38,620 nucleotides of DNA, taken from positions 1 to 38,620 of the forward strand of contig JAJYBH010000017.1 in the NCBI GenBank assembly GCA_021779135.1, written 5' to 3'. The notes under the pieces are model-generated. The model saw nothing but the letters and a program-made list of their open reading frames with translations. It was not told where the DNA came from and ran no database searches. The position numbers and the translations under genes were made by a program. This DNA comes from Deltaproteobacteria bacterium (lineage in GTDB: Bacteria > Desulfobacterota > Desulfuromonadia > Geobacterales > Pseudopelobacteraceae). This document shows, one piece after another, positions 1-38,620 of the stretch; the first letter of the stretch is position 1, and every line of letters starts with the position of its first letter.

Positions 1-545
1 ACGGCCTCCACCGTCATGCGCTCATGGGTCGGACAGAACCCTTCCCAGAAGATGAACTCCTTCTCCGGAACGAACTTTGCCACCCAGCGCCCCAGGTTGC
101 GATCCGGTACAAAGATCAGCTTGTCCTCCTTCAGCGACCGGACCACCTTGATGGCATTGGCCGAGGTGCAGCAGATATCGGAGCAGGCCTTCACCTCGGC
201 AGACGAGTTGACGTAGGTCACCACCGGCACGCCGGGGTGCCGGGCCTTCAGCGCCTCCAGCTCCGCCGCCGTGACCATGTCGGCCATCGGGCATCCTGCA
301 TCCGGGCGGGGCAACAGCACCTTTTTCTGAGGGGAGAGAATGGCGGCCGATTCGGCCATGAAGTGCACGCCGCAGAAGACGATCACATCCGCGCTCGTCT
401 TGGCCGCCTCCATGGAGAGCCCCAGTGAGTCGCCGGTGATATCGGCGATCTCCTGCACCTCGTCGCGCATGTAATTGTGGGCCAAGAGCACGGCATTGTG
501 CTGTTTCAGAAGATCCCTGATCTGTTGTTGGATGGTTTCGCTCAT
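1..545 (-). CDS. nadA: Quinolinate synthase NadA (5' part; gene runs off the left edge)
   Basis: NadA condenses iminoaspartate with dihydroxyacetone phosphate to form quinolinate in de novo NAD synthesis, using a [4Fe-4S] cluster in the cytosol. The minus-strand reading from ATG 545 begins [13 protein letters not shown] and gives 181 codons before the window edge. It contains the family signatures AHNY (around residue 22), FCGVHFMAE (around 58), AGCPMAD (around 84, carrying the first cluster cysteine) and [11 protein letters not shown] (around 170, carrying the second). The third cysteine region lies outside the window. An AAGGAGC ribosome site sits about 8 bases upstream of the start. Only the 3' end is missing; nothing suggests damage. 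Confidence 0.95.
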
Positions 546-682
546 GGCTTTTGCTCCTTCTGCTGTACGACCGGCTTGCGGCCGGCATGTCGAAGGGTCA
601 GCATACGCGAAAGACCCTCAAAAGACAAGAGCGCCCGCCTGAAAGCGTGCTTTCCATGAACAGATCCCGTAACAACGGCTGA

Positions 683-1042
683 TTATTTTCCCGGGTGTTC
701 CCAGGTGCCCGTTTCCCAGCGCTCAATAGCCACGCTGGCACGGAAGCCCAACAGGCCGGGTTCTGTCGCTACCCTGCGCAGAACCGCCAGGCAGATCTCC
801 GGATTGGTATCCAACGAATACACGGCCGCCAAACCGGCTACCACGGGAGAATCATTGTCAAGCAGGGTAATGAGGCCTTCCCGGCCGGACGTTCCATCGC
901 GCAGGATAGCCTCGTACAGCCCGGCAATCATCCGGGCGTGGGAATTCGCCCGCTCCTCGTCCATGGCTTCCAAGGCCTCATGGTGTGCCTTGGCCGCCGC
1001 GCAGAAACGGCTCAATAATCGTGCAAGCCTGTCGTCCGGCAT
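683..1042 (-). CDS. DUF2019 domain protein
   Basis: A 119-residue cytosolic protein of unknown function. The sequence matches the general build of the DUF2019 family: an N-terminal helical stretch (DDRLARLLSRFCAAA), then HEAT-like helices (GLITLLDNDSPVVAGLAAVYSL) and the closing aromatic GFRASVAIERWETG. I chose ATG 1042 because GGAGGG lies 7 bases upstream of it. A longer reading to 1117 would add 25 residues without a ribosome site. It is transcribed leftward toward nadA with a gap of about 140 bases, so the two may or may not be cotranscribed. Family assignment is by eye. Confidence 0.75.
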   Translation of the reverse strand: MPDDRLARLLSRFCAAAKAHHEALEAMDEERANSHARMIAGLYEAILRDGTSGREGLITLLDNDSPVVAGLAAVYSLDTNPEICLAVLRRVATEPGLLGFRASVAIERWETGTWEHPGK

Positions 1043-1122
1043 TGAGAACCCTCCGAGATAAATCCGCAACTCGTCGAAAATGTTATAAGTGAAATTCTTG
1101 ACTCGCGTAGACCGCAAAAGTG

Positions 1123-1146
1123 CCCCTGCCCGGCTACGAGCAGGGG
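1123..1146 (-). terminator. Possible leftward terminator hairpin
   Basis: CCCCTGC and GCAGGGG form a perfect 7-bp stem around a 10-base loop. On the minus strand the stem is followed by CACTTTTG, a weak T-run. It lies downstream of the leftward secreted-protein gene and the glycosyltransferase-like remnant, and upstream of the DUF2019 start, so it could end leftward transcription there. Confidence 0.4.
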
Positions 1147-1150
1147 ATAC

Positions 1151-1333
1151 TCAAATGTCAGGCAGCCCGATCGAGCATTTCTGATACACCATGACTTCTG
1201 CCCCTGCTTTGCCGAGCGATCGGGCGATGCATTTGACGGTGGTGGTATTGCCACGCATCGCTCCGAAAATGTTTGGCGAGACAAGAGCAATTTGCCTGGC
1301 GCCATTATGGGAGATAAACAGGAGTGCTGGCAA
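1151..1333 (-). pseudogene. Glycosyltransferase-like N-terminal remnant
   Basis: A 60-codon open stretch starts at TTG and reads IALVSPNIFGAMRGNTTTV, followed by IARSLGKAGAEVMVY. This resembles the first beta-strand, glycine-rich loop and helix of a GT-B (glycosyltransferase family 4-like) N-terminus. The reading stops at TGA after about one fiftieth of a kilobase of recognisable homology, and no continuation is clear in the other frames. It is most likely a degraded leftover; a genuine short ORF is less likely. The similarity is short and judged by eye. Confidence 0.3.
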
Positions 1334-1421
1334 GTCTCATGACAATTTTCATGAATAGAGCGCGCCTGCGAAGGAATCTGTTGCGGATGCGGCCTCAGCA
1401 ACGGCTATTCAAACAGCCGGA

Positions 1422-2717
1422 TTACATGCGGATATTCAGTCCTTTTGCCGTGACCCTGCCGCTTCTCACCGTCAGCGTTCCCCTGAAGGTCGAAGCACCT
1501 CCCGTTGCGTTCCAGTTCGCGTCCATGCCTCCGTTCAGAGTTACGTTGAAGCCGTTGTTCAGCAGCAGGTTTTCTGGCTGTGCCGATGCATATGTGTCTC
1601 TGACCATGATGGTGCAGTCCTTGCTGAGGGCCTGGCTTACGGCAAGCAGGGTATCATAGCCCCTTTCCCACGGGATCAGGACCGGGTTCTGAATGACCGA
1701 AAACGCTGCGGTAACGATTTTGCCGATATCCATGACAGCGCTGCACAGCTTGCCGTCGACCGCATCAACCGTGCAATTGCCCCACCCGACCGTCGAGTAC
1801 CAGGGTGGGGCTGCCGTCAGCACTACCGTTGCACCCGTTATAAAAGCGGCGCTGCAGCCGGTCTGAGAGCCGTTGATGCAGTTTATGCCGTCCGGGTTGC
1901 TGGTGACCGTCCCGGTACCCGAAACAGTAACGGTAAGCTGCTTTGTTGTCGGCGCGATAACGGAATACGAGGTCAGTTCCCTGGTCTGCGTCACCGATGT
2001 CTGGCCGGAAACCATATCTAAAGTGGAAGCTATCATCTTCACCAGGCCGACCCCCGGCGCAAACCACTCTTCGACGGTTGACATGGTGGTCGTTCCCTCT
2101 TCCGTGTTCTGTATCGTCTCGATCATCTTGACCGCCTGAAAGGTCCCGGCAGGAACGGACACGCTTTCAGCGGGATGCACGGTGATGGTGACTTCCTGAG
2201 TGCTGGTACTGTCGATGGCAGGACCGCCATTGACCGATACCTGTGACGACTGTGTACTGGTCCTGGTCTCGACGGTCCCATTGGCGACACTGGATGGAAA
2301 CCACAGCTCGGATGGTGAATAGGTATTGTCTGAAACGGTCGTGCTTGAGATGACAATTGGCGGATTGTCGGGAATAATAAAAATGGTTTCCATATGATCC
2401 GTAATGCCGGATGCCGTAACACAGAGTGCCCCTGCCAGACAGGATTCGTACGTGGTATAGGCCGTGATGGTATTGTTGTTGCTCAAGGAGATAATGGACT
2501 TGAATCGGCCGTCATTCTCGACAGTGACCGCTTCAGTCCCTGATACAAGCGCCGGAGACCAATCGAGCACGGACAATCGTTGGGCGTTATAATTCCAGCT
2601 GTTTCCTATTGTTGCAGGAAAATAGCTCGCATCATAAGCCATCGCCGTGCCGAAGCACATCGTTACCGGCAATAAAGACAGGCATGCTACCATCGACCGG
2701 AAAAATAGATGTCTCAT
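1422..2717 (-). CDS. Secreted protein with a bacterial-repeat (InlB-like) domain
   Basis: A 431-residue exported protein of unknown function. Residues 1-27 form a typical signal peptide (MRHLFFRSMV, hydrophobic core, then TAMA before YDASYFP). Residues around 30-270 are a beta-rich region with many Ser/Thr and NTITAYTTY-type strands. A repeat of the 'Bacterial repeat' type follows (VTVSGTGTVTSNPDG, paired cysteines, then VTAAF), as seen in many Geobacter surface proteins. The C-terminus (TLNGGMDANWN, then GTLTVRSGRVTAKGL) resembles the end of pectate-lyase-like or surface proteins of that group. AAAGGAGGG sits 6-7 bases upstream of ATG 2717, which decides this start over an upstream one at 2798. 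It is a lone gene facing left. Confidence 0.8.
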   Translation of the reverse strand: MRHLFFRSMVACLSLLPVTMCFGTAMAYDASYFPATIGNSWNYNAQRLSVLDWSPALVSGTEAVTVENDGRFKSIISLSNNNTITAYTTYESCLAGALCVTASGITDHMETIFIIPDNPPIVISSTTVSDNTYSPSELWFPSSVANGTVETRTSTQSSQVSVNGGPAIDSTSTQEVTITVHPAESVSVPAGTFQAVKMIETIQNTEEGTTTMSTVEEWFAPGVGLVKMIASTLDMVSGQTSVTQTRELTSYSVIAPTTKQLTVTVSGTGTVTSNPDGINCINGSQTGCSAAFITGATVVLTAAPPWYSTVGWGNCTVDAVDGKLCSAVMDIGKIVTAAFSVIQNPVLIPWERGYDTLLAVSQALSKDCTIMVRDTYASAQPENLLLNNGFNVTLNGGMDANWNATGGASTFRGTLTVRSGRVTAKGLNIRM

Positions 2718-3113
2718 ATACTCCCTCCTTTGTGTAGTGTTCCCCGTTCCAGTCACCACGATTCCAGGATATTCCCTGCGGATTGTTATGGAGTCCACCC
2801 GGTAGCGGCAGTCTTGCGGGTGCCCCGGACACGGCCTCTCCGGGGTACAGATCTACTGCGCCGCCATGTACAAAGATTACGCTTTTCTAATAATAGTGTC
2901 TAGGGGGATTGTGCAAATCAGGCTCGGTACCGTCACGAAAGGTACCTTCTCTGGCCCAGTATGATCACGGATGATTTGCTTGGCTACTGGCGCGGTTTTC
3001 GGTAGGTCGGGTGGCCTGATAGGTTGCTGTAAAACAGCGTGGTCTTGCCAGGGAAACAGCTTCCCGGGGATTGCCACGGGCCACCCCGGCCGCGGCAAAC
3101 GGTGTCTTTCCCC
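2718..3113. other. Intergenic stretch before tRNA-Pro, no gene seen
   Basis: I see no credible gene here. It must hold the leftward promoter of the secreted protein. There are two GGTACC hexamers 16 bases apart near 2930-2950 and a small GGGAA/TTCCC hairpin near 3055-3070, neither with an obvious role. A leftward reading that crosses the tRNA is an artefact of tRNA antisense. Confidence 0.5.
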
Positions 3114-3142
3114 TTGACAAAAAACCTCGAAAGCGCTAGAAA
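3114..3142 (+). promoter_or_regulatory. Sigma-70-type promoter of tRNA-Pro
   Basis: A perfect TTGACA -35 (3114-3119) is followed after 17 bases by TAGAAA (3137-3142). The mature tRNA begins 11 bases downstream. The strong -35 and correct spacing fit a stable-RNA promoter. Confidence 0.8.
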
Positions 3143-3152
3143 AAAGGTTCTT

Positions 3153-3229
3153 CGGGATGTAGCGCAGCCTGGTAGCGCACCTGCTTCGGGAGCAGGGGGT
3201 CGCTAGTTCGAATCTAGTCATCCCGACCA
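3153..3229 (+). tRNA. tRNA-Pro (anticodon CGG)
   Basis: A complete 77-base cloverleaf with an encoded CCA end. The acceptor stem is CGGGATG paired with CATCCCG. The D arm contains AGCCTGGTAGC. The anticodon arm CCTGC/GCAGG closes a 7-base loop TTCGGGA, giving anticodon CGG, which reads CCG proline codons. The T arm contains GTTCGAATC. The 3' 50 bases lie within the 56-bp attachment repeat, so after integration the gene is made of a chromosomal 5' part and an element-derived 3' part, and remains functional in sequence. Confidence 0.97.
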
Positions 3230-3235
3230 TACAAA
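3180..3235 (+). repeat. attL: 56-bp direct repeat (3' tRNA-Pro)
   Basis: These 56 bases run from the tRNA anticodon arm to 6 bases past its CCA end. They recur without mismatch at 13279-13334. The identity stops abruptly on both sides. This is the core attachment repeat left by site-specific integration into a tRNA gene. Confidence 0.95.
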
Positions 3236-3239
3236 TCAA

Positions 3240-3270
3240 GGGGTTACGCCAACCGGCGCAACCCCTTTTT
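3240..3270 (+). terminator. Rho-independent terminator after tRNA-Pro, supplied by the element
   Basis: GGGGTT and AACCCC arms, with an inner GCC/GGC, form a hairpin followed by TTTTT. It lies just inside the left end of the island, directly after the regenerated tRNA. The original terminator is now beyond attR at 13338-13371, so the element brings a replacement. Confidence 0.85.
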
Positions 3271-3277
3271 GCTTCTA

Positions 3278-3299
3278 TGGAACCTCTCGTGGAACCTCT
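3278..3299. repeat. Left pair of TGGAACCTCT repeats (candidate integrase arm sites)
   Basis: TGGAACCTCT occurs at 3278-3287 and 3290-3299 (period 12) just inside the left end. The same nonamer core is paired at 13122-13130 and 13133-13141 (period 11) just inside the right end, in the same orientation. Paired short direct repeats near both ends of an element are typical of tyrosine-integrase arm-type sites. The function is inferred. Confidence 0.6.
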
Positions 3300-3318
3300 G
3301 TTGTTTTTTTACTGGTTT

Positions 3319-4206
3319 TTACTTCTTCTCTTTATACCCATGAGCCTTAAGATACTTCCGTACCATATCAGCCAATTCTTCATTCAACTCGCCTGTCCAT
3401 ATAAGCGATTTTTGCTTACATACCTCGAAAAGGCTTTCGAATATGGCCGACTCATTTTCAATCAGCGTGGGATATCGGGGATTGAGTGTGGACGGTCGCC
3501 ATTTTGCTGGTTTTTGTAATTCTTCAAGAACCGTACGCATATGAATGTACGCATTAGTCGCGAAGCTTTTAGACTCTGAATCAGAGGTAAGACCCAGGTT
3601 CTGCTTGGCCTTCAAAAACTCTGTCGTAATACCATCACCATCTACCTCAAGATTGCTGTTCTGTACCAACCGTACAAACCGCATCAGATGCTCAGCATCC
3701 ATTTCTTCCAGGAAACCGATCTGAAGCGGCAGGGTAAGATCAGATCCTTCAATAACATGCTCTTCCAAAGTTTCCAGCGCCTTTGACATGCACCCATCCA
3801 ACTCCGGTTTCTGTAGCAGCAGAAAACTGAATGGCTTGTCTGCCTTCCCCAGAAAAATAACCCGCCCATCATCCCCCTGGTACCAAGCGAACCGGGTAAT
3901 CTGGTTTTCCTCGCAAAAGCCTGCCATGTTGTTGGCCAACTCTTTGGCAAGCGTGGGTAAATGCCGCGGTGCGGGTACCATAGGTTGCCAGACCGCCGCA
4001 TCCAGTGGCGGGCTGCCATACATCAGATAGCCGGACGGCACGTTCAGCGCGGCAGAAAGCTTCGGAACCGCATCATGGGAAGGGGCGTTGTTGCCCTTCT
4101 CCCAGATACTGATCGACCCACGGGGCAGTCCGCTCTTGGTCGAAAGCAGATCCTGTGTAAGGCCATTCAGTATCCTGAGTGTTGTCAGTCGTTCATTTCG
4201 TTCCAT
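3319..4206 (-). CDS. XRE-family helix-turn-helix repressor of the island
   Basis: A 295-residue DNA-binding regulator. Residues about 5-60 form a Cro/CI-type HTH (RLTTLRILNGLTQDLL, then GSISIWEKGNNAPS, then LSAALNVPSGYLM). The remaining 230 residues are an unrecognised C-terminal domain, probably for dimerisation or signal sensing. I see no clear LexA-type peptidase pair. It is divergent from the AlpA-like gene with a 107-base shared control region, the usual layout for a satellite or prophage master repressor controlling alpA and replication. A dyad TAGTGT/ACACTA overlaps its own start codon, suggesting autoregulation. What inducer it answers to is unknown. Confidence 0.85.
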   Translation of the reverse strand: MERNERLTTLRILNGLTQDLLSTKSGLPRGSISIWEKGNNAPSHDAVPKLSAALNVPSGYLMYGSPPLDAAVWQPMVPAPRHLPTLAKELANNMAGFCEENQITRFAWYQGDDGRVIFLGKADKPFSFLLLQKPELDGCMSKALETLEEHVIEGSDLTLPLQIGFLEEMDAEHLMRFVRLVQNSNLEVDGDGITTEFLKAKQNLGLTSDSESKSFATNAYIHMRTVLEELQKPAKWRPSTLNPRYPTLIENESAIFESLFEVCKQKSLIWTGELNEELADMVRKYLKAHGYKEKK

Positions 4207-4227
4207 AGTGTCTTATTTCATACACTA
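4206..4227. promoter_or_regulatory. Operator-like dyad at the repressor start
   Basis: TAGTGT (4206-4211) and ACACTA (4222-4227) form a perfect 6-bp inverted repeat with a 10-base AT-rich centre. It overlaps the first base of the repressor start codon, so protein bound here would block repressor synthesis. Half-site size and placement fit an XRE autoregulatory operator (inferred). Confidence 0.5.
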
Positions 4228-4256
4228 AAATTATTTTTGATGCATTACTTTTTTGC

Positions 4257-4284
4257 TTGATTTTCTAACGTTAGGATTTATATT
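4257..4284 (+). promoter_or_regulatory. alpA-side promoter with a palindrome in the spacer
   Basis: TTGATT (4257-4262) and TATATT (4279-4284) are separated by 16 bases. The spacer contains the perfect 10-bp palindrome CTAACGTTAG (4265-4274). An operator between -35 and -10 is a classic repression layout. The start of the AlpA-like gene lies 30 bases further on. Confidence 0.55.
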
Positions 4285-4313
4285 ATTAGCAAGCAATTCA
4301 ACGGAGGTAATTT

Positions 4314-4574
4314 ATGTATTTGGAAGCTGCTGAGCAGGCACTCGAACATATTGCCAATAACAAACCACAGGGATGCATCGTTGATCCCCTGATTGCAGAC
4401 AAGACTTTACGGGAAAAGGTCTTCGGGGTCTCCAACGTGACCTGGTGGCACTGGCGCAAACAGGGGAAACTGCCGAAATCGCTCACCATCGGCCGGCGGC
4501 GTTTCTATCGACGCTCGGATATTGAAGCCTGGTTCGATGAGATGGTCTCGGCAGAGCCTGCTGATGCCCAGTAG
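4314..4574 (+). CDS. AlpA-like / MerR-type winged-helix regulator
   Basis: An 86-residue DNA-binding protein. Residues about 30-76 form the excisionase/AlpA-type helix-turn-helix (LREKVFGVSNVTWWHWRKQG, then KSLTIGRRRFYRRSDIEAWF), the recognition helix and wing of the family. Proteins of this type in P4-like satellites and PICIs activate integrase, act as excision factors, or activate replication genes. GGAGGT lies 6 bases upstream of ATG 4314. It is the first gene of the rightward module, 9 bases ahead of the initiator-like gene, and probably cotranscribed with it. Which of the family roles it plays is not decided by sequence. Confidence 0.85.
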   Translation: MYLEAAEQALEHIANNKPQGCIVDPLIADKTLREKVFGVSNVTWWHWRKQGKLPKSLTIGRRRFYRRSDIEAWFDEMVSAEPADAQ

Positions 4575-4583
4575 TACAGGAGA

Positions 4584-5702
4584 ATGAGTTACCCAATCAA
4601 AAGTCAGGGTGTTTTGGACCTGGCCGGATGGGCCCCCACGGGAGATCTGATCGATCACAGCTGGTTCCGCCATGTCCGTCGCAAGAACAAACCCTACTAT
4701 CAGGCCATACTGCTGCTGGGACGGATCACATACATGTATCGACCGGTGGATGTCCTGGACCCGAGAAGCCAACTGGTAATCGGACGTGCCCAGAAATTCG
4801 AGGCAGACCTGTGGCAGCAGAGCCGAAGATCGCTGGCCGCCTATTTCGGAATGTCCATGAATGATGTGGACGCTGCTCTGGAGGCATTGAAACGTATTGG
4901 AGTGGTCTGGACGGAATTGAGAACCATCGTCGTCAAGGGGCAGCGCATGTCCAACACCATGTATATCGGCCTTAACACTATGATATTACGTGAAATATCG
5001 ACCCCTATGGTACTGCAGACCCATAGCTATACCTCTGCAGAGGGAGAGCTATCCGACTCCAGTACTATAGCTATGGGTCTACAGAGGGATACAAATACAG
5101 AGATTACCCAGAAGATAACCCAGAAAAGCAGAAGCAGGGCTGCTGCCGGGAAATCTCGATGTTCTGCAAAACAGATAATTTCACAGGCCGTCTGGGAAGC
5201 AGTCACAGCCCTTCCCCCAGCCCTTCAGCGGGACGCCTGCCAGATCGCCCATGAGGAGGCAGAGGCCGGTGATGAGGTAATTGTCAGCAACTTTCTGTTG
5301 ATGGCCTCACGGAAGGATCTCACCGGCGGGTTGTTGCGCAGTGCAGTGCGCCAGGATTATGCGGCTGACCAACGGAAACAGGTGATGGACCAGGATGCAA
5401 TCCAGCAGAAAAGTCTCGCCAATAAAAAGGCCAATGAGCACCAGCGTACCTTAGAGGAAGAGGAACAATCACAAGAGGCCCGTGAGTGGTGCGCCAGCGA
5501 AGAAGGTAAACAGTTTCTGCACCTGTTCGAGCCACTGCCGGAATCAATGCTGTCGGAAGAAGACCGGGAATCGCGGGAACGTGTCCAGAGAGACAGACTC
5601 AATCGACAGCGTCAGTTATTGCTGAATGACGGTCTCCTGGACAGCCAACATGGACTCGATACGTGTCCACAAATGTGCACTAATGCTGTCAGCAGCGCGT
5701 AG
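4584..5702 (+). CDS. Replication-initiator-like winged-helix protein with internal iterons
   Basis: A 372-residue protein I assign tentatively as the island's replication initiator. Residues about 65-135 look like a winged helix (QQSRRSLAAYFGMSMNDVD, ALEALKRIGVVW, a beta-hairpin TELRTIVVKGQ). A Ser/Thr-rich linker (about 140-190) follows, then a charged, probably coiled-coil C-terminus (about 255-345). The DNA encoding the linker carries four phased 22-bp repeats. Organisation as DNA-binding domain, linker-with-origin, then C-terminal interaction domain is that of lambda O. AGGAG is only 1-2 bases from ATG 4584, but no other start fits. No helicase or primase motif is visible, so it would load a host helicase. 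It could instead be an unrelated DNA-binding protein. Confidence 0.6.
   Translation: MSYPIKSQGVLDLAGWAPTGDLIDHSWFRHVRRKNKPYYQAILLLGRITYMYRPVDVLDPRSQLVIGRAQKFEADLWQQSRRSLAAYFGMSMNDVDAALEALKRIGVVWTELRTIVVKGQRMSNTMYIGLNTMILREISTPMVLQTHSYTSAEGELSDSSTIAMGLQRDTNTEITQKITQKSRSRAAAGKSRCSAKQIISQAVWEAVTALPPALQRDACQIAHEEAEAGDEVIVSNFLLMASRKDLTGGLLRSAVRQDYAADQRKQVMDQDAIQQKSLANKKANEHQRTLEEEEQSQEAREWCASEEGKQFLHLFEPLPESMLSEEDRESRERVQRDRLNRQRQLLLNDGLLDSQHGLDTCPQMCTNAVSSA
5001..5088. repeat. Four tandem 22-bp iterons inside the initiator-like gene (candidate ori)
   Basis: Units begin at 5001, 5023, 5045 and 5067, each exactly 22 bases. All four have CTAT at unit positions 5-8 and CT-N-CAG at 13-18. Units 2 and 4 match at 18 of 22 positions; units 1 and 3 match unit 4 at 13 of 22. 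Because 22 is not a multiple of 3, the repeat runs through different reading frames and encodes dissimilar residues, so selection is on the DNA. A 19-bp inverted repeat with one mismatch (5013-5031 against 5066-5084) and a perfect CCTCTGCAGAGG palindrome (5032-5043) overlie the array. An A-rich stretch follows (5089-5140), a possible unwinding region. Confidence 0.7.
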
Positions 5703-6289
5703 ATTAACCGGATAAAAGTAAAGCAAATAAGCATGTTGCAGCCATATAGGAAACAAACAAAACAGTTACAACTTTTCAGATAGGAGAGATTTTTCGCAGC
5801 ATCATTGCCCGGTGTACCCAGAGCTGGTGAGCCTTATGGCCCGGTCGGACACCACCCACGGGATTGGCCAACCTAAGCAGAGCCCTTTCATGTCGAGGTA
5901 CACGCACCTCCCCCTCGCATGACCGTACGCAGTCAGAAATCCGAAGACGGCCGGAATACCCCCGGTAACGGCGCCCCTGGAAAGGCGTTTCCGCTCAACG
6001 ATATGTAACTGTTGATCCGGAATCTGAGGAAGGACCGGGATACCCCCGAAGTCCGGCGCCTTGGAAAGGCATTTTCTGGCAGGCACAATCGAGGACCTGT
6101 TTAACGTGATCCACCGGTAGAGTCCCGGTTCACGGCAGACAGCAGACTATTGGCAGGAATCCTTGCCAGGTCCAGATACAAGGGACACTACGAAAAGCAG
6201 GAAGACGGAGCTGCTACCGTCGGCATGGCGATGCCGGAAAAAGAGCATGTCATCTCACCACGCGGGCCGGCAACGGCCAGAGGTAATCA
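5703..6289. other. 587-base spacer with repeats and strong secondary structure, no convincing gene
   Basis: I find no well-supported ORF between the initiator-like gene and the second recombinase. The stretch contains a nested hairpin (CATG and GAGGT pairing with ACCTC and CATG, about 5889-5922), TGGCC/GGCCA arms (5838-5870), two ~57-base imperfect direct repeats (see 5936-6076) and an 18-base near-palindrome TGGCAGGAATCCTTGCCA (6151-6168). A 94-codon leftward reading from GTG 6086 exists but lacks a ribosome site. Candidate roles are a structured RNA, a second replication or transfer site, or a regulatory region. The sequence does not decide among them. Confidence 0.45.
5936..6076. repeat. 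Two ~57-bp imperfect direct repeats, each with a hairpin
   Basis: Copy 1 (5936-5992) and copy 2 (6019-6076) align over their whole length with about three quarters identity and start 83 bases apart. Shared blocks include AATC-GA-GA-GG, CCGG-ATACCCCCG, CGGCGCC and TGGAAAGGC. GGCGCC with the downstream AGGC(G) can form a small hairpin in each. Confidence 0.65.
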
Positions 6290-7255
6290 ATGAAACACAG
6301 ATGGCCAAAATCACTTTATTCCCAGGTCGAGGCGGTTTTTCACTCGGTCCGTTCCATCGGAAAGTCAAAGAGGGATACCGATAAGGGAATCCGTTCATTC
6401 GGATCATGGGAAGTCTACAAGAGTGAGACCCACCGTTTAGCCAAATTCATGCATAAGAACGGGCGAACCAGCATCCTCGATACCCTGTCGGTTTTGGACG
6501 ACATGGCAGAGTACCTTGAAGAGCGACTGGCGCACTACGTCGAGAAGAAACGGTCGCGCCAGACCATGGAGACCATTCTTTCCGCACTGGGAAAGTTCGA
6601 ACACGCCATCAATCACTATATCGATATCCACTCTCTGGATATTCCCAGACTGGAGACAGAAAAACTGCGCATGGAATTCTACGCCCGCAGCCGAAAACTG
6701 CTCCGGAAATCAAGCAAGATCTTCGACAACCGTGCCTACCCCGATCCGATCCGGCTTATCGCCGCCATCAGCGACGGGACGTTTCAACTTCAGGCGTCAC
6801 TGCAATACGAAGGAGGCTTGCGTACCGAAGGTGTCGGCGCACCTAGCAACCGGCGCTTGAAGAATCCCCTGACCACTAACGGGCTGCGTGGTATCGGCAC
6901 TGATCCGGTCACCGCATCCCCTGTAGGTGTTGTCGCCTCGGTGGAGAAAGGCGGTAAGGAAACTGAGCATTACGTCTCCGTCCCGACCTACTGGAGACTG
7001 GAAGAACATATTTCCCGTCACGGAAAGCTGGAGAGCGAGTACTTCGCCTATGTTGAGGCAATCAACACGGCTGCCAAGGTTACCAGCCAATATGCCCCTG
7101 GTCGCGGTAGCCACGGCCTGAAACATAACTTCGCCCAGGAGCGTTATCTGGAATGTATTGCCCACGGCATGAGCCATGAGCAGGCCCTGCAGCAGACTTC
7201 TCTGGAAACCTCCCACTTTCGGCTGCGGGAAACCCTGACCTACACGAGAGGATGA
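6290..7255 (+). CDS. Second tyrosine-recombinase-like protein with a substituted catalytic residue
   Basis: A 321-residue protein with an N-terminal SAM-like/arm region (about 35-120) and a C-terminal tyrosine-recombinase fold. Recognisable sites are R178 in GGLRTEG, a lysine hairpin EKGGKETEHYV (about 219-229), H275 in HGLKHNFA, H309 in ETSHFR and Y318 in LTYTRG. The second catalytic arginine of the HxxR motif is replaced by K278. It resembles the 'Integrase_1' type found in integrative elements more than the P4-type integrase at the other end. AGAGGT lies 7 bases upstream of ATG 6290. Stop TGA and the next ATG are one base apart. It may be a resolvase or dimer-resolution enzyme, a second integrase, or a catalytically weak accessory protein. 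Confidence 0.65.
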   Translation: MKHRWPKSLYSQVEAVFHSVRSIGKSKRDTDKGIRSFGSWEVYKSETHRLAKFMHKNGRTSILDTLSVLDDMAEYLEERLAHYVEKKRSRQTMETILSALGKFEHAINHYIDIHSLDIPRLETEKLRMEFYARSRKLLRKSSKIFDNRAYPDPIRLIAAISDGTFQLQASLQYEGGLRTEGVGAPSNRRLKNPLTTNGLRGIGTDPVTASPVGVVASVEKGGKETEHYVSVPTYWRLEEHISRHGKLESEYFAYVEAINTAAKVTSQYAPGRGSHGLKHNFAQERYLECIAHGMSHEQALQQTSLETSHFRLRETLTYTRG

Positions 7256-7256
7256 A

Positions 7257-7607
7257 ATGACCGAACAACTGAACCTGATAACCGGCCTGACAGAGCATGA
7301 GCGGAAAAAACTCTTTTCCTGGGTGGCGTCGCTGCCTGAGGAGAAGATTATCGAGATCTTCCAGGAGGGAGTGAAGAAGTCGTTCCAACTCAAGGAGGAA
7401 CGTCCAGATCTCCACGGCAGGATCACCAAGTACTGCGCCTTTGTCATGGCTGCCCGAAAAGGTGGCTGGGACACGATCAAGGGCAAAGGGTACCGGGTGG
7501 CAGATCAGGAACAGTACGTCGACTTTTCCCACCTCCGCAAGGCGAGCGCTGCCGGGCTGATTCAAAGAGGTAGGACACCGGTAGTGCGCTTAAAGATCCT
7601 GGCTTAA
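7257..7607 (+). CDS. Small hypothetical protein paired with the second recombinase
   Basis: A 116-residue soluble protein with no family I recognise. Predicted helices dominate ([20 protein letters not shown], then [13 protein letters not shown]), followed by a basic, glycine-containing segment ([16 protein letters not shown]) and a C-terminal [14 protein letters not shown]. Its ATG follows the recombinase stop after one base, so the two are surely cotranscribed and probably work together, for example as a directionality or accessory factor (inference). It ends within a few bases of the point where the convergent SEC-C gene loses homology, which marks a module boundary. Confidence 0.6.
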
Positions 7608-8166
7608 ACTTCCCTTTGTATTTCCTGACCAATCCGGCCAGCCCGGCGACCAACCGGGTTGTATGCATTACCCTGAATTCCGGTTCTGTTCTCAGTTCGC
7701 CGAACCGGGATATTCTCCGGTATTCCTCTTCACCATAGTAACTTTGGGCCGATTCCCGGCAGAAGTTCCGTGGCAGGTTACTAGTGGCGGTCGCCTTCAG
7801 GCCCTCATCGCCGATAGCAGCTACCAACAGGTTGAACAGTGACAGAATCGGGGCTTGCGGATTACTGTCGAGGCTGGACCGAAAGGTAACCAGATGGGGC
7901 GTATCAAACGGGAAGTGCAGAAACCGGTGCATTTGCTCTGGAGACAGGCCGTGGAAATCGTCGCTGGGTGCTTGATTACGTTGCATGGAGTGTTGATGCA
8001 GAAAGGCGTTGGCCTCATCCAGCGAGCCGAAGCTCTTATCCTTGAGTAGCTCCTTCAGCTCACCCATGACAGGCCCCATGACGCGCTGGTGTTGTTTGTC
8101 GGCGCAGCACTTTTTGTATTTGAGACCGCTGCCACAAGGGCAGGGATCATTTCTGCCTGTTTTCAT
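7477..8166 (-). CDS. SEC-C motif protein, 3'-truncated
   Basis: A 229-residue reading with an N-terminal SEC-C zinc-binding motif ([16 protein letters not shown], residues 6-21, C9, C11, C20, C21). The following region (about 25-185) looks like a longer SEC-C protein family ending in [20 protein letters not shown]. From there on, residues about 186-229 are antisense to the small hypothetical gene at 7257-7607 and look unrelated. The natural C-terminus therefore appears to have been cut off at about 7608-7612. GGAGAG precedes ATG 8166. It is the last gene of a leftward pair behind the DUF1186 gene. It may be non-functional; it is kept as a CDS because start, frame and motif are intact. Confidence 0.6.
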
Positions 8167-8205
8167 TGACTCTCCGATTCAGGAGAAAGGATCATTTGGG
8201 CTTTC

Positions 8206-8223
8206 ATTTGGGCACGCCCAAAT
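8206..8223. promoter_or_regulatory. ATTTGGGC dyad upstream of the SEC-C gene
   Basis: ATTTGGGC (8206-8213) and GCCCAAAT (8216-8223) form a perfect 8-bp inverted repeat with a 2-base centre. A third half-site ATTTGGGC lies at 8194-8201. It sits between the DUF1186 stop and the SEC-C start. With only a 2-base loop and no T-run it fits a protein-binding site better than a terminator. Confidence 0.35.
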
Positions 8224-8270
8224 TAAAAATCCAGGTACCATAGATTTTAAACCCTTTATGCCTCCATTTT

Positions 8271-9155
8271 TCAGCGGTTTTTCCGCCGCGATGCCTTAGC
8301 CATTATCTTCTTTTTCTTGCGCTGTACCTTTGTCTTCTTATCATTTTGCGGAATTGTTCTAGGAATGGTATCAGCGCCGTCATCAACAGCTTCGCACATT
8401 GCAAGAAGTTGCTCTATATCGTCGGGAACCCGCCAGGCCAGCTCTCGCCGCACATTGGCAAGGGAATCTTCAAGCCCCAGGGCCAAGGTACGTTCAAAAT
8501 CTTCCAGAGTGATAGCACCCGGTATGATAAGCCCATCCCTATAAGCTTTCCGGATAACGTCCATAACTTCATCCGGATACAGGTCGCACAGGGAGTTGGC
8601 AACACCTGCCCAGAAATATGAATCGGGAACGTCCTCTTCTCCCGTCAGCAATCCTTTCAGAAAATCGATGATTTCCGTGCGGTCAGCCATCCCGGCTGCC
8701 ACCGCGAGGCAGAGGGCCTCCATGGCAGCCCAGCGAACAAACTGGTCGGCGCTGCGATTGAGAACCAGTGCCTTGACACCGTCGAAGGAACCGCCGCCGG
8801 TGCGAAGCAGAAAGGCCGGCAGCACTGTAGTCTTGATGTCGCCGAGCAGTTCGTTAAGAACACCCCCAGAGAGAGCGAATAACGACAGCATCAACGGGTG
8901 GGCGCGCTGTTCACGAAAATGGGTCAGGAGCAAAAGCGCGTAGGGGAGCAGGTCGTGATCTTCGTCAAGATAGCCGTCTGGATCGGCAATAACCAATTCG
9001 AGATGCGCCAGCAGATGTGGCACGATCTCACCCCAGCGTTCGATGGCTTCGTCAACGAGCTCGATTTTTGTCCGGCCGGTCCAGAAATCAAGGTCAGCAA
9101 GAAGCTCCTCAATGAGTCGTGTTTCCAGAGTGCTTTCCAGCTCAGTAGTCGTCAT
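8271..9155 (-). CDS. DUF1186 domain protein
   Basis: A 294-residue, mostly helical soluble protein of the DUF1186 type. It starts MTTTELESTLETRLIEELLADL and continues with HEAT-like helical pairs (WGEIVPHLLAHLELVIADPDG, cut here to key residues WGE and HLE; then RWAAMEALCLAVAAG). It ends in a strongly basic tail (KKTKVQRKKKK, then KASRRKNR, about residues 272-294) that could bind nucleic acid. Homologues often carry or sit next to a SEC-C domain, as here, where the SEC-C gene follows 104 bases downstream on the same strand. GGAGC lies 8 bases before ATG 9155. The function is unknown; location in island cargo suggests an accessory, possibly defence-related role, which is inference only. Confidence 0.75.
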   Translation of the reverse strand: MTTTELESTLETRLIEELLADLDFWTGRTKIELVDEAIERWGEIVPHLLAHLELVIADPDGYLDEDHDLLPYALLLLTHFREQRAHPLMLSLFALSGGVLNELLGDIKTTVLPAFLLRTGGGSFDGVKALVLNRSADQFVRWAAMEALCLAVAAGMADRTEIIDFLKGLLTGEEDVPDSYFWAGVANSLCDLYPDEVMDVIRKAYRDGLIIPGAITLEDFERTLALGLEDSLANVRRELAWRVPDDIEQLLAMCEAVDDGADTIPRTIPQNDKKTKVQRKKKKIMAKASRRKNR

Positions 9156-9268
9156 TCATCAGGCTCCAGCTCTTCTTCATTTTTCATATCGCCTGAATAC
9201 AGTATTCTTATTACGGTTTGATCTAGGCATTCAGCCCGATAGTACCATTCTCATCTTTATGTCTTGTT

Positions 9269-9336
9269 TGTCCAGTTTATGTCCAGTTTGCAACTCTCCA
9301 TGCTCTTGTCCAGTTTGTCTACTTTGTGTCCACTTT
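9269..9336. repeat. Four TGTCCAGTTT-type repeats
   Basis: TGTCCAGTTT occurs at 9269-9278, 9280-9289 and 9307-9316, and TGTCCACTTT at 9327-9336, all in the same orientation. They overlap the 3' end of the chimeric ATPase ORF. A further copy on the minus strand lies inside the integrase promoter spacer (13198-13207). They could be binding sites for a regulator, or the repeated end sites of a lost transposon. Neither is shown. Confidence 0.45.
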
Positions 9337-10770
9337 ACCGGCCAGACAATAAAATGTATTCCGTCCGGTAGCACCGAATTTTTTCAGGACGGTTTTACCA
9401 ACCATATCCTCAAGATCTCTGGAAGCGGTTCTGATGGTCACATTTGTCAGTTCACGATACTCCCGATTCGTAATTCTGCCATTCGCCTTAACAAAAGATA
9501 TCCCCTTCACCTGTCGCTCGTTCAGGTTCATTCCGGCCAGTATTTCCGGAGTCAGCCAGTCACGCCAGATTGTTGTAACAAAAAACCCCTCTCGCTGTTC
9601 AAACTGCGGTTCCGGCAGTCCGGCTTCCCGGCAGAGTTCGATCATAGTTTGGGTGCCGGAACCGACGCGTTCAATATAGCGGGCCAGGTAGAGCGACTCG
9701 GCCAGAAGCGGGTTAAATGGCACTGACGGGTGATCATGCCGGAGGCTGTCCATGGTAAGAGTGCCAGGCAACAAACCAGGATTCCAGATTTCGAGCCTGT
9801 CAGCAAACAGTCGAACCTCAACTGAGGCATTGCTGTGATAGTCCCGGTGGGCAATGGCATTGACGATGGCTTCGCCCACGGCATCGGGAGGGAGTTCATA
9901 GGTCGCAGGCGCAGTAATGCTGACATCCCTGACGCCGACAGCGCGGTCAATCCGATCGAGAACAAAATCGCGGGCAAGGTTTGCCTGCTCGAAAAGATCA
10001 CCACCATAGACCTGCATCGATACAAATGGGCGTCGATATTCCGTGCCCCGACAATGCATGCACTTGGTTTCAGCAGTCCGGTGGAATTTCTGTGGGTTGC
10101 TGCCGAAGAGCATGATCGCTGCATTGGTCGGCTTGTGCTCATGAACGAGGTTAAGGTGGGTCAGCAGCGCCTGGGTGCTGGTGTTTGATTTCAACGGAAA
10201 TCCGCGTTCACGGCGGGCGGTATCCAGGAACCACTCAACCCGCTTGCGGGATATGTCTTTCAGGGTTGCCGGCTCACAGGGAGATGTATCGAAGGGAGGG
10301 ACCCGCAGGGCACCACAGTTGTCGAGGTAGTCCACAAGGCTTGCATAGACCTCGGCAGTCAAAGCACTGGAATCTTCGATCCTGCGGCGGATCAACTCAT
10401 TGCTAGCCTTGCTGATAAGTTGCCGCATCTTGGGGTGGCACTGTTTGTCATCAGAACCCCAGACATACTCGGCAGAATCTGCTGAGGGTGTAATTACGTC
10501 GCCGAAACCGATATCCACTTGCAGATGAATGCGAGCGCCGGCAAGGTCGGCATTGAGTTTGAGTCTCGTACCGCCATATTCCATCTGGTCCCTGATTTCC
10601 TCAGCCTGGACACTCGCAGGATCAAACGTGATCCCGTCATCTGCCACTTCTGTTTGGCAGATTGTACGAAATACAGTGATCAATGCCCCAATCTCGCTTT
10701 CTCCATAACCGAGCAGGTCAACATCCCGAGTCGAACGGTAACCGCTTCTTCTCCTTAGCTTCCTTTTCAT
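9319..10770 (-). CDS. Chimeric ORF: AbiEii-type nucleotidyltransferase fragment fused to GHKL-ATPase / winged-helix protein
   Basis: A 483-residue reading made of two unrelated parts. Residues about 10-100 (YRSTRDVDLLGYG, DGITFDPASV, LQVDIGFGDVITP) match the core of AbiEii/AbiGii-type nucleotidyltransferases, but the preceding Gly-Gly nucleotide-binding motif is missing. Residues about 103-483 match the C-terminal part of COG2865-type regulators: a HATPase_c_4-like domain with N-box EAIVNAIAHRDY (E300, N304), WNPG (329-332), ERVGSGTQTM (367-376), and a C-terminal winged helix (about 415-475). The usual N-terminal AlbA_2 domain is missing. ATG 10770 lies inside the 3' end of parB in another frame. 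It is either an in-frame recombination relic or a new fusion. Confidence 0.6.
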   Translation of the reverse strand: MKRKLRRRSGYRSTRDVDLLGYGESEIGALITVFRTICQTEVADDGITFDPASVQAEEIRDQMEYGGTRLKLNADLAGARIHLQVDIGFGDVITPSADSAEYVWGSDDKQCHPKMRQLISKASNELIRRRIEDSSALTAEVYASLVDYLDNCGALRVPPFDTSPCEPATLKDISRKRVEWFLDTARRERGFPLKSNTSTQALLTHLNLVHEHKPTNAAIMLFGSNPQKFHRTAETKCMHCRGTEYRRPFVSMQVYGGDLFEQANLARDFVLDRIDRAVGVRDVSITAPATYELPPDAVGEAIVNAIAHRDYHSNASVEVRLFADRLEIWNPGLLPGTLTMDSLRHDHPSVPFNPLLAESLYLARYIERVGSGTQTMIELCREAGLPEPQFEQREGFFVTTIWRDWLTPEILAGMNLNERQVKGISFVKANGRITNREYRELTNVTIRTASRDLEDMVGKTVLKKFGATGRNTFYCLAGKVDTK

Positions 10771-11455
10771 AGGCCGCAATCAAATCCTCTGCGGAAACTT
10801 TGGCATTGTCACGTTGAGGAGTTGAAAGTCCTTTGCCGTAATGTTTACGCCGGGAAATGATTTTTTGCGCCACAACAAGCTTTTTCCCGGTCAATGCTCC
10901 CGATTCATACGCTTCTGTCAAGGCACTCTGTACGGCAGTGTCATCTTCCGAAGCTATGTTCAGCGCCTGATATAACGGGATTCGTCCCTTTTCTACTGCG
11001 TTGACCAGGTATTCTTCTCCCTGCTCAAGCAGGCGGATGATGCCTCGAATATAGTCTTTGCCAAGATTGGTCTTGGCAGCAATGGCATCGTCCGCGTACC
11101 CTTGGCCTTTTAGATACTTGATGCTTTGCAGGAGTTCCAGGGCACTGCTGTTGCGCCGGGCGATATTCTCCACCAGACTCATAATATGCGCATCTTCTTC
11201 ACTTACTTCTCGAACGACACAGGGGATTTCCGTTTCTCCAGCAGAAATATATGCCTCAAGCCTTCCCTGTCCGCAAACCAGATCATATTTCTTGCCGCTT
11301 TTAGCATCATTCCTGGGAGATACCGTTATGGGCCTTTTCAAGCCGACGCTTCGAATGTTTTGCCGTATTTCCTCGGCAATAATTTGATTGCGTACCCGTG
11401 GATTCAAGATGTGAATATCTTCAATGGGAATAAGCGCTATTGACCCATGCTCCAT
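10718..11455 (-). CDS. ParB/RepB-like partition protein, 3'-truncated
   Basis: A 245-residue ParB-family protein. The N-terminal nuclease-like/CTPase domain is clear: IPIEDIHILNPRVR, CGQGRLEAY (about 61-69) and VENIARRN (about 95-102). A helical DNA-binding part follows (AKTNLGKDYIRGIIRLLEQG, about 128-147). RepB-type relatives go on past the KEAKEKK segment for 50 or more residues. Here the frame shifts into AbiEii-derived DNA at about residue 238 and stops after FDSGC, so the C-terminus is lost. The start has only a weak GGTGG site. No ParA partner is present in the element. The protein may still bind DNA but is unlikely to work as a full partition system. Confidence 0.7.
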   Translation of the reverse strand: MEHGSIALIPIEDIHILNPRVRNQIIAEEIRQNIRSVGLKRPITVSPRNDAKSGKKYDLVCGQGRLEAYISAGETEIPCVVREVSEEDAHIMSLVENIARRNSSALELLQSIKYLKGQGYADDAIAAKTNLGKDYIRGIIRLLEQGEEYLVNAVEKGRIPLYQALNIASEDDTAVQSALTEAYESGALTGKKLVVAQKIISRRKHYGKGLSTPQRDNAKVSAEDLIAAYEKEAKEKKRLPFDSGC

Positions 11456-11520
11456 GTTCCACCGCCTTGTCGAGAGAGATGTTAACGCTCAAATTCAGTA
11501 AATAATCCAACGTATCAGTA

Positions 11521-11693
11521 CGGAAGCTGTCCAGAAACCCTACGTTGTCCTCCGAGAGCTTTATCTGCCCATTCGAAAACTCCAACGCGGGCAGGATACA
11601 GGAATGACAGCTGCGGATTTGATGAGGATAATGCAGGAGTATGAGTTTGTCAGGCAGGCCGTTGAAAGTTCATTGTTGCTCGAATTCCGTTGA
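11521..11693 (+). pseudogene. Possible 3' gene remnant of unknown family
   Basis: A rightward open stretch without a start codon near its beginning reads EAVQKPYVVLRELYLPIRKL, then GMTAADLMRIMQEYEFVRQA, ending ESSLLLEFR before TGA at 11691. Codon use and helical pattern look protein-like, and it opposes all neighbouring genes. It may be the tail of a gene lost when the cargo was assembled. I do not recognise a family. Confidence 0.25.
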
Positions 11694-11840
11694 AATGATT
11701 CCCAGCAGCGAAGATATTGCCACCACCCGCCGGTTGTAGACCTGCGCTTCAAGGTTGTTAGGTCCGGCCTGAAGGTACTGGGTTATCGGGTGTTCGATGA
11801 GATGGGTGATCACAAAAGAATAATCATTTTCCCTGGACAT
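11670..11840 (-). CDS. Possible small ORF overlapping the integrase 3' end
   Basis: A 56-residue reading (MSRENDYSFVITHLIEHPIT onward, ending ISTEFEQQ) starts at ATG 11840, 17 bases before the integrase stop in another frame. An AAGG lies about 10 bases upstream. Translational coupling to the integrase would be possible. It has no recognised family, and it overlaps the opposite-strand remnant by 24 bases. It could well be chance. Confidence 0.25.
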   Translation of the reverse strand: MSRENDYSFVITHLIEHPITQYLQAGPNNLEAQVYNRRVVAISSLLGIISTEFEQQ

Positions 11841-13122
11841 CTTCCGGACCTTCTGCAGTTTCTGCACTATCGGATTTGATATTTACAAGCCCCTCCAGGT
11901 GGGCTGACCACTTGGTAAGCCATTCCTGCTTTTCCTTGTCATATTTGTTTCGGTTGTAGATACCGATGACACCTTTCTTGGCATGGTTCAGGATTGCATC
12001 GATGATTTCATCCGGGCAGCCCAGCTCAGATAATTTGGTGGCCGCTGTACGCCGTAGATCATGCGGTGTCCAGCGGGGCAACCCGAAATATTCCGCCATA
12101 GCCTCGGTCTTTTTTCCGTCAGCCACAACCCGACCCCCTGCCCGTTCATCGCAAACCATGTGTGACAACGCTTTTCTATGCAAAGGCGGAAATACCGCTT
12201 TGTGATCCACCGGATCAATGACCGCGGGTCCTGGAAAGACATAGTCACTGAAGCCGGGGTTCTTGCCAATGATACGCAAAGCAAGCGGTGTGAGAAACAC
12301 CCGATGACTCTCTTGACGATGAATTCGCGTTTTTATCCGTTCCGGCGGGATCGTCCACCATTTCTTTTCGATCTCGCTCCAGGCCAAACCTGCAACCTCT
12401 CCAGGACGCTGAGCGGTGATCAGGATCAGTAGCAATGCCCTGCGGGTTTCTGCCGATCCGGGCGGAGTCGCGGAATGGATAGTATCCCAGACGGATTTGA
12501 TCTCTGCATCGGATAAGGTTCGGGAAGTGCTCACCGGTTTTATGGAAGGTACGGCAGCTGGCAGGCGTGTGAAGGGGTTGATTTCAACCAATTCACGATC
12601 CAGGGCGTAGTTGAACATAGCGCGGGCAATTTTCATGACGCCGCGAGCCTGGCCGGGAGCGGTCGTTGCAATCGGCTCGATCAGGCTTATAGCGTCCTTT
12701 CGCCGGATTTCTTGGGCATTACGTTCCTTCCAGATCGTAATGATATGCTTGTCCAGGGTGCGAACCGTTTCACGGGCTGTCGATTTTGCCATGTGTTGTT
12801 CCACAAACACTTTGTAATCATCTACCAGTTTCTGAATGGTCAAAGCAGCTTCAGGTGCTGTTGCAACAGATTGCTCAAGGGGGCTCATACCCTTGCCGAC
12901 CAGGATGGCTGCCTCTCGAAACTTTTCCCGGGCATCGGCAAGCGTCGTCGCAGGATATTGTCCGAGGTTCATGCGGTGACGCTTACCGTTCAGGGTATAA
13001 ATGTACTGGAATGTTTTGACACCAGAGGGAAGGACGCGTAACGTAAACCCGTGACCTTCACGGATGCAGTACTCTTTCTCGGGTAACTTGATGGACTGGA
13101 GAAAGCGGTCGGTAAATTTCAT
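11824..13122 (-). CDS. int: P4-type tyrosine integrase (DUF4102 + catalytic domain)
   Basis: A 432-residue site-specific recombinase that would catalyse integration and excision at tRNA-Pro. The N-terminal arm-binding DUF4102-type domain (about 1-85; FTLRVLPSGVKTFQY, LGQYPATTLADAREK) is followed by a core-binding domain (about 95-185) and a catalytic domain with R239 (TAQRPGEVAGL), the HDLRRTAATKL box (H354, R357), H380 (LNHAKKG) and nucleophile Y389 (GIYNRN). ATG 13122 is chosen because AGAGG lies 5 bases upstream; a start at 13143 would lack a site. The paired TGGAACCTC repeats cover this RBS and start, so the integrase may repress its own translation or transcription. It reads inward from attR. 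Confidence 0.95.
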   Translation of the reverse strand: MKFTDRFLQSIKLPEKEYCIREGHGFTLRVLPSGVKTFQYIYTLNGKRHRMNLGQYPATTLADAREKFREAAILVGKGMSPLEQSVATAPEAALTIQKLVDDYKVFVEQHMAKSTARETVRTLDKHIITIWKERNAQEIRRKDAISLIEPIATTAPGQARGVMKIARAMFNYALDRELVEINPFTRLPAAVPSIKPVSTSRTLSDAEIKSVWDTIHSATPPGSAETRRALLLILITAQRPGEVAGLAWSEIEKKWWTIPPERIKTRIHRQESHRVFLTPLALRIIGKNPGFSDYVFPGPAVIDPVDHKAVFPPLHRKALSHMVCDERAGGRVVADGKKTEAMAEYFGLPRWTPHDLRRTAATKLSELGCPDEIIDAILNHAKKGVIGIYNRNKYDKEKQEWLTKWSAHLEGLVNIKSDSAETAEGPEDVQGK

Positions 13123-13141
13123 GGAACCTCTGTGGAACCTC
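13122..13141. repeat. Right pair of TGGAACCTC repeats over the integrase start
   Basis: TGGAACCTC at 13122-13130 and 13133-13141 (period 11) matches the left-end pair at 3278-3299. On the minus strand this is the integrase RBS region, and the first base of its start codon is included. These are candidate integrase arm sites doubling as an operator. Confidence 0.6.
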
Positions 13142-13186
13142 ACATGCTTCCGAAATCAAATTAATGCTTCGAAAAACCCTGAAACA

Positions 13187-13216
13187 ATTATTACGGAAAA
13201 CTGGACATATAGTCAA
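13187..13216 (-). promoter_or_regulatory. Integrase promoter
   Basis: On the minus strand TTGACT (13216-13211) and AATAAT (13192-13187) are separated by 18 bases, giving a start point near 13180 and a leader of about 58 bases. The spacer contains one TGTCCAGTTT motif, the same motif clustered at 9269-9336. Confidence 0.55.
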
Positions 13217-13278
13217 TAAAATTAAGTAATTGAACTAATATTCACTAACCGTTTGAAACAATGCTAAATAGCTTATAG

Positions 13279-13334
13279 CCTGCTTCGGGAGCAGGGGGTC
13301 GCTAGTTCGAATCTAGTCATCCCGACCATACAAA
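13279..13334 (+). repeat. attR: 56-bp direct repeat with tRNA-Pro 3' half
   Basis: An exact copy of 3180-3235, containing the last 50 bases of tRNA-Pro plus 6 downstream bases. The 5' half of the tRNA is absent here, so this copy is not a functional tRNA gene. Confidence 0.95.
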
Positions 13335-13337
13335 ACA

Positions 13338-13371
13338 AGGGTTCAAGGCGCTTTGCCTGAACCCTTTTTTG
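13338..13371 (+). terminator. Original chromosomal tRNA-Pro terminator
   Basis: AGGGTTCA and TGAACCCT arms, with an inner GGC/GCC, are followed by TTTTTTG. It lies directly after attR and must have terminated tRNA-Pro before the island inserted. It differs in sequence from the terminator now used at 3240-3270. Confidence 0.85.
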
Positions 13372-13475
13372 TTAATATTTCAACATATCCGTGACTCTTT
13401 CTGTGGCCCTATTGTGCGGATCTCTAGATTGATGCCAAAATACTATCTGCAGCGCCCGTAGAGACCGCGGATAGG

Positions 13476-13961
13476 TCACAGCCCCTCAAGGTTGCTGAAC
13501 TCTCTCCAGGCCAGGAAATATTCCGGTTTAAGCACGAAGTCGTAGAGATTTTCCATGATGTTGAGGTGCTTTTTTTCTTCTGCGGCGATCCTCAGCAGCA
13601 GGGCGGACGTTTCCGGGCTGCTTTCCTTGCGGGCGGCGTCTTCGTAAAAGCGAACGCTGTCCTCTTCGATCTTCACGGCATGCAGATAGCCATCCAGGTC
13701 TTTCTTCATGCCGCCAAGCACGGTTTTGTCCTTCATCAGGTCCTGAAACAGGTTTTTAGAATCTTCCAGAACCGTCGAGTCGGGCATGTTCCCGGACACG
13801 CCGGCCCTGAGGCCCTGGATGACGTCATAGTGCTTCTGTTCGTCTTCCGCCAGTCTGGTGAAAATAGTTGCCAGTCCGGCGACGGGGGTTTCAGCAGCCA
13901 GCTTTTCGTAGTATTTTTTACCGTCCAGCTCCATTTTTTCAGCAAAATCGAAGATATTCAT
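13476..13961 (-). CDS. Rubrerythrin-like ferritin-family protein
   Basis: A 161-residue four-helix di-iron protein. Two ferritin-like half-repeats are visible: ELDGKKYYEKLA with LAEDEQKHYDVI in the first, and KIEEDSVRFYEDAA with AAEEKKHLNIMENL in the second. They supply the E...ExxH...E...ExxH metal ligands (H at about 43 and 132). There is no C-terminal rubredoxin domain, so it is of the short rubrerythrin/ferritin-like type common in anaerobes, where such proteins reduce peroxides or handle iron. GGAGAC precedes ATG 13961. It stands alone, facing left into the island boundary. Confidence 0.88.
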   Translation of the reverse strand: MNIFDFAEKMELDGKKYYEKLAAETPVAGLATIFTRLAEDEQKHYDVIQGLRAGVSGNMPDSTVLEDSKNLFQDLMKDKTVLGGMKKDLDGYLHAVKIEEDSVRFYEDAARKESSPETSALLLRIAAEEKKHLNIMENLYDFVLKPEYFLAWREFSNLEGL

Positions 13962-14067
13962 GACGTGTCTCCTTGCGGGCGGATAGCGATACTTGAAATG
14001 AGTCTATCAGAAAAGGTACGTGATGCAAGCCGGGCGCACGAGGTGAGGCACTCCCTGGTGCGGGTGT

Positions 14068-15930
14068 TCAGGGGGAGGGTTGTTCTGGTGGATGCCCATT
14101 TTTCCGTTCATTCTCCATTTCGGCCAGGGACACGGCCGCGGAGATCAGCGAAAGGTGAGAGAGACCCTGGGGGAAATTGCCGAGCATTTCACCCGTGCTG
14201 ACATCGAACTCCTCGGCAAAAAGGCCAAGGTCGTTCCCGGTGCGGATTGCGCTACGGAAGACCTCGTGAGCCTCAACAAGCCGCCCCTGGCGGGCCAGGC
14301 ACTCCACCAGCCAGAAGGAACAGGCTACGAAGGCCCCCTCCCTCCCCGCGAGTCCGTCGGCGCCGACAGGGTAGCGACGCAAGATCCCCCCCTCGGTCAG
14401 TTTTTCCATGACAGCATCCGTCGTCCGCAGCATCCGTTCGTCCCCATAGGCCACGAAACCGGTGGTCGGCAGGAGCAGGAGCGAGGCGTCAAGATCGCTG
14501 CTGCCGAACGACTGCACGAAAATTCCCCGCCCATCGTCGTAGCCTTCCTGCTCCACGACGCGCCGGATCTCGTCCCTTTCTCGCACCCAATCCGACGTCG
14601 GGGCCTCACGTCCCAGTTCAGTGGCGAGAGCGGCACCCCGGTCCAGGGCGAACCAGCACATGACCTTGGAAAGCACGAAGTGCCGCGGTGCACCCCGCAT
14701 CTCCCAGATGCCGCAATCCGGTTTGCGCCAGACCCGGCAGGCCGCATTCACAATTTCGACCAGAAATTCCCAGTAATCGTTGTCCGGCGAATGCCCCCCC
14801 TGATGCCAGCGCCAGGCCAGGTCGACAAGCTCTCCGTACATATCCAGCTGAAGCTGACCGGCGGCGGCGTTCCCCACCCGCACCGGCCGCGCTCCATGGT
14901 ATCCGGCCATGCCCTTGATTTCGTATTCATGCAGACGGCGCTCACCCCCGACACCGAACAGGACCTGCAGTTCGTCGGCATTGCCGGCGGCGCTCCGTTC
15001 AATGAAACGGCGAAAGCCGTCGGACTCATTGCGGTATCCCAACTCCGCCAGGGAACGGATGGTGAAGACCGAGTCGCGGATCCAGGTAAATCGGTAGTCC
15101 CAGTTGCGTCCGCCGCCGGGCGCCTCCGGGAGAGAGGTGGTGGCAGCCGCGGCGATGGCGCCGGTGGGCGCGTTGGAAAGTCCCTTGAGGACGATGGCCG
15201 AGCGGCCGACCAGGTCGGCATACGGCACGGGGAATGCTCCCTGCGAGCTCCACTTCTCCCACCAGGAAATCGTCTCTGCCAGCCGCCCGTCGAGTTCGGC
15301 CGTATCCGGCACGGCGACGTTGCCGTGATCGATGAGTTCGGGACGACGGAAGAGAATGGAGAGGTGCCGCCGTTCACCGGCGGAGATCGTGATGGTCGCC
15401 GCAAGGTCGTGACGACCCCGCTGCTCCAGCCGAAAATCTCCCGAAATGATCAGGCCGCTGCTCCCCCCGAACGCCAGGAAGTGGTCCTCCTGCCTTCTGA
15501 CCCAGGGCAGGATGGCGCCGTAATCGAAGCGGGGAACGATCTCGACGTCGACCGGCACGCTCCCCCGGACGCCATCCACGCAACGGAGGATCTGCTGGTA
15601 AGGCTCCCTTCTTCCCCCCCGGCGCATCGGAAAGCAGTCCATGAGCCGCACCTCGCCGCCGCCGGTCGAATACGTCGTCTCCAGGACGAGCGTCCCGGGA
15701 AGGTAGCGACGCTTGACGTCCGTCACCCCCCGGGGGAAAATCCGGCAGTATCCCCCCTTTTCCCGGTCGAGAATCCGGCCGAAGATGCTCCCCGAGTCGA
15801 TTCGCGGCATACAGCACCAGTCGACGGAGCCTCCTTTCGATACAAGGGCCATGGAATGACAGTCGGCAATAAATCCGTAATCTCCGATTGAAGGAGAAGC
15901 ATGGTTGTTACAGGGCTGTCCGCTAGGCAT
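14068..15930 (-). CDS. Glycoside hydrolase family 15 (glucoamylase/trehalase-type)
   Basis: A 620-residue GH15 enzyme that would cleave glucose from alpha-glucan ends or hydrolyse trehalose with inversion. An N-terminal beta-sandwich (about 1-225; SIGDYGFIADCHSMALV, GSVDWCCMPRIDS) is followed by the (alpha/alpha)6 barrel. Hallmarks are GGRNWDYRFTWIRDS (273-287), the catalytic acid E410 in GIWEMRG and the catalytic base E543 in CSFWLVECL. No signal peptide, so it is cytosolic. The length fits the bacterial family of about 600 residues. It lies outside the trehalose operon and faces away from it, but its likely substrates link it to that pathway. Glucoamylase and trehalase activities cannot be told apart by eye. 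Confidence 0.9.
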   Translation of the reverse strand: MPSGQPCNNHASPSIGDYGFIADCHSMALVSKGGSVDWCCMPRIDSGSIFGRILDREKGGYCRIFPRGVTDVKRRYLPGTLVLETTYSTGGGEVRLMDCFPMRRGGRREPYQQILRCVDGVRGSVPVDVEIVPRFDYGAILPWVRRQEDHFLAFGGSSGLIISGDFRLEQRGRHDLAATITISAGERRHLSILFRRPELIDHGNVAVPDTAELDGRLAETISWWEKWSSQGAFPVPYADLVGRSAIVLKGLSNAPTGAIAAAATTSLPEAPGGGRNWDYRFTWIRDSVFTIRSLAELGYRNESDGFRRFIERSAAGNADELQVLFGVGGERRLHEYEIKGMAGYHGARPVRVGNAAAGQLQLDMYGELVDLAWRWHQGGHSPDNDYWEFLVEIVNAACRVWRKPDCGIWEMRGAPRHFVLSKVMCWFALDRGAALATELGREAPTSDWVRERDEIRRVVEQEGYDDGRGIFVQSFGSSDLDASLLLLPTTGFVAYGDERMLRTTDAVMEKLTEGGILRRYPVGADGLAGREGAFVACSFWLVECLARQGRLVEAHEVFRSAIRTGNDLGLFAEEFDVSTGEMLGNFPQGLSHLSLISAAVSLAEMENERKNGHPPEQPSP

Positions 15931-16081
15931 GATATGTCCGTTTCGCTAAGGGTATCCATTCCCGGCAACGCCGGCTTTTGTGGAGCTACTCGATTCGGAA
16001 ACGACCGGCATGGATAAAGTATCGCCGATAACGGGCGGATGTCAAACCGCCAAACGCGTCATTTGGCGCCATCCGAGTGAT

Positions 16082-16109
16082 TTGCCTTCCATCCCTTTGC
16101 CTGTATACT
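16082..16109 (+). promoter_or_regulatory. Promoter of the CDF transporter gene
   Basis: TTGCCT (16082-16087) and TATACT (16104-16109) are separated by 16 bases. Transcription would start near 16116, leaving a leader of about 105 bases before ATG 16221. Confidence 0.55.
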
Positions 16110-16116
16110 TTCTTCA

Positions 16117-16215
16117 GGGGCTTAGCCGGGGGTGTGATGGGCCTGGTCTCCGCGGAGGACCATGATAACGGAAACAGCTAAGCGGAAAGAGCACCATCCT
16201 TTGCAGGCTGGGGTT
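16117..16215 (+). promoter_or_regulatory. Structured leader of the CDF gene
   Basis: GCTTAGC (16120-16126) pairs perfectly with GCTAAGC (16177-16183), closing a domain. Inside is a stable hairpin TGGTC/GACCA (16144-16148, 16158-16162) extended by TCC/GGA. A purine-rich GGAAAGAG follows the closing stem. The layout is that of a cis-acting RNA, but it does not match the manganese (yybP-ykoY) or NiCo riboswitch patterns that I know. Confidence 0.4.
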
Positions 16216-16220
16216 GAATA

Positions 16221-17135
16221 ATGGGGAGCCACTCTCGCACCGTCATCTATGCGGCTCTTACGGCAAACCTGCTCATTGCCGCAACCAAATTCGGCGCGGC
16301 CCTGGTGACCGGGAGTTCGGCGATCCTTGCCGAGGGGATACACTCCCTGGTCGATACATCAAATGAGCTGCTGCTCCTCTATGGACGGCGACGGGCAAAG
16401 CTGCCGCCCGACGACCACTTCCCCTTCGGCCATGGCAAGGAAATCTACTTCTGGAGCTTCGTGGTAGCGATCCTCGTCTTCTCCCTCGGGTCGGGGCTTT
16501 CCATCTACGAAGGGATCGACCAGCTCATTAATCCACACCCGACCCGACATACCTACGTCAATTACGTGATTCTCGGACTGGCGGCACTATTCGAGGGGAG
16601 CAGCTGGAATATTGCCCGGCGGGAACTTGCCAGAACAAAGGGGAGGCGAGGGTACCTGGAAACCATTCGCCGGGCCAAGGACCCATCGGTGTTCGTGGTT
16701 TTCCTGGAGGATTCGGCGGCCCTCCTCGGGCTGGGGGTCGCCTTCACCGGCATCCTGCTCAGCCAACTCAGCGGCAAGCATTATTTCGACGCACTGGCCT
16801 CGATCGTCATCGGTCTCATTCTCGGGGTGACCGCCAGCATTCTGGCTGCCGAGACAAAGGGCCTGCTTATCGGTGAGAGCGCCAACCGCGAGGTGGTGCA
16901 GGGGATCAGGGAAATTGCGGCCTCTTCGTCCGGGGTCGAACATGTGAATGAAATTCTCACCATGCACATGGGGCCCGAGTTCATCCTGGTGAATCTGAGC
17001 GTCGAGTTTGACGATGCAGCCTCGTCAGACGACATCGAGACCATGATCGCCCTGCTGGATCGCAGGATCAAACAGGCCTATCCCAACGTCAAGCGCATAT
17101 TCGTGGAAGCCGAGGCCTGGAGGACGCGCGAATAG
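16221..17135 (+). CDS. Cation diffusion facilitator (CDF) family transporter
   Basis: A 304-residue inner-membrane exporter of divalent metal by proton exchange. About six membrane helices span 8-205. TM2 carries the metal site H41-x3-D45 with N48 (EGIHSLVDTSNEL). The conserved loop HFPFGHGKEIYFWSF lies at 66-80. TM5 has E163/D164 in FLEDSAALLG instead of the usual DxxxD/HxxxD pair, as in the ZnT9-like branch. The cytosolic C-terminal domain (about 210-304) ends with KRIFVEAE. The substrate (Zn, Fe, Co, Mn or other) cannot be read from sequence. A structured leader precedes it. It stands alone, 60 bases from a convergent small gene. Confidence 0.9.
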   Translation: MGSHSRTVIYAALTANLLIAATKFGAALVTGSSAILAEGIHSLVDTSNELLLLYGRRRAKLPPDDHFPFGHGKEIYFWSFVVAILVFSLGSGLSIYEGIDQLINPHPTRHTYVNYVILGLAALFEGSSWNIARRELARTKGRRGYLETIRRAKDPSVFVVFLEDSAALLGLGVAFTGILLSQLSGKHYFDALASIVIGLILGVTASILAAETKGLLIGESANREVVQGIREIAASSSGVEHVNEILTMHMGPEFILVNLSVEFDDAASSDDIETMIALLDRRIKQAYPNVKRIFVEAEAWRTRE

Positions 17136-17195
17136 CGCCGGATATTGGGATATGTTCTTAACCGATGACTCTCTGGACCGGAGGCATCAAAAGTC

Positions 17196-17378
17196 TTACT
17201 CGTGCGGCAATGCCTTGAGAGTGGAATTCAACTTGGCAACCGATTTTTCAAGCTTGCTCAGGTTCGCCTGGAGTTCCTCTATATCGCTTTCCACATTGAG
17301 TTCACTGGCAAATTCCTGGATGGCGCCGATCTGCAACCCGATGACATCATTGATGCGAGTGGTTTCAAGGTGTGTCAT
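17196..17378 (-). CDS. Small coiled-coil protein
   Basis: A 60-residue acidic protein with a heptad-like C-terminal half (DIEELQANLSKLEKSVAKL, about 32-50). AAGGAGAG lies 8 bases before ATG 17378, which supports it as a real gene. No family is recognised. It lies between the convergent CDF gene and, 228 bases upstream, the end of the leftward ClC gene. Confidence 0.6.
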   Translation of the reverse strand: MTHLETTRINDVIGLQIGAIQEFASELNVESDIEELQANLSKLEKSVAKLNSTLKALPHE

Positions 17379-17606
17379 GATCTTGCTCTCCTTTCCGCCT
17401 GGCGTGCGGATCTACTACTTAAATTATGACGAGAAACGGCCGGTCGTAAATATTTCCACTGTACACATGTTTATTATAATTCTTTTTGCACTGTTTTGTC
17501 TGTCCGAGAACCACGGAGGAATTTTCGCAGGAATTAGAGGATGGATATTGCACGGGGGCGGCGGTCGCAGAGACTATATCACTGGGCTGAATCCCATCGG
17601 GTGTTC

Positions 17607-18881
17607 TTATTCCTTCCGATTTTTATTCGCAAGGAAACGGTACAGGGGGATCGGCATGAATTGTTTGCCGATGCCGCGAGCGAGGAAGGCAGTGATCATA
17701 AACGGGATAATCAGGATGTGCTCGTCAGTCATCTCCATAACGATGATAACTGCCGTAAGCGGCGCCTGGATGACCCCGGAAAAAAAACCGACCATGCCAA
17801 GCAGCCCGCAGACTTTGAAATTCATGAAAAAGAAGATCTTTGCGACACAGAACCCTATACCTGCGCCGATTGCCAGACAGGGTGAGAAAATACCCCCTGC
17901 CATACCCGACAAGTATGACAGCACCGTGGTACAGAATTTTCCGATACTGAACAAGAACGGAGCTTGATCAAGCGATGAGCTTTCCAGTACCTTTCGGGTA
18001 ATCTCATATCCGGAGCCAGACGTTGCGCTGTCACTGTAGAGCCCGATCAACGCGCATACGCTTCCGCAAAGAAACGCGCGTAACCAGCTCTGTTCCGGTA
18101 GCCGGATCAATTCCGGGTACGCCAGCAGGCGTGCGAAAACACCTCCGAAAATTCCGCCAAAGATTCCAAGGATAACTGTCTCGGGTATTATGGCGGCGAT
18201 TGAGCTTGAGACCACCGGGTGACCGAAATACAGGTAATTACCGGCGAACGCCATCGACACAATACCGGAAAGAATCACCGCAAGCATGATCATTTCCCGG
18301 TATTGGCCAAGCAGGCCTTCGGTGATTTCCTCGATAGCAAAGGTGATGCCGGCGAGTGGAGCGTTGAATGCCGCAGCGACACCCGCCGCAGCTCCGGCGG
18401 TGAGAAAGGATTGGAAATCTACCTTGGGGAGGATTGGTCGCGTTACCCGTCCGGCCCAGGTAAATATGGATGCGGCGATCTGTACTGTTGGCCCTTCCCG
18501 TCCGATTGACGCGCCGCCAAGTATGCCGAGGACACTTGACACCACTTTCACAGCTGCCGTGCGCAGCGACACCAAGGGGTTGTTCCAGGGCGGTTCACGA
18601 TTCTCCAGGATGTGGCTGTGCGAGTGCTCTATCACTTCGAGGACTTGCGGGATGCCGCTGCCCTTGGCGGCGGGGCCGTACTTCTCCACGACCAGCGTTG
18701 CCGCGACAAACAGCGCCGGAGTGCTGATCGCAACCAGGTAAGGGTGCCCGTGTGCGAGGAAATAGTAGAATTTTTGCGTGACCTCAATGAGCCGCGCATA
18801 CAGTACGGCCGCCACTCCCACAAGTGCCGCGGCAGCCCAGACGGTAATTTGAAGGTACGTACGCTGACGAAAACGTATCAT
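17607..18881 (-). CDS. ClC-family chloride/proton antiporter
   Basis: A 424-residue integral membrane protein of the ClC fold. Anion-site motifs are GSGIP (74-78), GREGP with gating glutamate E129 (127-131) and GGIFSPCLAIGAGIG in the second half. The inner proton glutamate is present in FAIEEIT (E184/E185), so it is more likely a 2Cl-/H+ exchanger than a channel. There is no C-terminal CBS pair. AGGA precedes ATG 18881. In bacteria such exchangers support acid resistance and volume control, which suits a locus rich in osmoprotectant genes, although no operon link is seen. Confidence 0.93.
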   Translation of the reverse strand: MIRFRQRTYLQITVWAAAALVGVAAVLYARLIEVTQKFYYFLAHGHPYLVAISTPALFVAATLVVEKYGPAAKGSGIPQVLEVIEHSHSHILENREPPWNNPLVSLRTAAVKVVSSVLGILGGASIGREGPTVQIAASIFTWAGRVTRPILPKVDFQSFLTAGAAAGVAAAFNAPLAGITFAIEEITEGLLGQYREMIMLAVILSGIVSMAFAGNYLYFGHPVVSSSIAAIIPETVILGIFGGIFGGVFARLLAYPELIRLPEQSWLRAFLCGSVCALIGLYSDSATSGSGYEITRKVLESSSLDQAPFLFSIGKFCTTVLSYLSGMAGGIFSPCLAIGAGIGFCVAKIFFFMNFKVCGLLGMVGFFSGVIQAPLTAVIIVMEMTDEHILIIPFMITAFLARGIGKQFMPIPLYRFLANKNRKE

Positions 18882-18935
18882 TCACGATCCTATATGGCAC
18901 AGATGCGTGCCTGATTATTTCTGCGCTCATACAAA

Positions 18936-18979
18936 CACGGATTACCAAGGAGGGGAGGCAACCTTCTTGGTAATCCGTG
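18936..18979. other. Long perfect stem-loop
   Basis: CACGGATTACCAAG (18936-18949) and CTTGGTAATCCGTG (18966-18979) pair perfectly over 14 bp, with AGG/CCT extending inward. There is no T-run on either side. It lies in the 240-base gap between the ClC start and the pal stop. Possible roles are a factor-dependent terminator or an mRNA-stabilising element at the pal 3' end. Confidence 0.5.
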
Positions 18980-19121
18980 CCCGCCGGCAGCGCCTACAGG
19001 AACATGGAGGTGACATAACCTGCACGCGTGCCGACAACTGAGGGATTGACACTCCGTTCGATGATGCTGGAGAAGTGGGTCAGTCGCTCGGAAAAATGAT
19101 TTTTTTTAGCAAGGGCCTCTT

Positions 19122-19706
19122 TTATTTCATGATCACGAACTCATCTCTCCTGTTTTTCTGCCAGGCGGCTTCATCATTGCCCTGTACCGCCGGACGCTCT
19201 TTGCCGTAGCTGATGGCTGAAATCCTGTCCTGCCGGACTCCCATGGTCTCCAGATATTTGACGGCCGCCTGTGCGCGGCGTTCACCCAGCGCTATATTGT
19301 ATTCGGCAGAACCCCGCTCGTCGCAATTTCCTTCGACTCTCAACTTGATGTCTTTGTGCTTCTTCATCAGGAGTTCAGCGCTGCGGGCAAGGGTATCCTT
19401 GGCTGCCTGGTTCAGATCGGCACTGTCGAAATCAAAGTAGATTTTCTCGAATTCAGCCTGGCTGGCGCCTGCCTTGGCCGCCTGCTGGTTGGCTTGCGTT
19501 GCCTGTCGTGCCGTTGAGCCGGCCGCCGGTATCACTTCGCTTTTTCCCTTTTCCGCCGGAGCCGGCTTGACCGTGGCTGGCGCTACCGTGGCCTCCCTGG
19601 AGATGGTTTCATCCTTTTTGACGACCTCCTTGTTGGCGCATCCCGCGGCAGCGATAACCAGACTCAGACACCCCACTGCTACAACGACTCTCTTACAGGC
19701 ATTCAT
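19122..19706 (-). CDS. pal: Peptidoglycan-associated lipoprotein Pal
   Basis: A 194-residue outer-membrane lipoprotein of the Tol-Pal envelope system. It has a basic N-terminus, hydrophobic core and lipobox AAAGC (Cys about 22). A Pro/Ala/Lys-rich linker spans about 30-85. The OmpA-like peptidoglycan-binding domain follows: IYFDFDSADL, VEGNCDERGSAEYN, ALGERRAQAAVKYL, ISYGKERP. AAGGAAGG precedes ATG 19706; an upstream start at 19739 would spoil the signal sequence. Here pal stands apart from tolQRAB and is divergent from the marR-led trehalose operon, sharing a 100-base control region with it. Confidence 0.92.
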   Translation of the reverse strand: MNACKRVVVAVGCLSLVIAAAGCANKEVVKKDETISREATVAPATVKPAPAEKGKSEVIPAAGSTARQATQANQQAAKAGASQAEFEKIYFDFDSADLNQAAKDTLARSAELLMKKHKDIKLRVEGNCDERGSAEYNIALGERRAQAAVKYLETMGVRQDRISAISYGKERPAVQGNDEAAWQKNRRDEFVIMK

Positions 19707-19729
19707 TTGATACCTTCCTTTCATGGCGT

Positions 19730-19792
19730 AATTTGACATTTTAGTTCACAACTGGTAATAATTTACAGCACGAACTATTTGGATGTCAAATT
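19730..19792 (+). promoter_or_regulatory. marR-operon promoter framed by a nested dyad
   Basis: TTGACA (19733-19738) followed after 18 bases by AATAAT (19757-19762) gives a rightward promoter. Perfect inverted repeats frame it: AATTTGACAT (19730-19739) with ATGTCAAATT (19783-19792), and inside these TAGTTC (19742-19747) with GAACTA (19772-19777). The outer left arm overlaps the -35 and the outer right arm lies about 15 bases past the start point. This is a good candidate operator for the MarR protein encoded directly downstream, and could also control pal on the other strand. Confidence 0.6.
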
Positions 19793-19806
19793 AAAAAGGG
19801 GTCCCT

Positions 19807-20334
19807 ATGCGATCAATAATTCCCATTGCATCCGATGGTAGCGATAGCGGCCACCCACCTGAACATCCGCGCGAGCGACTGATAAATGATATATTCGACC
19901 GGCTGCATAGCCTGTCGAATGTGACGGATGAACTGGAACGGGGGACCCAAACCCTGACCGGTCTCAACAAGAATCAGGTTCTTGCCATCAAGGTTGTATC
20001 CCGGTTGCCGTCCGTGAGCGTCTCAACCCTGGCAAGGAGCATGAATCTCAAACCTGCATCGATGGTACGGATACTTGACCGCCTTGAGGAGCAGGGACTC
20101 ATTGTCAGGACACGGTCGAATACAGACCGGCGCGTTGTTAAAATAAATGTGACTGAAAAGGCGGCCGCCATCGAACCGATCCTGCGCAATTCGACCCACG
20201 AAAGCCTGAAGCACTGCCTGGAGGCAACCGACGATCGTGATCTTTCTGATATACTTGGGTCACTGCGGAAACTCTCCTTCCTGCTGGACGCCGCATATGT
20301 AGATACTTCCCGCGGCCGGGAAGTGCCACGTTGA
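19807..20334 (+). CDS. MarR-family transcriptional regulator
   Basis: A 175-residue dimeric winged-helix regulator. The DNA-binding part spans about 50-115: VSTLARSMNLKPASMVRIL (helix-turn-helix), then DRLEEQGLIVRTRSNTDRR (wing, with the family RxxDRR pattern) and INVTEKA. N- and C-terminal helices would form the dimer. It is the first gene of the rightward trehalose/glucan run, with otsB only 16 bases away, so it most likely controls that operon and itself through the dyad upstream. Its ligand is unknown. Confidence 0.88.
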   Translation: MRSIIPIASDGSDSGHPPEHPRERLINDIFDRLHSLSNVTDELERGTQTLTGLNKNQVLAIKVVSRLPSVSVSTLARSMNLKPASMVRILDRLEEQGLIVRTRSNTDRRVVKINVTEKAAAIEPILRNSTHESLKHCLEATDDRDLSDILGSLRKLSFLLDAAYVDTSRGREVPR

Positions 20335-20350
20335 AAGGAGCCCGCAAGCC

Positions 20351-21079
20351 ATGAGGATCTGGTTTTTTGATTTTGACGGGACACTATCGCCGATCGTTGC
20401 CGACCGCGGAGCAGCGGAACTGCACCCGGCCTGCGCCGGTATGTTGAAGGACTTGTCCCGATCCCCGGCTGATTGCGTTGCGATCATTTCAAGCCGCGAC
20501 TTTGAGGATATCCTGCCGCGGGTGCCGCTGGACGATGTCATTATCGGGGGCAACAGCGGCATGGAGTGGCGTTTGCCGGGCGGCTGCCGGCTTTCTCTGG
20601 GAGCTGACAAGGGCGACATTCTTCAGGCCCGCCGGGAGGAGCTGCTGCCGCTGATTGAAGAGCTCGGCCAGTTGCCGGGGATCGAGATCGAGGACAAAAA
20701 ATGGTCGATTGCCATTCATGTCATCAAGACGGATGCCGGCGTGATGGACAACGTTGCCGGCACCATCTCGGCCTGGGCCTTACGGGAAAACATAGCGGTA
20801 CACCGCGGTCCGGATGTATTCGAAATACAGTTGCTGCCGGGGTTCAACAAGTCGGTCGGCGCATCCTTTCTGGCCGGCAAGCTTGCGGTCGATAGCCAGC
20901 ATGATTCCATTATCTATGCTGGGGATGATGAAAATGACGCCATCGCGATGTGGTGGGCGCTCATGACCGGCGGCAGGGCCATCGTGATCGGATCCCGGGT
21001 GGACGTGCCGGGCGCCATGTATGTCAAGGACCAGCAGGCCCTGGCGGAAATGGTTCAGCAACTGCGCGGTAACAGTTAA
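20351..21079 (+). CDS. otsB: Trehalose-6-phosphate phosphatase OtsB
   Basis: A 242-residue cytosolic HAD-superfamily enzyme that removes phosphate from trehalose 6-phosphate. Motif I is FFDFDGTLSP with nucleophile D7 and acid D9. Motif II is ISSRD (46-50). The motif III/IV region has NKSVG (166-170) and YAGDDENDA with Mg ligands D192, D193 and D196. The usual GNHG turn reads GNSG (67-70), a His-to-Ser change that may affect substrate contacts. AAGGAG lies 8 bases before ATG 20351. It precedes otsA, the reverse of the E. coli order of function but common in clusters. Confidence 0.92.
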   Translation: MRIWFFDFDGTLSPIVADRGAAELHPACAGMLKDLSRSPADCVAIISSRDFEDILPRVPLDDVIIGGNSGMEWRLPGGCRLSLGADKGDILQARREELLPLIEELGQLPGIEIEDKKWSIAIHVIKTDAGVMDNVAGTISAWALRENIAVHRGPDVFEIQLLPGFNKSVGASFLAGKLAVDSQHDSIIYAGDDENDAIAMWWALMTGGRAIVIGSRVDVPGAMYVKDQQALAEMVQQLRGNS

Positions 21080-21144
21080 GGGTTGTGCCGCTGTGGAGAA
21101 AAACATAAAACCGTTCGGATACCACCCCAAGGGGGAAACCAGGC

Positions 21145-23397
21145 ATGCCTGCTTATAAACTGATATCATTCAGATCACTGCGCATGGCCCTGCGCTTCGT
21201 GCTGCCGCTGGCATTCGCGCTGACATTGCTGGCCTATGCCGTGGTGCCTCTGGTGGACAAACTGACCCTGCGCTGGTTCGTGCGCGACCTCGATATCCGC
21301 TCACGCCTGATTACCGACACGCTGCAGGAACCGTTGGAAGACCTGCTTGTGCTGGGGGAAAAAGGCAAGATCAATAGCCTGCTTACCAGGGCCATCAAGG
21401 ATGAACGCTTACTGGCCTTGGGGTATTGCAGCCCGGAAGGCACGCTGCAGTATCGTACCGCCAACTTTCCGGACTCACTCTCATGTTCACCACCCCGGAA
21501 CCCTGCGGGAAAAACCAAACACCTGCTGAGGTTGTCACGCGGGCTGGTGCACATTGCCTATGATCCGCTCGACAATGAGCAGGGACTGACCGGTTCGCTG
21601 CTGGTGATACACGATATGAGCTTTGTCGAGCGCCGCAGCACCGACACCCGCAATTACGTCATCCTGCTCTTCGCGGTACTGGGCATCGTCACCTCGTTGA
21701 TAACGGTATTCGTCGCTCATTTGAGCTGGCGTGGCTGGATGGAAGGCGTGCGGGCCATGCTGCGGGGTGAAGGTCTGGTAAAACCCTTCAGCAATCCCGC
21801 CAATTCGGAGCTGCAGCCGCTGGTCGGGGATCTGCGCGGGCTGCTGCGCAGCCTCGATGCCGAACGGCGTCTGGCCGACGATGCCACCATCACCTGGAGC
21901 CCCGAATCGTTGCGCGGGCTGCTGCATAAACAGCTGGCCGGCGAGCGTGTCATTGTTGTCTCCAACCGGGAACCGTACATTCACATCAATACCCCGGACG
22001 GAATCATCGTCAACCGGCCGGCCAGCGGTCTGGTGACCGCGGTGGAACCGGTCATGCGGGCCTGTTCCGGCACCTGGATCGCCCATGGCGGCGGCAGCGC
22101 CGATCGTGAGACCGTCGATCGCCACGACCGGGTGGGGGTCCCTCCCGGCCATGCCGACTATACCCTGCGCCGCATCTGGCTGAGTGCCGAAGAAGAGGCC
22201 GGTTACTACTACGGCTTCGCCAACGAGGGGCTCTGGCCGCTGTGTCATAACGCCCATGTGCGGCCGGTCTTCCGCTCCAGCAATTGGGCGCAGTACGTTG
22301 CCGTCAATCAGCGTTTTGCCGAGGCCGTTGTCAAGGAGGCCGACAGCGACGACCCGGTGGTGCTGGTGCAGGATTACCATTTTGCGCTCCTGCCCGGCAT
22401 GATTCGAAAGCAACTGCCCAAGGCCACGATCATCACCTTCTGGCATATTCCCTGGCCGAACCCTGAATCCTTCGGCATCTGCCCCTGGCGCGAGGAGCTG
22501 TTGAAGGGGCTGCTCGGCAGCACCATCCTCGGCTTCCACACCCCGTTCCATTGCAAAAACTTCCTGGAAACCGTGGATCGCTACCTGGAAACCCGCATCG
22601 AGCAGGAGTCGTCCACGATTTTCCATCGCGGCAAACTGACGCTGGTGGAGAGTTATCCCATCTCGATCCAGTGGCCGCCGCCCTGGCAGGCGACGCAGGC
22701 CACGGTTGATGAATGCCGGCTTTCGGTGCGCCGGTCGCTGGGAGTTAACCCCGATCATCTGCTGGGGTTGGGGGTCGATCGCCTCGATTATACCAAGGGG
22801 ATCCTGGAACGGTTGCGGGCGGTGGAAAATATGCTTGAGCGGCACCCGAGCATGATCGGACACTTTACCTTTGTCCAGATCGCCGCGCCATCCCGCTCGG
22901 CACTTGAGGAATACCAGGCTTTCGATGCGCGGGTGCGGGCCCTGGCGGAACGCATCAATCAGCGCTTTTCAGACGGGGCCTATCAGCCGGTTTGCCTCAA
23001 GGTGGAACACCACGAACCCGAGGACGTCAACCGCTATTACCGGGCGACCGATGTCTGCATGGTTACCAGCCTGCACGACGGCATGAATCTGGTGGCCAAG
23101 GAGTTCGTCGCCGCCCGTGACGACGAGCGGGGGGCCCTGGTGCTGAGCCAGTTTACCGGCGCCGCCCATGAACTGCACGAGGCCCTGATCGTCAATCCCT
23201 ACCACATCGAACAGACCGCCGATGCGCTGTATCACGCCCTGACCATGCCGCTCTTCGAGCAGCAGGAGCGGATGCGCAGCATGCGCAGCCTGGTGCGCGA
23301 CTTCAACGTTTACCGCTGGGCCGGGCGCATGCTGATCGATGCTGCCCGTATCCGGCAGCGGGAAAAATTGTCCGCCAGGATCGGGAGGCCGGTGTGA
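21145..23397 (+). CDS. otsA: Membrane-anchored sensor domain fused to trehalose-6-phosphate synthase OtsA
   Basis: A 750-residue fusion. Residues 17-38 and 170-192 are membrane helices flanking a periplasmic region (39-169) like small sensor domains of histidine kinases. A HAMP-like cytosolic linker (193-255) leads to a GT20 domain (about 268-740) that makes trehalose 6-phosphate from UDP- or ADP-glucose and glucose 6-phosphate. Catalytic motifs are intact: VIVVSNREP (269-277), [21 protein letters not shown] (about 433), VDRLDYTKG (about 541-549, R and K contact phosphates) and [13 protein letters not shown] (about 642-654). Plain OtsA is about 450-500 residues. The extra half would place synthesis at the membrane and could gate it by an external signal (inference). 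Confidence 0.93.
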
Positions 23398-23541
23398 CAC
23401 CCGGCGTTTCTGCGGAGAGGACCATGACCATGCTGCCGGAACCGCTTCGCACCCCCGCGAGGCTTGATGCAAGCGGTTGTCGCGCTGGCAACACTACGGC
23501 CGGATATCATCCGGATGAGCTGTTCACGGGGAATTCCCGGC

Positions 23542-25380
23542 ATGCGTGAGAGACTGCGGCACGTCATCTCCCTGCGCGCGGTGCACTGGCTCGTCTTCAT
23601 TATCGCCGGCATGGCCCTCTACGGTTTCACCCTGCACTATCCCTTCGTCTTTGATGATCAAACGTTCATAGTACGGAACCCGTTGGTCAAGCATCACGAT
23701 GCATTTCTCGACCTGTTTGAATTCGATGATTTCATAAGCGACTACACCTCCCGGGTCTCGCACCCGGGTCTCCTGTCGAGTTTTGCGCGCCGGCCGGTGG
23801 CATACGCCACCTTTCAGCTGAATTATCTGCTGGGCGGCAAGGAACCGGCCACCTATCGCGCCTTCAACATTGCCGTGCATATATCCAATGCCATCATGCT
23901 GTATTCCCTGTTAGTCATGATCATCAGGCGCAGAGGCACCGAAGCCGGGTCGTTCGCCGCCATCAGCATTCCCTTCCTTGCGGCCATGATCTTCCTGGTG
24001 CATCCGCTGCAGACCCAGTCGGTCACCTATATCACCCAGCGCTTTACGTCGCTGGCCACGTTCTTCTATCTGGCCACCATGCTGCTCTATATACGATCGG
24101 GCGCCGGGGGCGGCGCGGCCAGAGCAGGGGCCTATCTTGGTTCGCTCGTTGCCATGATTCTGGGCTTGCTGACCAAGGAGATCGTGCTGACGGTCCCCAT
24201 CGCGCTTGTCATGGCCGACACGATTTTCCTCAAGAGGCCGCTGCGCGGGACAGTGCTGAGGTTGGCGCCGCACATCGCCTGCATGGGCCTGACCCCCCTG
24301 CTGGTGTTCAGCCTCGCTGACGAGTCCGCTGGCAATGGCTCCCTTATTTCAACCGCCTCGAATCTGGTCGGCGGCGTTTATGGGCGCTCCGGGTATGCGA
24401 TAACACAGATACGCGCCATCCTGTCGCACTTCCGGCTGCTGGTGCTCCCTTATAACCAGAACTTCGACCCGGATTATCCTCTCTACCGAAGCCTGGGCAA
24501 TCCGGAAATCATCATATCGATACTGATCTGGGCGGCCTTCATCACGGCGGCGGTACGGCTGCTGCGACGGCGAGAACGGACCATCTGCACCGATCTGACC
24601 GCTTTTTCGATCCTCTGGTTTCCCCTGGCGATCTCGATTTCATCATCGTTTGTTCCCCAGAGCGACCTGATGTTCGAGCATCGCTCCTATCTGCCGTCGC
24701 TGGCCTTCTGCACCGGCAGCGTGGCCTATCTGCACCACCTGATCGCCCGCGGCGGCCCTTTGCAGCGGAAGGCTGTGATTGCCGGGCTCAGCCTGGTCGT
24801 GCTCGTCCTGGGAGCCACGACCGTGCGGCGTAACCTGGTCTACAGCAGCCGGATATCACTCTGGAGCGATACGATCAAAAAGAGCCCCGCCAAGTCCCGG
24901 CCCTATTTCTCTCTGGGCTGCGTCTACCGTGACAAGCACCTGTATGATCAGGCCATCCTTTGTTACGGGAAAGCAATTGCGCTTGACCCGGCCTATGTGG
25001 AACCGTACCTGTCGCTGGGCGACCTCTACCTGCAGCTGGACATGCCTCGGGATGCGATAGAGACGTACAACAGCTACCTGCTCGAACACCGCCCCGGGCC
25101 AAGGATACTGGCAAATCTTGCCTGGGCTTATGCGAAGGCGGGCATGCTTGATGAAGCGATTGACATCATGACACTTGTCCTGCAGGCAGATGGTAACAAA
25201 GTGGGGTTTCTGGGCTTTATGGCTGACTTGTATCAGCGAGCCGGCAACTCGACGGAAGCGCGCTATTACCTTGACAAGGCCCGTGAGGCCGATATCAATG
25301 ACCCAACAGTGAATAAACTTCCATTACTTGAGCGTCTGAAAGAATCGATGCCCGATCCTGTTGATGCCAGATCCGATTGA
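23542..25380 (+). CDS. TMTC-like multi-pass membrane protein with TPR repeats
   Basis: A 612-residue inner-membrane protein with about ten hydrophobic helices up to residue 430, then three or four TPR repeats (about 448-595: PYFSLGCVYRDKHLYDQAI, YLSLGDLYLQLDMPRDAIE). The first loop has the acidic pair D38-D39 in YPFVFDDQ, and HPLQTQSVTYITQR lies further on. This build matches the bacterial relatives of TMTC/GT-C O-mannosyltransferases, which transfer sugars from lipid donors to proteins. I prefer ATG 23542; an in-frame ATG at 23464 would add 26 residues with no better ribosome site. It sits between otsA and treZ, so a link to trehalose or to envelope glycosylation is possible but unproven. 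Confidence 0.75.
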   Translation: MRERLRHVISLRAVHWLVFIIAGMALYGFTLHYPFVFDDQTFIVRNPLVKHHDAFLDLFEFDDFISDYTSRVSHPGLLSSFARRPVAYATFQLNYLLGGKEPATYRAFNIAVHISNAIMLYSLLVMIIRRRGTEAGSFAAISIPFLAAMIFLVHPLQTQSVTYITQRFTSLATFFYLATMLLYIRSGAGGGAARAGAYLGSLVAMILGLLTKEIVLTVPIALVMADTIFLKRPLRGTVLRLAPHIACMGLTPLLVFSLADESAGNGSLISTASNLVGGVYGRSGYAITQIRAILSHFRLLVLPYNQNFDPDYPLYRSLGNPEIIISILIWAAFITAAVRLLRRRERTICTDLTAFSILWFPLAISISSSFVPQSDLMFEHRSYLPSLAFCTGSVAYLHHLIARGGPLQRKAVIAGLSLVVLVLGATTVRRNLVYSSRISLWSDTIKKSPAKSRPYFSLGCVYRDKHLYDQAILCYGKAIALDPAYVEPYLSLGDLYLQLDMPRDAIETYNSYLLEHRPGPRILANLAWAYAKAGMLDEAIDIMTLVLQADGNKVGFLGFMADLYQRAGNSTEARYYLDKAREADINDPTVNKLPLLERLKESMPDPVDARSD

Positions 25381-25498
25381 TTATACCGATTGAACACACC
25401 CGATGATCTGATACACTTTGGATTGTAAAGGTGGCGGTGATGCGACACCCGCAAGCGGATGAATGTGCGTTGCCGTTGGATAACCCGAGGGGGATTAC

Positions 25499-27352
25499 GT
25501 GAGAAAGAATATACCATCATTGCAACACGAATTAGGCGCCACCTTCCTGCCGGACGGGCGGGTCCGCTTTGTAGTCTGGGCTCCCCGGACAACGCGACTG
25601 GCGGTGCAGATCATGGACAGCGGCGCAGGCCGCGCAGTGCCGCTCGAACAGGACCAGGACGGCTACTTTACCGGAACGCTGGAGGGTCTCGCCGAGGGGA
25701 CTCGCTACCTGTATCAACTGGACGACGGGTCCCTGCGCCCCGATCCGGCCTCGCGCTACCAGCCGGAGGGGGTGCATGGTCCCTCCCAGGTGGTCGCCAG
25801 CGACCGTTATGAATGGAACGACAAAGACTGGACCGGCCTCCCGCTCGATGAATACATCATCTACGAACTGCATGTGGGGACGTTCACCCCGCGGGGCACC
25901 TTTGACGAGGCAATCTCCCGCCTCGATTACCTGTGCGAACTCGGCATAACCGCCGTGGAACTGATGCCGGTGGCCCAGTTTCCCGGAGAGCGCAACTGGG
26001 GCTATGACGGCACCTTCATCTTCGCTCCCCAGAACAGCTATGGCGGACCGGAAGGCCTGAAACGGCTGGTCGATGCCTGTCACGCCCGGGGCCTGGCCGT
26101 GATCCTGGATGTGGTCTACAACCACCTGGGACCGGAGGGGAACTACCTGCATGCCTTCGGCCCGTATTTCACCGACCGCTACCGCACCCCCTGGGGGGAC
26201 GCGGTCAATTTCGACGGCCCCGACAGCGACCCGGTCCGGCACTATTTCGTCTCCAATGCACTCTATTGGATAACGGAATTCCATTTCGATGCCCTGCGGC
26301 TGGACGCCATCCACGGCATCTACGACTTCAGCGCCCTGCACATCCTACAGGAGCTGGCCGAAGCGGTCCAGCTGCAGACTGCCGCGCTCGGCCGCCGGGT
26401 CCTGGTGATTGCCGAGAGTGACCGGAACGATGTACGCGTGATCAAGCCCCGCCCGTCGGGCGGCTACGGACTGGATGCCCAGTGGAACGATGACTTCCAC
26501 CACGCCCTGCGGGCACTGTTGACCGGTGACCGCAGCGGCTATTACCGCGACTTCGGCCGCTTTGAAGATCTGGTCAAGGGCTTCAGGGAAGGTTTTGTCC
26601 TCTCCGGCGGCTATTCGTCTTACAGAAGAAGGCGGCATGGCAGCTCCTCGGAGGATATTCCGCCCAGTCAACTGGTGGTATTTTCCCAGAACCATGACCA
26701 GGTGGGCAACCGCATGCGCGGTGAGCGGCCGGGCGAACACCTTTCAACAGCACAGCTCAAGCTGGCCGCCGCGACCGTACTGCTCTCCCCCTACCTGCCG
26801 CTGCTCTTCATGGGTGAGGAATACGGGGAATCGGCGCCCTTTCCCTATTTCGTGAGTCATAGTGACGCGGAACTGGTGGAGGGGGTCAGGCGGGGGCGAC
26901 AGGAAGAGTTTGCCGCCTTTGGAGATCAGGGCACCCCCCCCGATCCGCAGGCCGAGGAGACCTTTCTTTCGGCCAAGCTGGATCAGGAGCAGCGCCTGCG
27001 GGGTGAGCAGCGGGCCCTCTTCGATTTCTACCGCCAACTGATTCGACTGCGCAAGGAATGTGACCCGCTGGCCAGACTCAGCCGGGAGAATATGCGGATC
27101 ATTGCCGTCGAGGAGCAGCAGATGCTGGCGATCATCCGCCGCGCCGCCGATGATCAACTGTTCTGCCTGTTCAACTATGGCGACCAGGAGTGCGTCATCC
27201 CGCCCTCGCTGGCAAGCGGCACCCTGCGTATCCTGCTCGATTCCAGCGGCACCTATCCCCCGGGCAGCTGCCTGACCGTGTATACTACCCGTCCGGCAAC
27301 ATTCCCGAAGCTGGCCCCTTTCGGCGTCATGGTCTACCGCGAGGAAAAATGA
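25499..27352 (+). CDS. treZ: Malto-oligosyltrehalose trehalohydrolase TreZ
   Basis: A 617-residue GH13 enzyme that releases trehalose from maltooligosyl-trehalose made by TreY. An N-terminal CBM48-like domain (about 10-100; FVVWAPRTTRLAVQ) precedes the barrel. Catalytic residues are D269 in ALRLDAIHG, E306 in VIAESDRND and transition-state D400 in SQNHDQVGNR. The translation starts at GTG 25499, with GAGGGGG 7 bases upstream. It is 43 bases ahead of treY, its functional partner. The length is normal for the family. Confidence 0.95.
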   Translation: MRKNIPSLQHELGATFLPDGRVRFVVWAPRTTRLAVQIMDSGAGRAVPLEQDQDGYFTGTLEGLAEGTRYLYQLDDGSLRPDPASRYQPEGVHGPSQVVASDRYEWNDKDWTGLPLDEYIIYELHVGTFTPRGTFDEAISRLDYLCELGITAVELMPVAQFPGERNWGYDGTFIFAPQNSYGGPEGLKRLVDACHARGLAVILDVVYNHLGPEGNYLHAFGPYFTDRYRTPWGDAVNFDGPDSDPVRHYFVSNALYWITEFHFDALRLDAIHGIYDFSALHILQELAEAVQLQTAALGRRVLVIAESDRNDVRVIKPRPSGGYGLDAQWNDDFHHALRALLTGDRSGYYRDFGRFEDLVKGFREGFVLSGGYSSYRRRRHGSSSEDIPPSQLVVFSQNHDQVGNRMRGERPGEHLSTAQLKLAAATVLLSPYLPLLFMGEEYGESAPFPYFVSHSDAELVEGVRRGRQEEFAAFGDQGTPPDPQAEETFLSAKLDQEQRLRGEQRALFDFYRQLIRLRKECDPLARLSRENMRIIAVEEQQMLAIIRRAADDQLFCLFNYGDQECVIPPSLASGTLRILLDSSGTYPPGSCLTVYTTRPATFPKLAPFGVMVYREEK

Positions 27353-27395
27353 TGGAGCGCTTTCTCTGCATACCCTGGCTGAAACGGAAAGAGTC

Positions 27396-30383
27396 ATGAT
27401 CAGCAAGGGGCTCAGGATACCGTCGGCAACCTACCGTCTGCAATTCAACTCGGGTTTCCGCTTCAGCGACGCCAGGGAGATCGTTCCCTATCTGCATCGC
27501 CTCGGCATCAGCGACATCTACGCCTCCCCCTACTTCAAGGCGCGCGAGGGGAGTATCCATGGCTACGACATTCTGGACCAGAACAGCCTCAACCCGGAGA
27601 TCGGTTCGGAGGATGAGTACGAGGCACTGGTTGCTGAACTGAAATCGCGGGATATGGGGCAGATCCTCGATATTGTCCCCAACCATATGTGCATCGAGGG
27701 CCCCGGGAATGCCCTCTGGATGGATATACTGGAAAACGGCCCCAGTTCCAGCCACGCCGGTTTTTTCGATATCGACTGGCACCCGGTCAAGCAGGAGCTG
27801 GAAAACAAGATCCTGATCCCGATTCTGGGGGACCAGTATGGCACGGTGCTCGAAAACGGGGAGTTGTCGCTCATCTTCGAAGAGGGTTCTTTTTTCGCCT
27901 GCTACTACGAACATAAGCTGCCGATCGTCCCCAAGACCTACAGTCAGATCCTGACGCTGCATATCGAGGAGCTGGAACAGGAACTTTCCGCCGCCGCTCC
28001 GCAGTATCAGGAACTGATGAGCATCGTCACGGCCCTCAGACACCTGCCGCCCTCCACCGAACAGGACCCCGAACGCATCGCGGAACGCTACCGTGAGAAG
28101 GAGGTCGTCAAGCGGCGGCTCTGGAGCCTGTATCAGAACAGCAGCGCGATCAAGGCCTTCATTGACGGCAATGTGACCGCCTTCAACGGAATAAAGGGCG
28201 ATCCGCGCAGCTTTGATCTGCTGGACGTTCTCCTTAGGAAACAGGTCTACCGCATCTCTCATTGGCGCGTCGCGACCGAGGAGATCAACTACCGCAGGTT
28301 CTTCGACATCAACTCCCTGGGCGCCATCCGGGTGGAGGACCCGGCCGTCTTCGAAAAGACACACCAGCTTATCTTCAAACTGGTGGAGAGCGGCAAGCTC
28401 ACCGGCCTGCGCATTGACCACGCCGATGGGTTGCAGGATCCGGAGGACTATATCAGGAGGCTTCAATCGGGCTGTTTCGTCCGCATGTACAGCGACGCCG
28501 ACGAGGCCGGCAATGCTGTGGATGAGGCCCGGGCCGCGGCCCGGGCGAAATATGACCAGATCGTTGCCGCGGACCCTTCCTTCAAGCCGTTCTACATCCT
28601 CGGTGAAAAGATCCTCCTCAAATCCGAGCGGTTGCCGGACAGCTGGCAGGTCTTCAGCACCACCGGCTACGACTATGCCAATCAGGTCAACGGCCTGTTT
28701 GTGGACACCTCGAACGCCAAGGACTTTGAAACCCTGTACACGCGCTTCCTGCAGCACCGGGTCGACTTCCCGCTCGCCGTCTACGACAAGAAGAAACTGG
28801 TCATGCAGGTCTCCATGTCGAGCGAGGTCAACACGCTGGGCCACTACCTGAACAGAATCTCCGAGCAGAACCGTCATACCCGGGACTTTACCCTCAACAG
28901 CCTGATCAAGTCGATCGTGGAGGTGATCGCCTGTTTCCCGGTCTACCGGACCTACATCAACAGCTTCGAGGTCCCGGAGCGGGACCGTCAGTACATCGAA
29001 GCAACGATCGCCCGGGCCAAGAAGCAGAACCCGGCCATCAGCGCCTCGGTGTTCGATTTCATCCGGGATGTGCTCCTGCTCCATTTTCCGGATGCCATGC
29101 CCGACCGGCACAAGCAATCCTGGCTCGATTTTGTGAAGCGTTTTCAGCAGATCACCAGCCCGGTCATGGCCAAGGGGGTCGAGGACACCGCCTTCTACCT
29201 GTACAACCGTCTCGTCTCCCTGAACGAGGTGGGAGGCAGCCCGGAGCGCTTCGGCATAACCCTGGAGGCCTTCCACGGCCAGAACATCGAGCGCTGCAAG
29301 TCCCGCCCGCTGGCCATGCTGGCCTCATCGACCCACGACACCAAGCGCAGCGAGGATGTCCGGGCCAGGATCAACGTGCTCTCGGAAATTCCGGAGCAAT
29401 GGCGCGAGGCCCTTTCCCGCTGGGGCCGTCAGAACCGCCGGGTCAAGATGATTGTCGACGGCAAACCGGCGCCGAGCCGCAACGAGGAATACCTGCTCTA
29501 CCAGACGCTGGTGGGCACCTGGCCCTTCTGCAGCATTCAGGATGACGAGTTTGCCCTTTTTCGGGACCGGATCAAGGAGTACATGTTGAAGGCCATGCGG
29601 GAGGCCAAGGTGCATACCAGTTGGATCAGCCCCAACTCGCTGCACGAGGACGCGGTGATGTATTTCATCGACTCGATCCTGAAGGAGTCCCGCCACAATA
29701 ATTTTCTTTCCGATTTTGCGGCATTCCAGAGATTGACCGCAGCCGGCGGAATATTCAATGCCCTGTCCCAGACCCTGCTCAAGATCACCTCGCCGGGGAT
29801 CCCTGATTTCTACCAGGGCAATGAGCTCTGGGATTTCAGCCTGGTTGACCCTGACAACCGCCGGCCGGTCGATTACCACCTGAGAATGGCGCTGCTGGAT
29901 GAACTGCAGCAAATGGAATCCGGCACAGGGCCCCTGGAAACGGCCCGCCAGGTCGTGGCTACCCGCAACGACGGCCGCATCAAGATGCACCTGACCTGCA
30001 AGGCGCTTAACTTCCGCAGGGAGAACCGCGCCTTGTTCGAAAGCGGCAGATACCTGCCGCTCGTTGTGGAGGGGGCCTTTCAGGAGCATGTCTGCGCATT
30101 CGAACGCTCGGTCAATGGCAGCTCGTTCCTGGTGGTGGCGCCGCGCCTCTGCAGCCGGTTGATCGGGGACAACAGCGGACTCCCGCTGGGTGCGGACGTC
30201 TGGCAAGACACCCGCATCCTTCAACCGTTCGATATCGCCTCAAGCCAATATCGCAATATATTTACCGGTGAATCCCTGAACCTTGATCAACAGGGTGGCC
30301 AGCTTAGCCTGATGCTGAAAGACATCCTCTCGGTGTACCCGGTGGCCCTGCTGGAACGGTTCGACCGCACTGAAACGGCCTGA
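27396..30383 (+). CDS. treY: Maltooligosyltrehalose synthase TreY
   Basis: A 995-residue GH13_26 enzyme that turns the reducing end of maltodextrin into an alpha,alpha-1,1 bond. It opens with the family start [15 protein letters not shown] and [18 protein letters not shown]. Catalytic residues are D341 in [10 protein letters not shown]404 in ILGEKIL and D648 in [15 protein letters not shown]. The C-terminal signature [20 protein letters not shown] is present. It is longer than Arthrobacter or Sulfolobus TreY (about 720-775) because of helical insertions around 195-280 and 350-400, as in many proteobacterial forms. GGAAAGAG precedes ATG 27396. Confidence 0.95.
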
Positions 30384-30397
30384 AAGGAACTACATCC

Positions 30398-32296
30398 ATG
30401 ATGACCGAACAGGACATTTACCTATTCAAGGAAGGCACCCATTCACGGTTGTACGAAAAGTTCGGCTGCCGGCTTGCCGGGCATAGCGGCGTCGCCGGCG
30501 CGCATTTCACCGTGTGGGCGCCCAATGCGGAGCGCGTCTCGGCAATCGGCGACTGGAACGCATGGAAACGAGGTGCGCATCCACTTTCCGAGCGCCAGGA
30601 CGGTTCGGGGGTCTGGGAGGGTTTTGTGCCAGGGGTCCTGCACGGGCAAGCCTACAAGTATTTCATCGAATCCCGCTTCAACGGCTATCAGGTAGAGAAG
30701 GCCGACCCGTTCGCCTTTTGCGCCGAAGCGCCGCCGCGAACCGGCTCACGCGCCTGGAACCTCGATTACGAATGGGGCGACGCGGCCTGGATGGAGGCGC
30801 GCAGCAGTGCCAATGCGCTCGATGCGCCCATGTCGATCTACGAAATGCACCTGGGTTCGTGGCGGCGCGTGCCCGAGGAGGCCAACCGCTTCCCCGGCTA
30901 CCGCGAGATCGCCCAGCCGCTGGCCGCATACCTGCGCGAGATGGGCTTCACCCATGTGGAGCTGATGCCGGTCACCGAGCACCCCTTCTTCGGCTCCTGG
31001 GGCTACCAGACCACCGGTTACTTCGCGCCGACCGCACGCTACGGCGATCCCGAAGATCTGATGTACCTGATTGACACCCTGCATCAGCACGGCATCGGCG
31101 TCATCCTCGACTGGGTGCCCTCGCATTTCCCCAGCGACGAACACGGACTGGTGTACTTCGACGGCACGGCCCTCTACGAGCACGCCGACCCGAAGCAGGG
31201 CTTTCACCCGGAATGGACCAGCCAGGTCTTCAACTACGGCCGCAACGAAGTGCGCGGTTTCCTGGTTTCCAGCGCCCTGTACTGGCTGGACCGCTACCAC
31301 GTGGACGGTCTGCGGGTGGACGGCGTCGCCTCCATGCTCTATCTGGATTATGGCCGCAAGCCGGGGGAGTGGGTGCCGAACCGCTTCGGCGGCCGGGAGA
31401 ACATCGAGGCGGTCGAATTCCTGCGCCTGCTGAACCAGGCGGTCTACCGCGATCATCCCGACGTGCAGACCATGGCCGAGGAATCGACCTCCTGGCCGAT
31501 GGTCTCTCGGCCGGTGTATCTCGGCGGACTCGGATTCGGCCTGAAGTGGAACATGGGCTGGATGCACGACACGCTCAAGTACCTGAGCCAGGACCCGGTC
31601 CACCGCAAGTTCCACCACAGCCAGCTCACCTTTTCGATCTGGTATGCCTTTTTCGAGAACTTCCTGCTGCCGCTGTCGCACGACGAAGTGGTCTACGGCA
31701 AGGGCTCGCTGATCAACAAGATGCCGGGCGACTCCTGGCAACAGTTCGCGAACCTGCGCCTGCTCTACGGCTATATGTGGGGGCACCCGGGCAAGAAGCT
31801 CCTCTTCATGGGGAGTGAATTCGGCCAGCGGAGCGAATGGTCGCACGAAGGCAGCCTGGAGTGGCATCTGCTCCAGCAGCCCGAACATGAAGGGGTGCGG
31901 CGCTGGGTGAGTGACCTGAACCGTCTCTATCGTGCCGAGCCCGCGCTGCATCAGCAGGACTTCGACAAGTCCGGTTTCGAATGGGTGGACTGCAATGACA
32001 GCGAACAGAGCGTGCTGACCTTCCTGCGCCTGCCGCGGGGCGGCGGCGCACCGGTGCTGGTGGTGTGCAACTTCACGCCGGTGCCGCGCGGCAATTACAT
32101 CGTCGGAGTGCCGTCGGGAGGCTACTGGCGCGAGATCGCCAACAGCGACGCGACGCTCTACGGCGGCAGCGGCATGGGGAACCTGGGCGGCGTCGACTCT
32201 GCGCCGGTTTCAGTGCACGGACGTTACCATTCACTGGTGCTGACGCTGCCGCCGCTATCTACACTGATGTTCACCTGCGAGGTGACGCATGACTAA
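30398..32296 (+). CDS. glgB: 1,4-alpha-glucan branching enzyme GlgB
   Basis: A 632-residue GH13_9 enzyme that creates alpha-1,6 branches in glycogen-like glucan. A single CBM48 domain (about 25-125; [20 protein letters not shown]) precedes the catalytic barrel with D308 in [12 protein letters not shown]361 in [10 protein letters not shown] and D429 in [13 protein letters not shown]. The extra N1 domain of E. coli-type GlgB is missing, which explains the shorter length. AGGAA lies upstream of ATG 30398, 14 bases after treY. Its last 8 bases overlap the glgE start, so the pair is translationally coupled. Confidence 0.95.
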
Positions 32297-34292
32297 ATCC
32301 GGCCTGGATATGAGTGACGGGCGCCGGAGAGCGGTGATCGAGGGCGTTAGCCCCTCGGTGGACAACGGGCGCTTCGCGGCCAAGCGCATCCTCGGCGACC
32401 GGGTGGTGGTCGAGGCCGACTGCTTCACCGACGGCCATGACTCGCTGGCCTGCCTGCTGCTCTGGCGTCGCGAGGACGAGGAGACCTGGCACGAATCGCC
32501 CATGACGCCGCTGGGCAATGATCGCTGGCGCGGCAGCTTCACGGCGGCGGCCCTCGGACGTTACCGCTACACGATCAGCGCCTGGGTGGACCATTTCCTT
32601 TCCTGGCGCCACGATTTCGCGCGGCGCATCGAGGAGGAAGACCTGCGCATCGCGGCCCAGGTCGGCGCCGGCCTCATCGAAGCTGCTGCCAAGCGGGCCC
32701 GGGGGAAAGACCGCAAGAGTCTCAATGATTGGGCGGCCCGCCTGCGCTCTGTCACCGATACGGCGGCGCTCAAGTCGTGCGGGCTTGACGCGAACCTTGG
32801 CGTCCTGGCCGGGCTCTACCCGGACCGGCGCCTGGCCAGCACCCACCCGGTCGAGTTTCCGCTGGTGGTGGACCGCGAGCGCGCCCGCTTCTCCGCCTGG
32901 TATGAAATGTTCCCACGCTCTGCGTCTCGCGAGCCGGGGCGCCACGGCACCTTCCGGGACTGCGAAGCCCTCCTGCCCGACATTGCAAAAATGGGTTTCG
33001 ACGTCCTGTACTTCCCCCCCATCCATCCGATCGGGCGCGTCAACCGCAAGGGGGCCAACAACTCGCTGGCGGCGGGTCCCGATGATGTCGGCAGTCCCTG
33101 GGCCATCGGCTCGACCGAGGGCGGCCACACGGCGCTGCACCCTGAGCTGGGTACGCTCGAAGACTTCCGGCGGCTGGTTGCCGGCGCACACGCGCAGGGT
33201 CTGGAACTGGCCCTGGATATCGCCTTCCAGTGCGCGCCGGATCACCCCTGGGTCGCGGCGCACCCCGAATGGTTCCGCTGGCGACCCGACGGCACGGTGC
33301 AGTATGCCGAGAACCCGCCCAAGAGGTATCAGGACATCTTCCCGTTCGAATTCGAATCGGACGACTGGCGCGGGTTGTGGCAGGAGCTGGCCGGTGTGGT
33401 CCGCTTCTGGGCAGGCGAGGGGGTGCGGATCTTCCGCATCGACAATCCGCACACCAAGCCCTTCCCCTTCTGGGAATGGCTGATCGCCGAGTTGAAGCGC
33501 GCATATCCGGATACGATTTTCCTGGCCGAGGCCTTCACGCGTTCAAAGGTCATGCACCGCCTGGCCAAGCTGGGATTCACCCAGTCCTATACCTATTTCG
33601 CCTGGCGCAACTCCAAGCACGAGCTCATCGAATACTTCACCGAACTCACCCGGGGTGAGGGGCGCGACTACTTCCGTCCCAATGCCTGGCCGAATACCCC
33701 GGATATTCTCAACGAGTACCTGCAATTCGGCGGTCGGCCCGCCTTCATCGTGCGCCTGGTGCTGGCGGCCACGCTGGCAGCCAGTTACGGCATCTACGGA
33801 CCGGCCTTCGAGCTGCTCGAAGCGACCCCGCACACCCCCGGAAGCGAGGATTACCTGGACAGCGAGAAATACCAGATCCGCGACTGGAACCGTGGGGCGC
33901 CGCAGAGCCTGGCGGATGTGATCGCCCGCCTGAACCGCGCGCGCCGCGACAACCCCGCGCTGCAGTCGGATGCATCGCTGCGCTTCTTCCCGGTCGATAA
34001 CGACAGCCTGCTCTGCTATGCCAAGTCAAACGCCGATCGGGAGAATCTAGTCGTGGTCGTGGTCAACCTCGACCCGCACCACGTACACTCCGGCTGGGTC
34101 GAGCTCGACCTGGAAGCGCTCGGCATCGACGCGCATACGACCTACCAGATGCACGACCTGCTTTCCGGCGCGCGTTTTCTCTGGAGCGGCCCGCGCAACT
34201 TCGTCCGGATCGATCCGCAGCGCGCGCCCGCGCACCTCTTCGCCCTGCGGCGCAAGGTGCGCACCGAACACAATTTCGACTATTTCCTGTAA
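32289..34292 (+). CDS. glgE: Alpha-1,4-glucan:maltose-1-phosphate maltosyltransferase GlgE
   Basis: A 667-residue GH13_3 enzyme that extends alpha-1,4-glucan by two glucose units from maltose 1-phosphate. Residues about 1-200 form the N-terminal beta-sandwich and helical bundle typical of GlgE. The family start of the barrel reads [11 protein letters not shown]. Catalytic residues are D385 in [12 protein letters not shown]414 in FLAEAFTRS and D472 in NTPDILNEY. Its substrate comes from the maltokinase half of the next gene, and its product goes to GlgB, whose gene it overlaps by 8 bases. Confidence 0.95.
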
Positions 34293-34306
34293 AATATGGA
34301 GCCACG

Positions 34307-37300
34307 ATGAACAAAGCGGTCAGGCAGTCTCCCGGAGAGGCGCAGCAGCAGGGCGCGCCGGACGAGGCACTCTGGTACAAGGACGCCGTTGTCTACCAGT
34401 TGCACGTCAAGGCCTTCTTCGACGCCAACGACGACGGTATGGGCGATTTCCCCGGGCTGATCGAAAAGCTCGATTACGTCCGCGACCTGGGCGTGAACAC
34501 CATCTGGCTGCTCCCCTTCTACCCATCGCCGATGAAGGACGACGGCTACGATGTCGCCGATTATCACAACGTGAACCCGCAGTACGGCACCCGCAACGAC
34601 CTGCGCACACTGATGCGCGAGGCGCACCGGCGCGGCCTGCGGGTGATTACCGAACTGGTCGTGAACCACACCTCGGACCAGCACCCCTGGTTCCAGGCCG
34701 CGCGCCGGGCTCCGGCCGGCTCCTCCAAGCGCGATTTCTACGTCTGGAGCGACAACGACCGGAAGTACGACGGTACACGCATCATCTTTACCGACACCGA
34801 GACGTCCAACTGGACCTGGGACCCGGTCGCCAAGGCCTACTACTGGCACCGTTTCTTCAGCCACCAGCCGGACCTGAATTTCGACAATCCCAAGGTGCTC
34901 AAGGCGATCATCCGCGTCATGCGCTTCTGGTTCGACATGGGTGTGGACGGCTTCCGGCTGGATGCGATTCCCTACCTGTGCGAGCGTGAGGGCACCAGCA
35001 ACGAGAACCTGCCGGAGACGCACGCCGTCATCCGCCAGATCCGGGCGGCGGTCGATGCCCACTACAAGAACCGCCTGCTGCTGGCCGAAGCGAACCAGTG
35101 GCCGGAGGACGTGCGCGAGTACTTCGGGGAGGGGGACGAGTGCCATATGGCCTACCACTTCCCGCTCATGCCGCGCATCTACATGGCGATCGCGCAGGAG
35201 GACCGCCACCCGGTGGTCGAGATCATGAAGCAGACGCCGGAGATCCCCGAAAACTGCCAGTGGGCGATCTTCCTGCGCAACCACGACGAACTGACCCTGG
35301 AGATGGTGACCAGCAAGGAGCGCGACTACATGTACCGCATGTACGCCGCCGACCCGCGCGCCCGCATCAACCTCGGCATCCGCCGCCGGCTCGCGCCGCT
35401 GATGGAGAACGACCGCGAGCGCATCAAACTGATGAACAGCCTGCTGCTGTCGATGCCCGGTTCGCCGATCATCTACTACGGCGACGAGATCGGCATGGGT
35501 GACAATATCTTCCTCGGCGATCGCGACGGCGTACGCACGCCGATGCAGTGGAGTCCGGACCGCAATGCCGGCTTCTCGCGCGCCGACCCGCAGCGGCTGT
35601 ATCTGCCGCCGATCATGGACCCGGTCTACGGTTACGAGGCCGTCAACGTGGAGGCGCAGTCGCGCGACCAGTCCTCACTGCTCAACTGGATGCGGCGCAT
35701 GCTGACGGTGCGCAAGGGCAGCAAGGCCTTCGGGCGCGGGCGGCTGTCGTTCCTCAGCCCCGGCAACCGCAAGATTCTGGCCTACCTGCGCGAGTACGAC
35801 GAGGAGACGATCCTGTGCGTCGCCAACCTGGGCCGCTCGGCGCAGCCGGTCGAGTTGGACCTGGCGCGCTATCGCGGCCGCGTGCCGCTGGAGATGATGG
35901 GGCGCACCCCCTTTCCGCCCATCGGCGAGTTGCCCTATCTGCTGACCCTGCCCGCCTGCGGCTTCTACTGGTTCCGCCTGGCCGTCGACGTCGAGGTGCC
36001 GCACTGGCACGAAGAGCGCCTGGCGCCGGAAGAACTGCCGGTACTGGTGCTGTTCGACGGCTGGACCAGCTTTTTCCGCGACCGCGTCGTGCCCTGGCGC
36101 ATCCGCATGGCGGAGAAGCTGCGCGCGCAGTTTGAAACCGAGACACTGCCGCGTTACATAGCCGCACAGCGCTGGTACGCGGCCAAGGGCGTGCCGATCA
36201 AGCGCGCCTCCTTACAAGACTGGGTCCAGTGGGGGCCGGACAACTCTCCCTGGCTGATGACGCTGCTGCAGGTCGAGACGGACTCCGGTCAGAGCTCGTA
36301 CTTCCTGCCGATGGCCCTGGCCTGGGGCGACAGCGACGAAGAGCAGGTGCGCGCGCTGGCCGCCGCGACGCTGGCGCGGATACGCCAGCAGTCGCAGGTT
36401 GGCGTACTGGCGGACGCCTTCGCCGACGAGGCGTTCTGTGGCGCGGTAGTGGCGGCCATCATCGCCGGAAGCGAAGTGGCCTGCGCGCAGGGCAGACTGC
36501 GCTTTACCATGACCACGGCCTGTGCCGGCCTGGCCGGAGATACCATCGCCAGCCTGCCGATTGAGCGTCCCAAGTTCCAGGGCAGCAATACCGCAGTGAT
36601 GCTGGGTGACCGCCTGTTCCTCAAGGGATACCGGAACCTGCGGGCCGGGGTGAACCCCGAATTCGAGGTGGGCCGCTTTCTGACCGATGTTGCGCATTTC
36701 AGCAATTGCGTGCCGGTGGCCGGGGCGATGGAGTACATCGCTGCAGATGGTACGCTGACCTGCCTGGCCCTCCTGCAGGGCCAGGTCGCCAACCAGGGGG
36801 ACGGCTGGTCGTACACGCTCGACTACCTCGATCGTACCTTCGAGAACCTGCTCTCCTCGACGGCCGACACACCGGCGGATATCCACGGTGCCTACCTTTC
36901 GCTGGTACATACCCTCGGCACTCGCACCGCAGAGCTGCACAAGGCGCTCGCACTTCGCACGGGCGACCCGGCCTTCGATCCCGAACCGCTGGCGCCCGGT
37001 GACCTCGTTGACTGGAAACGGCGCGTGCATGACGATGCCCTTGCCACGCTCGCGCTGCTGGAGCAGCACCAGTCCCAGTTCCCCCCGGCGGCGCAGGCAA
37101 ATACATGCGCGCTTCTGGAACAGCGGCAACGGCTGCTTGAACGGATCGAGGCCTGCGGCATGCCCGCGGGACCGTGCATCAAGACCCGCTACCATGGCGA
37201 CTACCACTTGGGACAGGTGCTGGTGAGCAGCAACGATTTCATTATCATCGACTTCGAGGGAGAACCGGCGCGGTCGCTGGCGGAGCGCCGCGCCAAGCAT

Positions 37301-37675
37301 TCAGCCCTGCGCGACGTTGCCGGGATGCTGCGCTCCTTCGATTATGCCCGCTGGAGCGCCCTGCTGCGCGATACGTACAGCGATGCAGACCGGGTCAGGC
37401 TGGCGCCGCTCGCGCGGGCCTGGGCCGACGAAGCGCGCCGGATGTTCCTGCGCGCCTACGAGGAGACCTCGCGCGATAGTGGCCTGTATGAGGACTTTGC
37501 CGAAATGCGGGGGTTGGTAGAGTTGTTCGAATTGGAAAAGGCGCTCTACGAGCTGCGCTATGAGGTTGGAAACCGCCCGGGCTGGATCAACGTCCCCCTG
37601 CAAGGCGTCCTGACCCTGTGCGGGCTCGCGCCGGAGGCGGAGACGGGCAACGCGCTTCAATCAAAAGGAGACTGA
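34307..37675 (+). CDS. treS: Trehalose synthase TreS fused to maltokinase (Pep2)
   Basis: A 1122-residue bifunctional enzyme. Residues about 20-560 are GH13_16 trehalose synthase, interconverting maltose and trehalose: D219 in [10 protein letters not shown]261 in [13 protein letters not shown]327 in [11 protein letters not shown]. Residues about 600-1115 are an aminoglycoside-phosphotransferase-like maltokinase that makes maltose 1-phosphate with [15 protein letters not shown] with catalytic D965, and [10 protein letters not shown] with Mg-binding D982. In mycobacteria the two are separate chains in one complex; the fusion forces channelling. It lies 14 bases after glgE, and its stop is one base from the next ATG. 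Confidence 0.95.
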
Positions 37676-37676
37676 A

Positions 37677-38360
37677 ATGGAAAATGTCGACATCATGCTC
37701 GAACCGGTCCAGGCGTTCCTGCATCAGATTGCCGGATTCCTGCCCAAGCTCGCGCTGGCGATCGGGGTATTGCTCGCCGGCTGGATGCTGGCCAAGCTCG
37801 CCAGGTTTGCGATCATCAAGGGCCTGCGCGCGATCAACTTCAACATCCTCACCGAGCGCGCCGGCCTGGAGGATTTCCTGGACCATGGCGGCATCCAGAC
37901 CGATACCACCGGCATCATCGCCCTGCTGATCTACTGGCTGGTCATCCTGGCCGCCCTGATTATCGCCTTCAACAGCCTGGGGCTGACCTATATCACCGGG
38001 CTGCTGGGGGAGGTGGTGCTGTTCGTGCCCAAGGTCATCGTGGCCCTTCTGATACTCGCCTTTGGCGCGTACTTCGCGCGCTTTGTCGGCAACGCGGTAG
38101 TCACCTACTCTAAAAACATCGCCATCCAGGATTCCGACCTGCTGGGCAAACTGGCGCAGTACGCCATCATGACCTTTGTCGTGCTGGTCGCACTGGATCA
38201 GGTCAACGTGGGTGGGGATATCGTCCGGCAGAGCTTCCTGATCATCCTGGCCGGGGTCGTCTTTGCCCTGGCGCTGGCCTTCGGGCTGGGGGGGAAGGAT
38301 GCGGCCGCGGAACTGATCGACCGCTGGTGGCCGGGGCGGAGGAAGGATGGCGGCGATTAG
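37677..38360 (+). CDS. CmpX/MscS-type membrane protein with conserved TM-helix repeats
   Basis: A 227-residue inner-membrane protein with about five hydrophobic helices (about 20-45, 78-102, 110-136, 158-178, 185-208). GYLLAGW-type and GAYFARFVGN segments match the 'conserved TM helix' repeat found in CmpX and other small-conductance mechanosensitive-channel relatives. The C-terminus has LALAFGLGGKDAAAEL, the pore-helix-like end, but the soluble MscS beta domain is missing. AAAAGGAG precedes ATG 37677, one base after the treS stop, so it is coupled to the trehalose/glucan operon. A role in osmotic release or sensing is a reasonable inference. Confidence 0.85.
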   Translation: MENVDIMLEPVQAFLHQIAGFLPKLALAIGVLLAGWMLAKLARFAIIKGLRAINFNILTERAGLEDFLDHGGIQTDTTGIIALLIYWLVILAALIIAFNSLGLTYITGLLGEVVLFVPKVIVALLILAFGAYFARFVGNAVVTYSKNIAIQDSDLLGKLAQYAIMTFVVLVALDQVNVGGDIVRQSFLIILAGVVFALALAFGLGGKDAAAELIDRWWPGRRKDGGD

Positions 38361-38365
38361 CTCCC

Positions 38366-38620
38366 TTAATCAATCGTCCAACCCGCCCCGGCCTCCAGCC
38401 GAGCAATCAGCTCCTGACAGTCAATGTCCGCGCGCGCCCTCAGGGCCAGGGCCAGCACCGCGTGCAGGTTGAGCGCCTCTCCCCGCCGCCGGCCCTCTTC
38501 GTAGCAGCGGCCGAAATCCTGCGGCACCCGCAGGGTCCAGTTGTCCTCCGTCTGTGTACCCGGCGCGTTATAGGTATCCTCCAGCCCGAAAAGATCGGCG
38601 AAAAACAGCATGACGTGCCG
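38366..38620 (-). CDS. malQ: 4-alpha-glucanotransferase MalQ (3' end; gene runs off the right edge)
   Basis: The last 84 residues of a leftward gene. MLFFADLFGLEDTYNAPGT followed by ENWTLRVPQDF is the C-terminal signature of MalQ/amylomaltase (GH77), which moves maltodextrin chains between acceptors. After it comes a helical tail of about 45 residues. The frame stays open to the window edge with RHV before the methionine, so the methionine at 38611 is internal. It converges with the trehalose operon (5 bases between stops) and fits the same maltodextrin metabolism by supplying TreY substrates. Confidence 0.85.
   Translation of the reverse strand, partial: RHVMLFFADLFGLEDTYNAPGTQTEDNWTLRVPQDFGRCYEEGRRRGEALNLHAVLALALRARADIDCQELIARLEAGAGWTID

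Follow-up and report, generated by a model that had tools for sequence, protein, structure and literature searches.

Gene content of the integrated island

The window analysed here, i.e., the whole of contig C13 (38,620 bp), contains a 10.1-kb element bracketed by exact 56-bp direct repeats on the forward strand (attL, 3180-3235, and attR, 13279-13334). The repeat represents the 3' part of a tRNA-Pro(CGG) gene (3153-3229), which was the sole match in an Rfam search of the window. In relatives, the tRNA and its terminator are uninterrupted, corresponding to sites without the insertion. The GC content of the element is 51.6%, compared to 60.1% in the flanking DNA, and an integrase gene (Arm-DNA-bind_3 and Phage_integrase; 11824-13143, reverse strand, from family searches) adjoins attR. 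The integrase and the direct att repeats at the tRNA confirm that the element is an integrated genomic island, which is where the original prediction had placed the repeat array described below.

Family searches also identified an HTH_3 (cI-like) repressor gene (3319-4206, reverse strand) and an HTH_17 (AlpA- or excisionase-like) gene (4314-4574, forward strand). The latter is directly upstream of rep (4584-5702, forward strand), whose 372-residue product was recognized as a replication initiator from profile matches, its relatives and a structure model. Downstream of rep lies a forward-strand segment (5727-7606) composed of a non-coding leader, an ORF (6290-7255) that is tyrosine-recombinase-like by its own sequence and matches nothing in Pfam, PHROG or NCBIfam, and one more ORF (7257-7607). 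The cargo of the island includes SEC-C, DUF1186, AbiEii/RecG-C-like and ParB-like genes. In the ORF at 9319-10779, an AbiEii nucleotidyltransferase-like N-terminal part is fused to a RecG-C-like HATPase domain; this ORF, perhaps defence cargo, overlaps the ParB-like gene (10718-11455). Among the ten main island ORFs, a comparison with curated families revealed no PICI-type packaging or capsid-interference genes, and neither a helicase nor a loader gene is present in the island or follows rep.

AlphaFold, using an alignment of 44 rows, predicts three parts in Rep. A winged helix is modelled confidently (pLDDT >90 over roughly residues 21-140) and is followed by a disordered stretch (approximately residues 144-196) and then by a helical C-terminal part. 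A Foldseek search of the model against the PDB gave generic winged-helix matches only, none of them at E<=0.001. At the sequence level, 43 of the 44 aligned members match the phrog_270 family ("replication initiation protein") at E<=0.001; the window protein alone matches the family weakly (E=0.0047), and its matches to phage proteins of the phrog_270 type reach E values down to 1e-21. No Pfam family was found for Rep at E<=1, including Phage_rep_O (PF04492), to which one of the 44 relatives gave a match at E=0.0059, below the curated cut-off. A search of phage records with the C-terminal 173 residues gave no match, nor was any known helicase-binding motif identified in the C-terminus.

The iteron array and the adjoining A-rich element

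Four phased 22-bp iterons occupy positions 5001-5022, 5023-5044, 5045-5066 and 5067-5088 of the forward strand, and every unit carries CTAT in positions 5-8 and CT-N-CAG in positions 13-18. The original prediction had described these same units, and an unbiased scan of rep (periods 9-45) returned them, at period 22 with four units, as the best array of the gene. In a second scan (periods 10-34), the array has a z value of 9.5; its score was reached by none of 3,000 dinucleotide shuffles of rep (maximum 6.5) and by none of 3,000 synonymous-codon permutations (maximum 8.2). As had been argued from the fact that 22 is not divisible by 3, the array is thus very unlikely to be a consequence of repeated protein sequence. 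The exact motif CTATNNNNCTNCAG occurs in 15 copies in the 3.43-Mb genome, 5 of which (counting both strands) are located within the 88-bp array. Each iteron forms an imperfect palindrome with CTGCAG at its centre, in alternation with ATAGCTAT (array dyad score 6.0 of 9, compared to a mean of 4.5 for column-permuted units, with 1 of 100 permutations reaching the score), and it is this symmetry that gives rise to the inverted repeats over the array, with 36-nt arms that are 78-81% complementary. The inverted repeat and the palindrome (CCTCTGCAGAGG, 5032-5043) previously noted over the array are real. Integrase arm sites were considered for the array and rejected, given its distance of 1.8 kb from attL.

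The A-rich stretch that had been said to follow the array is present at 5089-5140. Its GC content is 42%, versus 52% in the array and 53% in the gene, and this drop, which is modest, is conserved. The stretch contains a conserved 17-mer, ACAAATACAGAGATTAC (5091-5107, forward strand), directly after the array, which is presumed to be the origin-opening sequence and is continued by two 12-bp repeats, GATTACCCAGAA and GATAACCCAGAA (5102-5125, forward strand). The array and the element are located in the codons of the predicted disordered linker, such that the putative origin would be written where the protein tolerates the sequence.

A close copy of rep, with 91% amino-acid identity, was found in genome G080, the sole full-length relative in genome searches of the order, class and phylum; proteins of two other genomes, G062 and G066 (L003 and L004), have only a weak C-terminal stretch in common with Rep. 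The two rep genes differ in 86 of 1,119 nucleotides (7.7% of sites), and the 164 nucleotides at 4944-5107 (forward strand), which cover the array and ACAAATACAGAGATTAC, are identical. No longer stretch of identity exists in the 4.5 kb common to the two elements, and the chance that 164 sites at one fixed position all stay unchanged is about 2e-6 (hand calculation at the gene-wide rate, with sites treated as independent). None of the 30 codons in the array is changed, versus 73 of 373 in the whole gene. The changed codons comprise 39 synonymous and 34 non-synonymous cases, and the dN/dS ratio, roughly 0.26 by hand, shows purifying selection on rep at the sequence level. In the stretches read, the G080 copy is accompanied by neither a related integrase nor a second att repeat.

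In most relatives, ACAAATACAGAGATTAC or a near match lies directly after the iterons, often extended as 12-bp repeats. Among the 114 exact IMG/VR matches listed, 103 lie in ORFs of the same initiator family and 102 are preceded by 130 bp in which 22 or 23 is the best period, although these counts are non-independent, many of the phages being near-identical. The element occurs nearly always in one reading frame, coding for TNTEITTE, a peptide which is kept in most relatives, and selection on the protein was therefore weighed. Codon usage in the element is strongly biased relative to that of the same genes (Glu GAG 0.89 versus 0.40, Ile ATT 0.83 versus 0.38 and Thr ACA 0.64 versus 0.36), in a comparison that is partly circular since the sites were found with the 17-mer itself. 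In two relatives (L072 and L041), ACAAATACAGAGATTAC is found in another frame, and in Herpetosiphon (L017) the period is 11 bp. On this basis, a function of ACAAATACAGAGATTAC at the DNA level is considered likely but not settled. CAGAGATTACCCAGAA is exact both in rep and in the initiator genes of L318 and L322, which are otherwise unrelated to it and whose products have no detectable similarity to Rep in either half. A linker stretch coding for ITENTT (ATAACAGAGAATAC...), similar to that of the window, also occurs with an unrelated Rep N-terminus in two other elements of the order (L015, 3114-4103, and L016, 10003-10995), each of which contains an integrase, a ParA-like gene and Rep.

In the Bacillus subtilis oriC, a short phased single-strand element is located beside the double-strand initiator sites (PMC10201434), an arrangement resembling that of the window. 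Nevertheless, the element was rejected both as a DnaA-trio and as a DnaD recognition element, as it contains no tandem TAG/TAA trios on either strand and no TnnT on the top strand; the bottom strand is T-rich with many TnnT, which is not specific. A search of mainly open-access literature gave no published description of the 17-mer in an origin context. We tentatively suggest, at somewhat less than even odds, that ACAAATACAGAGATTAC and its 12-bp-phased continuation represent an undescribed origin-opening or helicase-loading signal, common to in-gene origins across bacterial phyla with unrelated iterons and C-terminal domains. If so, in-gene origins would consist of a variable, swappable recognition cassette and a constant opening module. 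The constant element beside variable iterons is a testable candidate for an origin-opening step independent of initiator specificity.

Iteron period in relatives and apparent cassette exchange in sister islands

Relatives were collected by protein similarity to the winged-helix domain only, such that their DNA was not preselected. A viral scan with the single window protein yielded no relatives, and an alignment query of viral sequences yielded 201. The comparison set contained 59 relatives, all pairs of which were below 70% identity, and the 210 nt following the domain were scanned in each. The best period was 22 in 27 and 23 in 8 of the 59 (35 in all), at the same place in the gene; among 118 control stretches taken from these genes, 3 had a best period of 22 or 23. 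In the remaining 24 relatives the best period was other than 22-23, and 12-bp repeats were top-scoring in 13 of these. The array exceeds synonymous shuffles at p<=0.05 in 40 of the 59 relatives, and dyad symmetry is common among them (mean 5.2 of 9, compared to 4.4 for column-permuted units). The sequence of the iterons and the encoded linker both diverge while the period stays, in line with the persistence of the 22-bp period that had been proposed as a check; the prediction thus also withstood the refuting condition set for it, homologues devoid of such a period. Judged from these sequences, an origin and its reader evolving together would be expected to leave such a pattern. It would follow that a conjecture drawn from a single sequence extends to a rule for the initiator family, in which the sequence by itself often suffices to locate the origin, whether in a phage, a plasmid or a chromosomal island. 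A literature search, weighted to open-access sources and with thin coverage of older phage work, revealed no description of 22-23 bp in-gene arrays in this family.

Highly similar counterparts of the segment downstream of rep (5727-7606) are present in about 20 of 141 genomes of the order, with 63-89% protein identity. The possibility that it is an inserted transposon was dropped, since it follows the initiator gene in the sister islands with a readable upstream region and thus has the appearance of an island backbone. Its last ORF is cut at position 7606 in the window compared to the sister islands. The non-coding leader carries two 40-nt repeats, at 5951 and 6035, and its 101 nt just before the recombinase-like ORF (6175-6275) are identical to those of G080, representing the third longest identical run of the 4.5 kb in common.

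The N-termini of the sister initiators are of different types, i.e., Phage_rep_org_N (L319 and L320), HTH_36/phrog_270 (L325) and DnaD-like (L318), and C-termini are common to different N-types. Over their C-terminal 170 residues, L318 and L324 have 84% identity, with no N-terminal match between them; for L319 and L324, identity is 98% in the N-terminal and 65% in the C-terminal part. The C-terminus of Rep itself has no relation to those of the sister islands detectable by BLAST. Most of the N-terminus types carry their own repeats at the same place: L318 and L322 contain 23-bp iterons at the domain boundary, which none of 400 codon permutations reached, and L320 and L321 contain 12-bp TGTCCGCGGACA-type repeats (reached by 5 and 0 of 400 permutations, respectively). 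Judged by eye, L319 and L324 exhibit GTCACGTGAC palindromes, with no significant array, and L325 exhibits GTGTCA/TGACAC pairs. On the sequence evidence, the origin repeats and the N-terminal domain that reads them appear to swap together as a cassette, and since the repeats seem to travel with the DNA-binding domain, this would argue independently that the domain targets them. The same backbone with different initiator-plus-repeat cassettes offers a natural experiment on the change of origin specificity, a subject studied previously in lambdoid phages, outside of which these islands lie. No description of cassette exchange in such islands was found in the literature (a search likewise weighted to open-access papers, in which older phage work is thinly covered). 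In L319, two cargo ORFs (15063-16553 and 16550-18028) look by sequence like methylase subunits of a type I restriction-modification system, which suggests islands of a defence type.

A putative in-gene origin and its alternatives

We consider, with a probability of about 0.85, that positions 5001-5125 represent the replication origin of the island, of the lambda O type, embedded in the gene of its own initiator. From the sequence we infer binding of Rep, opening, helicase recruitment and replication from the array, along the following lines. Upon relief of the repressor, the island would excise at the tRNA-Pro and Rep would be made. Winged-helix dimers of Rep would bind each of the palindromic 22-bp iterons, which are about two helical turns apart, forming an O-some-like complex, and strain from this complex would open the adjacent A-rich ACAAATACAGAGATTAC element. 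The C-terminal part of Rep, tethered through the disordered linker, itself encoded by the origin, may then bring in DnaB helicase, presumably that of the host given the lack of a loader or helicase gene after rep.

Alternatively, the array may be a regulatory site at which Rep or the island repressor binds, curbing rep expression or copy number, with initiation elsewhere, e.g., in the 550 nt of non-coding DNA that follow rep. Plasmid iterons often double in copy-number control, and the downstream stretch (5727-6289) is well conserved. This stretch, however, also follows initiators whose N-termini are quite different and is thus not their specific target, and the array is not at the rep promoter but well inside the gene, near its middle and next to a conserved A-rich element, which is the arrangement of the lambda and SPP1 origins, such that we regard a regulatory site as quite improbable. 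It is even harder to credit that the repetition reflects only the protein, i.e., a low-complexity linker with repeated peptides and no function in the DNA. The conservation of TNTEITTE as a peptide and the 12-bp period of its coding stretch, a multiple of 3, would be consistent with such an explanation, but neither 22 nor 23 is divisible by 3, synonymous permutations fail to reproduce the array, its codons are unchanged in G080 and codon bias in the element is strong.

The array may also be a former origin, in a decaying island which no longer excises or replicates. The truncated backbone ORF, the lack of a loader gene and the G080 copy, with neither a related integrase nor a second att repeat in the stretches read, point in this direction. 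Such a remnant is nevertheless unlikely, as the att repeats in the window are identical, the integrase, repressor, AlpA-like and rep genes are all open, rep is evidently under purifying selection and conservation is highest in the putative origin block.

In-gene origins are an established kind, known from lambda, SPP1 and, by annotation, Tuc2009. In lambda, iterons and an AT-rich stretch lie in the middle of the initiator gene O, which codes for a winged-helix-type N-terminus and a separate C-terminus (PMC7466680). Lambda (J02459) thus resembles the window in this arrangement and in domain layout; in the scan used for the window, its own iterons score best at 23-24 bp. Its iterons, however, are 18 bp long and unevenly spaced (20, 24 and 23), unlike the phased 22-bp units of the island, the O protein has no detectable similarity to Rep, and O is followed by the P gene, whereas the island has no loader gene. 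The lambda-O-style label originally given to the putative origin holds for the architecture, with phased iterons in mid-gene and an A-rich stretch beside them, but not for the family, given the lack of a Phage_rep_O match and of a loader gene after rep.

In phage SPP1, gene 38 contains oriL, composed of direct repeats and an AT-rich unwinding element to which its own product, gp38, binds (PMC6316719), a likeness to the window that is drawn from the published description; the phage, unlike the island, encodes a loader (gp39) and a helicase (gp40). The Rep genes of the Lactococcus phages Tuc2009 and TP901-1, the former annotated as containing the origin, carry repeats in the linker as in rep, although these are 15-bp repeats and the N-terminal domains differ; the C-terminus of TP901-1 Rep is related to that of some members of the family studied here. 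The phrog_270 proteins of Acinetobacter phages, the E. coli phage-plasmid pF17EC0245-1, a Vagococcus plasmid and others contain winged-helix domains that are 22-36% identical to that of Rep, and most of their genes carry an in-gene 22-23 bp array together with the 17-mer element. Their C-termini and iteron sequences differ from those of the window, and the genes mostly adjoin one for a DnaC-like loader or DnaB.

More generally, the relatives are initiators of phages and plasmids encoded beside DnaC-like loaders, DnaB or lambda-P. Among ten whose downstream neighbours were scanned, five are followed by an IstB/DnaC-like ATPase, one by DnaB and one by lambda-P. In Marinomonas (L049, 8891-9613), the gene after the initiator-family member is a lambda-P homologue (Pfam Phage_lambda_P, E=4e-16), forming an O-P-like pair with a non-O initiator.
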